Positions 1 to 42,975 of a DNA stretch of 42,975 nt are shown here, in pieces. Position 1 is the first letter of the stretch. Each line of letters opens with the position of its first letter. A model generated the notes under the pieces. It was not told where the DNA came from. It worked only from the letters and a program-made list of their open reading frames with translations, and did no database searches. This stretch comes from a virus. The stretch spans positions 1 through 42,975 of IMG/VR virus record IMGVR_UViG_3300005528_000090. The stretch is one strand, 5' to 3'. Made by a program: the position numbers and the translations under genes.

Positions 1-662
1 TTTACACCCTTAGTCTTGTCGTAGTCAGGTCTGAAGAACCTGGGCATATTCTTAAAAGGATAAACAACACTCCTTTGGAACAAGGATGCAGCATCCCTTT
101 CCGTTTTACTCTGAATACCACCTCTTGAGTTTATCGCCCTAGAGATGTACTCATAAAGGAATACACCACTTCTGTAAGACTTACCAAACCTCCTCTTGGT
201 TCCCTCGATCATTCCAAGACACTCTGGATCATCAATACAGTACTGCATGAAGTAGAAGTACTCAAGATCCGGTGTTCTGAACTTAGGATATCCAACGTCT
301 ATCTTAAACCAGTTAAGGTAGAAGTAGTGAAGTCCAGTAAGGTATACAGGCTTGCCATTATTCATGAACCATACGCCGTTAAGCCTCCTATCCCACTCCC
401 TCTGTATAATCCTCTGCATGTCAGCATCAAAGAACTCAGGATCAATCTCCTGTCTCTTTATCTCCTCAGCCTCCTTCTTCTTCCACCACTCCGGCAAATC
501 CTGTCTTTCCCAGTACTGCTCAGATTTTTTCAAAGATCTAGTTATAGTATCTCTCTTCTCAACCTTCCCAGTTAAAATGTTGTACACACTTCCAACCGGC
601 GGGAGGTTGCAGTTTAAACCCTGAACCGGGTAAACACTACCTCCTTTTAGCTGATGATACAT
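1..662 (-). CDS. terL: Terminase large subunit, N-terminal part (runs off window)
   Basis: This would be the motor ATPase and nuclease that packages phage DNA into the prohead. The frame is open from an ATG at 662 to the left edge, giving about 220 residues. It contains the terminase-like stretch GVWFMNNGKPVYLTGLHYF and the P-loop-like GTKRRFGKS (Walker A), followed by QSKTERDAASLF. The nuclease half lies outside the window. The start overlaps the end of the upstream gene by 26 nt, which fits translational coupling. The ATG is followed at once by an open frame; an internal later start cannot be excluded. Assignment rests on the Walker motif and on the phrases typical of Bacteroidota phage terminases. 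Confidence 0.85.
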   Translation of the reverse strand, partial: MYHQLKGGSVYPVQGLNCNLPPVGSVYNILTGKVEKRDTITRSLKKSEQYWERQDLPEWWKKKEAEEIKRQEIDPEFFDADMQRIIQREWDRRLNGVWFMNNGKPVYLTGLHYFYLNWFKIDVGYPKFRTPDLEYFYFMQYCIDDPECLGMIEGTKRRFGKSYRSGVFLYEYISRAINSRGGIQSKTERDAASLFQRSVVYPFKNMPRFFRPDYDKTKGV

Positions 663-1236
663 TTGCTATAAATTCTGGCGTCCACTTCTTAGCCTTGGAT
701 GCATCCATAAGCTCCTGGTCTTCGCCGTAAAGTCGTTTGTAGTAGCTGTCTAACCTGTCATTCATCTTGTCTAACTCCTCAGCTAACTTGGTCTTAACAT
801 CTAATGAGGCAAGTATCTCCTTGTCCCTGTCCCCATCTACAGGCTTCATCAACCTGTAGTTGTACTCCCAGAACCTTTGAGTCTCAGAAACAATCATGGC
901 CCATAACCTGTTCTGGCCATACAGCCTCATGTACTCGTTCATGGCCCTAGTTGCATAGTCTATCTTATTAGCAAATAGGTCCTCTGAAAACTGGTCGTCC
1001 TTAATCTCGCTTAACTGGGCAGCAACGACCTTTCTCTTTACTAAGTCAGGCTCATTCTTCACAAGTGGTGAAGCAGAGTCATACATAGCTACAATATACC
1101 TTAAAAGGGATTCCCTCCTATGAATATCCTCAGTCGGTGCACCCTCTAGTATGTTTGCAAGGTCGGTCTCTGTCAGCCTTTTCTTCCCAAGTGGATTAAA
1201 GACACACCTCTGAAAATCTTTCTCGGTGTAAGACAT
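637..1236 (-). CDS. Protein upstream of terminase; candidate small terminase subunit
   Basis: A 199-residue, highly charged and mostly helical protein encoded directly upstream of terL, with overlapping ends. I recognise no catalytic motif. Small terminase subunits are helical DNA-binding oligomers usually encoded just before terL, so position and size suggest that role, but sequence does not prove it. The C-terminus is basic (SSAKRR), which would suit DNA binding. Alternative: a head-completion or other packaging-associated protein. Confidence 0.6.
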   Translation of the reverse strand: MSYTEKDFQRCVFNPLGKKRLTETDLANILEGAPTEDIHRRESLLRYIVAMYDSASPLVKNEPDLVKRKVVAAQLSEIKDDQFSEDLFANKIDYATRAMNEYMRLYGQNRLWAMIVSETQRFWEYNYRLMKPVDGDRDKEILASLDVKTKLAEELDKMNDRLDSYYKRLYGEDQELMDASKAKKWTPEFIANVSSAKRR

Positions 1237-1278
1237 AATTTACAATATTATAGTATTCTTGATAATTTAGTGCAATTT

Positions 1279-1530
1279 TTACCCTATGATATTAGACACG
1301 TGTTTGTCAACCATGTACATAAAGGATTCGCAGTCAATGTTCACAACTAAAGGGTCAGAGTGCCTGACATAAACGACAGTCATCGCATCTGAAAATGCAT
1401 AGGTCTCAAACCTGACTACGTCCAAAGGGCTTATGTATGTATAGAATGTAGTGTAGCTATTTCTTACGGTAACAGACTCGTCTTCCTTAACCTCCTCAGA
1501 CTTGACTATTTCAATAGCCTGTACCTTCAT
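1279..1530 (-). CDS. Small acidic protein of unknown function
   Basis: I do not recognise this 83-residue protein. A GTG at 1551 lies in frame, but the ATG at 1530 (MKVQAIEIV) is preceded by an A-rich leader and is the likelier start. The N-terminal third carries many Glu and Lys residues (VKSEEVKEDES); the remainder looks like beta strands (TTFYTYISPLDVVRFETYAF). It sits in the packaging-side operon, about 20 nt after the preceding stop. Confidence 0.6.
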   Translation of the reverse strand: MKVQAIEIVKSEEVKEDESVTVRNSYTTFYTYISPLDVVRFETYAFSDAMTVVYVRHSDPLVVNIDCESFMYMVDKHVSNIIG

Positions 1531-1550
1531 GTATTTATCAGTGTATCCCA

Positions 1551-1763
1551 CTAAATATTTTTTATCTGTTTGATTAACTTATCCTGAGCAAACAGTATTA
1601 CCTTATATGTCTTTGACTTAACCTTGATGATATCCTCTACCTCCTCATCATAATTCTTTTCCTCTATCTCAGAAACAGTTACTAAAATAGAAAGACAAGA
1701 CTCTATTATATTTAGAAGCTCATTCCTGTAATCATTCTCATGTATCAGTATATCATCTTCCAT
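1551..1763 (-). CDS. Small helical protein of unknown function
   Basis: A 70-residue acidic protein predicted to be helical, without a recognisable family. It is separated by only 3 nt from the gene before it, so it is surely cotranscribed and probably coupled. The C-terminal part is Lys/Ile-rich (FAQDKLIKQIKNI). No signal peptide or membrane segment is visible. Confidence 0.6.
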   Translation of the reverse strand: MEDDILIHENDYRNELLNIIESCLSILVTVSEIEEKNYDEEVEDIIKVKSKTYKVILFAQDKLIKQIKNI

Positions 1764-1766
1764 ATA

Positions 1767-1958
1767 TTAAATATTAGCCTTTTCAAGAATAGTATCTATA
1801 AGATCCTCCTCCATAAGAGTTAGCTTCTCATCACGGCTTAACTTTTGAGAAATCCTCTTCCAGAATTCGAACTTCTTCTCGTATTCATGAAGCTTCTTAG
1901 CTGCGTACTTCCTTCTCTCAGAATCAGTCATTTTTTTAAATTTTTCCCCAAGCTTCAT
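1767..1958 (-). CDS. Small basic coiled-coil-like protein
   Basis: 63 residues, strongly charged and helical (KLHEYEKKFEFWKRISQKLS). The start overlaps the stop of the upstream gene by 4 nt (ATGA-type junction), typical of tight phage operons. Function unknown; size and charge would suit a DNA- or protein-binding accessory factor, but nothing specific can be shown. Confidence 0.6.
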   Translation of the reverse strand: MKLGEKFKKMTDSERRKYAAKKLHEYEKKFEFWKRISQKLSRDEKLTLMEEDLIDTILEKANI

Positions 1959-2239
1959 AGAGCAATATATTTTTCTGCTAAAGATTTATCATAAGAAAAA
2001 ACAAACTTAGACAACAAATAGAACTCATGGAATTCAGTATAATCCATCTCGGTGCTTACCTCTAATACATTAACACCATTACCATGATCCTCTATTACAG
2101 CACAGGCGATTTCCTTAGCATCATCCGTCCAATTTGGACCAACTCTATACATCTCGTAAGTAGTACCAAACTCGTCGTTGTTTATAATTATCTTGTATTC
2201 TGTACAATCAGTACTAGTGTTTAATAAATAGTGAACCAT
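1955..2239 (-). CDS. Hypothetical protein, 94 aa
   Basis: Unrecognised acidic protein of mixed strand and helix character. Its ATG overlaps the last base of the phosphoesterase stop, and its own stop overlaps the next gene by 4 nt, so it belongs to the same polycistronic message. No metal or catalytic motif is seen. Confidence 0.6.
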   Translation of the reverse strand: MVHYLLNTSTDCTEYKIIINNDEFGTTYEMYRVGPNWTDDAKEIACAVIEDHGNGVNVLEVSTEMDYTEFHEFYLLSKFVFSYDKSLAEKYIAL

Positions 2240-2943
2240 TATTTTTTGATTTTAATTTTTTTACCAAGATCCATTGGAACAAATGTTGCAGTCCTACCAC
2301 CATCTAAAAGAACGCCACAGCCAAGCGTTGGCCTCTTCTTAAAGTTTCTACCATAGGCAAATGCCGGTGAGTTAATATCAATCCCACACCCTACATTCAT
2401 TCCATAAAGCAAGTCCCATTCTGATGCAAGATACTGAATTCCTCCATATGAATGTATATGCCCTATAACCGTAGGTCTTCTGTTATCCTTAGCTCTGTTA
2501 ATCGCTCCATTAGGACCACTCGACCCAGTGCCGTGCTCTAGAACAACATCCCCAAAGAAATGCTGCCAGTCCCACTTCCAACCTATAGGAGCATCCCATA
2601 TCTGGTTGTAATTCTTAAGGAATCTCTTAGGAAGCCCAGCCGTCTGCCCCTTCCTTAGATTTAAAGCTGTGTGATTACCAATGCATACATCTACAATCGG
2701 GAAAGTCTTGAACCACTTCTGCATTGACTCGTAGGCCATGTCAGCCTCACGTCCAGCACTGTGCAAGTCAGGATCAGCCTCATGGTAAGAAATTGCGTGG
2801 TTGTCTACCTCATCGCCAATGTGAAAAATCCTGTCACACTTGTAGAAGTTTGCAACCTCATAACAAAAGTTTCTGTAGTCCTTGTGACACCACGGCTCAT
2901 GAGTGTCTCCAATAACTAGGGCGTTGTTTGTAAATAGGCTCAT
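2239..2943 (-). CDS. Calcineurin-like metallophosphoesterase
   Basis: 234 residues with the full set of calcineurin-like metallophosphoesterase motifs: GDTHEP (D13, H15), GDEVD (D44), GNH near residue 93 and GHIHS near residue 165. These ligate two metal ions and hydrolyse phosphomonoesters or phosphodiesters. The natural substrate is unknown; phage relatives are often placed near replication or packaging genes and could act on nucleic acid ends or nucleotides. Here it lies in the terminase-side operon, 1-4 nt overlaps on both sides. The family call is firm and the biological role is not. Confidence 0.9.
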   Translation of the reverse strand: MSLFTNNALVIGDTHEPWCHKDYRNFCYEVANFYKCDRIFHIGDEVDNHAISYHEADPDLHSAGREADMAYESMQKWFKTFPIVDVCIGNHTALNLRKGQTAGLPKRFLKNYNQIWDAPIGWKWDWQHFFGDVVLEHGTGSSGPNGAINRAKDNRRPTVIGHIHSYGGIQYLASEWDLLYGMNVGCGIDINSPAFAYGRNFKKRPTLGCGVLLDGGRTATFVPMDLGKKIKIKK

Positions 2944-3170
2944 CTTATTACAGCTTTAATGGCTAGTTCGTGTATGTAGTAAAGGTTCTCATCCTTATCA
3001 TATTGTATAACAACACGAGGATCTATAATAATAGTATCGCCGGGAACTACTATATTCTTCTCGTCTGAGTTAACGACAACACACTTCTGGTTATCGCTGT
3101 CTTTATATATGATAATACTTGCAGACTCCTCAATTGGCCTACAGGTAATTGTTCTATTTAGCAGACGCAT
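2940..3170 (-). CDS. Hypothetical small beta-rich protein
   Basis: 76 residues, alternating hydrophobic pattern (NIVVPGDTIIIDPRVVIQYD) that suggests a small beta barrel. The phrase VPGDTIIIDPR resembles the loop-strand pattern seen in GroES-like and OB-like folds, and a GroES-like gene lies nearby, but this is only a resemblance. Overlaps both neighbours by a few bases. Confidence 0.55.
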   Translation of the reverse strand: MRLLNRTITCRPIEESASIIIYKDSDNQKCVVVNSDEKNIVVPGDTIIIDPRVVIQYDKDENLYYIHELAIKAVIR

Positions 3171-3351
3171 CTATTTTCTTTTCAATGTACTCAAATGTTA
3201 ATGACTGAAGTTTTTCAGATAGTCCAAAGTATTTACCTGAAATAATATAGTAAATAAGAAATGGAACAAGTTCCAAAACCAAAACAGCTGCACAGAATAC
3301 TATAGTTATAAAGGCAGCAATTACAAAGAAGAGTCGTTTAAGCGGTAACAT
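3154..3351 (-). CDS. Small membrane protein
   Basis: 65 residues beginning with a basic N-terminus (MLPLKRLF) and a long hydrophobic segment at about residues 8-38, enough for one long or two short membrane helices, then a charged tail. It could be a holin or other membrane accessory, but no family is recognised and the position away from the endolysins gives no support. It overlaps the neighbouring genes by 17 and 31 nt. Confidence 0.55.
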   Translation of the reverse strand: MLPLKRLFFVIAAFITIVFCAAVLVLELVPFLIYYIISGKYFGLSEKLQSLTFEYIEKKIDASAK

Positions 3352-3896
3352 TCTATATCGTTTTTGTTCATTAAATAATACTCCTTACCTTCGATTTCAT
3401 TTTTAAAAGCGCATATACTCCTAAAAAAAACAGTAGCGCCAGGAGGAACCTCAAAGCCCTTAGGCGAATATAAAATAGTCCCATAGGTATCAACCTGTTT
3501 CTTCTTTATTGAATCCGGAATGATAATAATGTCGTGGTCTATCTCCTTCGTCTCGATATCTACAATGCACCAATCACCTACAGGAACAATCTTATTATCT
3601 CTAATAACTGCAAATACCTTGTCGCATTCACATGCGTAATAATCAACCCCATCAACCGTAACCTTATTGTCGTCATACTGTAATGTAAAATAATGGAAGT
3701 AAACCTTCTCACCAGGAGTAACCTCATCCCATCCATCAAGAGGTGTAGTCTCTACTGTTCCGTAAATCCTAACACTCCACTCAGGTCTAAACGTTGTATC
3801 CTTGAAAAACTTTATACCAGAATCTGTAACAATCTCATCCTCCCACCTATTGTCGGAGCTTACAAAAATCCTTCCTGTTGTAGCGTATGGTTTCAT
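3321..3896 (-). CDS. Tandem GroES-like (co-chaperonin fold) protein
   Basis: About 191 residues from the ATG at 3896, which has an A-rich leader; a longer frame reaches 3935. Two successive segments show a GroES-type pattern. The first reads roughly EVTPGEKVYFHYFTLQ then YYACECDKVFAVIRD; the second GTILYSPKGFEVPPGATVFF then EIEGKEYYLMNKNDIECY. GroES caps the GroEL cage, and phages such as T4 (gp31) encode their own version to fold capsid protein. Two fused copies would be unusual. It sits in the packaging/late operon, which suits a folding role. Fold assigned by eye only. Confidence 0.6.
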   Translation of the reverse strand: MKPYATTGRIFVSSDNRWEDEIVTDSGIKFFKDTTFRPEWSVRIYGTVETTPLDGWDEVTPGEKVYFHYFTLQYDDNKVTVDGVDYYACECDKVFAVIRDNKIVPVGDWCIVDIETKEIDHDIIIIPDSIKKKQVDTYGTILYSPKGFEVPPGATVFFRSICAFKNEIEGKEYYLMNKNDIECYRLNDSSL

Positions 3897-4036
3897 AATT
3901 GTTTGTTTTAAAAAGAGGGGGCTAGTGGAAACCAACCCCGAACCAAAAACTACGAGTATTTATTACAAGCACATAAAACTTTAAGCAAGATACGAAATAA
4001 AAAAAACAATACAAAAGAAGTAATCAACACAATGTG

Positions 4037-4060
4037 AAAAGGTGCCATTGCTGACACCAG
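4037..4060 (-). terminator. Weak hairpin with U-run after RNase H gene
   Basis: On the minus strand GGTG...CACC forms a 4-bp stem with a 10-nt loop followed directly by TTTTC. It lies in the ~180-nt gap between the RNase H stop and the GroES-like start. The stem is short, so it may only attenuate transcription. The rest of the gap is A-rich and holds nothing else I can name. Confidence 0.3.
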
Positions 4061-4073
4061 TTTCTCATATGGA

Positions 4074-4520
4074 TTATTTATTATAACCGTGGTCGATCAG
4101 CCTATTCTCTTTTTCATCTATGACATCGTATGAAATCTTATCAGCTAATTCGTTATACTTATTACCGTTGTGGCCTCTAACCCAGGAACAGGTTACATCG
4201 CTAGTCAAAAGTTCCTTTATCCTTATCCATAAGTCGTGGTTAGGTTTTTTCATTAACTGCTCTATAGACCTTTTCTTTATCGAACCTGTTGATATAGGAG
4301 TTACAACGTATGTAGAATCCGAATGGATGTGAATTCTTAAACCACTATAGTTTTCCAAAACCCTTACAACCGCCATCAGCTCCATCCTGTTATTCGTAGT
4401 CTTATGATAACACTCACTGTATGTATCTACTGTTCCATCAGGATGAACTGAAACATATGCAAATCCTCCATGACCTGGGTTTGTAGGTGCACATGCACCA
4501 TCTGTATATATATTGATCAT
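4074..4520 (-). CDS. rnhA: Ribonuclease HI
   Basis: 148 residues, the usual length for RNase HI, which cuts the RNA strand of RNA-DNA hybrids, for example replication primers. The catalytic set is intact: D7 (YTDGAC), E47 (NNRMEL), D68 (HSDSTYV) and D127 (NELADK), plus the conserved H117 (RGHNGN). It probably removes primers made by the primase-helicase encoded at 14105-15829, although it is located in the opposite, packaging-side operon. The ATG at 4520 overlaps the stop of the preceding gene by 4 nt. Confidence 0.95.
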   Translation of the reverse strand: MINIYTDGACAPTNPGHGGFAYVSVHPDGTVDTYSECYHKTTNNRMELMAVVRVLENYSGLRIHIHSDSTYVVTPISTGSIKKRSIEQLMKKPNHDLWIRIKELLTSDVTCSWVRGHNGNKYNELADKISYDVIDEKENRLIDHGYNK

Positions 4521-5032
4521 CTGGTTGGTTTGTTGTAATAAAATTTAAACATATTGTCCTCAAGAAGAGATTCGTCAACATATACAACCTCATTCCTATA
4601 GTTAACACTTATAGTAATAAATGAACTTCCTATCTGCCATTTAGCATAAACCTCCCCAGCTTTAGGATCATCGTTATACTCATAAGGCATATAATTTGTC
4701 TGCCTTACTAGATTCTCCTTTAACATGCCATAATAAACAAATGGCTTTACAAATTCCTGCTCAGGAACAATGCCAACCATTTTATATATAACGCTATCTA
4801 TTGGGTTATATATAAACTTCTTGATCTCAACATAACCAATGTGGCTATAGCTTATAGTAAATGAGTTCTTATCAGTAGATACAAGATTAGAGTTTCTCTT
4901 TGATAACAACTCATTCAGAACCGTCTTAGCATTTCTGAAAACTAAAACGCCATCAAACTTAGAATCGCTCTGATGTTGAGCATTGCTAGAAAAAGAATTG
5001 GCCAGTAAAAGTAAAAGTAGTAAACGTTTCAT
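4517..5032 (-). CDS. Secreted or periplasmic protein with signal peptide
   Basis: About 171 residues from ATG 5032. The N-terminus is a textbook signal peptide: MKRL, a run of seven leucines, then ANSFSSNAQ with probable cleavage after SNA. The mature part is a mixed alpha/beta protein without recognised motif. A longer frame begins at 5086, but a promoter (5055-5087) lies inside that extension, so the shorter start is chosen. Flavobacterial exported proteins often end their signal peptide in NAQ. A phage-encoded secreted protein could alter the host envelope or be a lysogenic conversion gene. Confidence 0.7.
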   Translation of the reverse strand: MKRLLLLLLLANSFSSNAQHQSDSKFDGVLVFRNAKTVLNELLSKRNSNLVSTDKNSFTISYSHIGYVEIKKFIYNPIDSVIYKMVGIVPEQEFVKPFVYYGMLKENLVRQTNYMPYEYNDDPKAGEVYAKWQIGSSFITISVNYRNEVVYVDESLLEDNMFKFYYNKPTR

Positions 5033-5054
5033 ATACTTGATTTTTGGTTCATAC

Positions 5055-5087
5055 CAAAGATATGAACATTTAAAAACCAAATCCAAA
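5055..5087 (-). promoter_or_regulatory. Bacteroidota-type promoter
   Basis: Minus-strand TTTG (5087-5084), 21-bp spacer, then TATCTTTG (5062-5055), matching TAnnTTTG exactly. Transcription would start near 5049, giving a leader of about 17 nt before ATG 5032. This gives the signal-peptide gene and those behind it an internal promoter. Confidence 0.6.
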
Positions 5088-5133
5088 TTTATTTTCTACG
5101 TTAACAAACTTTTAACTACTACTGGCCAACTAA

Positions 5134-5679
5134 CTATCTTTGACCAGGCATCATTGCACCTTGACCAACACCTTCTGTAACTTGTCTCTCACCGGCCCAT
5201 TTTTGTCTAGACGAAGTTGTTTTAGCAATACCAAAGTCATATAAGCTTCTAGCTACCTGGCTTCCGCTTAGGTTTTGGAAGTTTGAAAGCATTTCATTAA
5301 TAGCCTGATCTCTTGTAGACCCTGGACGTACATTACCAGCCTGGTCGACAAGAACAGCACTATATCTGTCACCAGTCTTATCCTTTAAGAAACCAATTGT
5401 GAAATCCTTACCGTCAACATTAACAATCTGAGCACCGCCTTCTCCAAAATTGTTTGGAGCATATAGTTCCTTATCGCCATAAGAATATTGACGCTTAAAC
5501 CCAGCCTGTGTAAAAGAGGATGCCTTACCCTGCCCAGATGTAGCAAACTGTTCTAATGGATCAACTTGCGTTGGATTAGGATTTGCTGCATCAGTTGCTG
5601 CGGCAGCCGCACTAGCAGGTACATTCCCTTCTTTTCCCTTTGCGACAAAGTATCCCTTGTCTGATTTTCCGTACTTCAT
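5134..5679 (-). CDS. Hypothetical protein with Ala-rich segment, possible virion protein
   Basis: About 181 residues from ATG 5679 (MKYGKSDKG), chosen because it has an A-rich leader; an in-frame start at 5706 would overlap the upstream gene. There is an Ala-rich, low-complexity segment near residues 20-35, then a globular region with VNVDGKDFTIGFLKDK and a Gln/Gly/Met-rich tail (GVGQGAMMPGQR). Low-complexity linkers are common in structural proteins. No family recognised. Confidence 0.6.
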   Translation of the reverse strand: MKYGKSDKGYFVAKGKEGNVPASAAAAATDAANPNPTQVDPLEQFATSGQGKASSFTQAGFKRQYSYGDKELYAPNNFGEGGAQIVNVDGKDFTIGFLKDKTGDRYSAVLVDQAGNVRPGSTRDQAINEMLSNFQNLSGSQVARSLYDFGIAKTTSSRQKWAGERQVTEGVGQGAMMPGQR

Positions 5680-5699
5680 GTTTATTTGATTTTTATAGT

Positions 5700-5984
5700 T
5701 TACCACTTAACTCTGTCGGCCCAATATGCCGCACTCATCTTTCCTTTCTCGATGTTCGCAGCATGCCTAGCCTTAAACGACGCTCTCTTCTTCTTCATCT
5801 CCTCTGACTCTCCAGCCTTTGGCTTGCCAGCCGTCTTAGCACCCTGCTCGCCAAACCTGATTGTCTTTACCTTACTTCCCTCCTTGGCCACAACAATGTG
5901 CGACTTCTCAGGATGGTTAGGGGTCCTCTTAGGTTTATTATACCCAGACACCCCGGCCCTTTCTAGTCTTGAATCTTTTTTCAT
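5700..5984 (-). CDS. Small basic protein ending SAAYWADRVKW
   Basis: 94 residues, very basic, Lys/Arg-rich throughout, with the C-terminal signature SFKARHAANIEKGKMSAAYW. I recall similar short basic phage proteins (FRARH ... ARYW endings) in marine and Bacteroidota phages, whose function is not established. Basic charge fits nucleic-acid binding. It is the first gene behind the long non-coding leader and is therefore the lead gene of the left minus operon. Confidence 0.7.
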   Translation of the reverse strand: MKKDSRLERAGVSGYNKPKRTPNHPEKSHIVVAKEGSKVKTIRFGEQGAKTAGKPKAGESEEMKKKRASFKARHAANIEKGKMSAAYWADRVKW

Positions 5985-6370
5985 TTTTATATATTCATGA
6001 CGGGTTTATATCCAACCACCTACTCCTAGAGTGATCAAATAGTCAGGGACAGCACAGCAACCGTCCAATCAATCCCTAATGAAAACAGCGAATATCCGTC
6101 GCCACTTGACCAATATCGGAATCGTGCTCGTCGTTAGTTGTCACCCGTCGGACATTGCTAACACTTTGCGGCCAAGTTTGTCCCAGATTGCCACCTAACA
6201 CAAGGTCTTCTTCTATCAAACGCACACTCAGGATTCCAACCCCTACCTACAACCCCGTATCTATAATCAATCCGGTAATTCTCAAAAGAGCTGGTCTTTT
6301 AATTTCCAACCATATTGCTGTCGGTTGGCGGCCAAAACACTTCTTAAAAGCCGGATGGTCTTTCGATCCA
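5985..6370 (-). ncRNA. Long structured leader or independent non-coding RNA
   Basis: The predicted minus-strand start near 6370 lies almost 390 nt before the first ATG (5984). No credible ORF fills this stretch and it is richer in G+C than the coding AT-rich parts around it. On the RNA strand I see hairpins: CCAACC/GGTTGG (6306-6328), GGAT/ATCC with CGAAAGACC loop near the 5' end (6352-6368), and GGACGG/CTGTCC near 6045-6075. GCGGCCAA occurs twice (about 6171 and 6329). This could be a regulatory 5' leader, a stand-alone RNA, or partly a DNA packaging site. No known family recognised. Confidence 0.45.
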
Positions 6371-6375
6371 ACAAG

Positions 6376-6407
6376 CAAATATAAAATAAAGAAATCTAAA
6401 AACCAAA
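6376..6407 (-). promoter_or_regulatory. Leftward Bacteroidota-type promoter
   Basis: Minus-strand TTTG (6407-6404), 20-bp spacer, TATATTTG (6383-6376), an exact TAnnTTTG match with ideal spacing. It should start transcription near 6370 and drive the leader RNA and the whole 5984-to-1 operon. Confidence 0.75.
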
Positions 6408-6409
6408 AA

Positions 6410-6441
6410 TTTCAGGGTATGAGTTTAATTTGTTATATTTG
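6410..6441 (+). promoter_or_regulatory. Rightward Bacteroidota-type promoter
   Basis: TTTC (6410-6413), 20-bp spacer, TATATTTG (6434-6441). The -7 element is exact, the -33 element has one change. Start near 6447 would leave a leader of about 9 nt for ATG 6456. Its upstream element is only 2 bp from that of the leftward promoter, so the two are divergent back to back and could share regulation. Confidence 0.7.
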
Positions 6442-6455
6442 TAGAAACTTAAAAC

Positions 6456-6686
6456 ATGACAGCTGTAGACTGGTTATTTAAGCAACTATGGGATGAACCA
6501 AAGGATAAGCTAACATGGTACGCCTTAAGAAAGAAAGCGATGCAACTGGAGAAACAACAGATAGAGGAGGCATACAAAAGCGGCATCATAGATAAGTCTA
6601 CATTCAACTCAGATAAGTCAAAAACATATTACAACGAAACATATGACAATCCAGGAGCTATACTACGCAAGGAAATACCTTACTGA
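6456..6686 (+). CDS. Small conserved Bacteroidota phage protein
   Basis: 76 residues. The pattern MTAVDWLFKQL ... AMQLEKQQIEEAY ... YYNETYDNP is, from memory, a very common small early protein in Bacteroidota phages and prophages; its function is unknown. It is first behind the rightward promoter, so probably an immediate early gene. It overlaps the next gene by 44 nt in another frame. Confidence 0.75.
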   Translation: MTAVDWLFKQLWDEPKDKLTWYALRKKAMQLEKQQIEEAYKSGIIDKSTFNSDKSKTYYNETYDNPGAILRKEIPY

Positions 6687-6801
6687 AAAAGTCAAGGAAT
6701 CAGACCACTCGCTTAAACTAAGGTACCAAGAAGCCCTTAAAGCCGTGGAAGAACTCATAGAGATGGCAATCCGGTACAACTTTAAAAACGTGGATTTTTA
6801 A
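6643..6801 (+). CDS. Small helical protein overlapping the previous gene
   Basis: 52 residues (MTIQELYYARKYLTEKV to RYNFKNVDF), strongly helical and amphipathic, starting inside the preceding gene in a different frame. Good composition and a clean continuation past the first gene's stop support it as real. Function unknown. Confidence 0.6.
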   Translation: MTIQELYYARKYLTEKVKESDHSLKLRYQEALKAVEELIEMAIRYNFKNVDF

Positions 6802-6828
6802 CCTGGCGTTTTTGTCTCAAAAATTGAC

Positions 6829-6836
6829 TATATTTG
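6829..6836 (+). promoter_or_regulatory. Candidate -7 promoter element
   Basis: TATATTTG matches TAnnTTTG exactly. A TTTG lies at 6811-6814 but the 14-bp spacing is short, so strength is uncertain. If active it would transcribe the hairpin-rich region 6845-7175 and the winged-helix gene. Confidence 0.4.
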
Positions 6837-6837
6837 T

Positions 6838-7175
6838 GGCAAATTGCAACGATAATATGCGGGGAATAGACCTATTAATCACCGCATTTTGTGAGGATAG
6901 AGGGGTGCGGTTAATGTAATTTTTATTTAAATTGTAATAATTTGCGAATTAAAAATTCCAAATGGAGTGGGTTAAAAAATGGCATTTCGATTTTCAGTTT
7001 TGTGCCACGTATTATTGTGCCCCTAATATGTGCGAGCGCATACATGACACATAAAACATAAATGCGGCATTATCTCATGTTGTGGGGAAGTCATGCGGGG
7101 ATTCTTCCAAGCAAAACGATTGGAAACTTTGAAGACGGGGAAAGTTTCCTGCGTGTGCCGGTGGATATTCGAAGG
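6838..7175. other. Non-coding hairpin- and AT-rich region; candidate origin or RNA
   Basis: About 340 bp without a credible gene. It holds a hairpin TGCGG/CCGCA (6858-6886) followed by TTTT, a very AT-rich block (about 6915-6960), repeated TGCGG words (about 6858, 6906, 7063, 7094), a hairpin GGAAG/CTTCC (7086-7108) and a strong one GGAAACTTT/AAAGTTTCC (7122-7149, 9 bp). AT-rich DNA flanked by short repeats suggests a replication origin; the strong hairpins just before the regulator gene suggest a leader RNA. Neither is proven. Confidence 0.35.
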
Positions 7176-7219
7176 TGCTTAACCCCTCCCTTCTCCCATC
7201 GTATTATCAAAGTCACCTT

Positions 7220-7543
7220 ATGCAGCTTAGAAACATAGATAGGGTATTTAGGTTTAACCGTGTTCGTGAACGTCATCGTGAGTTAACGGATCATAAGATC
7301 TTTGTATTGTATTGCGTATGGTATATTTCCAAGAAGGAGCATGTCACCTTCCCTAAGATAGTTAAAATGATGAGGAGAGCTAGGCGAGGCATTCAGAACC
7401 TAGTTATCACTGAGCTAGTACGTGATGGATACCTATACAAAACACAAGTTAAAAAGAATGCTCTTTATTCTCTCTCTCCCCTAGGATTATACTACCTTGA
7501 CTCATTAGAACGTGATCTTCGTTCTGCTAGGAATGATAGATAG
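7220..7543 (+). CDS. Winged-helix transcriptional regulator (MarR-like)
   Basis: 107 residues from ATG 7220; an in-frame GTG at 7175 would extend it, but it sits right behind a hairpin and is less likely. The middle reads as a winged-helix: LTDHKIFVLYCVWYI, then FPKIVKMMRRARRGIQNLV as recognition part, then LVRDGYLYKTQVKKNALYSL as the wing, ending LSPLGLYYLDSLERDL. This resembles MarR/PadR-type DNA-binding domains. Lying just upstream of the ribozyme array and next to divergent promoters, it may be an early or lysogeny regulator. Confidence 0.7.
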   Translation: MQLRNIDRVFRFNRVRERHRELTDHKIFVLYCVWYISKKEHVTFPKIVKMMRRARRGIQNLVITELVRDGYLYKTQVKKNALYSLSPLGLYYLDSLERDLRSARNDR

Positions 7544-7617
7544 GGTTCCGCCCAATATTCATAACTGCTTGATTTACAATACTTTATCTTCCTTTAACAA
7601 AATTTTAACAATTTTTA

Positions 7618-7650
7618 TTTGGATTCCCACATATTTCCAACATATATTCG
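7618..7650 (+). promoter_or_regulatory. Candidate promoter of the ribozyme array
   Basis: TTTG (7618-7621), 21-bp spacer, TATATTCG (7643-7650), one mismatch to TAnnTTTG. It lies in the gap after the regulator gene and is the only good promoter I see before the first array gene. The start would be near 7656. Confidence 0.5.
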
Positions 7651-7689
7651 TATTGTCTTTCGGGACGAAGTTCTTTAAAGCACTAGCGC

Positions 7690-7978
7690 ATACCTGACCT
7701 GAATAAGTCATCTAGTCACTGCGCATTTGATCTCGATATGTACCTTCCGTCTGCTAGACGTTGTGGTCACTGCGAAGAGCAGGAAGAGATTCGAGGAATG
7801 GCTTTCCTCGGCTAATAAAATAAATCCCTTGTGTGGTATCACTGGACTACACTCGTAAAAAGTGCGTCAAACCTGAGTCCGTCTCAGTTAGGATGTTGGG
7901 CATAGAAACCGAAGGGACTATGCTACTACGGAGAATGAGCATTCCGATTTATCGTCTGCATCTGCCGTGTAAATGGTC
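7690..7978 (+). ncRNA. Structured RNA heading the ribozyme array
   Basis: About 290 nt without a credible ORF but full of self-complementary parts: CGTCT/AGACG (about 7750-7762); CTTCC pairing with GGAAG and, outside it, ATCTC with GAGAT (about 7731-7792); GAGGAA/TTCCTC (about 7793-7809); CTGAG/CTCAG or alternatively GGACT/AGTCC (about 7844-7889); GCATAG/CTATGC (about 7900-7924). It ends in the same GGTC|TTAACC seen at the 3' side of the hammerheads, followed by a 20-nt leader to ATG 7999, yet has no CTGATGA core. It may be another ribozyme type or a regulatory leader. I do not recognise the class. Confidence 0.45.
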
Positions 7979-7998
7979 TTAACCAAAATTTTAAAGTT

Positions 7999-8199
7999 AT
8001 GAACTACAAAATTATTCAAGACACAGAAGGTATTTATGAGCAAGGTTTTTATTTAGTAGTAGACACAGATGTGGATAAGTTTATAGACATTTTTGAGTTT
8101 AAATCTGAAGCAAAAGAATACCTAATGGAAATCAAAAAAAATGGCGTAGAAAATGTGGATTCTTCAATTTACAATGGTCAAAAAAATAAATACGCCTAG
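7999..8199 (+). CDS. Small acidic protein, first gene of the ribozyme array
   Basis: 66 residues (MNYKIIQDTEGIYEQGF start), mixed alpha/beta, no known family. The TAG stop lies 6 nt before hammerhead A. The leader is the common AACCAAAATTTT type, without a Shine-Dalgarno motif, as usual in Bacteroidota. Confidence 0.65.
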   Translation: MNYKIIQDTEGIYEQGFYLVVDTDVDKFIDIFEFKSEAKEYLMEIKKNGVENVDSSIYNGQKNKYA

Positions 8200-8205
8200 A
8201 GAGAA

Positions 8206-8282
8206 GGTTAACTGATGAGCTCTAAATGAGCGAAACCGTAGTGACAATGGTCACATGGGCGAAAGCCCATACGGTCTTAACC
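8206..8282 (+). ncRNA. Hammerhead ribozyme A (type I)
   Basis: Stem I GGTTAA (8206-8211) pairs with TTAACC (8277-8282). Core CTGATGA 8212-8218, stem II GCTC/GAGC with TAAAT loop, GAAA 8232-8235, stem III CCGTA/TACGG. Stem III is capped by two hairpins, GTGAC/GTCAC and ATGGGC/GCCCAT, the latter with a GAAA tetraloop. Expected cleavage is after C8276, 20 nt before ATG 8297. All core bases of the family are present; activity is inferred. Confidence 0.92.
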
Positions 8283-8296
8283 AAAAACTTTATTTT

Positions 8297-8398
8297 ATGC
8301 AAGTATTAATTATCTTTAGCGTAGGCGTTATGTACAGCTTAACTTTGTTTTCAGTTGTATTATTTAGCGAAATGCGTAAACGTAATCAGGTTAACTGA
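8297..8398 (+). CDS. 33-aa single-span membrane miniprotein
   Basis: MQVLIIFSVGVMYSLTLFSV is a hydrophobic membrane helix, followed by a short basic tail (EMRKRNQVN). The last codons GTT AAC TGA are part of hammerhead B: stem I encodes VN and the core supplies the stop. Inside-positive topology suggests N-out. Function unknown; small membrane proteins in phage early regions may act on host membrane complexes. Confidence 0.65.
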   Translation: MQVLIIFSVGVMYSLTLFSVVLFSEMRKRNQVN

Positions 8399-8442
8399 TG
8401 AGGATTAAATATCCGAAACCGCCTAGCTTGGCGGTCTTAACC
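8389..8442 (+). ncRNA. Hammerhead ribozyme B (type I, compact)
   Basis: Stem I GGTTAA (8389-8394)/TTAACC (8437-8442); core CTGATGA 8395-8401; stem II GGAT/ATCC with TAAAT loop; GAAA 8415-8418; stem III CCGCC/GGCGG with a 6-nt loop. Cleavage expected after C8436, 19 nt before ATG 8456. The TGA at 8396-8398 of the core is the stop codon of the preceding gene. Confidence 0.92.
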
Positions 8443-8455
8443 AAAAACTCAAACC

Positions 8456-8626
8456 ATGTTACAGCTAAAAAAAGAAGGCATGTGGTATCAGGTAAAACAG
8501 ATCAGCCTGACTACTGATCCTGAACTTAAAAAAGAGGCTAAAAATTACCTTGCCATTTTAAACACGAAGGATCGGTACAACCACTTCGAGGAAATTAAAT
8601 TGTTCATTCAAAAGCACACTAAATGA
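8456..8626 (+). CDS. Small charged protein, 56 aa
   Basis: Starts MLQLKKEGMWYQVKQISLTT and ends LFIQKHTK; a short strand part then helices. No family recognised. It overlaps the next ATG by 4 nt (ATGA), so this pair is translationally coupled and is the only junction in the array core that lacks a ribozyme. Confidence 0.6.
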   Translation: MLQLKKEGMWYQVKQISLTTDPELKKEAKNYLAILNTKDRYNHFEEIKLFIQKHTK

Positions 8627-8964
8627 AAACAACGTACAACATTGGACTCCTGAACAACGCATTCGTTGAGGATCAAAACACAGACAAAATAGAGAGATTC
8701 TTCTCTAGCCTTAGCGTACTTGGTGTATTTACACGGGTAAGATTCGATACTGGCACATGGGATGGAGATGAACCTACTGCTATCCTAGTCATTGTCTCTG
8801 ATGATGAATTCGATGCTGAAGGTATCTGCCTGAATTTTACCAAATTATTCACGCAGACGGCTGTGGCTATGAGAACAGAAGGCGAGCAAGGTAAACTGAT
8901 ATATCACCCCGATCACACAGGTGATAAAGTAGAATTCGATGAGAAGTACTTCATAGAATTCTGA
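8623..8964 (+). CDS. Hypothetical protein, 113 aa
   Basis: An acidic alpha/beta protein (MKTTYNIGLLNNAFVEDQNT start) with alternating strands such as ILVIVSDDEFDAEGICLNF. No catalytic motif is recognised. The TGA stop abuts the first G of hammerhead C. Coupled to the preceding 56-aa gene by an ATGA overlap. Confidence 0.65.
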   Translation: MKTTYNIGLLNNAFVEDQNTDKIERFFSSLSVLGVFTRVRFDTGTWDGDEPTAILVIVSDDEFDAEGICLNFTKLFTQTAVAMRTEGEQGKLIYHPDHTGDKVEFDEKYFIEF

Positions 8965-9026
8965 GGTTAACTGACGATGGGTTAAATACCCGAAACCTAG
9001 GGCAGAAATGCCCGATGGTCTTAACC
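8965..9026 (+). ncRNA. Hammerhead ribozyme C (core variant, possible loss of function)
   Basis: Stem I GGTTAA/TTAACC (9021-9026). The core is CTGACGA (8971-8977); the C at the variable position is allowed in the family. One extra T (8978) separates the core from stem II GGGT/ACCC, which may weaken activity. GAAA 8992-8995; stem III is CC, internal loop, GGGCA/TGCCC with a GAAA loop, GG. Cleavage would follow C9020, 21 nt before ATG 9042. Confidence 0.8.
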
Positions 9027-9041
9027 AAAAACTTTATATTT

Positions 9042-9311
9042 ATGAAAATGATTATCGAAACCACGCCAAACGCATACGGATTTGGTCACGATTGGACATT
9101 GGTAGCAGGCAATAAGAGTTTTTATCTTGGTCAGGATGTTAAATTCTGCCAAAGGGTATTGGGAATGCCTCCTTCATATGTGGCTGAGAATATCGGAACA
9201 AACGATCTGAGCACATCTACAGCCAGAAGAAAGCTTGCCGCATTCATCGTGCAGTCACTGGGGATTGATGATTTCTCAAACATTCAATCTTGGGAATTGT
9301 GTTGTCAATAG
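9042..9311 (+). CDS. Hypothetical protein, 89 aa
   Basis: Starts MKMIIETTPNAYGFGHDWTL and contains FYLGQDVKFCQRVLGM and a helical C-terminal half; similar short proteins occur, from memory, in other Bacteroidota phages, function unknown. An in-frame ATG at 9015 lies inside hammerhead C and would be cut off by cleavage, so 9042 is preferred. The TAG stop shares its G with hammerhead D. Confidence 0.65.
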   Translation: MKMIIETTPNAYGFGHDWTLVAGNKSFYLGQDVKFCQRVLGMPPSYVAENIGTNDLSTSTARRKLAAFIVQSLGIDDFSNIQSWELCCQ

Positions 9312-9368
9312 GTTAACTGATGAGTCCTGAATGGACGAAAGGGTAGGCTATAGCCTGTCCTCTTAACC
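9311..9368 (+). ncRNA. Hammerhead ribozyme D (type I)
   Basis: Stem I GGTTAA (9311-9316)/TTAACC (9363-9368); core CTGATGA 9317-9323; stem II GTCC/GGAC with TGAAT loop; GAAA 9337-9340; stem III GG, internal loop, AGGC/GCCT, internal loop, CC. Cleavage after C9362, 22 nt before ATG 9385. Its first base is the last base of the preceding stop codon. Confidence 0.92.
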
Positions 9369-9384
9369 ATAAAAATCTACAACT

Positions 9385-9669
9385 ATGTTACAAAGTAAAC
9401 ACTCCGAAATTGTAAAACTATTAGACAGATCATTTGAGTTATTTAACGGTCATATTAATAACGGTGGAAAACTTGATTATTCAGAAAAAGAGTACGGATA
9501 TTTAAGTGATGAAATAGAGGACGTACAAGTTGGGTATTTAAAAGACGAGGATGTGGACGGATCTTACGCAGATAGATTACGTGAAGAAGGTTTTAAAATG
9601 ACAGAAGATGATGCATACAATACTTTAAAGCATCGAATTGAGAGTATTGAAGATGAGTTACAAGGTTAA
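9385..9669 (+). CDS. Acidic helical protein, 94 aa
   Basis: Very acidic and helical (MLQSKHSEIVKLLDRSFELF start, HRIESIEDELQG end). No family recognised; the charge would suit a DNA-mimic or a protein-protein inhibitor, but this is speculation. Its TAA stop (9667-9669) is formed by stem I of hammerhead E. Confidence 0.65.
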   Translation: MLQSKHSEIVKLLDRSFELFNGHINNGGKLDYSEKEYGYLSDEIEDVQVGYLKDEDVDGSYADRLREEGFKMTEDDAYNTLKHRIESIEDELQG

Positions 9670-9723
9670 CTGATGAGTCCTGAATGGACGAAACCTAGGG
9701 GCTCTGCCCCGATGGTCTTAACC
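9664..9723 (+). ncRNA. Hammerhead ribozyme E (type I)
   Basis: Stem I GGTTAA (9664-9669)/TTAACC (9718-9723); core CTGATGA 9670-9676; stem II GTCC/GGAC with TGAAT loop; GAAA 9690-9693; stem III CC, internal loop TA/GAT, GGGGC/GCCCC with a 3-nt loop, GG. Cleavage after C9717, 19 nt before ATG 9737. Stem I encodes the upstream TAA stop. Confidence 0.94.
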
Positions 9724-9736
9724 AAAAACTTTTACA

Positions 9737-10162
9737 ATGAAAGAAGCAAAAAAGTATTTAGGATCTCTGGTGCTAGTAACAGAAGCGCATCAAGAAAAAA
9801 TAGAGGAGTATTGTTTAAACTTTGATACATCCATTGATGGTGGCTTTGCATTCCCTTGCGATAAGGATGGCAACATATTGCAAAAGGATCGGTGGGGAAG
9901 GGAAATGAGTGATATAGCTATTCAAAACTACAATCGCTGTGTATCAGGAGAGGTGAAAACAATCAGACCTGCATACGTTAAAGACCTATCAAGGATGTAC
10001 TATAACCACGCTGTATGTAAATGTCATTGTGGTAAAGAATTAAGTATGCAACCATCAAGTGATGGATTAGTTTACTGCGAATGTAATAGGATGTACAATA
10101 CAGCAGGTCAATCTATCAGACCAAGAAGTGAATGGGAGGAGAGGTATGATGATGATTATTAA
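9737..10162 (+). CDS. Hypothetical protein with Cys/His cluster (possible zinc ribbon)
   Basis: 141 residues. The C-terminal third has CKCHCGKEL followed about 16 residues later by YCECNRMYN, a plausible zinc-binding ribbon. The N-terminal part (EAHQEKIEEYCLNFDTS) looks helical. The tail is strongly acidic (EERYDDDY). Zinc ribbons often bind nucleic acid or protein. Stop directly abuts hammerhead F. No family assigned. Confidence 0.65.
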   Translation: MKEAKKYLGSLVLVTEAHQEKIEEYCLNFDTSIDGGFAFPCDKDGNILQKDRWGREMSDIAIQNYNRCVSGEVKTIRPAYVKDLSRMYYNHAVCKCHCGKELSMQPSSDGLVYCECNRMYNTAGQSIRPRSEWEERYDDDY

Positions 10163-10239
10163 GGTTAACTGATGAGGATTAAATATCCGAAACCGTAGTG
10201 ACAGCAGTCACAGAGGCGAAAGCCTCTACGGTCTTAACC
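10163..10239 (+). ncRNA. Hammerhead ribozyme F (type I, branched stem III)
   Basis: Stem I GGTTAA (10163-10168)/TTAACC (10234-10239); core CTGATGA 10169-10175; stem II GGAT/ATCC with TAAAT loop; GAAA 10189-10192; stem III CCGTA/TACGG with two capping hairpins, GTGAC/GTCAC and AGAGGC/GCCTCT with GAAA tetraloop. Same branched design as copy A but with different, compensated arm sequences. Cleavage after C10233, 19 nt before ATG 10253. Confidence 0.94.
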
Positions 10240-10252
10240 AAAAACTTTTACA

Positions 10253-10564
10253 ATGAAAAAAAATCAATCTAAAAAAACGACAGAAAAAAAGCCATTAATT
10301 TTGGACAGAGTACAATTTATCAGGTGGATGTTCTCTGATTACGATGATAGAAAATGTTTCTTTGACAGGCATAATGTATTAGAGGATCTTATTTCCGATG
10401 GGGAATTTTCAATTAATGATGAAAGCTTATTACAAACCGCAGGGTACATACCGGTAGATGTTGTGCATAAAAGTCAGAAAAAAGACGTTATACTTGATAG
10501 GCATGGAGAGGTTGATACATTTCAGTATAGCGATATACAGTTTTACAAAAAGAAGGTTAACTGA
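10253..10564 (+). CDS. Hypothetical protein, 103 aa
   Basis: Lys/Thr-rich basic N-terminus (MKKNQSKKTTEKKP), then acidic helices (QFIRWMFSDYDDRKCFFDRH). No family recognised. It ends KKKVN, the VN and TGA being encoded by stem I and core of hammerhead G. Confidence 0.65.
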   Translation: MKKNQSKKTTEKKPLILDRVQFIRWMFSDYDDRKCFFDRHNVLEDLISDGEFSINDESLLQTAGYIPVDVVHKSQKKDVILDRHGEVDTFQYSDIQFYKKKVN

Positions 10565-10614
10565 TGAGGATTTAGTATCCGAAACCTAGGGGCTACGCCC
10601 CGATGGTATTAACC
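10555..10614 (+). ncRNA. Hammerhead ribozyme G (type I, GTA cleavage site)
   Basis: Stem I GGTTAA (10555-10560)/TTAACC (10609-10614); core CTGATGA 10561-10567; stem II GGAT/ATCC with TTAGT loop; GAAA 10581-10584; stem III CC, TA/GAT internal loop, GGGGC/GCCCC with TAC loop, GG. The cleavage triplet is GTA instead of GTC (A10608); A at this position is permitted by the NUH rule but usually slower. 19 nt to ATG 10628. Confidence 0.9.
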
Positions 10615-10627
10615 AAAAAAAGATAAT

Positions 10628-10888
10628 ATGTACGCACTATTTGACCATGCAGAGGGTTTTATCTGCTCTATTGACAAAGATGAATCTGATCCTTTATTCT
10701 CAACCCTAAAGAATGAAAGAAGGTTAGGGAATGCTATTAAGCTGGCATGTTCTATGGTAAATGAAGATGAAGTAGAAATAAAGAATATTAAAGTAAGTAA
10801 AAGCAGATTCGATATTCTATCAGTGAATGCCAAGATGATGGATGGCTCAGAGTACGAATGTGAATTGTATTCATGCAGACATTTCTAA
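10628..10888 (+). CDS. Hypothetical protein, 86 aa
   Basis: Acidic N-terminal part (MYALFDHAEGFICSIDKDES) and a beta-rich C-terminal part ending YECELYSCRHF, with four cysteines in all. No family recognised. Stop is followed by a decayed hammerhead (H). Confidence 0.6.
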   Translation: MYALFDHAEGFICSIDKDESDPLFSTLKNERRLGNAIKLACSMVNEDEVEIKNIKVSKSRFDILSVNAKMMDGSEYECELYSCRHF

Positions 10889-10937
10889 TGCTAACTGAGA
10901 TGATCGAATGGCGGTAAAGTAACACAATTTCTTAACC
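10889..10937 (+). ncRNA. Hammerhead ribozyme H, degenerate copy
   Basis: Aligns with copies D and I: CTAACTGA, then a GA insertion, TGA, a shortened stem II retaining GAATGG, AAAG in place of GAAAG, and TTTCTTAACC at the end (10928-10937). Stem I is broken on the left, the core is split and stem II no longer pairs. It is probably inactive, but the 3' leader after the old cleavage point is kept, about 18-20 nt before ATG 10951. Confidence 0.75.
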
Positions 10938-10950
10938 AATACTTTTAAAT

Positions 10951-11046
10951 ATGATAAACTTTATTATCTTTATGATTGGCTTCTGCTCCATTGCTTTGGT
11001 TAGCTTGGCTATCCACCTTTACTTTAAAAGAAACAAGGTTAACTGA
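10951..11046 (+). CDS. 31-aa single-span membrane miniprotein
   Basis: MINFIIFMIGFCSIALVSLA followed by IHLYFKRNKVN: one membrane helix and a short basic tail. Closely parallels the 33-aa gene at 8297 (same size, same RN-x-VN ending), although the helices are not clearly homologous. The ending VN-stop is encoded by hammerhead I. Confidence 0.65.
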   Translation: MINFIIFMIGFCSIALVSLAIHLYFKRNKVN

Positions 11047-11088
11047 CGAGTCCTGATTGGACGAAAGGGGGTCACTCCCCTCTTAACC
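11037..11088 (+). ncRNA. Hammerhead ribozyme I (type I, compact)
   Basis: Stem I GGTTAA (11037-11042)/TTAACC (11083-11088); core CTGACGA 11043-11049; stem II GTCC/GGAC with TGATT loop; GAAA 11063-11066; stem III GGGG/CCCC with a 6-nt loop. Cleavage after C11082, 20 nt before ATG 11103. TGA 11044-11046 in the core is the upstream stop. Confidence 0.92.
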
Positions 11089-11102
11089 AAAAAACAAAAG
11101 CC

Positions 11103-11381
11103 ATGGTAAACTTTCCAAATGGGTTCACATCTTGGATCGAAACACATCACGAGGTGGTATCCTACATTACAAGACAATTAGATTTAAACGACTACATGAC
11201 CGAAGGCACCAAGGTCAGGGAGATGTATGAGACCAAAGGCACTGGCGGTATGTACGAGTTAGCCGAAGAATGGACAAACGAGTTCGAAACAGAGAACAAA
11301 GACATGGAATGGGACGGAGAATTCTTTGATGAGATGGAGATATTTTTAAATAAAAAGAACTATCTATGTCAGAGCATTTAA
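11103..11381 (+). CDS. Acidic protein, 92 aa
   Basis: Starts MVNFPNGFTSWIETHHEVVS and is rich in Glu and Asp (EEWTNEFETENKDMEWDGEF). From memory, similar acidic helical proteins occur in other phages; function unknown. Last gene directly preceded by a ribozyme. Its end overlaps the next gene by 16 nt. Confidence 0.7.
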   Translation: MVNFPNGFTSWIETHHEVVSYITRQLDLNDYMTEGTKVREMYETKGTGGMYELAEEWTNEFETENKDMEWDGEFFDEMEIFLNKKNYLCQSI

Positions 11382-11638
11382 AGTTCGCAGAAAACCACAT
11401 CAAGGCTAGGACTTCTAAGAAGTTCGACCCGGTAGACTACGGAAGCACCGAAGACATGCTCGCCCACCTTCGTGATGGGAGAACTTATGAGTTTATCCTC
11501 AATAGAATAGAGGATACTCTTGTACACCCTGCCGATGTGATGGCTGCCCACAACGGGAATGCGTCATTCAGGTACGAAGATGCAGTAAACTTCGGATTTT
11601 TATTGTTCACAGAAAAACTTAAAACATGGAAGATGTAA
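11366..11638 (+). CDS. Hypothetical protein, 90 aa
   Basis: Mostly helical, balanced charge (FDPVDYGSTEDMLAHLRDGR; RIEDTLVHPADVMAAHNG). No family recognised. Overlaps both neighbours (16 and 13 nt), so after the array the organisation changes from ribozyme-separated cassettes to coupled overlapping genes. Confidence 0.65.
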   Translation: MSEHLKFAENHIKARTSKKFDPVDYGSTEDMLAHLRDGRTYEFILNRIEDTLVHPADVMAAHNGNASFRYEDAVNFGFLLFTEKLKTWKM

Positions 11639-11796
11639 AACTTAACAGATGGATGGCGGAATTTAACGTATCATCCAACTACCAAAGACCAAGGCAATAC
11701 CTTTACTGCCATTACTTTGACGCCAGTAAGTTTGGTAAGAAAAAAAAGAAGACATCATACGAGAAAATACTTAGCATTTTAAAAAACATTATTTAA
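11626..11796 (+). CDS. Small basic protein, 56 aa
   Basis: Starts MEDVKLNRWMAEFNVSSNYQ, contains a run of basic residues (KFGKKKKKTSYEK) and ends with a hydrophobic stretch (ILSILKNII). Basic character fits nucleic-acid binding. Overlaps the upstream gene by 13 nt in another frame. Confidence 0.6.
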   Translation: MEDVKLNRWMAEFNVSSNYQRPRQYLYCHYFDASKFGKKKKKTSYEKILSILKNII

Positions 11797-11801
11797 CTTT
11801 G
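11794..11801 (+). promoter_or_regulatory. Candidate -7 promoter element
   Basis: TAACTTTG matches TAnnTTTG, 13 nt before ATG 11815, which is the same spacing as at 6434-6456. No clear -33 element. Would give the genes after the array and the tRNA their own start. Confidence 0.45.
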
Positions 11802-11814
11802 TAAATAAAAAAAC

Positions 11815-12018
11815 ATGAGAAATTTCCCTATCGTGCCACAAGAATGGCAAGCACCCAAGACTGAAAGACAGCTTGGAGAAAACTGGAACCGCAACGACGG
11901 TATCCATACTTACGAAACTAAGGAAGGATGGAAGGCTACACAGGTGAAGAACGGCGAGTACGTTAAGTGGTCATCCAAAGGTTACGCTACTTCTGAAGAA
12001 GCGGTTGAAAATCTGTAG
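11815..12018 (+). CDS. Small protein, 67 aa
   Basis: Starts MRNFPIVPQEWQAPKTERQL; the C-terminal half (GWKATQVKNGEYVKWSSKGY ATSEEAVENL) resembles a small beta hairpin repeat followed by a helix. No family recognised. Good isolated ORF with its own candidate promoter. Confidence 0.65.
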   Translation: MRNFPIVPQEWQAPKTERQLGENWNRNDGIHTYETKEGWKATQVKNGEYVKWSSKGYATSEEAVENL

Positions 12019-12029
12019 GTTTTGGTTAA

Positions 12030-12051
12030 CGGTGGTGTTTCTACACTGCCG
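12030..12051 (+). other. Strong hairpin before the tRNA
   Basis: CGGTGGTGT (12030-12038) pairs with ACACTGCCG (12043-12051), nine pairs including two G-U, loop TTCT. It sits 5 nt before the tRNA. No U-run follows, so a processing or insulating structure is likelier than a terminator. Confidence 0.5.
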
Positions 12052-12055
12052 ATAC

Positions 12056-12147
12056 TGTAGGGTGGTGAAATGGCAAACACGCCGCCTTGTCTCGGTGGTG
12101 AGCATGGTAAGTACCGGCTCTTGGAGGTTCGAGTCCTCCCCCTACAG
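12056..12147 (+). tRNA. tRNA with type II (Leu-like) body and GTC anticodon
   Basis: Acceptor TGTAGGG (12056-12062)/CCCTACA (12140-12146); D stem GTG/CAC with a GG-containing loop; anticodon stem CCGCC (12082-12086)/GGTGG (12094-12098), loop TTGTCTC with anticodon GTC at 12089-12091; a long variable arm closed by GAGC/GCTC with GGTA/TACC inside; T arm GGAGG/CCTCC with TTCGAGT. The body matches bacterial tRNA-Leu closely, but GTC reads Asp codons, base 37 is T (normally a purine), the discriminator is G and the first pair is T-A. CCA is not encoded. Confidence 0.8.
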
Positions 12148-12162
12148 CTAATTTTACACATT

Positions 12163-12285
12163 ATGAAGAAGTTAATTTACATTATTCTAATCGGTCTGTT
12201 CTTAGAATCTTGTAGCCATAGTTTCACTCCGCATAGGGCTGCATCTACAGGAGGTAAGAAGTGTGGACGAGGTTCAGTAAAGTAA
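12163..12285 (+). CDS. Small lipoprotein, 40 aa
   Basis: MKKLIYIILIGLFLESCSHS: a lipoprotein signal peptide with lipobox LESC, cysteine at residue 17 as the lipid-bearing residue. The mature part is only about 24 residues, basic, ending GGKKCGRGSVK. It would be anchored to a host membrane; tiny phage lipoproteins can serve superinfection exclusion or lysis control, but no homolog is recognised. Confidence 0.65.
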   Translation: MKKLIYIILIGLFLESCSHSFTPHRAASTGGKKCGRGSVK

Positions 12286-12359
12286 AGTGTCCTAAGTACA
12301 CTAATAAGTGCTAATAATTACACTTAACATCGGAAATTATCCGATAAAAATTAATTATC
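12286..12359 (+). other. Hairpin-rich intergenic spacer
   Basis: AGTGT/ACACT and AAGTG/CACTT can form two small hairpins (about 12285-12325), followed by ATCGGA/TCCGAT (12329-12345, loop AATTA) and a TAAAAATTAATT tail. The last may terminate transcription weakly or shape the leader of the next gene. Confidence 0.35.
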
Positions 12360-12488
12360 ATGTTAACAAACGTCATCCTGACATTCTTTTTTTTTATCTT
12401 AGTGATTACTGCTTTAACATGGGTAAATAGTATAGACTACATGAAGAAAAAACATAGTGATTACAATGGAGATGACTTCTTAAATTAA
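12360..12488 (+). CDS. 42-aa single-span membrane protein
   Basis: MLTNVILTFFFFILVITALT forms a membrane helix, then a polar tail (SIDYMKKKHSDYNGDDFLN). Function unknown. Third small membrane protein of the early region. Confidence 0.6.
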   Translation: MLTNVILTFFFFILVITALTWVNSIDYMKKKHSDYNGDDFLN

Positions 12489-12552
12489 TGTTAAACGATA
12501 TTTTTACTATTTTATAATAAAAGTTAACTCATAACTTTACAAAAACAAACAC

Positions 12553-12753
12553 ATGGAAACTACTTTTAAAATGGTATTCCTCAAGAATGAGGACAAGCTA
12601 TCCCCAGTATTTATGAACGCCAACGTTCTTGACTTTAAAAAATATGATGGCGTTATCTATGCCTTCGATGATCTTGATGAAGGCTTCCTCAAGTACGAGG
12701 AACTTGTAAGAGAATCAAACAATTTTATTGACTGGGAATCTATAAGACCATGA
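12553..12753 (+). CDS. Small acidic protein, 66 aa
   Basis: Starts METTFKMVFLKNEDKLSPVF; beta-rich and acidic. TAACTTTA (12532-12539), one mismatch from the -7 consensus, lies 13 nt upstream and may be its promoter. No family recognised. Its TGA overlaps the ATG of the next gene. Confidence 0.6.
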   Translation: METTFKMVFLKNEDKLSPVFMNANVLDFKKYDGVIYAFDDLDEGFLKYEELVRESNNFIDWESIRP

Positions 12754-12842
12754 TACTACTTTTATTTCTACTTATATACATAATTGTATGGGCTTGCTTC
12801 TTTAGAGCCAAGACCTACCACAAGACTACCGAGATCAGGTGA
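12750..12842 (+). CDS. 30-aa membrane miniprotein
   Basis: MILLLFLLIYIIVWACFFRA followed by KTYHKTTEIR: a membrane helix and a basic tail. Starts in an ATGA overlap with the preceding gene, so the two are coupled. Function unknown. Confidence 0.5.
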   Translation: MILLLFLLIYIIVWACFFRAKTYHKTTEIR

Positions 12843-12888
12843 GTGGTTTGTATTGATAACTATTATTAACCAGTAAGTTATTCGAAAA

Positions 12889-14112
12889 ATGAAGAACCTA
12901 TCATTCTACCTGAGAAACGGTTGTGTCCAGTGTCGTGTTGGCGGCAGGAGGATTACCACTAAGATAAAACTCCCCGCCTCACACACATTGGAAAACGGAA
13001 CCATCGTTGGACAAGACTCCGACAGGCTTAATAAAAAGCTAGACGCTGTAAGGATTGCAATGTCCCAACATTTAAGAGTAAAGCAAAGGGACTGCTCTGT
13101 TATTGTAAACCCTAACAGGAAAGACCCTACCATGTATGAGTACTCAAAGATAGTTTTGGATGGCATCATAGATGATAAGATACTATCTAAAAGTGGAAGA
13201 CCATACTCTGAAGGAAGCAAGATCCAGTGGAGGCAGTTCTCTAATTTTTTGTACAGATTTCCTACTGATGTGAAAGTTTTAAGGCTTGACATGTCCGGAG
13301 ATTTTAACAAAAAGAAACGTGCCTCTGAATTTGCCAAGTCTTACTTCCAAGGTTTAAGGGAGTTCATGTCTTCACTTGGATACAGGATGACTACTCAGGC
13401 TACCATGTTTGAGAAGCTGAAGTCATTACTTGTGATGGCTGAGAATGAGTACATGATTAGGATAGATAAAACTTTCAGGCACTTCCGTGAGGAGGTTCCT
13501 GTAGTCGCCATTACTCCTGATATGGTTAAGACTTTACTTAACTCCCCTGTGCCTGATGACAAAGCGTTAAGGTATGCATACGAGATATCATGTGTTGTAC
13601 TTGTGACTTCATTAAGGATATCTGATGCACTGTCTTTGACTGTAGAAGACCTGTCCAATGGTCACATACTTAGCACAAATAAAAAGACTGGAGCTGTGAC
13701 TAAATCTCCTGTTCCTGAAAAAGTCTACAACATGCTTATCCATAACCACAAGGATACTGGTAGTCTTTACTCGATGAATGTATCTAGGAGTGACACGGAT
13801 AAACTTATGGCAGAGATGATGCCTATTCTATTTAAGGATATAGCAACCACCATTGTGACGATAAACAGGATGACTCCTGATGGTAAGGGGTATGAGAAAA
13901 TATCCAAGCCATTGTATGAGATGGTCAGACCTCACATGTTAAGGAAGTCAGCCATCACATCAATGATCGTATCAGGCGTACCTGAGAGATTCGTTAAGCA
14001 TTTGTCTGGCCATAAGGGAAACTCCAAGGCATTCGAGAGATACGTTGCTTATGTAGAAAAAGAATACAATGATTCTATCAAGGAATACCAAAACAAATTA
14101 ATCAATGGATAA
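12889..14112 (+). CDS. int: Tyrosine recombinase / phage integrase
   Basis: 407 residues. The catalytic domain shows box I TSLRISDALSL (Arg near residue 243), the beta-hairpin Lys (NKKTG), HMLRKS (His about 348, Arg about 351), LSGHKG (His about 375) and the nucleophile region ERYVAYVEKEY (Tyr 385 or 388). The N-terminal half holds the arm/SAM-like domains. It cuts and rejoins DNA at paired att sites or resolves dimers. I find no convincing att site beside it, although the tRNA at 12056 is a typical candidate for an att core. It overlaps the primase gene by 8 nt, which is unusual for an integrase and hints at coexpression with replication genes. Confidence 0.9.
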   Translation: MKNLSFYLRNGCVQCRVGGRRITTKIKLPASHTLENGTIVGQDSDRLNKKLDAVRIAMSQHLRVKQRDCSVIVNPNRKDPTMYEYSKIVLDGIIDDKILSKSGRPYSEGSKIQWRQFSNFLYRFPTDVKVLRLDMSGDFNKKKRASEFAKSYFQGLREFMSSLGYRMTTQATMFEKLKSLLVMAENEYMIRIDKTFRHFREEVPVVAITPDMVKTLLNSPVPDDKALRYAYEISCVVLVTSLRISDALSLTVEDLSNGHILSTNKKTGAVTKSPVPEKVYNMLIHNHKDTGSLYSMNVSRSDTDKLMAEMMPILFKDIATTIVTINRMTPDGKGYEKISKPLYEMVRPHMLRKSAITSMIVSGVPERFVKHLSGHKGNSKAFERYVAYVEKEYNDSIKEYQNKLING

Positions 14113-15829
14113 CTACACAAAGATGTCTGCTCTTGGAATAGAGTGCAGGAATATATCAGGAGACCAAAAGGTGGTGTGCCCAAAGTGTTCCCAAGATAGA
14201 AAGAAAAAGAACGATAAGTGCCTGTCTGTCAACGTAGAAAAGGGGGTGTGGAAGTGCCACAATCCTGGGTGCGAATGGGAGAATGGGTTCGGTGTGGCAA
14301 AGAAGATATACAACAAGCCTGAGAAAGTAGAAACAGACATTCATCCAAGTGCTGTGTCTTGGTTCGAGACAAGAGGTATCTCTTCCGCCACGATTAACAA
14401 GCTGGGAATCTCCTCAGGCAATGTTTACATGCCGCAGGTTCAGAAGGAGGTTCATGCTGTACAGTTTAACTACTTTAAAAACGGTAAGGTTGTTAACATC
14501 AAGTACAGAGACAGGGACAAGAACTTTAAAATGGTAGCAGGTGCTGAGCTTACTCTTTACTGCATGGATCTTTGTGAGAACAAGGACATGGTTGTAATCT
14601 GTGAGGGAGAGATGGATGCCGCATCCCTTTGGGAGGTTGGAATACAGACTGTCTCAGTTCCTAATGGCGCCGGTACTGGTAGGCTTGAGTACCTTGATGA
14701 TACAATAGAATTCCTACTGTCATTTAACAAGGTATATATAGCCACAGATATGGATCAACCAGGACGTGAGCTCGCCTCTGAACTGTCTAGGAGAATCGGT
14801 AAGGACAGGTGCTATGAAGTTATCCTCCCCGGAAAGGATGCGAATGATGTACTTGTAAATCTAGGTCCTGAGACGCTTGAGTCTGCCATCAAGTCTTCAA
14901 AGCCATACCCATTAGAAGGTGTTCATACTACCGACTCGGCGTATTCTAGCATGTTATCTGAGCTAATGAATGGCGCATCACCGGGGAAAGGATTGAAGAT
15001 GTTCCCTGAGTTCAGTGGAATACAATCATGGAGACCTGGACTTTTAACTGTTGTCACAGGTATACCTGGACATGGGAAGAGTTCATTTGTTGATAACCTA
15101 ATCGTGTCTCTAGCTAGTGAACTTGACTGGCCAATAGGAATATGGAGTGCAGAGAAGCCAAGACCTGAGAGACATTTTCTAGAATTGTATTCTATTTATT
15201 TGGATAAGTCAATTATTTCACCTAACTTTGAGGGAGGTAAGCTATCGTTCAAGGACATAGAAGACCACAAGGAGTTCTTTAACAAACACTTTTACTTGAT
15301 AGACACAGGGTCTAATGATGTATCTGTTGAGGGATTACTAGCGAAGGGTCGTGAACTTGTAAAGAGGAATGGAATTAAGCTACTAGTCTTGGATAACTGG
15401 GTTACGATTGAACACAGGGTGTCTGGTTCCACTAGCAAACATGATTACTCTGGGCAGGCTATAAGCAAGATGTCTCTATGGTGTAAGCAGAACGAGTGCG
15501 ACATAATCCTAGTGGCTCACCCAAAGAAGATGGACAAGGATGCTAAGGCTACAAAGAAGTACAGGATACCTGACGGGTACGACATATCAGATTCGTCTAA
15601 CTTTTTTAACCTGCCAGACAATGGTCTTACAGTGTATAGAGATTTTGAAACAGGTCAGACCAGTGTTTATAAATGGAAGAACAGATGGAGGGAGATAGGT
15701 CAGGTGGGTACAACATACTTCACGTATAACAAGTACACTGGAAAGTTTACCGAGACTGAACAAGTAAATACCGGAGAAAGCAAGGAGCATTTCATTGGTG
15801 AAAAAATTAAAAAATTTAGTAACTTATGA
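14105..15829 (+). CDS. DNA primase-helicase (T7 gp4-like)
   Basis: 574 residues carrying all three gp4 parts. Zinc finger: C25, C28, C51, C56 (VVCPKCSQ ... WKCHNPGC). Toprim: EGEMDA near residue 168 and ATDMDQPGRE near 212. RecA-like helicase: Walker A GIPGHGKS near 319-326, Walker B LLVLDNW near 430 and ILVAHPKK near 470. It unwinds DNA at the fork and makes primers. It needs a polymerase, none of which is encoded in the window. Overlaps the integrase by 8 nt and the next gene by 4 nt. Confidence 0.95.
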   Translation: MDNYTKMSALGIECRNISGDQKVVCPKCSQDRKKKNDKCLSVNVEKGVWKCHNPGCEWENGFGVAKKIYNKPEKVETDIHPSAVSWFETRGISSATINKLGISSGNVYMPQVQKEVHAVQFNYFKNGKVVNIKYRDRDKNFKMVAGAELTLYCMDLCENKDMVVICEGEMDAASLWEVGIQTVSVPNGAGTGRLEYLDDTIEFLLSFNKVYIATDMDQPGRELASELSRRIGKDRCYEVILPGKDANDVLVNLGPETLESAIKSSKPYPLEGVHTTDSAYSSMLSELMNGASPGKGLKMFPEFSGIQSWRPGLLTVVTGIPGHGKSSFVDNLIVSLASELDWPIGIWSAEKPRPERHFLELYSIYLDKSIISPNFEGGKLSFKDIEDHKEFFNKHFYLIDTGSNDVSVEGLLAKGRELVKRNGIKLLVLDNWVTIEHRVSGSTSKHDYSGQAISKMSLWCKQNECDIILVAHPKKMDKDAKATKKYRIPDGYDISDSSNFFNLPDNGLTVYRDFETGQTSVYKWKNRWREIGQVGTTYFTYNKYTGKFTETEQVNTGESKEHFIGEKIKKFSNL

Positions 15830-16056
15830 TGATTGTTTATCACTTAGAATGGTACGGCACTAGAAGTAAATGGGTTGTTAAGAAGAAGGGTAAGGATCTG
15901 GCAGAGTTATTTAAGGGTAGAGTGGAACCTAACAAGGAATACTACATAAAACCTAACGATGCCAACATGTTCTACTCCACAAAGTTTGACCCTAGTAAAA
16001 ACATAGAGCAGATAGAGGAGCTCAAAGCTTGTAATAAAATATGGATACCTAAATGA
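15826..16056 (+). CDS. Hypothetical protein, 76 aa
   Basis: Starts MMIVYHLEWYGTRSKWVVKK; basic, mixed structure, no family recognised. Overlaps primase-helicase and NinG genes by 4 nt each, so is coexpressed with replication genes. Confidence 0.65.
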   Translation: MMIVYHLEWYGTRSKWVVKKKGKDLAELFKGRVEPNKEYYIKPNDANMFYSTKFDPSKNIEQIEELKACNKIWIPK

Positions 16057-16490
16057 AAAGGAAGCCAATAAAAAGAAAACCTGTTAAGGCAGTGAAGCCT
16101 AAGTCAAAGAGGGCACCAACTGTTGCTGAGTTAACTAAGAAGGCTCAGGTTGTTTTCAATAGGTACATAAGAGAAAGAGATTCTTCAGGCGGATATTTCG
16201 TATGCATAGCATGTGGATGTGAGCAGCCGGTATCAAAGATGAACGCCGGACATTATGTACCTGTAAAGAATTCTAGCCTGCTAAGATTTAATGAATGGAA
16301 TGTCAACGGGGAATGTGTTGGATGTAACCTGTTTGACCAGTTCCATCTTGTTGGATACAGGAAAAGACTGATAGAAAAGATAGGTCTAGAAACTGTTGGC
16401 TGGCTAGAGGCACAGGCAAAGGTAACACATAAGTGGACTAGGTCAGAATTAGAAGAGATAATAGAAACATATGGAAAGCGTAGAACTTGA
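16053..16490 (+). CDS. ninG: NinG-like recombination protein
   Basis: 145 residues with a basic Lys/Arg/Pro N-terminus and the NinG (Rap) signature: CIACGCEQPVSKMNAGHYVP and CVGCNLFDQFHLVGYRKRL. The paired Cys and His form an HNH-like zinc fold. In lambda, NinG is a structure-specific endonuclease acting on recombination intermediates. Its location among ERF, exonuclease and SSB genes supports the same job here. Confidence 0.85.
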   Translation: MKRKPIKRKPVKAVKPKSKRAPTVAELTKKAQVVFNRYIRERDSSGGYFVCIACGCEQPVSKMNAGHYVPVKNSSLLRFNEWNVNGECVGCNLFDQFHLVGYRKRLIEKIGLETVGWLEAQAKVTHKWTRSELEEIIETYGKRRT

Positions 16491-16668
16491 GGTACTAGAA
16501 TCTGTGTTCGTAAAGGATGACGAGATGCAGACTTATATTAACTTCCTTGTGGCAGACAAGAAGGGTGGATACCTTACACAATTCTATGACGTCTACAGGA
16601 GTGGTGACACAAAGGAGTTATATAAAGACATGGAAGACCGTATACTTTTTTTATTAAATACAATTTAA
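16471..16668 (+). CDS. Hypothetical acidic protein, 65 aa
   Basis: Starts MESVELEVLESVFVKDDEMQ; acidic and helical, ends RILFLLNTI. Overlaps ninG by 20 nt in another frame. No family recognised. Confidence 0.6.
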   Translation: MESVELEVLESVFVKDDEMQTYINFLVADKKGGYLTQFYDVYRSGDTKELYKDMEDRILFLLNTI

Positions 16669-16678
16669 AAATTCAAAC

Positions 16679-17302
16679 ATGGCTGAAAACAACAACAACC
16701 AGCACAGCAAACGACTCTACTATTCTGTTATTGATGGTGAGTTAAGACGTAAGGCAAACCCTGAGGACAATCAGGAGTATGTAAAGAAACGCACACGTAA
16801 GGATGGCGTTGAAGTTTCCGAGTATGTACCTTCGTCAATCAGTGGCAACATCTCTAGCTTCGAGATTAAGACTGAAGACTTTCAAGGTAAAAAGATTTCA
16901 AGACTCAATGTTACCCTCTCTGATGTAGGTGAGGAGTACCTCATCCAATTTCCTGTTGAGTCAAGATACTTTGGTTCCTTTGTTTCTAAGTTACCAAACA
17001 TTAACTTCAATAACCCTGTTGAAATCTCTGTGTATGATTTCACCGATAAGTTCAACAAGAAAGTGGCAGGTGTTACGGTAAAGCAAGGTTCAAAGATTGC
17101 GGATTACTTTACTAAGGAGAACCCACTCCCAGGTGTATCAGCTTACCCAACAAACGGGGATGATGATGAGAAAAAACTGTGGGGAATACAGAGAACAAAG
17201 GCTTTAAAGGCTGTGGTAATTGGTCAGTATGATAGACTAAAGTCTGAGCTTGTGGCTGATGCGCCAGTTGAATCTGATTACTCACAAGATATTCCGTTCT
17301 AA
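16679..17302 (+). CDS. ssb: Single-stranded DNA-binding protein, phage type
   Basis: 207 residues. N-terminal beta-rich body with strands such as YYSVIDGELRRKA and EIKTEDFQGKKISRLNVTL, and an acidic C-terminal tail ending SDYSQDIPF. The D-x-IPF tip is the partner-binding signature of bacterial SSB proteins. It would coat ssDNA during replication and recombination. From memory, crAss-like phages encode comparable SSBs. The stop overlaps the start of the kinase gene by one base. Confidence 0.8.
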   Translation: MAENNNNQHSKRLYYSVIDGELRRKANPEDNQEYVKKRTRKDGVEVSEYVPSSISGNISSFEIKTEDFQGKKISRLNVTLSDVGEEYLIQFPVESRYFGSFVSKLPNINFNNPVEISVYDFTDKFNKKVAGVTVKQGSKIADYFTKENPLPGVSAYPTNGDDDEKKLWGIQRTKALKAVVIGQYDRLKSELVADAPVESDYSQDIPF

Positions 17303-17823
17303 TGATTATAGGTATATGCGGCAGGCAAGGTTCTGGTAAGGATACTACCGCCGACATGATCAACCGATTAACAAACAACCGTTTCTCAAAGAGGAGGTTT
17401 TCGGAACCTCTAAAGGAGTGCGCCGGGATTATCTTAGGAGTCCCGGCCTCCTTATTTGAGGACAGAAAGTTTAAGGAATCATACATCCATAAGTTTGACA
17501 TGACCGTCAGGGAGTTCCTGCAAAGGTTTGGGACAGAAGGTGTTAGGCAAGGCGTTCATCCAAACGTGTGGGTCGAGGCTCTGTTTAATAACTATACAGG
17601 GCAAGATTGGATCGTGCCTGATGTTAGATTCGTAAATGAAGCCGACTCAATTAAGAGTCGTGGTGGTATATTAATAAAGACGATAAGAAGAACAAAGGCA
17701 GACAGCCATCTATCTGAGGTTGAGCTAGATGTCATACTACCAGACTACGAGATAGATAACACTGGATCATTCTTCGACCTAGAGTTTAACGTTAAGAAAG
17801 TGTTAAACGATTTAGGTATATAA
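17302..17823 (+). CDS. Deoxynucleoside monophosphate kinase-like P-loop enzyme
   Basis: 173 residues opening with a P-loop: GICGRQGSGKDTTADMI (residues about 4-20), followed by a lid and base-binding region (FSKRRFSEPLKECAG; VREFLQRFGTEGVRQGVHP). These match phage T4 gp1-type dNMP kinases, which phosphorylate dNMPs to dNDPs to feed DNA synthesis. Same length class. Fits the surrounding replication genes. Confidence 0.85.
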   Translation: MIIGICGRQGSGKDTTADMINRLTNNRFSKRRFSEPLKECAGIILGVPASLFEDRKFKESYIHKFDMTVREFLQRFGTEGVRQGVHPNVWVEALFNNYTGQDWIVPDVRFVNEADSIKSRGGILIKTIRRTKADSHLSEVELDVILPDYEIDNTGSFFDLEFNVKKVLNDLGI

Positions 17824-17864
17824 AAATATTTTACATTTTTCTTTTTTATTCCACAACTGTTTTT

Positions 17865-17872
17865 TAAATTTG
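17865..17872 (+). promoter_or_regulatory. Candidate -7 element directly before ATG 17876
   Basis: TAAATTTG matches TAnnTTTG but the ATG begins only 3 nt later, so a transcript would be leaderless or nearly so. A T-rich stretch upstream replaces a clear -33 box. Could be chance. Confidence 0.3.
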
Positions 17873-17875
17873 TGT

Positions 17876-18100
17876 ATGACCATAGATGTGGTTTCAGATA
17901 AGTTCACCTACTTTGGTAAATCATACAGCCTTTCAGAGTTGCGTGATTACATATTAGATTTCTATCCACAAGTAGCTCAGGCTCACATGGTTAGAATGAT
18001 AAGTGGTAGGATGACATTCGACTGGGAGACTATATACTTAAGGTCTAGACAAAGCGGAATCACAACACAATTCATATGCTACAAGTTATTAAAGCACTAA
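17876..18100 (+). CDS. Hypothetical protein with possible HTH, 74 aa
   Basis: Starts MTIDVVSDKFTYFGKSYSLS. A helical segment (LSELRDYILDFYPQVAQAHM) and a second one (MTFDWETIYLRSRQSGITTQ) might form a helix-turn-helix. In-frame TTG at 17870 is the alternative start. Overlaps the ERF gene by 25 nt. Confidence 0.55.
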   Translation: MTIDVVSDKFTYFGKSYSLSELRDYILDFYPQVAQAHMVRMISGRMTFDWETIYLRSRQSGITTQFICYKLLKH

Positions 18101-18651
18101 ACAAATGCGTATTCCCTGAGATAGTTAAGGACGTTGACGTCGATTATCTTGGGTCTGATGGAAGAAAGTATAAGTTCTCATATGCTTCTCTTCCTAATAT
18201 CCTAAACGCAGTAACTCCTGAGTTAAAAAGGAACGGACTAAGAATAGTACAGACTATAGCCGGCAACGGTGTTAGAACTTTTTTATTCCATGAATCAGGA
18301 GAGTACATTGAGGACTACGCTAATCCTGATTTAGAATATAAACACATACAAGATTGGGGTGCATCGGTTACATACCAAAGAAGGTACGCTATCGTGTTGA
18401 TGCTTGGTCTTGTAGCAGAGGATGATCAAGACGGGAAGTCTAAGAATGACCAGTCAACAGAGTCTATAGGAGGTAAACCTAAGATAGACGACAAGACATT
18501 TGAGGCAATGCTTAACGCTATTGATAAAGGAGAAAGCAAGAAGGTACTTGAGGCTCTTAATAAATACTCCCCAACCTTTACGCAAAGAGACGAGATTATG
18601 AAGAGAGCTAATGAGAAGAAGGCTAACGCTTTAAAAAACTCTATCAAATGA
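18076..18651 (+). CDS. erf: ERF-family single-strand annealing protein
   Basis: 191 residues with the ERF superfamily core: YKFSYASLPNILNAVTPELK, then GLRIVQTI and the signature GASVTYQRRYAIVLMLGLVA followed by EDDQDG. ERF proteins anneal complementary single strands during phage recombination (P22 Erf). Together with the exonuclease at 18838 it forms a Red-like pair. The C-terminal Lys-rich part probably contacts DNA or the exonuclease. Confidence 0.93.
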   Translation: MLQVIKALNKCVFPEIVKDVDVDYLGSDGRKYKFSYASLPNILNAVTPELKRNGLRIVQTIAGNGVRTFLFHESGEYIEDYANPDLEYKHIQDWGASVTYQRRYAIVLMLGLVAEDDQDGKSKNDQSTESIGGKPKIDDKTFEAMLNAIDKGESKKVLEALNKYSPTFTQRDEIMKRANEKKANALKNSIK

Positions 18652-18860
18652 AGATAGTTGTAAACGGTAAGATTAAAGAACTAAACATAAAGCCAGGTCA
18701 CAGGTGCTTTAAGTTAAAGGTATATGATGATAAGCTAGAGGTGGTTGAGGTAACAGAAACAGAACATGCCGATGGACTATATTGCTCTGCGTTAAACATG
18801 CAAAACGCTATTAAGAAATTTAATAAAATGATAAGCTATGCGGAATCTAAAGAAGTTTAA
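18648..18860 (+). CDS. Hypothetical protein, 70 aa
   Basis: Starts MKIVVNGKIKELNIKPGHRC; small beta-rich start then a helix (LNMQNAIKKFNKMISYAES). Lies between annealase and exonuclease genes with overlaps of 4 and 23 nt; may be an accessory of that pair. No family recognised. Confidence 0.6.
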   Translation: MKIVVNGKIKELNIKPGHRCFKLKVYDDKLEVVEVTETEHADGLYCSALNMQNAIKKFNKMISYAESKEV

Positions 18861-19824
18861 AGCTACAGATAGACAGTCTTGGCTTAACCTAAGGATGTCA
18901 CTGCTGTCATCCGGAATGACTGGTGGTTCCGATGCAGCTACTATGGTCAACAAGAATCCATGGAAGTCTAAGGTGAAACTATTCTACGAGGCGGTTGGTA
19001 TTTCAAAACCAAAGGACATACAGAATGAGGCCATGTTCCACGGAACACATCTTGAGGATTACGTTGCAGATAAGTGGCAGTACTTTGACGGTACAGAGGA
19101 TGGGCTTATAAACAACTTTAGTAATGGTGTAAAGATAAAGAGGTCGATGAAACAGAAGGCAACTTTTGTGAATCCAAACTTCCCACACATGTTCGCCAAC
19201 ATTGATAGGATTATAACAAAACATCCTGATAAGAAAGGCCGTGGCATTCTTGAGGTAAAGACAATATCTGACAGGTACTCAGATATGTGGGAGGCCGGTA
19301 TACCACCGCAGTATTACTTCCAGATTCAGCATTATTTAATCGTGATGAACCTTAACTGGGGTGAATTCGTATGGTTGAAAGGTGGTAATAAGATGAACAT
19401 ACTTACTGTAGATGCAGACTTTGAAACTCAGAAGCTTATAATAGAGGAGTCTAGGAAGTTCTATCTAAATGTCATGGCGGCAAGACATGAGATATCAGAA
19501 CTCAAGTTCCCTACCATGGATGAGATGATAGCCATTGCTTCTAAGTACGAGCCAGATACAGATAGTACAACAGACCTTAGTGAGTACATGAACGAGAGGC
19601 ATAGGAACAGGCCGACAGATAATCAGATTACTGGCGGACCAGAACAGACAGATGACGCCATCCAGTATAAGAGATACAAGGAACTAGAGTCTAAGGTAGC
19701 TGATAGGAAAACCTACTACGCTAACAAACTTAAGTCCTTCATGGATTCAAAGTCTGCAAATGAAATGGTCATTGAGAATGGTAAGGTAACATGGAAAAAA
19801 AACTTCATCGTAAACATTAAATAA
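18838..19824 (+). CDS. YqaJ/lambda-exonuclease-family recombination nuclease
   Basis: 328 residues. Typical YqaJ features: N-terminal SSGMTGGSDAATMVNKNPW, HGTHLEDYVA (Glu), GILEVKTI with the E-x-K metal site, and QYYFQIQHYL (Gln). These belong to the PD-(D/E)XK fold used by lambda Exo to degrade one strand of dsDNA and load the annealase. The C-terminal third is helical and charged and varies between phages. Confidence 0.9.
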   Translation: MRNLKKFKATDRQSWLNLRMSLLSSGMTGGSDAATMVNKNPWKSKVKLFYEAVGISKPKDIQNEAMFHGTHLEDYVADKWQYFDGTEDGLINNFSNGVKIKRSMKQKATFVNPNFPHMFANIDRIITKHPDKKGRGILEVKTISDRYSDMWEAGIPPQYYFQIQHYLIVMNLNWGEFVWLKGGNKMNILTVDADFETQKLIIEESRKFYLNVMAARHEISELKFPTMDEMIAIASKYEPDTDSTTDLSEYMNERHRNRPTDNQITGGPEQTDDAIQYKRYKELESKVADRKTYYANKLKSFMDSKSANEMVIENGKVTWKKNFIVNIK

Positions 19825-19825
19825 A

Positions 19826-20641
19826 ATGAAGAAAATACATAGCCTATCAGGTGGTAAAACTTCTTCTTATATGGTTGTTCACTATCCATCAGACTATAAT
19901 ATTTTTTCTTTAGTTAGAATAGAAGATATTAATTGTAAGCCGAACGATAAAAAGTTAATACAGTACGTTAGCGATAAAATAGGAATGGATTTTATTGCAA
20001 CAGCCGAAAGTGATTTGACTTTATATGCAATGAGAGACTTAGAACAATTGATTGGTAAGGAAATAATATGGGTGACTGGTCAGACATTTGAGGAGGTAAA
20101 TAAAAAAAAGACTGGAGGAAAAGCATTGCCTAATATGATGTGGAGATTTTGTACTACCGAAATGAAGATTAGACCAATATGGGATTGGTGGCATAAAAAT
20201 ATAGGAGAAAAAATTGTGATGGGAATCGGTTTCAGGTATGACGAAATGGAGAGAGCTGACAGGTTTTCTACAACATTCAAAGGTATAATTGGTAAAAGAG
20301 GAACTAGGAATAAATGGGGAGAAATAGAATGGAGAGAGGGTTGGTTCCCTTTGATTGATGATAAAGTTATACACCCTACAGTTATCAATTGGGCAAATAA
20401 AAGTAAAATAAATTTTCCACCTGACAGCAATTGTGTTGGTTGTTTCTGGAAACAGCCGCAACAATTAAGAAAGAATTGGGATACTGAACCTAATAAAATG
20501 CAATGGTTTTCTAATCAAGAGGATAAAACAAAAAGATGGAAAAAAGAGATGACGTATATTGAAATTAAAAATATTCTTTTACAACAAGAGTTTATGTTTG
20601 GCACTGGCAGTGGATGTCAGGCTGGATTTTGTACAGATTAA
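19826..20641 (+). CDS. PAPS-reductase-like / PP-loop enzyme
   Basis: 271 residues. The N-terminus has the PP-loop SGGKTSSYM (residues about 7-15), which binds ATP or PAPS-like nucleotides in the adenine nucleotide alpha-hydrolase superfamily. Further cysteines (WRFCTTEMK; NCVGCFWKQ; GSGCQAGFCTD) may hold a metal or iron-sulfur cluster. Phage members are annotated as phosphoadenosine phosphosulfate reductases, but some relatives work in sulfur-containing DNA or tRNA modification. Its DNA is clearly more AT-rich and uses different codons (AAA, ATT, TTA) than both neighbours, which suggests recent arrival. Confidence 0.8.
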   Translation: MKKIHSLSGGKTSSYMVVHYPSDYNIFSLVRIEDINCKPNDKKLIQYVSDKIGMDFIATAESDLTLYAMRDLEQLIGKEIIWVTGQTFEEVNKKKTGGKALPNMMWRFCTTEMKIRPIWDWWHKNIGEKIVMGIGFRYDEMERADRFSTTFKGIIGKRGTRNKWGEIEWREGWFPLIDDKVIHPTVINWANKSKINFPPDSNCVGCFWKQPQQLRKNWDTEPNKMQWFSNQEDKTKRWKKEMTYIEIKNILLQQEFMFGTGSGCQAGFCTD

Positions 20642-20653
20642 ATATAAAATAAA

Positions 20654-21040
20654 ATGAAAATCGACATCATCGAAAAGGCTATTCGCCCACAGTTTATCTT
20701 CGACGCAGAAGGTAGAAAGTCATGGCAAACAGACGAACTCATGGAGGGTTCAAAGTCTTCAGCCATTGTTGTGTTCATCGGTATATGTGCGCTGTACAAC
20801 ATAGACAAGAAGGACGTAATGTTTGTTCTTGGTATTGACTACGATGAGTATAGGCACAAGCTTAACATGTATTCAGAACTTTCAGAGGCCGCATCTAAGA
20901 AGGTTATGGATGGTAGTATAAAGGTAAAGTCTTACGGAGAGGACAGAGCACAGAGATTCTACTATAAGAATCTACTATGCATGAATGCACTAAGGTATTC
21001 ACTTGGCAAGGAGTACATATCTATTAAACACTTCGCATAA
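20654..21040 (+). CDS. Hypothetical protein, possible HTH, 128 aa
   Basis: Starts MKIDIIEKAIRPQFIFDAEG. The segment ICALYNIDKKDVMFVLGIDY has a helix-turn-helix-like rhythm similar to DnaA domain IV proteins of these phages, but the match is weak. C-terminal part is basic and helical. Situated in the replication gene cluster. Confidence 0.6.
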   Translation: MKIDIIEKAIRPQFIFDAEGRKSWQTDELMEGSKSSAIVVFIGICALYNIDKKDVMFVLGIDYDEYRHKLNMYSELSEAASKKVMDGSIKVKSYGEDRAQRFYYKNLLCMNALRYSLGKEYISIKHFA

Positions 21041-21051
21041 ACTACAAGCAC

Positions 21052-21618
21052 ATGAGACACACAGTAATAGACCACCAACTAAGAAGGCAGTTAAGCCTAA
21101 CATGTTTACAGTACATTGTCATTGACGCCATCATGCAAGGATGTGATAGCGCATATGATATATCACGGCAGACCGGCATAGCAGAGACTACAATAAAGCA
21201 AACCGTAGAAAGCCTGTGGCAGTTTGTAACTGAAGACTATACGCTCACGCAGGATTTTATGAAAGCCTATGAAGGAGGTGTTATTCCGGAAAGAAAGAAG
21301 AAGGATATACAGAAGAGTGATTTCCCTACAAAGGTTATAGAATTGTTCAACGAAATCAATGGGACTAAGTACAAACCTGATACATACTACAACCAGATAG
21401 TTAAGATACAGAAAAAGATTGGCGAGGATATTGACAGGTACCACTCTGTAATACTTCATAAGAAGTTATCATGGGGACAGGATCAGAACATGTCAGACTA
21501 TAACAGACCGTCAACTATATTTAGAAGCCCTGAAAGATTTGTTCAGTATCTTGATGAGGCTACAATATTCTGGAATAAGAAAGTAAGGGATGATTCATAT
21601 GTAAATATAGGCGCATGA
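21052..21618 (+). CDS. Phage replication-type protein with winged helix and conserved C-terminal domain
   Basis: 188 residues. N-terminus reads as a winged helix (LSLTCLQYIVIDAIM; YDISRQTGIAETTIKQTVES). The C-terminal part (VIELFNEINGTKYKPDTYYN ... WGQDQNMSDYNRPSTIFRSP ERFVQYLDEA) fits the conserved phage C-terminal domain found in replication initiators and in TIGR02220-type proteins. Likely helps start replication or load the helicase. Confidence 0.75.
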   Translation: MRHTVIDHQLRRQLSLTCLQYIVIDAIMQGCDSAYDISRQTGIAETTIKQTVESLWQFVTEDYTLTQDFMKAYEGGVIPERKKKDIQKSDFPTKVIELFNEINGTKYKPDTYYNQIVKIQKKIGEDIDRYHSVILHKKLSWGQDQNMSDYNRPSTIFRSPERFVQYLDEATIFWNKKVRDDSYVNIGA

Positions 21619-21911
21619 AAGAGAAACACCTAGAAGCTATCATAAACAAGATGTTTGAGATAGCCGGTATAGACATGGACTACAGGAGATTACTAGGTAG
21701 GAAGGATGACTGGTACCAACAGTATGAAATGACAGAGGATCAATGTAATGAATGGATATCTTGGGGGTCAGACTATATGTATAAGAATAAAGTATACACT
21801 AAAGCTAGGTCTCTTAAACAAATGAGTTATCTTAATCTAATGTATGGACTTAAAATAAAAGACAATGGGAATAAAAAAGAAAAAGAAGAAGTGCAGGAAA
21901 CTTCTCTATAG
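21615..21911 (+). CDS. Conserved small Bacteroidota phage protein, 98 aa
   Basis: Contains WYQQYEMTEDQCNEWISWGS and LKQMSYLNLMYGLKI, a pattern that I recall as frequent in Bacteroidota phage and prophage replication regions; function not established. ATG overlaps the previous stop by 4 nt. Its end overlaps a small basic ORF. Confidence 0.75.
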   Translation: MKEKHLEAIINKMFEIAGIDMDYRRLLGRKDDWYQQYEMTEDQCNEWISWGSDYMYKNKVYTKARSLKQMSYLNLMYGLKIKDNGNKKEKEEVQETSL

Positions 21912-22002
21912 ATATCTCAAACTTAAAAGAAAGATAATAAAGACCGAGCTTGAAAACATAGGAGACTTGGTACCAACTAAATACTGGAATAAACAATTTT
22001 AA
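21865..22002 (+). CDS. Small highly basic protein, 45 aa
   Basis: MGIKKKKKKCRKLLYRYLKL then KRKIIKTELENIGDLVPTKY: extremely basic helix with an acidic turn. It overlaps the previous gene by 47 nt in a different frame and ends one base before the next ATG, filling the gap exactly, which favours a real gene. Probably binds nucleic acid. Confidence 0.55.
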   Translation: MGIKKKKKKCRKLLYRYLKLKRKIIKTELENIGDLVPTKYWNKQF

Positions 22003-22003
22003 T

Positions 22004-22456
22004 ATGACAATCAAAGAAGCCAAAAAAGAAATAGTAGATTACTTCAATCTAGACATGACACCACATGCAGAGAATAGATTGACTAACATACTATCAAGCA
22101 TTAAAACAAAACAGGATAAGGTTATAGAGACCAAGTATGTTTACATCTATAACGATATTCAAAAGAAGAACGTAGACATCAACGAAGAAGCTCAAAGGGT
22201 TTGCGAGTTGTATGATATAACAATTGAACAGCTGAAGAGTAGAGTAAGAAAGACCAAGTTTGTAAGCGCAAGGGTTCATCTTATCAGGGAGATGAGGATG
22301 AGTGGGTCTGCTACAATGATGGAGCTTAAGGAATTTCTTAACATGAAGGACCACTCTAGTGTGATACATCTTTGCTATGATTCTAAGACTAGATGTATGA
22401 TACAGCCACTCACAAAGCCAAGAGATATAAAGAAGCATATCACTTTAGAGCATTAA
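22004..22456 (+). CDS. DnaA domain IV-like DNA-binding protein
   Basis: 150 residues. The C-terminal part resembles the DNA-binding domain of DnaA: VCELYDITIEQLKSRVRKTK, FVSARVHLIREMR, then MKDHSSVIHL, which corresponds to the DnaA signature (D-H-s-t-V-i-h). No AAA+ ATPase domain is present, so it is a stand-alone binding domain. It could recognise phage origin sites or steer host replication. Last gene of the plus operon; its end overlaps the convergent endolysin gene by 17 bp. Confidence 0.8.
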   Translation: MTIKEAKKEIVDYFNLDMTPHAENRLTNILSSIKTKQDKVIETKYVYIYNDIQKKNVDINEEAQRVCELYDITIEQLKSRVRKTKFVSARVHLIREMRMSGSATMMELKEFLNMKDHSSVIHLCYDSKTRCMIQPLTKPRDIKKHITLEH

Positions 22457-23033
22457 GAAACATCTTGAACTTCATAAGTCTATCTTGCAATCCGTTTGTT
22501 CCGCCGTTTATAATTCTTGTTACTCTTACCACGGAATCATAGTCTGACTTTTTGCAATGCTCCCAGACTTTATTATTATTAAAGAACCAAAGTGCACTAT
22601 CCATAGGGTACTTGGTCGCTACTAGGTCGGGTACTTGTACGCAATCCTCTCCTATGAACTGGCTGAATAGTTCATAGTTTCTCTTCCCGGTTATGTGCAA
22701 GTACCCTCTTCCCCTGTACAAATATCCTTGGCCAGAGTCTTCATCTCCGTTACCCATTCTATTGGCGTAAACTTTATTGGCAATTTTCTTTGGGTTCCTT
22801 GCGTAAGCCTGAGCAGTTTTGCCATCAAAGTACTTAGGGAATGTTTTTAAAAGACCAGATGCAGAATAGTTTAAATTCTCGAAGACATGCTTAAACAATC
22901 CAGATTCATGAGCAACTTGAGATAGGAAGTGCGAGATCATTACAGGATCTGTAATGCCATTCCTGTTAAGGCATGCCTCAACTTCATCATAAACTTTAAC
23001 AGGTAGCGTGTGTTTAAGTTTAGTTATACTCAT
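22440..23033 (-). CDS. GH19-type endolysin (lysozyme/chitinase-like)
   Basis: 197 residues. Family 19 glycoside hydrolase pattern: QVAHESGLFKHVFENLNYSA with catalytic Glu 43 and second acid near Glu 53, and GYLYRGRGYLHITGKRNYEL, plus VRVTRIINGGTNGLQDR. Such phage enzymes cut peptidoglycan glycan strands for lysis. No signal peptide, so release would need a holin. It lies 2 bp downstream of the giant ejection protein and may instead ride in the virion to assist entry. Convergent overlap with the DnaA-like gene. Confidence 0.92.
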   Translation of the reverse strand: MSITKLKHTLPVKVYDEVEACLNRNGITDPVMISHFLSQVAHESGLFKHVFENLNYSASGLLKTFPKYFDGKTAQAYARNPKKIANKVYANRMGNGDEDSGQGYLYRGRGYLHITGKRNYELFSQFIGEDCVQVPDLVATKYPMDSALWFFNNNKVWEHCKKSDYDSVVRVTRIINGGTNGLQDRLMKFKMFLNALK

Positions 23034-23034
23034 A

Positions 23035-26000
23035 CTAATCCTCTGCGTTTCTTCTTCCTATCTTACCATCTTTATCAAATGCTCTGAATGTTTCTCCAGT
23101 TACTATTGCTATCATTGTTCTTCTGTCTAGTCTAGATGACCTCAACCCTTCAAGTAGTTTGTCCTTAGGATATCCAAGAGTCAATGCGTCAACATATAAC
23201 TTATGCAATCTAAGCACTTCTTTATTATATCTTTCGTTAGCCTTGTCCTCGTATGACTCATTGTTCTTAGCTGCTCTGTTAAAGTCTGTAGATATATCAG
23301 AGAACACAGATCTATTTGAGTTAAATAATTCAGAAGTCCACTTCCTTCCTATGTTTATTGTATACGGTCTAGCTCCAATAGGTGCAGCGTACAACTCTGA
23401 TGGGTTAAATCCATACTGAAGTTTACCCTGGTCATCTCTTCTGTAGAACATTCTATTAAACCACGTTACCACTCCAGGTGTCAAAGTCTCCTTAGCTACA
23501 TACAATGATCCGTCAAATAATTTTCTAAAGTATGAATCGTCTTCATTGTATATAGAGAATCCATAAGAATCCTTGTTCATTATAGCGCTAGAGAATGCTC
23601 TAAGTGTCATCTCCGGTTCTATAAATGGCGCCACCACTTCAAGTCCTGCTGCTATAGCACCACCCTTTTCATCGTACTCATTGCCGTATTTATACGCATT
23701 GAATATGTTATATATAGTAGCATAAGGATCTACTGACGAGAATGTATAGTACTCAACAATCCCGTCTTTAATCTTAGATGCATTGTAAATCTTATCATCA
23801 CTCTTAGCCCAGTCTGCAACGAATGAATTGATTGCCATCTTCTCCTTGTCCTCATCATCTCCTCCACCCCACAGTGACGAAGCAAGTCCAGACACGCCAA
23901 GACCAGCGTACTTAGCAAGAAGGTAAATACCCTCCATTCTTATAGCGTTATAGGTAGCGATACCGAGAAGTCTCTTAGTACCATATGCAACCATTCGTTG
24001 GTTCTTTTCTTTGATACCGTTTCTTATATCATTGTATGCATATGCATATGTATTGGCCATAACCCTAAACACTTCAGCTCTGAATGCTACGAAGTTGCCA
24101 AGTACGCCAGTCTTACTTACAGTTTTAAATATCTCAAGAACCCTATCGTAAGTTGGATACGTATTCATCACCCTATCAGCAGCTTCATTGTCAACAATGT
24201 CCTTCTCAGCTTGAGTTAGTGATTCATAGTCCTTGCCATACTTAACTTTAGACATTGATCTTTGCTCGTTATAGTAGGCGTATATCTTCCAGAAGTCATC
24301 CGATGCTTGATACACTCTTGACGTTCCTCTTGTTGTAGCTCTCCATAACTTACCAGGATCTGATATGTAATCCTGAATGCCAGACTTGTCTGCATTGTCT
24401 AGAACATATTGCTCGAAATCATTTGTTCTAAATATTTCTGCAAGTTCCTTAGCGGTAAGGCTTTGGTTTAACACACCTCTTTCAAACAGAGGTCTCAGAC
24501 CTTCGAGTACGTCTTGCGTTTTATTATTTATAACCTGTCTCCTAAAGTAAGACCATGCATCAGATAAAGCGGTAACATCGAAGTGTCCATTGTGAAGAGC
24601 AAACCCTGTGTTAGATACAAAGTTCTTTGCTTGAGTAACAGGTGAGAATACTGTCTTCATCATCTTGTTAAGATTCATCAATCTCCACACCCACTTGAAG
24701 TTGCTAGACCTGTTGTTATCAGTTTCTACCAAAAGATCATACATATCCTTTGTGGTATATAAACCTTCAAGAGGTTTTAACGCCTGACTCGTTGAGCCTA
24801 TTCTGTATGTCGCATCTGCTGGAGCATTGCCTTCTTCAAAAAATACAGTACCTAGACCGAAGTCCCTTAACTTAGCAAGGTAGTCTGAAGTCTGTAGAAG
24901 TGTGGCAGTCTCACCAACACTTAAAAGGAATGCGGTACCCGGATCAGTATACTCACCCATCAAATCTCTTAACCATTGAGGAAGTTCCTGTCTTTGCTTT
25001 AACGAACCTGTATTTCTATATGGAAGAAAGCTTGCCTCATCTCTTCCAAAGAATGGTTTCTTAGAATCAAGTATTCTGTTTATCTCCTTGTCGGCCTCTT
25101 CATTTGACTGAAGGATAATCTCCGCTTGTGTTAAGCCTGGATTAGTATTAGTTAAATGAACATAGTATAACTGGAATAGATTCTGATGAGCTGTGTCGAT
25201 AATTTTTTTATTATCCTTAACTTTCTTAGACCATTCGTCACCCATAGTAAACAAGGCGTAAGATCTGTGAACATACTTACCCATGTTGGATTCTATAGTA
25301 AGCGCTGTTTCCGGTGATACAAGACCGTTCCTAACAAGCTGTTCACTTATCCCATCAAGAAGAGCTCTCATGCTCACAACAAATTCCCTCATCTCTACAG
25401 GAAGATTAAAGAATGATGGATTGGTATTAGCAGCAGGAGAATATCCTGGCTGTCCTCCAACCCAGAATGGGTTAGTAGGATTGTATGTTCTATAATCTCT
25501 TAACGCCTGATCGAATGTGGTCCAATCTTTAAAGTCAATCTTCTTGGCAGCCTTCTTCATGTCATTAACCATAGACTCTGCAAGACTTACTTGGTAACTA
25601 AGCTTACCTCCAAGCGATTCTTTTAGAGATATAATTTCCTTAGGCAATCCCTTAGAAAAAGTAAAGTATTTCCTGAAGAACGCCTTTGTAGCATCTTTAA
25701 TTTTCTTAGATCTAGTTCTAGTATCGCCAACATAACCTCTAGAGTTTACGCTAGGAACAATACCCTGTACAGCAGATGGATTCAATGGCTTAGTGAAGTT
25801 CATTCTCTTGGCATTGAATAAAATATTCTGAGCCACCATCTCGCTAACCTGAGGATAACCCTTCATTATTGTAGCCTTGATGATGTTATCTCTTTGATTC
25901 TCAGCCTCTTGCATTGACGAGTATATACCGTGGGTGTTACCGTTTACAGAAAGCGTAAACCCTACAGGACCGGTACCGGTGTTCTCTGTAATCTGGAACA

Positions 26001-29000
26001 TGCCATTGTTGAGCATTGTTCTAGCTTCATTGATAGCTCTCTCGGACCAACCGTCGTCTAAACCATATCTTGAGGATATAGACAACTTAGCTGTAGGTTG
26101 GCTAAGGAATATGTTTCTAGTGTATCTTGCTGGAGCTTGATCCTTATACAATGCTTCGGCATCAGAGAATGATATAGTCTTACCACCTCTATTTATAAAA
26201 GTAGGAAGAACCTTTTCTACCTCATAAGCATCATCAAGTAAGAACACTTCCACATCGCCATCTGCTTTTATTGCAAATGGATATGATTGATGGTATGCCT
26301 CTCCATCTTTAGACACAGATGTCTCGGCAACAGTTGGTGTACCTTTAAATCTCATGATAGCTACAACTGTTCCGTTTCTTAACCCAGATAAAGATGGTTC
26401 AGAAAGTTTATCAGATACTGATTTAAAATCAGGCATACCTATTTCATTGATACCACTCTTAGTATTCCCAAGTAAGGACATAAGGAATGGTTTCCTTGCA
26501 TCAAATCTAGCCGATTCAACAGAGAAATATTTATTAATCTTATCTGATATTTTAGATAGTGAATCATTTGCAGAAACAATATCATCACCTGTCGCTCTTC
26601 TAGAAGCCTTATTAACTCTATCTGCAACTACAGATGCCGGAACTTTTAATGTCTTTATAATGTCAGACGCAAAAAGTATTGAGTTATAATTACTCATATG
26701 AGAATCTGTAGACATTGCCATAATCGCTATATGTCCAAACCCATCCTCATCGTATACGATATCATTGATTATAGACTTTGCCTTATTAGCTGTAGACGAA
26801 GCCCATATATATCCTTTATTTGCAGCAGCATAGAATATACCACCAAGTTTTCTATGTGGGCTTTTAAAGCCTTCATAGTCAACAAGACCAGTAGTAAGTC
26901 TATCTGATGATATTATGACAGCATCCTTACCGGCAAAGTCATTTATAGAAGCTCTTTTAATGTTATCAACCATCCCTGGTATTCTATTCTCAACATTAAA
27001 AGACAATGGTATACCAGGAGATGTTTGAGCTTTTAATTTACCAGTGCCATCTGTTTCGTTAAACCCTTTCTTAAGTTTAGCATACTTAGGATTTGTTTTA
27101 ATACCCCAACCTTCTGGCATCTGGTACCACTCAGGCTTAACCTTGTTAGTGGTCTCGGCCCTGAGTTGCTTACCCCATTTAGCTACAACCATTTCATATC
27201 CCTTAGCATTAGCGACCTTAGTAATCCAGCCTATCTGTTGGTTAGGTCCAAACGCCATACCAGGATGAGACTTCTCGAACAATGCCTTAGCTTCATCAAA
27301 GAAGTTTAATGGATCAGCAGTTGCTGGGTATACCTTATCCTTAAGAATCTTAACAACATGGCCATAGTCACCAACACCCATCTCCTGGAAGTCAGGTCTT
27401 GTGTAGAAGAATGCAGCGCTAGGTCTAGCAATTCTTTCTTCTCTTGATGTTATTCTATTATTACCAAACTTGTTAGGATCAATAACCTTTCTTTGCTCGT
27501 TAGACCAGTGGAAGAAATAGTAGCTATCAGCATCCTCTGTCATGAATTTACTGTATGGTTTTGATTCCATTACAGACTTAACAGAAGCCTTTGGTCTTTG
27601 AATGTCCTGTGTCTCTACAGTTCTATACTCCCTCTTGGTAGGGTCTACAAACCTTGCCTCTACATTTCTAGCCTGTTCCTCTCCTTTAGAAGTATAGTAT
27701 GCGAACTTAGCGGCTGCAAGAGTTTTATTATACAGATCTAACTCATTGCCGGTATATGATTGACCATACTCAAGACCTCTTATTGTATTTGCTGCTGTTG
27801 AGAATCCAGACTTTTCAAATATACCTGATAGTCTTTCTTTTGCGTTATTGAATTCAGCCTTTATGTTTGTGCCTCTAGGTAAGTTATCTTTTGACTGTAT
27901 GAAATGTTGTATCTCATGAAGCATAGCAGAAGTGTAATCACCGCCAACAGCTGCATACTTATCTGCATCAACATTAAGTCTTATTAGATTCATGTCCTGA
28001 CTAAAATTAGCCAAGTATGTATCATTAAACCTAGACACCTTAACCCTTAATTTTTTGGCATCAGGATATAACTTAAAAAATTCAGGATAAGATAACACGT
28101 TAGCAAGAGGAAGCATTGCAAATGGCTCACCTCTTCTATCCATGCCATCAACTACATTATTAATATCTGCAATGATCTTAACATTATAGTCCAACTCAGT
28201 CATCCACTTACCATCAATATTCTCCATACCGGTCTGCTCCCATATATCGTCAGGAGTCATACCTTCAGATTCCATTCTCTTAGCATTATCAAGTCTAGAC
28301 TTAACCTGAGGCGACTGTATCGCAAACCTCTCAGCTGAAACTACAGAAGGCTTAACTCCTGTTGCTTCTACCTCTACATCTGAAGATGAACTTAATAGCA
28401 CTTCGCCGCCAGACAATATATCCATAGCTGCCAAATCAAGGAACTCTCCAAGATTAAGGTTCTCAATGTTTACATCAATGCCAAACTTCTGAGCTACAAA
28501 ATTAAACAAGTCTGACAACCACGTTAAGAAGTTGTTCCTCCTTGCCATATCTATTATGTCTGCACCTCTCTCACCTATCGCCAATATCAAAGCCTCCTCT
28601 TCAATATCCTCTGGTTCTAAGTCCTTGTACTCATCAATCGCTCTAACCCTTGCCTCGTATTCTGTACCCCTAATTAAATCCCTACCTCTCTTTGTAATGT
28701 TCTTATCAACCATATTCGCCACAGCATACCATACGTGACCGAACTCATGTATAGGCGTATCCAATCCCATCTTGTCTGGGTTGATGTATACTGTCTTTGT
28801 ATTAGGATCGTAGAAACCAGCGTACTCTTTATACTCAGTAGGGAACCCAGCCTTCTCTACATTCTCATCGTAGTTATCCCATACCATACTAAGCCCAGGA
28901 ATCTTTTTACTCCATGAATTCAGTAAGGCGTGAGACAGTATCTGCATGTCTGTCTTTGCTGTAAATATGGTATCTCTAATACTAGATGCAACCTGGTTAG

Positions 29001-32000
29001 CCTTTGCAGCCTGATCCTGTTGCCAAGCCTCAAAGTCCTGCTCGTTATCAAAGCCAGATTGTTTAATTAAATCAAACGCCTCTGGAGATACATCAGGATA
29101 CTTGGCTGAGAACTGCTCTCTAGTCATTGTCCTAGCGTCAGACATCCTTGTGTCTTCCTCTGGAGTCAAAGGTCTTGCCTGAACTGGTGCAGTTACTTCT
29201 TGGACTGGTGCACTTACCTGTTCAACTGGTGTAACCGATGGTGTAGCCGCTGGCGCAGCTGGCGTAACTGGTGTAGCTGGTGTAACTTCCGGAGCAGCAG
29301 AGTAAGCCTCCTCTATATTAGAGAACTCTTCAGGAAGGAATCCCATCTTCTGTTCAGCAAAAGGTCTTTGAGCTGGAGGAATATATCCTTCATCACCCTT
29401 CTTCTTCATTGACCCATCAGGATTCCTAAGACTTCTATTAAAGTTAACCCATGAGTTTTGCCCACGAGTCTCGGTAGTCATTGCCCTTCTAGCTAAAGGG
29501 GAATACATTCTTGCGTGTACATTCCATGCATTCTCCTCACCTATAGCGCCGAATGAATTACCAAGTCTTGTGTGCCCGAAATAGTCATGAACAAATCTGA
29601 ATACATCGTTCACCAAAAGAGGTCTTCCATTAACATCCTTAAATCCACTATCCCTAAGCATTGCATTCTGCTGTCTCTGCTCGTCTGTTATCTTAGTATC
29701 ACCAAAGCCAGCTTCTGTAGAGAAGATGTACATATGCTTGTTATCTCTAACGTCAGCAATCATCTCACCAGAGTTCTTGTATGGCTCACCTTCTCCAGTC
29801 CATACCTCTACCTTAACGCCTGATTTAGAGATGGCGTCAAACTGGTCCATTGTTTCATCGGCCAAAGCCTTGTATGCGGCCTGTACCTGTGGGTCATTTG
29901 GACTGTCTACCATTTGCTCATAAGCATCAGCAATAGTCTTAGACCTGTTTTCGTCAATAGCCGTAATCTTAGCTGGTTCAGGAGTTACAATGCCCTTCTC
30001 TTTCTTGAACTGTTGCTCTACAATAGCAGCCTCTGGGTTAGGGTCATTAAACAATCTTTTACCAGGAGCTACTGGAGCTACTTGCGTTTCGCCGCTGATA
30101 TTGATATTGCCAACATCTGCTGTAGGCTGCGTGGTTTCGACTTGGATTTGTTCTCCTTGCTGAGCTGGCGCATATTCTCCGATACGGCCTTCTGGTACGC
30201 CTTCTTGCTGGAGCCTTTCGCTTTCTTGAGTGGCATCTTGTTCTTGTTTTAATTTTGAATAAATAGGTACACCGTTCTCGTCCTTGATAATTTCTACAGC
30301 ATCTTTTCTAAATGCATCTGATAGAGCCTCATCAGACGTAGACATTATTGTTCCAATGTTTGCATCAAGCTGGTCTATCTGACTTTGGAATACAGGTCTC
30401 ATAGACTCAGGAGATGTCTTCATCTGAGATAGAAGAGACTCCTTCTTAGCAAGTGTAGACCTAATAGATAACCACTTAACATCAGATATACTCTCAGGCT
30501 TCTTAAGAGATAACGATATAGGAAGTTCCTTAATCATGTCATTCACAAACTTCTCATCTATTTTCTCAGAACCTGGTACCTTATTAGCCTTAGAGTTTCT
30601 TAAGTCAAGTAAACTATTATAAACTTTATCGTATCCGTATTCATCAACTAAAGAATAAACTGTCTCAGACCTTCTATTACCTACAGCTCTAGCAGAACCA
30701 CCCAATAAAACTAGAGGCCCAAGTGTTAATCCAACTCCTATGTTATCAATAACGGATCTGATATTAAACACATCCTCATCAAAATTATAATTACCTATAC
30801 CATTTGTTACTCTATTCTGCAATCCCTCAACAAATAATTGGCCATTCTCTTCAAGACCAAATTCTTTTAATGCAAAGTTTGCAACCTTAGGAGAAAGATC
30901 TTTTAATGTATTGTAAATAGCTGCACCATAATCAGAGAACTTAACATTCCCAGATACTTCAGTCATCACTTTATTCAATTCATTATTGAATCTTGATCTT
31001 AATTCTTTTGTAGATACCTTCATTTGAGGGAAGACATCCTTTACATTTACAAGATTCTCTAATGCTGTTTGTACTAAATTCTTTGCTACTATATGAGTAA
31101 GAATGCTAGACGTTCCTTTCATACCGGCTCTTTCAGCATTCTCCCATTCATCATAAAAGTGACCAGAAGTAAATACGCCGAATAATCCTGGGAATCTATT
31201 TACATATTTTGCAGCAGCTGATGCTCCTTTTATCAATCTAACCTCAGGCGCTAATAATGTAGAGACTAAGTCAAACCCAGCAGTACCAGACATGTTAAAT
31301 AGGTTTAACGTATAGTTCTTAAATGAAAATGTACCATTTGAATTTGTCTCAGGTAGCATCTGAACTCTTGTGTATCTATCTATTTCATTGTCACGAGTTT
31401 GTGTTGCAGCAGCCCAATAGTCTGAACCTCTAGCTCCGCCATCAAGTCCAACCCATCCACCAATATATGATCCAGCTTGTCCACCTAAACCTATAACAGA
31501 ATTAACAAATGACAATCCAGCATTCAAGAAACTTGTCGCAAATCTTGCACTTCCATCAGTTAAAAAATTACCAGTTTCAATACTAATACCTTCTGCCTCC
31601 CTTGCCTTATCTTCTGTAACAAGAGCTTGCTTCTTTAGCATTTGTGAATTCTCCCTGTTAAGAAAATCAAGCTCATCTATCTTGGCCATATTTTCTATAT
31701 ACTCAGGAGACTCCATTTTTTCAAAGTAGTAAGTATAGTTTGGATTGTTTACTACTTTCTCGTTAAATGTTTTAACGTTGTTGTTATACGTATTTACTAG
31801 ACTTGTGTAAGTTCTTAATGCTTCTTTATCTCCGCTTTTAGCAGCACTATACAATGATTGAATTCTTGATTGTATCTTAGTTTGCGTAACATTAAATTTT
31901 GCTAATTGCTGTTCAACATTTTCCTTTACTGAACCTGCGGTAGAAGCAAACGCAATGAAAGGTATACCATCAATCTTAGTTTGATTGATGTCATCCTTTA

Positions 32001-33837
32001 AATTTTGTGCTCTTGTTTGAGCGAATTCCGCTAAAGATTTTTGTAGGTTTTCAGCACTGAATGTATTTACATTCTTCCAGTTATCATCTTTCTTTAACCA
32101 ACCAATATATTCATACGCCAAATTTGTAAGACCATGTTTACCGCTTTTCTTCCCGCCAATTAAAGCTGTAAACAAACCCTGTCTACTATAGAGGTCCCAA
32201 TTTTCTATAAGCGCATCTTCAAATCTTATCTGGTCTTTAATCTTAGTCCAATTCTTTTCTCCATAAACAGCTTCGCCAAGAGCCTTAGTCATATTACCGG
32301 CGAACTTATATCTGTCTACTTCAACTTTCTTAGATTTAACTAATGATCTTTCTAGTACTCCTTTCTTTCTTAATAATTCTGGGTCATTAGGATTATTTTT
32401 TAATTGATCTTTTATATCATTAAGATCAGACTCTATCATCTTTGGTGATCTTACGACACCTGTTATGACTATTTCTTCATCCTCTTTTATTAACTTAGGA
32501 AGATTAGTCTCAGGATCAATTACCGGCTCACCAGTTTTAGGATCAATCTCTTGTCTAGATTTTGTGTATGAGAATGCATTTTCACCAACACCGTATAATG
32601 ATAATCCTTTAGTGTTTTGAGTTTCTAAATCAGCTATCTGAAATTGATTAGCAAAATATTTACCTGATTTACCAACAGTTAAATAAGGAATCCTTTGATC
32701 TGGTATACCCTGTGAAATATCCCACCCTCTCTTATCTTCTCCAGGTGCAAGCCTGTCTATAGCTACTGTAGCAAGAGGCTGATCAGTATAAAACTTTTTA
32801 CCTGTTGGCTTTACTTCTTTATAATGATGGTCGCCATTATCATCCTGCCAGTATAGCCAAGCTCCACCATTTGGAACTCTTACATTATCACCTTCTTTTA
32901 AATTCTCAACCCTTACTGCATATTCTGGCGTAGGTGCACCCTTGTCGTGAAGTGTTCCGTTAATATATACAGGTTGTTCTGTAGGTCTTTCTATGTACTC
33001 TGGCTTTGCAGAATTAGACCAATACTCTAGATACTGATCCCTTTTCTTAACTGCATCTAAATAACCAGGACTGCTTATATCACCCTTCTTAACAAAGCTC
33101 TGAATAATAGATGAGTAATTATTATAGTTCTCATCATCGTCAAAGAAATATGAAAACGCCATGTTATCTCCAGGGTTTGTCAATGCAGCAGCAACCCTTG
33201 CTTGAGTCTTGGTAACCTTTCTGCTAGATGGGATAGATGAAAATAAATCCTTCTGCTTCTTGACTAATCCTTCATAAATAAGACCAGCCTGATTCTTAAA
33301 TAGTGAATTCAACTCATCAGTGAATTCTTTATCTATTTTATCCTTAACCTCTTTGCCACCAGGAGCATTTATTAATTGCTCATAAGTTTGATTTCCTGAT
33401 GATATTGCACCTAACTCATACTCAAGTTTCTTATTATATTTTTCATCAAGTCCAGCCTTAATACCTGTATATAACTCATTTAATTTATTATCGGCATTTT
33501 CGTACATCGAGAAGAAATCCTTTCTAATCCTTCTAGGAATTCTTCCAACATTTTCCTTGCTAATATTAAAAAAATTTAGCTTAGGAATCTCGTCATCTTG
33601 AGTTGGCTCTGGGATATTTGGATCTGGTATAATTGTAGGCTGATTATTATTTACATTCTGCTGCGTCGGGTCAGGTAGATTCGGGTCTGGGAGACTAGCG
33701 TCTGTGAGACTAGGGTCTGGCAGGTTTGAAGTCTGATCCTCTACCATATTTTGATCTTGTAAATTACCTAAGTCAAGGCTGACTGGTAATGGTTCTGCAA
33801 GAGGATTCTTATTGAATGTAAGTAAGTTATAACTCAT
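23035..33837 (-). CDS. Giant polyvalent ejection protein, 3,600 aa
   Basis: Probably packaged in the head and injected ahead of the DNA. Start ATG 33837 (a TTG two codons earlier is possible). Visible parts: a D/P-rich spacer (residues about 40-80, PDP repeats); a conserved polyvalent-protein module with VHDYFGH (1417) and GEENAWNVHARM ... TETRGQNSWVNF; a Pro/Ala linker (about 1512-1554); two separate zinc-peptidase-like motifs, HEFGH (1697-1701) and HEIQH (1974-1978); an ADP-ribosyltransferase-like stretch near 2105-2200 (FFHWSNEQR ... SAAFFYTRP); a long helical C-terminal region with hydrophobic segments (near 780 and 3300) that could cross the membrane. Polyvalent proteins of this kind are known from phages and conjugative elements. 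Confidence 0.85.
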   Translation of the reverse strand: MSYNLLTFNKNPLAEPLPVSLDLGNLQDQNMVEDQTSNLPDPSLTDASLPDPNLPDPTQQNVNNNQPTIIPDPNIPEPTQDDEIPKLNFFNISKENVGRIPRRIRKDFFSMYENADNKLNELYTGIKAGLDEKYNKKLEYELGAISSGNQTYEQLINAPGGKEVKDKIDKEFTDELNSLFKNQAGLIYEGLVKKQKDLFSSIPSSRKVTKTQARVAAALTNPGDNMAFSYFFDDDENYNNYSSIIQSFVKKGDISSPGYLDAVKKRDQYLEYWSNSAKPEYIERPTEQPVYINGTLHDKGAPTPEYAVRVENLKEGDNVRVPNGGAWLYWQDDNGDHHYKEVKPTGKKFYTDQPLATVAIDRLAPGEDKRGWDISQGIPDQRIPYLTVGKSGKYFANQFQIADLETQNTKGLSLYGVGENAFSYTKSRQEIDPKTGEPVIDPETNLPKLIKEDEEIVITGVVRSPKMIESDLNDIKDQLKNNPNDPELLRKKGVLERSLVKSKKVEVDRYKFAGNMTKALGEAVYGEKNWTKIKDQIRFEDALIENWDLYSRQGLFTALIGGKKSGKHGLTNLAYEYIGWLKKDDNWKNVNTFSAENLQKSLAEFAQTRAQNLKDDINQTKIDGIPFIAFASTAGSVKENVEQQLAKFNVTQTKIQSRIQSLYSAAKSGDKEALRTYTSLVNTYNNNVKTFNEKVVNNPNYTYYFEKMESPEYIENMAKIDELDFLNRENSQMLKKQALVTEDKAREAEGISIETGNFLTDGSARFATSFLNAGLSFVNSVIGLGGQAGSYIGGWVGLDGGARGSDYWAAATQTRDNEIDRYTRVQMLPETNSNGTFSFKNYTLNLFNMSGTAGFDLVSTLLAPEVRLIKGASAAAKYVNRFPGLFGVFTSGHFYDEWENAERAGMKGTSSILTHIVAKNLVQTALENLVNVKDVFPQMKVSTKELRSRFNNELNKVMTEVSGNVKFSDYGAAIYNTLKDLSPKVANFALKEFGLEENGQLFVEGLQNRVTNGIGNYNFDEDVFNIRSVIDNIGVGLTLGPLVLLGGSARAVGNRRSETVYSLVDEYGYDKVYNSLLDLRNSKANKVPGSEKIDEKFVNDMIKELPISLSLKKPESISDVKWLSIRSTLAKKESLLSQMKTSPESMRPVFQSQIDQLDANIGTIMSTSDEALSDAFRKDAVEIIKDENGVPIYSKLKQEQDATQESERLQQEGVPEGRIGEYAPAQQGEQIQVETTQPTADVGNINISGETQVAPVAPGKRLFNDPNPEAAIVEQQFKKEKGIVTPEPAKITAIDENRSKTIADAYEQMVDSPNDPQVQAAYKALADETMDQFDAISKSGVKVEVWTGEGEPYKNSGEMIADVRDNKHMYIFSTEAGFGDTKITDEQRQQNAMLRDSGFKDVNGRPLLVNDVFRFVHDYFGHTRLGNSFGAIGEENAWNVHARMYSPLARRAMTTETRGQNSWVNFNRSLRNPDGSMKKKGDEGYIPPAQRPFAEQKMGFLPEEFSNIEEAYSAAPEVTPATPVTPAAPAATPSVTPVEQVSAPVQEVTAPVQARPLTPEEDTRMSDARTMTREQFSAKYPDVSPEAFDLIKQSGFDNEQDFEAWQQDQAAKANQVASSIRDTIFTAKTDMQILSHALLNSWSKKIPGLSMVWDNYDENVEKAGFPTEYKEYAGFYDPNTKTVYINPDKMGLDTPIHEFGHVWYAVANMVDKNITKRGRDLIRGTEYEARVRAIDEYKDLEPEDIEEEALILAIGERGADIIDMARRNNFLTWLSDLFNFVAQKFGIDVNIENLNLGEFLDLAAMDILSGGEVLLSSSSDVEVEATGVKPSVVSAERFAIQSPQVKSRLDNAKRMESEGMTPDDIWEQTGMENIDGKWMTELDYNVKIIADINNVVDGMDRRGEPFAMLPLANVLSYPEFFKLYPDAKKLRVKVSRFNDTYLANFSQDMNLIRLNVDADKYAAVGGDYTSAMLHEIQHFIQSKDNLPRGTNIKAEFNNAKERLSGIFEKSGFSTAANTIRGLEYGQSYTGNELDLYNKTLAAAKFAYYTSKGEEQARNVEARFVDPTKREYRTVETQDIQRPKASVKSVMESKPYSKFMTEDADSYYFFHWSNEQRKVIDPNKFGNNRITSREERIARPSAAFFYTRPDFQEMGVGDYGHVVKILKDKVYPATADPLNFFDEAKALFEKSHPGMAFGPNQQIGWITKVANAKGYEMVVAKWGKQLRAETTNKVKPEWYQMPEGWGIKTNPKYAKLKKGFNETDGTGKLKAQTSPGIPLSFNVENRIPGMVDNIKRASINDFAGKDAVIISSDRLTTGLVDYEGFKSPHRKLGGIFYAAANKGYIWASSTANKAKSIINDIVYDEDGFGHIAIMAMSTDSHMSNYNSILFASDIIKTLKVPASVVADRVNKASRRATGDDIVSANDSLSKISDKINKYFSVESARFDARKPFLMSLLGNTKSGINEIGMPDFKSVSDKLSEPSLSGLRNGTVVAIMRFKGTPTVAETSVSKDGEAYHQSYPFAIKADGDVEVFLLDDAYEVEKVLPTFINRGGKTISFSDAEALYKDQAPARYTRNIFLSQPTAKLSISSRYGLDDGWSERAINEARTMLNNGMFQITENTGTGPVGFTLSVNGNTHGIYSSMQEAENQRDNIIKATIMKGYPQVSEMVAQNILFNAKRMNFTKPLNPSAVQGIVPSVNSRGYVGDTRTRSKKIKDATKAFFRKYFTFSKGLPKEIISLKESLGGKLSYQVSLAESMVNDMKKAAKKIDFKDWTTFDQALRDYRTYNPTNPFWVGGQPGYSPAANTNPSFFNLPVEMREFVVSMRALLDGISEQLVRNGLVSPETALTIESNMGKYVHRSYALFTMGDEWSKKVKDNKKIIDTAHQNLFQLYYVHLTNTNPGLTQAEIILQSNEEADKEINRILDSKKPFFGRDEASFLPYRNTGSLKQRQELPQWLRDLMGEYTDPGTAFLLSVGETATLLQTSDYLAKLRDFGLGTVFFEEGNAPADATYRIGSTSQALKPLEGLYTTKDMYDLLVETDNNRSSNFKWVWRLMNLNKMMKTVFSPVTQAKNFVSNTGFALHNGHFDVTALSDAWSYFRRQVINNKTQDVLEGLRPLFERGVLNQSLTAKELAEIFRTNDFEQYVLDNADKSGIQDYISDPGKLWRATTRGTSRVYQASDDFWKIYAYYNEQRSMSKVKYGKDYESLTQAEKDIVDNEAADRVMNTYPTYDRVLEIFKTVSKTGVLGNFVAFRAEVFRVMANTYAYAYNDIRNGIKEKNQRMVAYGTKRLLGIATYNAIRMEGIYLLAKYAGLGVSGLASSLWGGGDDEDKEKMAINSFVADWAKSDDKIYNASKIKDGIVEYYTFSSVDPYATIYNIFNAYKYGNEYDEKGGAIAAGLEVVAPFIEPEMTLRAFSSAIMNKDSYGFSIYNEDDSYFRKLFDGSLYVAKETLTPGVVTWFNRMFYRRDDQGKLQYGFNPSELYAAPIGARPYTINIGRKWTSELFNSNRSVFSDISTDFNRAAKNNESYEDKANERYNKEVLRLHKLYVDALTLGYPKDKLLEGLRSSRLDRRTMIAIVTGETFRAFDKDGKIGRRNAED

Positions 33838-33863
33838 AAACAAATGTACGAAATTATTTCTAA

Positions 33864-35234
33864 TTATTGCTTAGGACCAGTAATGCCAAATCCGGATTTT
33901 TGACCCTTCTTTGGTTTGGCTTCAGGTTGCATTCCACCTAAAGTTCCTAACCATGGATTGTCTATTTTTAATATAGACATAAAGGACTCATAGTCTGGTG
34001 TTCCGGCAGTAACCCTATTCTTGTTGCCATCTTGATCCTGATACCATATTAGACCAGAGTTAGGATACATCACTAATTTATTTACTTTGACATCTTGTTC
34101 TCTATCAGGACCGCCAAGAGGGTCTTTTACTGTTTTTCTACCAACAACAAGTCTCTTAGATATATCTGGTTTCATTACTATAGCATCTCCCTGACCCTTT
34201 GTGAAGTATCTATCGTAAGGCATTGTGCCAGCCATTACGCCGTTGAAAATATTATTATCAACATAACTAGGGCTAGGCTGTGATACATTTACATTAGTTG
34301 TATATGTTACTCTAGCATCAGCTTTCCTTTCTGCCTTAGTAAAGTTGTAAGGTCTCTTAGTATTTGCATATGTTGTTAACCAGCTAGCCACATCCGCATC
34401 ATTTACTTGATCTGCTGTTATACCTTTTTCTTGCGCTACAGCAGACTTAGCAGAGAAGTACACAGCATCATTTGTTTTAATACTGTTTATATCTATTGTT
34501 TTAGGTAAGACTCCAACAGGAATACCTCCAACTTTTTGCACTTCCTGCCATCCAGGATAGAAATCAGCAGCACCTTTATCAGCTCCAGACGCAACAGTCT
34601 CTACACCTCCACCTTTCCTCTTGACTGTTTTAGATTCTGATATATTTATCTTCTCTGTCTTGAATGTATTTAACCAATCATCAATAGCCTTCTGGTCCTT
34701 AAATACATCCTGTGCTTGATTCTCTACAATACCAGTAACTATATTGTCATAGTTCCCATTTTTGAATTCGTTGGCAATAGTTGCCCCATCCTTCCACTGA
34801 TTATTATTATCCATGAACACACTACGATATGCTCTACTTTTTAATGTAGAAACATCAGCTCCCTTATTCTTAAAATAATCAACCTGATCATCTATAGACT
34901 TAGCTATTTGATCAGCATTCTCAGCCCATAATCTTAAGGATGACACCCTATTAGCAACAGTATACTTAAATTCGGAAGCGTTTATCTTGCCTTCTTTATA
35001 CTGTGTCCTAGCATCCAAAAGTATTTTATTTAGCTGGTCGTTAATGTATGGATTGTATGGTGAATCCTTTGAGAAGTTTGGGTCCTTAAGTATGGATGAC
35101 ATGTAGTTATCCATCTCAGTCTCCTGCTGTCTTCTAAAGACTTCCTGTTTATAGGCAAGCTCCCTTCTGTTCTGAAGGAACTGAGCTAAAGGGTCTGCGC
35201 CGTAGTCTATTAATATCGGTTGAAATTCAGCCAT
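33864..35234 (-). CDS. Internal virion / ejection-associated protein, 456 aa
   Basis: N-terminus MAEFQPILIDYGADPLAQFL with a following helical region rich in Gln and Glu (coiled coil about residues 20-45), then mixed domains, and a basic Gly/Lys/Pro tail (KPKKGQKSGFGITGPKQ). No enzymatic motif. It sits between the small Ala/Gln-rich protein and the giant protein, the same order as the T7 gp14-gp15-gp16 ejection set, and is proposed to be the gp15-position member. Confidence 0.65.
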   Translation of the reverse strand: MAEFQPILIDYGADPLAQFLQNRRELAYKQEVFRRQQETEMDNYMSSILKDPNFSKDSPYNPYINDQLNKILLDARTQYKEGKINASEFKYTVANRVSSLRLWAENADQIAKSIDDQVDYFKNKGADVSTLKSRAYRSVFMDNNNQWKDGATIANEFKNGNYDNIVTGIVENQAQDVFKDQKAIDDWLNTFKTEKINISESKTVKRKGGGVETVASGADKGAADFYPGWQEVQKVGGIPVGVLPKTIDINSIKTNDAVYFSAKSAVAQEKGITADQVNDADVASWLTTYANTKRPYNFTKAERKADARVTYTTNVNVSQPSPSYVDNNIFNGVMAGTMPYDRYFTKGQGDAIVMKPDISKRLVVGRKTVKDPLGGPDREQDVKVNKLVMYPNSGLIWYQDQDGNKNRVTAGTPDYESFMSILKIDNPWLGTLGGMQPEAKPKKGQKSGFGITGPKQ

Positions 35235-35246
35235 TTGTTTTTAATT

Positions 35247-35777
35247 TTATTTTCCTAACGAAGCTGTCAATAATGGGTTTGTAGTTCCTTTTGCAAATGA
35301 TGCAGGATTAAACCCTCCACCAACTGCGAATAATGCAGCACTTTCAACACCAGACCCAAGCGCTGCAAGACCAGCTGTTTTAGTTTGAAGAGCAGCTTGT
35401 CCTAGCTGTCTTCCCATCATGCCGTATTGCTGCCCAATCTGAAGCCTTCTTTGAAGTTCAGCCTCATTAAATTGAGCCTGCTGAGCTGCAAGATTTTGAG
35501 CTTGCACACCACCTTGTGCGCCTAGAGTAGCAGCAAGAGCCATAAAGTTTTGTCCACTTGTACCCTGTCTTGCCGCCTGTCCAAGCAAACCTGCCTGCTG
35601 TTGTGCCTGCTGAGCCTGAAGGAAACCCATGCCAGGCATCTGAGCTCCTCTTCTTGCTTGAGCTTCCTGTATTGCCTGCTTTTCCCCAGACATTCCTGTT
35701 AATTCTTGAGCAGCTCTTTTCATTTGTCTTGCTGCGCTCAGCTGTGCGATGCCTCCTACGATTTGACCTAGTGCCAT
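35247..35777 (-). CDS. Ala/Gln-rich virion protein (T7 gp14-position)
   Basis: 176 residues, low complexity and helical: AARQMKRAAQELTGMSG, QAQQAQQQAGLLGQAARQGT and a hydrophobic Gly/Ala C-terminal part (AALGSGVESAALFAVGGGF). Such small helical, Gln/Ala-rich proteins precede the large ejection proteins in podoviruses and build a channel through the cell envelope. Overlaps the muzzle-like gene by one base. Confidence 0.6.
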   Translation of the reverse strand: MALGQIVGGIAQLSAARQMKRAAQELTGMSGEKQAIQEAQARRGAQMPGMGFLQAQQAQQQAGLLGQAARQGTSGQNFMALAATLGAQGGVQAQNLAAQQAQFNEAELQRRLQIGQQYGMMGRQLGQAALQTKTAGLAALGSGVESAALFAVGGGFNPASFAKGTTNPLLTASLGK

Positions 35778-38700
35778 TATTGTGATAATTTATTGTGACC
35801 GATTGAATCCTTTACGTTTACGTTTATAAATCTAACCTCAAAGTTACTAGGATTAGACCAAACTGTTGATATATTTGCATACTGACCACGTATCTTGTCG
35901 CCTGTGTACATCTTCTCGTCAGCTGTGCCAGATGCATTTGGACTAACCCTATCCCTGTATAGTTCAGAATAAAACACATCCTCCCTATTTTTAAAGTCTG
36001 AAGATATCAAACTTGTAACTTGGTTATTCGGAATGAATGTTTCTACATACGTTGCACTTGGGGCTGTAGTTCCCTCTATAGATACAGCATGAAATATCTT
36101 TGTGTTACTAGGCGCTTCGTTATAGGGGATACTTATAAACGAATCCCTTACTGTTCCAGAGAAATTATTTATTGCTGAATCTTTATCAAATACAAATAAC
36201 CCTCCAGAGTAACGAACACTTACTCCAGGTATCAAGTATGTAGACTTTACAAAGCTGTATATCTTACCGCCAAAATAAACATACGGACCAGAGTGCGAGT
36301 AGAACGACGTCCATCTTTCCTGAGAAAGAGAAAATGCAACAGACTTTGCTGGCGTACCTGACTTATACATCATCTTTATATCTGATAGTCTGGAACCAGA
36401 ACTATCCGGGTACTGATCAGGAGATTGAGATACAGGAGCGAATGAAAGTATGTACTCGTCTGTAGCTGGATTATAACCACCGTATATATATGGGGATTGA
36501 GTTATATTATACTCGTCAACTTCAGTCTTTTTAGTTTTAAAATAAGATCTGAAAAAGTTTCTTAACCCGTAATCGCTTATAGCAAATAATCCATTTGCCG
36601 AATATCTTACGATGCATTCATTTAGAATATCAGCCCAGTACACGTTACCGTCATATTCAACAACTGACGCTGGGAGTGTTGTACCAAATCTTCCTCTTAA
36701 AACATTGACTGTACCTACTACTGCGCCAGATGTAGTCAATAAACTTTGACCTGAATTATCAACAAGAGATGTCTCGCCTATATACATTGAGGCTGTGTAG
36801 TTCTGTCCAATAGCTAGCATTACATTACCCTCAGATTGGGCCTTGGATGTAGTCTTGAGTTTATTTATAGGGCCTAATTCTACAGGAAGATCCTTATAAT
36901 CTAATGCATCAAATGTTGATAATCCGTTAATCTTAGACCCAGGAATAAATACATTACTCCATCTTATCCCACTTGGTCTGTATACCTGACCTATAGGATC
37001 TATAAAACAAGGGCGTCCAAGATTTCTTGACCATGTATTTCTAAACTCACTTCTTAAATTCATATACTCAAGCCCATCCTCCTGAAATCTATCACCAGTT
37101 AAAGATCCTGTCTTTTCAGAATATGATCTAGTTGATGTACCCCAATTATTAATTTCGTAAATCTGAGTTTCATAAAAAGGCTCTACATCAGTGTTTATGT
37201 ATGGTCTTACTATTTCGTACAGCCAAGATTTATTTGTTGCTGTAAATGCTCCTAAATCTTTAGGTTCCAACAGTATATATCTACCCTGTTGACCTATTAC
37301 TTTAAGAGATTGTTTTCTAGTGCCGTCTGTTGGATTCTGTATTAGATTTACAATATCTCCATTTGCTTCTTCATAAATATACCCAAATCCATCATTTAAT
37401 ATATTCTCTATATCTAATGCTATGGCTACAGTTGTTGCTAGGTATGTTATTTTATTATCAGCTATATCGTATAGTCCAGTGCTAGAATTCTTTGGGGCAT
37501 AGGTTATCTGAGATTTTCCTGAACCTAAATCTCTTGTAAATCCCTGTATGAAATATCTTGTATCTAAATTATCTGTCCTAACTATTGAGTAGTACTTAGC
37601 CCATATAGGAATATTTAAATCAACCGTACCAGGTAGAGTCCACTTAATTACAGTGTTTAAATCATCTATTGTATAACCTCTTTCTGGTGTAGATATATTA
37701 AATGACTCTTGCGTATAAACCCCACATTTACGCATAGCAAAGTCATAGTACTGTATACCAACACTATATCTACTTCCTGATTTAAAAGCCCTTGATTGTG
37801 AACCACCAACAACTAAAACAGGTGCCTCAAATGCAGTAGTATTTTGCTGTACATTCCCAAGCTGTATTGTTGTGCCAGTTGGTGTTATACCCCAAGCTAC
37901 ATAGTATAATCCTATACCATAGTGGTATGAATTATAAGATGTTAAACTAGAACCTATATATGTAAGGTCACTAATGCTTATATTTGTAGTTGTGGGATTT
38001 GGTCCTTTAGGGGTTGGCGTTGTACTTGCGTCTACATTTATTGTTTTAATGCACATCTTAATACCTGTAGGTAAAGTTTCAACTACAGGCATATTGCTAG
38101 ACAATGATCTTAATCTTAATTTATTACTAGATACTACTGACTCTACTCTAAATAGGCCATTATTTTTACTACTAACAAAACCAGATAATGTTATATAATC
38201 ACCAGCATTTATACCAAAAGATGAAAATGTTCCTCCTGTTGTTTTATCAAAGTCAAACGTGTAAACCTCTGCAAAAGCAAGTCCACCAATTATAGTAGTT
38301 GTTATGTTGGATATAGCACATGAACCTAATGTAGTAGTATAAACACCGCCATCTATATTTAGTTCATACCAACCAGGATTTGTTACATCATCTATTTTTA
38401 TAGCGTGTGAACTTATATATCTAGTCCTAATTGGTGCACCATTATTCAGAACTAAAACTGGTCTTATTATATTGTATATCGGATAATCCCTTGTAGCTAA
38501 TCCTGGGTCTTCATATTCTACAGATGTCTGTAATCCACAACTAGTAGGTGTATCATATCCCTCTGTATTGTTAGAAAGGAATACTCTGTCTTTAGATACC
38601 TCTAAGGCGTAAGAACTAACAGGTACTGCATCAAATTGTTTTGTTGCATACGCCAGGTCTATTGTTTCATAAATCTGATTATTATAAAATCTATGCACAT

Positions 38701-39652
38701 AAGACCCATTATTAATAAGCCCAAATATTAATTCTAATGGGTTACTAGGATTTGTATCTGTTGAGTTAAATGACTTTATTATAAATATAGCCCCTGTTAA
38801 TGTGTTCTTACAAATCAAGTCCAATCTCTTAACCATTGGTGGTATTATCTCACCATTCCCAATAGTGATATCTATACAATTGAAATCATCTCCATCTGCA
38901 TTTACTGGAACCTCATTAGACAATGGAGACAGAACAGTTATTTCATCACCATCATAAACATATCTATAAGAGAATTGGAATACGTTATCCTTTATAAAGT
39001 TCTTGCCTTCGTAATCATCATCTTCAGCCTTTACTGCGTTTAAGTTTATACAAGGCGGTGCTTTTATTAATGATATATCTCTTATGTCAATATCTGCTCC
39101 CTTATCTGTATACGGATTTGGATCTACTATAGTAAGCTTATTCCTGTACGCTTCTACATTTAAAGAGAATTGATAACCATGTTTATTTATCCAAACCAAT
39201 GTATCGCCAACAACTTTAGCCTCTACGAAATCCTCCCATCCATATGCGAAGTTATCAGGATGCCAATCAACTTTAGAAGCACTTATAACATTTTGTACCG
39301 TATTATCCCTTAGGTTAATCCTAACTATTCTTGGTGATTTATTTATATTTGTAGGTGGTACTGTATCGGAAACAAATAAAGCAGTTCCAGATATAAATGC
39401 GTACACATATCCATTAACCTCATCAACACACATGTGCTTTATATCCTGAGAGGAAGTACCCGTAAACTCAGCTAAATCATCCGCTATTGTAGCAGCCTTC
39501 GTATGTCCAGGTACAGGTCTTATAACCCCCGCCTTACCATCATCACCTATCTGTCCTCTTATATTCAATGCATTTAGGTAGTCTCCATCAGGAACTAAAG
39601 ACGGGTTAACGTCTGAATTTAGACCTCCCTTTATGTATTTCTTTATATTCAT
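35777..39652 (-). CDS. Large tail/muzzle-like (stabilisation) protein
   Basis: 1,291 residues, almost entirely beta-strand. The start MNIKKYIKGGLNSDVNPSLV and the following DGDYLNALNIRGQ are typical of the crAss-like muzzle and P22 gp10-like stabilisation proteins that form the tail nozzle. Repeated strand phrases such as GYVYAFISGTALFVSD and YSANGLFAISDYGLRNFF suggest a beta-propeller-type core. It would sit below the ring proteins and hold DNA in the virion. Gene overlaps the ring-protein gene by one base. Confidence 0.75.
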   Translation of the reverse strand: MNIKKYIKGGLNSDVNPSLVPDGDYLNALNIRGQIGDDGKAGVIRPVPGHTKAATIADDLAEFTGTSSQDIKHMCVDEVNGYVYAFISGTALFVSDTVPPTNINKSPRIVRINLRDNTVQNVISASKVDWHPDNFAYGWEDFVEAKVVGDTLVWINKHGYQFSLNVEAYRNKLTIVDPNPYTDKGADIDIRDISLIKAPPCINLNAVKAEDDDYEGKNFIKDNVFQFSYRYVYDGDEITVLSPLSNEVPVNADGDDFNCIDITIGNGEIIPPMVKRLDLICKNTLTGAIFIIKSFNSTDTNPSNPLELIFGLINNGSYVHRFYNNQIYETIDLAYATKQFDAVPVSSYALEVSKDRVFLSNNTEGYDTPTSCGLQTSVEYEDPGLATRDYPIYNIIRPVLVLNNGAPIRTRYISSHAIKIDDVTNPGWYELNIDGGVYTTTLGSCAISNITTTIIGGLAFAEVYTFDFDKTTGGTFSSFGINAGDYITLSGFVSSKNNGLFRVESVVSSNKLRLRSLSSNMPVVETLPTGIKMCIKTINVDASTTPTPKGPNPTTTNISISDLTYIGSSLTSYNSYHYGIGLYYVAWGITPTGTTIQLGNVQQNTTAFEAPVLVVGGSQSRAFKSGSRYSVGIQYYDFAMRKCGVYTQESFNISTPERGYTIDDLNTVIKWTLPGTVDLNIPIWAKYYSIVRTDNLDTRYFIQGFTRDLGSGKSQITYAPKNSSTGLYDIADNKITYLATTVAIALDIENILNDGFGYIYEEANGDIVNLIQNPTDGTRKQSLKVIGQQGRYILLEPKDLGAFTATNKSWLYEIVRPYINTDVEPFYETQIYEINNWGTSTRSYSEKTGSLTGDRFQEDGLEYMNLRSEFRNTWSRNLGRPCFIDPIGQVYRPSGIRWSNVFIPGSKINGLSTFDALDYKDLPVELGPINKLKTTSKAQSEGNVMLAIGQNYTASMYIGETSLVDNSGQSLLTTSGAVVGTVNVLRGRFGTTLPASVVEYDGNVYWADILNECIVRYSANGLFAISDYGLRNFFRSYFKTKKTEVDEYNITQSPYIYGGYNPATDEYILSFAPVSQSPDQYPDSSGSRLSDIKMMYKSGTPAKSVAFSLSQERWTSFYSHSGPYVYFGGKIYSFVKSTYLIPGVSVRYSGGLFVFDKDSAINNFSGTVRDSFISIPYNEAPSNTKIFHAVSIEGTTAPSATYVETFIPNNQVTSLISSDFKNREDVFYSELYRDRVSPNASGTADEKMYTGDKIRGQYANISTVWSNPSNFEVRFINVNVKDSIGHNKLSQ

Positions 39653-40401
39653 TAGTTTCTTACGGTTGCCTTGTAGCCCTTCTGTTTAGCTCTTAAGAAG
39701 TCAAGCATTGAAGTGTCATTCATCCTGCCTCTTAGAATTCTAAGATTGTTATGAAACATTAAAGACTCGTTAGACTGAAGAGCATCCCTAGATGGTGATG
39801 ACTTCCAAGCTATGTATGACTCTATTGTAGACTGTGCATATGGGTGAACCTCTGTAGATGCGTTAGAATCTAAACCGTCTCCAATATATTCAAGTATAAT
39901 ATTATCGGCAGCAAATCTATTATCCATCTGGATTTCACCCCTCTCTCTTAGTATCTTAAATGAGTTATGAGTTGTACCAGCCTGTATATTAAATCCTCTA
40001 CCAAGCAACTCACCCCTGTCATTAGAAGCCCATATATAATTTGCGCCATCCCATCCCCAAGAAGATAGTGGCATATCTGTGTCTATAACGTCATACTTAA
40101 TCTTGTTACCCTGGTCGTCAAAGTTATTCAACCTGTTAATTGGTTCAGACTGAGACATCTCAACAACATACTGCCCCTTAGGGAATCCTATCTTAATATA
40201 ATCTACAAAGTCACAAGGAAGAGGTATAGCACCGTATGAGTTTACTGGAATCTTAACAGTCTTCACAGTTTTCATGGTGTCAAAGTTTAGCTCTCTCATG
40301 CAGTCAACAGCATGGGATAACGCCTCAATATAGTAGTGCATACTCAAACCTCTCTTGGATAGGTACGCCTTAACGATTGTGTCTAGCGAATATTGTCTCA
40401 T
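39652..40401 (-). CDS. Neck/ring protein (tail-tubular type)
   Basis: 249 residues. The helical start (IVKAYLSKRGLSMHYYIEAL) and the strand KTVKIPVNSYGAIPLPCDFV DYIKIG resemble ring proteins of crAss-like phages and T7 gp11-type tubular proteins. Ends in a helical part with LMFHNNLRILRGRMND. Overlaps the neighbour by 4 nt. Confidence 0.75.
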   Translation of the reverse strand: MRQYSLDTIVKAYLSKRGLSMHYYIEALSHAVDCMRELNFDTMKTVKTVKIPVNSYGAIPLPCDFVDYIKIGFPKGQYVVEMSQSEPINRLNNFDDQGNKIKYDVIDTDMPLSSWGWDGANYIWASNDRGELLGRGFNIQAGTTHNSFKILRERGEIQMDNRFAADNIILEYIGDGLDSNASTEVHPYAQSTIESYIAWKSSPSRDALQSNESLMFHNNLRILRGRMNDTSMLDFLRAKQKGYKATVRN

Positions 40402-41021
40402 TTGTTATCAACCCCATCTACCTTTTTATCCGATGGTTGCCATGCACCGAGTAGTTTCAACACTTCCTCGATTACCGTCATTTCCATATCGGCGGGTATT
40501 GGGAGTATATCTGTGTCTGAATATGAATCGAAGTCGTTAACTAAAAGTCTTACAAGGACTGCGTTAATAGATTGCCCAGGAAGATTCTCGGTAAAGATTA
40601 ATTTATTACCTCTTACCTCATATCCTATGTTTATATCTCCCAGGATTCTGTGGTTCTTAACCAAAGCCCATTGACCAGGTTGAAGTGGTATGAATGGATC
40701 GTGAGGCGAGTTTGTCTTTGACACATGCCAAACACCTCTTCCTCTAGTTAAGTGAAGAGGCAATACTGGAAGTGTACACGCTGACGTATCCTTATAGGTT
40801 GTTACAGCTACATTGTCATACTCGGCTATACACGCATCTACAACTGGACTTCTTTCACCCTCGTTGTAGTTATTGATCCTCTCCATCTTTAGAAGACGGT
40901 TAATAACCTGACCTATAGCAATACGAATCTCAGGTAGTGTTACTCTCTGAGTGCTGGCAGGATTACCGCCAGATACAACCCTCTGAATTTGTTCAGCTAT
41001 TCTACCTATGGTTGAAGCCAT
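40398..41021 (-). CDS. Neck/ring protein, 207 aa
   Basis: Starts MASTIGRIAEQIQRVVSGGN with helices, then a beta-rich domain (TRGRGVWHVSKTNSPHDPFI; RGNKLIFTENLPGQSINAVL) and an acidic tail. Placed between two other ring-type genes with 1-4 nt overlaps. Assigned as structural by position and pattern only. Confidence 0.65.
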   Translation of the reverse strand: MASTIGRIAEQIQRVVSGGNPASTQRVTLPEIRIAIGQVINRLLKMERINNYNEGERSPVVDACIAEYDNVAVTTYKDTSACTLPVLPLHLTRGRGVWHVSKTNSPHDPFIPLQPGQWALVKNHRILGDINIGYEVRGNKLIFTENLPGQSINAVLVRLLVNDFDSYSDTDILPIPADMEMTVIEEVLKLLGAWQPSDKKVDGVDNK

Positions 41022-41704
41022 TAGCTACCCTCCTTTTGTTTTATATCACCAAACTGGGCTGTACCTGCATCGGCAAGAGTAAAGCCTCCTATAGAAATCG
41101 CCCTGTATATAATGTTGTTAATGCTACTGTCCCTCCACTCCATTTGGGTAGAGTAGTACTCGTCATATGTAATGGTCCTGCCATCTTGATTATACGCAAA
41201 CACCGGCTTCTCTGGTCTTTTAATATACACCAGTTCTCCAGCAAATACGTTGTTAGGGAACACTAAAAGCTTCCCCCTTCTTTGAACATATACCGGATAC
41301 TTTGTGGATGGCGCCAGAATCTGGGATGTAAGTCTAGATGATAGCTCCTCTTCTGTAATTGGCTCTACAAATCTCTTCTCGAATGAAGCCCCTACCTGTC
41401 TGTTTAGATAAAGGGTAATACCAAATAGATAATCCTCCGGAGTGGATATCTCTCCACCTACAGTATTCCCTGAGCTTAATGCTAGCGTCTTAATAAATGG
41501 TGAGAGCTGATCGTTGATAGATTGAGACCTTCCAAGGTGCATTGGCAACCCGTCCTTTCTTGGGTTCCCGTATAAATCATTTAATTCCTCCATCTGAGCC
41601 ACATCCAACAGGCTATCTATCTCAGCATGCGTGACGTAACCATTCTTCTCCTTATCTATCAGCTGGAGAAACCTGTTGTGTATCTGCTCAATAGTATACG
41701 CCAT
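41021..41704 (-). CDS. Ring/neck protein 1-like, 227 aa
   Basis: Helical start (YTIEQIHNRFLQLIDKEKNG) then TPEDYLFGITLYLNRQVGAS, VEPITEEELSSRLTSQIL and YPVYVQRRGKLLVFPNN. From memory this arrangement is seen in crAss-like ring proteins that join portal and tail. First of the three neck genes in transcription order. A TAGTTTTG element at 41716-41709 (minus) lies 4 nt before the ATG. Confidence 0.7.
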   Translation of the reverse strand: MAYTIEQIHNRFLQLIDKEKNGYVTHAEIDSLLDVAQMEELNDLYGNPRKDGLPMHLGRSQSINDQLSPFIKTLALSSGNTVGGEISTPEDYLFGITLYLNRQVGASFEKRFVEPITEEELSSRLTSQILAPSTKYPVYVQRRGKLLVFPNNVFAGELVYIKRPEKPVFAYNQDGRTITYDEYYSTQMEWRDSSINNIIYRAISIGGFTLADAGTAQFGDIKQKEGS

Positions 41705-41708
41705 CCTA

Positions 41709-41716
41709 CAAAACTA
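41709..41716 (-). promoter_or_regulatory. Candidate -7 element before neck genes
   Basis: Minus-strand TAGTTTTG matches TAnnTTTG, but the ATG (41704) is only 4 nt away and the -33 region is merely T-rich. If used, the message would be nearly leaderless. Similar spacing is seen at 17865 and before 33837. Confidence 0.3.
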
Positions 41717-41756
41717 TATTAATTAACAATAATTACTGTAAAAAAAAGGCTATGAG

Positions 41757-42281
41757 TTATGCCTCGTCGGTAGATATTATCCCTGTAGCCTGAACATGGT
41801 ATGGCTTTGCTGATGCTGGTCTGCTTCTGTATACTGGTTTTCTTACAGCTATACATCTATCCTTTCTTATTCTGGTTATGGTAACGGCGTCTCCTTGGTT
41901 TCCTCCAAGCACATGGTAGCAATCTTTGTCCTCTGCGATATAAAAACCTACATGACCACCAGACCCTCTTGAGAAAACTAATATATCCCCAAGAGATGCA
42001 CTCTTAGACTCTTCTCCCCACTTAGCCCATGATCTTGCCCATAGTGGTGACTTAACAGGATCACGCCCGGTTCTCTTGACCACCACAGCTGTAAACAATC
42101 CACACCAAGGTATAGAATCACTACCGTAAACTTTCTCTAAACCACATTCCTTGGCCCACGATAGTATTATAGGATTATTCTTTTCACCCTTAAGCTCTAA
42201 GGTGCCGTGCAATTTCAACCCCTCAGATATTAATTTTGGTAATGTCTGCCCTGTTAGATGTTTGTAATTATTTATATTCAT
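41757..42281 (-). CDS. CHAP/NlpC-P60-type cysteine peptidoglycan hydrolase
   Basis: 174 residues with a papain-like triad: C60 (SIPWCGLFTA), H110 (GSGGHVGFY) and N128 (LGGNQGDAV). This is the pattern of CHAP-related TIGR02594-type phage proteins that cut peptide bonds in peptidoglycan. Together with the GH19 enzyme at 22440 the phage has two wall-degrading activities of different specificity. Located ahead of neck genes, next to two membrane proteins, which could be holin or spanin partners. Confidence 0.85.
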   Translation of the reverse strand: MNINNYKHLTGQTLPKLISEGLKLHGTLELKGEKNNPIILSWAKECGLEKVYGSDSIPWCGLFTAVVVKRTGRDPVKSPLWARSWAKWGEESKSASLGDILVFSRGSGGHVGFYIAEDKDCYHVLGGNQGDAVTITRIRKDRCIAVRKPVYRSRPASAKPYHVQATGIISTDEA

Positions 42282-42669
42282 AAGTCAACCAAGATATTGT
42301 GGCTAGTATTAGGTATATAAATTTAGTAATCCAGAATGTAGACTTTCTAACAAAGATCCTATCTATTATGCTATTTGTAGTAATAGATACGTAATCAATC
42401 CTTAAGCCCCTTAAAGTGTTTAAGGTGATGTCGTATATCATCCCTCTACATGATGCGTAGTATATAAGATACACTAGAACATCTATTGGGCTCACATCGT
42501 CGTAGTAGTCTAGCGACAAAGATAGGCATACAATAAATAAAACAACGCCAATGTTAATCGTCCAGAATTTATTTACATTATTTAACCTACCATGGCTAAA
42601 CCTAATACGTGAATATTCAATTATAGCCGAAAGTACAGAAGCAAAAAATGGTAGTATTAATGTTATCAT
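42268..42669 (-). CDS. Membrane protein, candidate holin
   Basis: 133 residues with about three to four hydrophobic segments: an N-terminal helix (MITLILPFFASVLSAIIEYS), TINIGVVLFIVCLSLSL, VLVYLIYYASC and a C-terminal FIYLILATISWLTYEYK. Overlap of 14 nt with the cysteine hydrolase gene suggests a holin-endolysin pair. No known holin family recognised. Confidence 0.6.
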   Translation of the reverse strand: MITLILPFFASVLSAIIEYSRIRFSHGRLNNVNKFWTINIGVVLFIVCLSLSLDYYDDVSPIDVLVYLIYYASCRGMIYDITLNTLRGLRIDYVSITTNSIIDRIFVRKSTFWITKFIYLILATISWLTYEYK

Positions 42670-42690
42670 ATGTCCCGTTTTTTACGCAAT

Positions 42691-42954
42691 TTACTGGACA
42701 AACCACACATCATGATGGTCGGGCCACAGCAAACCGAAGAAGAAGATAGTCCCGAAAACGATCCAAAGCAGACCGATTTTAAACTGAGCGGTTTTCCAAA
42801 AGGAAACATTTATATCAGATTCCGCCCATTCGTAATAACCGCCCGGATAACCTGGTCTTTGCTTTTGATAACGGCTACCGCTTTTGCTCGCTTTGTATCC
42901 AAATATAAAGAATACTAAGGGCGGCAGATAGCAAAAAAAAAGAGCCACGAACAT
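42691..42954 (-). CDS. Two-span membrane protein, possible lysis accessory
   Basis: 87 residues: N-terminal hydrophobic MFVALFFCYLPPLVFFIFGY, a basic Gly/Tyr-rich middle (SGSRYQKQRPGYPGGYYEWA), and a second helix (IGLLWIVFGTIFFFGLLW). Adjacent to the candidate holin. Function unknown; upstream context lies outside the window. Confidence 0.55.
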   Translation of the reverse strand: MFVALFFCYLPPLVFFIFGYKASKSGSRYQKQRPGYPGGYYEWAESDINVSFWKTAQFKIGLLWIVFGTIFFFGLLWPDHHDVWFVQ

Positions 42955-42975
42955 ATCGAAGCTAAATTCTAAAGG

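Follow-up and report, generated by a model that had tools for sequence, protein, structure and literature searches.

Type I hammerhead ribozymes at successive junctions of a phage early operon: probable punctuation of a polycistronic transcript

The window analysed here is the viral record IMGVR_UViG_3300005528_000090, positions 1 to 42,975, taken at its full length of 42,975 nucleotides. Between 8206 and 11088 lies a row of tiny early phage genes with seven complete type I hammerheads at the gene junctions; two of the nine copies are damaged, one by an extra base beside the core (8965) and one by decay (10889). All intact copies follow the same order, stem I GGTTAA, CTGAYGA, a 4-bp stem II, GAAA, stem III, TH and TTAACC, and the features succeed each other as follows.

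7999..8199, + strand: small ORF, 66 aa, the array's first gene, without Pfam match
8206..8282, + strand: HHR1, intact type I hammerhead, predicted cut before 8277 (covariance model 61.8 bits, E 2.2e-15)
8297..8398, + strand: small ORF, 33 aa, its stop TGA within the CTGATGA core of HHR2
8389..8442, + strand: HHR2, intact type I hammerhead, predicted cut before 8437 (covariance model 65.6 bits)
8456..8626, + strand: small ORF, 56 aa
8623..8964, + strand: small ORF, 113 aa, its stop immediately adjoining HHR3
8965..9026, + strand: HHR3, with an additional T separating A9 from stem II, would-be cut before 9021 (covariance model 43.8 bits)
9042..9311, + strand: small ORF, 89 aa, with homologs on other hammerhead-carrying phage contigs
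9311..9368, + strand: HHR4, intact type I hammerhead, predicted cut before 9363 (covariance model 56.8 bits)
9385..9669, + strand: small ORF, 94 aa, its stop TAA belonging to stem I of HHR5
9664..9723, + strand: HHR5, intact type I hammerhead, stem III with internal loop, predicted cut before 9718 (covariance model 58.3 bits)
9737..10162, + strand: small ORF, 141 aa
10163..10239, + strand: HHR6, intact type I hammerhead, branched stem III as in HHR1, predicted cut before 10234 (covariance model 60.3 bits)
10253..10564, + strand: small ORF, 103 aa, its stop TGA within the HHR7 core
10555..10614, + strand: HHR7, intact type I hammerhead, H17 = A, predicted cut before 10609 (covariance model 49.4 bits)
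10628..10888, + strand: small ORF, 86 aa
10889..10937, + strand: HHR8, decayed, reduced to the TTAACC leader on the 3' side and remnants of the 5' half, with no hammerhead fold
10951..11046, + strand: small ORF, 31 aa, its stop TGA within the HHR9 core
11037..11088, + strand: HHR9, intact type I hammerhead, predicted cut before 11083 (covariance model 65.9 bits)
11103..11381, + strand: first gene past the array, 92 aa, PHROG 34395, function not known

Stem III of HHR1 (8206..8282) terminates in a three-way junction bearing two hairpins, and HHR3 (8965..9026) is probably impaired by its extra T. The coordinates and the predicted cut positions (8277, 8437, 9363, 9718, 10234, 10609 and 11083) had been given in an initial annotation of this DNA, and all of them proved right. 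The genes that follow 11103..11381 on the same strand include an integrase, a primase/helicase, a dNMP kinase and a RecE-like exonuclease; the small array proteins gave no significant Pfam or PHROG match, 11103-11381 excepted. A TTAACC leader at 7979 was considered as an additional copy and rejected, there being no hammerhead core upstream of it. Nor does the 344-nt leader region have an unusual degree of structure.

The assignment of the array elements to type I hammerheads is strongly supported. A complete catalytic core had been claimed for seven copies, and core check, folds and covariance model bear this out: the seven satisfy the invariant core CUGANGA ... GAAA ... UH, with A15.1-U16.1 and the pair 10.1-11.1, while the copy at 8965 has its inserted base and the one at 10889 fails. 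Both the folds and the covariance model place three helices round the core, with stem I open to the flanking RNA. The hammerhead is the minimum-energy fold in six of the seven intact copies, with an identical or nearly identical centroid; for the copy at 11037, the hammerhead is the minimum-energy fold and the centroid is off by one stem III pair. A strict descriptor gave 0.02 matches per Markov-resampled window on either strand. The covariance-model search proposed in the initial annotation came out differently for existing and new models. At gathering score, Rfam reported none of the window copies, its hammerhead matches in the window being sub-threshold (17.8-32.1 bits against cut-offs of 34-56); the nearest models are RAGATH-1 hammerhead, Hammerhead_HH9 and Hammerhead_1, and the window copies score under gathering for all of them. 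Our own model, whose 27 rows come mostly from other phages and include the copy at 11037, finds eight window copies with E from 1.4e-16 to 3.4e-10 and nothing else under E = 1. The Rfam misses are a sensitivity limit of the models and not a defining chemical feature.

The changes in stems II and III are indeed compensated, as had been noted at the outset, and compensated changes are present in all three stems: over a set of 27 hammerheads, 99.1% of the cells are paired, and both sides vary in 14 of 17 pairs. Furthermore, the last base of the stem II loop covaries with the base after stem I. Among copies selected for GGTTAA and having 5-nt loops, this pair is A-U in 104 cases, and the 12 cases with U all have U-A (Fisher 3e-11, a value inflated by related sequences, both contact types nonetheless being present within several single contigs); in a set with other stem I sequences, it is A-U, U-A or G-C. 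The seven intact copies of the window are all of the A-U form. Owing to contacts between loop II and stem I, natural hammerheads are highly active at low Mg2+ (PMC6155905), and we read the covariation of loop II with the stem I flank as the signature of the tertiary contact needed by fast natural hammerheads; judged from these sequence comparisons, the core helices and this contact are under selection. Core, topology and a loop II-stem I contact are shared with the Schistosoma-type type I hammerhead and its open stem I, whereas in the window copies stem I is just 6 bp long, a conserved A flank on each side replaces the internal loop, and the contact is the one covarying pair. Conservation of the unpaired core and of the loop II contact is not expected if the elements are stable intergenic hairpins only, acting as message 3' ends or termination signals and having lost their cutting. 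GC-rich stem III hairpins do stand right after the stop codon, as this explanation would have it, but they are not intrinsic terminators, because no U-tract follows the stems (the terminator scan found none at these sites), and we regard it as very improbable.

The placement of the copies is strikingly regular. Each ribozyme occupies the entire gap between two genes, the upstream stop codon abuts or falls within its 5' part (stem I strand or core), and the distance from cut to ATG in the window is 19-22 nt for all nine copies. A ribosome terminating at this stop would occlude the ribozyme core, and its presence there could interfere with folding, a point against punctuation. In the viral hammerhead set, with about 130-220 hammerheads sampled for this geometry, 78% of cuts are located 18-24 nt before an ATG; coding sequence lies on both flanks of 68% of hammerheads, against 15% of random positions, and the ORFs around them are biased to the ribozyme strand. 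The leader after the cut is short and A-rich, at a constant distance to the ATG. Selfish or mobile repeats of the retrozyme kind, inserted between genes by chance, would explain why one motif has many copies, and related animal type I hammerheads do sit in retrotransposon repeats (PMC7761336). All copies, however, are on the coding strand, at gene ends and at fixed distances from stop and start, their stems vary, and beyond the ribozyme they have no common flanks or element body; where the ribozymes of a retrozyme bound a conserved mobile body, the intervals here are different genes of 31-141 aa and the ribozymes alone repeat. We give such an origin hardly any credence. Bacteroidetes-type promoter matches were absent from the array, and sigma-70-like and terminator-like matches were at chance level only, so that promoters inside the array have no support; the promoter search identified none with confidence. 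A single transcript is assumed because of the direction of the genes.

Taken together, the array probably consists of type I hammerheads punctuating one polycistronic early transcript. The nascent RNA would fold and each hammerhead would cut itself after H17, about 20 nt before the next ATG, giving near-monocistronic messages that would start with 5'-OH-UUAACC and an A-rich leader of ~20 nt and end, just beyond the stop codon, in the stem II/III hairpins with a 2',3'-cyclic phosphate. The cutting of a polycistronic early RNA into gene-sized messages had been the role suggested in the initial annotation; we consider it the best-supported explanation and partly supported, because the stop/cut/ATG geometry, the covariation of the tertiary contact and the other cleavage elements found in the same niche all speak for it. 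Published work shows that tandem prophage hammerheads cleave both in E. coli and in vitro; in a halovirus, the 5' end of an mRNA lies at most 3 nt from a hammerhead site (both PMC3088659). We infer that cleavage would take place in the infected cell, that separate messages would be the purpose of the array and that the cleavage products may be stabilised or more evenly translated. Since two of the nine copies are damaged, not every gene strictly needs to be separated.

The same cuts could serve the opposite end, with the ribozymes as down-regulators or timing devices: loss of the 5' triphosphate or of translational coupling, which cuts at the junctions would end between neighbours, would limit the expression or lifetime of the early messages. 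Early small phage genes are often toxic host-takeover genes, and such regulation would suit them. A halovirus hammerhead has been suggested to modulate its transcript in a salt-dependent manner (PMC3088659). Nevertheless, a short, A-rich leader at a fixed distance from the ATG resembles that of a translated message. The RNase E route that depends on a 5' monophosphate is not fed by 5'-OH ends, which E. coli seemingly does not rephosphorylate (PMC4191395); with comparable host enzymes, such ends would argue for stability. We find a regulatory role of this kind unlikely.

Punctuation by hammerheads may extend well beyond the window. Among IMG/VR viral contigs the motif is common, its stems varying freely, and other phages (viral contigs or records) have arrays of 5 to 9 copies, including arrays of 7-9. 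The window has no DNA match in cultivated phages, and a 60-nt hammerhead consensus gave weak, partial matches only in them (best E about 2); near relatives, sought via the primase/helicase in viral contigs, were not found. In genome contigs, 6 of 51 matches to a short pattern complete a hammerhead, most matches being due to chance. As a point against punctuation, relatives retain homologs of the array's small genes that have neither a hammerhead nor a tRNA-like element beside them.

Junctions like those of the array are occupied, in related phages, by a twister-P1 ribozyme (47.5-47.9 bits, below the cut-off of 67.2) or by an armless tRNA-like element, which consists of an acceptor stem and a T arm without anticodon arm, is supported by covariation and has no Rfam entry; the ATG follows a median 19 nt past its stem. 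One operon has hammerheads and tRNA-like elements in alternation, and contig L330 has three hammerheads and then five tRNA-like elements on one strand; searches of the window and of pure hammerhead arrays found no tRNA-like element in either. The architecture is that of the model RNase P substrate AT1, an acceptor stem with a T stem-loop (PMC11143913), whereas the phage elements are natural and phage-encoded and continue into a 10-nt linker with ATGGT and then the mRNA leader. That tRNA-like and twister elements occupy this niche without sequence homology argues against the hammerheads being chiefly short homologous linkers for cassette swaps of whole small genes, with cleavage incidental. Many homology breakpoints between the related phages G004 and G005 do lie at hammerheads, an unrelated gene stands between the same two hammerheads in L151 (1000-1224) and L298 (2429-2593), and L151 2624-2849 matches L298 3373-3599 from the ribozyme onward, a different hammerhead preceding this gene in each phage. 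Homology also breaks at hammerhead-free junctions, however, and stems II and III of the copies diverge while pairing, core and tertiary contact persist, which linkers do not need; we think a linker function as the main role rather unlikely.

Hammerheads, twister-P1 and tRNA-like elements would evidently have RNA cleavage in common, so that their presence at these junctions is best explained as punctuation of a polycistronic transcript. Since a second ribozyme class and tRNA-like elements replace hammerheads at junctions of this kind, it is cleavage itself that seems to be under selection. Whether many phages have a general RNA punctuation seems to us evenly balanced: interchangeable cleavage elements (hammerhead, twister-P1 or an armless tRNA-like RNA, presumably a substrate of RNase P and/or RNase Z of the host) at successive early-operon junctions would produce single-gene messages with a leader of ~20 nt, and the window would be the pure-hammerhead form. 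This putative system would be the viral counterpart of mitochondrial tRNA punctuation, in which cleavable RNA elements between genes likewise yield single messages from polycistronic RNA (PMC8601606); here a hammerhead would be its own cutter, its place in related phages being taken by the armless tRNA-like element.

Perreault et al. 2011 (PMC3088659) described multiple hammerheads flanking single prophage genes, proposed mRNA processing to gene or operon length and reported that ~2-kb fragments cleave in vitro and that a triple arrangement (A. tumefaciens) does so in E. coli. The window array is like those clusters in that several coding-strand hammerheads lie close together and flank phage genes, whereas the arrangements tested there were tandem or triple and here seven intact copies, or nine in all, stand at one gene junction after another in a single operon, keep a fixed stop/cut/ATG geometry and score below current Rfam cut-offs. 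Of the novelty claimed initially, clusters and a processing role thus belong to the earlier paper, while we did not find arrays of seven to nine or the placement rule described. Dense arrays, strict placement and tRNA-like elements in the same places of related phages appear to be undescribed before.

The purpose of bacterial and phage hammerheads is an open question in the literature (PMC6155905, PMC10085705), and the fixed geometry makes it accessible to a simple experiment, seven 5'-OH ends being predicted. If our interpretation is true, a share of phages rely on self-processed messages for early gene expression, and annotation as now practised, with Rfam cut-offs and ORF-only pipelines, does not reveal this. 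A similar layout is used in synthetic biology, where RiboJ-type insulators place a ribozyme before a gene and create a uniform 5' end; unlike the array, they are engineered, single and upstream only.

Between positions 7999 and 11381 of the window, a single IMG/VR virus record of 42,975 bases, the plus strand carries a series of open reading frames (ORFs) of 31–141 aa with one RNA motif repeated between them. Seven copies of the motif are complete type I hammerheads, each laid out as a 6-bp stem I (GGTTAA/TTAACC), CTGAYGA, a 4-bp stem II, GAAA, stem III and TC or TA; the copy at 8965 has a single additional T between A9 and stem II, and that at 10889 is decayed. The initial annotation had likewise found the complete core in seven copies, and its coordinates and cut sites for the array proved exact on re-check.

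Further features of the window
Genes: integrase, DNA primase/helicase, dNMP kinase, RecE-like exonuclease, virion protein, endolysin
12056–12148: tRNA-Asp (GTC), directly after the array and ahead of the integrase gene
23035–33843 (minus strand): open frame of 3602 codons, late region

Our strict descriptor, a pattern of sequence and structure, gave 0.02 matches per Markov-resampled window, counting either strand. In the covariance-model search proposed in the initial annotation, Rfam reported no hammerhead in the window at the gathering score, its hammerhead models matching at 17.8–32.1 bits under a relaxed threshold (cut-offs 34–56), but our own model, trained on 27 hammerheads (26 from other contigs plus window copy 11037), matched eight copies with E-values of 1.4e-16 to 3.4e-10 and nothing else under E = 1. 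Across the 27 training hammerheads, pairing is kept in 99.1% of cells and 14 of the 17 pairs, one of which is a proposed tertiary pair, change on both sides, bearing out the compensated stem changes first noted from the sequence. Shuffled data reach a covariation score of 0.152 and slid structures one of 0.05–0.12; the alignment itself scores 0.825.

The proposed tertiary pair involves a base next to stem I; neither base flanking that stem belongs to the search pattern. Among hammerheads selected for GGTTAA, 98% have an A directly before the 5′ strand of stem I and 91% have one directly after the 3′ strand. The base at this 3′ position covaries with the final base of the stem II loop: with 5-nt loops, a flanking A goes with a loop U in 104 of 114 cases and a flanking U with a loop A in 12 of 12 (Fisher 3e-11, a P value that ignores relatedness). 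Both the A-U and the U-A type occur within each of three viral contigs (L151, L112 and L012), the same covariation, plus a G-C version, recurs in a second set whose stem I sequences are different, and in the window the seven intact copies are all of the A-U form. The explanation of the hammerheads as inert hairpins fits poorly. Separately, three window copies (9664–9723, 10555–10614 and 8965–9026) have in common a stem III internal loop (CCTAG.../..CGATGG), beyond which the stem varies with compensation; the loop may be a tertiary docking motif.

The ribozymes are tightly placed relative to genes. Counting ORFs of at least 40 aa around the 135 hammerheads with enough flank, an ORF ends at the 5′ side in 117 on the sense strand versus 42 on the antisense, and one starts after the cut in 120 versus 10; both flanks are coding for 68% of 269 hammerheads, compared with 15% of random positions. 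The stop codon of the upstream gene takes fixed positions: immediately ahead of stem I, within GGTTAA (as TAA) or within CTGA (as TGA). The distance from cut to ATG is 18–24 nt in 78% (n = 129) and 19–22 nt in nine of nine window copies. The ribozyme thus makes up the entire gap between genes: stop codon, cutter and leader. The leader is A-rich, a Shine–Dalgarno-like stretch being rare (20/149). Upstream of the first array gene, a stretch of some 340 bases (7655–7998) has no clear gene and ends in GGTCTTAACCAAAATTTTAAAGTTATG, the leader that also follows the ribozymes, here lacking a hammerhead; a check of this region for unusual structure saw none.

The pattern GGTTAACTGAYGA...CGAAA occurs in at least 120 stretches of viral contigs, most of which extend to a full hammerhead including TTAACC, whereas in a far larger genome collection a similar pattern gave 51 stretches and only six hammerheads; the GGTTAA type is therefore mainly viral. 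A scan of loci free of stem I constraints found diverse stem I sequences among 103 type I, 16 type III and 16 unassigned motifs; the usual form has a 6-bp stem I flanked by A on either side. Whole contigs carry up to nine (G005, 9; G004, an Aliivibrio MAG record, 8 by model and 9 by descriptor; G006 and G001, 7 each; G002, G012 and G015, 5 each), and in arrays they lie on a single strand with small genes in between. Several arrays, including that of the window, keep stem I the same or almost the same in every copy, but in G012 it varies from copy to copy. A mobile-repeat origin of the ribozymes fits poorly.

In related phages, homologs of the window's small genes mostly do not adjoin a hammerhead; upstream of some lies a compact element comprising a 7-bp acceptor-like stem, a 10-nt linker with ATGGT, a 6-bp T stem and a TTCGANT loop. 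Its descriptor gave 78 matches in 39 loci, many of them picked by a pattern for this very element, versus 0–2 in resampled sequence; both sides vary in 12 of the 13 pairs (covariation score 0.863 against 0.165 shuffled), and the ATG lies a median of 19 nt past the stem. The element went unrecognised by Rfam and ARAGORN in the loci tested, and a search of the window found none. It is close to AT1, an acceptor-stem/T-arm model substrate cut by RNase P (PMC11143913), and is possibly a new RNA family and an RNase P/Z processing signal.

Armless tRNA-like elements at gene junctions, and twister-P1 matches, in other viral contigs
L097, 2450–2490, 2966–3008, 3550–3591, 4236–4279: tRNA-like elements
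L314: tRNA-like elements, six copies
L330, 8660–11416: tRNA-like elements
L309, L310, L313, L315, L328: tRNA-like elements
L097, 1247–1308: twister-P1 match, 47.9 bits, E 9e-8, below the Rfam cut-off of 67.2
L017, 7657–7721 (minus strand): twister-P1 match, 47.5 bits, E about 1e-7, below the Rfam cut-off

Arrays of the tRNA-like element reach six copies, and classes are mixed within contigs. On one strand of L330, three hammerheads alternate with four ORFs and are followed by tRNA-like elements, mostly between further ORFs; L097 combines its twister-P1 match with one hammerhead and four tRNA-like elements, and L017 likewise bears both other classes. The three classes have no sequence in common; what unites them is a cut in the RNA, expected in the case of the tRNA-like element. 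The case for a processing function rests most strongly on this shared property.

Exchange of gene cassettes at hammerheads is a rival explanation, and several homology breaks between G004 and G005 are located at hammerheads. Unrelated genes lie within the same hammerhead pair in related phages (L151 1000–1224, L298 2429–2593), and one gene with changed neighbours stands behind a different hammerhead, homology beginning at the ribozyme (L151 2624–2849, L298 3373–3599). Homology breaks at plain junctions too, the hammerhead breakpoints being individual cases, and exchange leaves the conserved core, the tertiary contact and the other element classes unexplained; we regard it as genuine, but as a by-product or secondary use of the ribozymes.

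Multiple hammerheads around single prophage genes, with processing into single-gene mRNAs proposed and tandem arrangements shown to cleave, were described by Perreault et al. 2011 (PMC3088659), and a later paper remarks that self-cleaving ribozymes of bacteria group together without a known reason (PMC10085705). The novelty first claimed for the array thus does not extend to clusters or to the processing idea; compared with those prophage hammerheads, the window array is denser and has a strict placement rule, both tentatively new as judged on open-licence literature, and it looks like part of a broader punctuation habit.

In the best-supported mechanism, an early transcript would fold and then cut itself at seven places, and we think it improbable that the ribozymes act as down-regulators. 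The predicted pieces between cuts measure 160, 926, 355, 516, 375 and 474 nt and would mostly hold one gene each; should copy 8965 be inactive, the 926-nt piece would hold three ORFs, and the decay of copy 10889 leaves two in the 474-nt piece. Each message would start with a 5′-OH and a leader of about 20 nt and end in two hairpins just beyond the stop codon. Since 5′-OH ends stay out of the 5′-monophosphate-dependent RNase E route (PMC4191395) and E. coli seemingly does not rephosphorylate them (an unpublished remark in PMC4191395), stabilisation of the cut messages is plausible.
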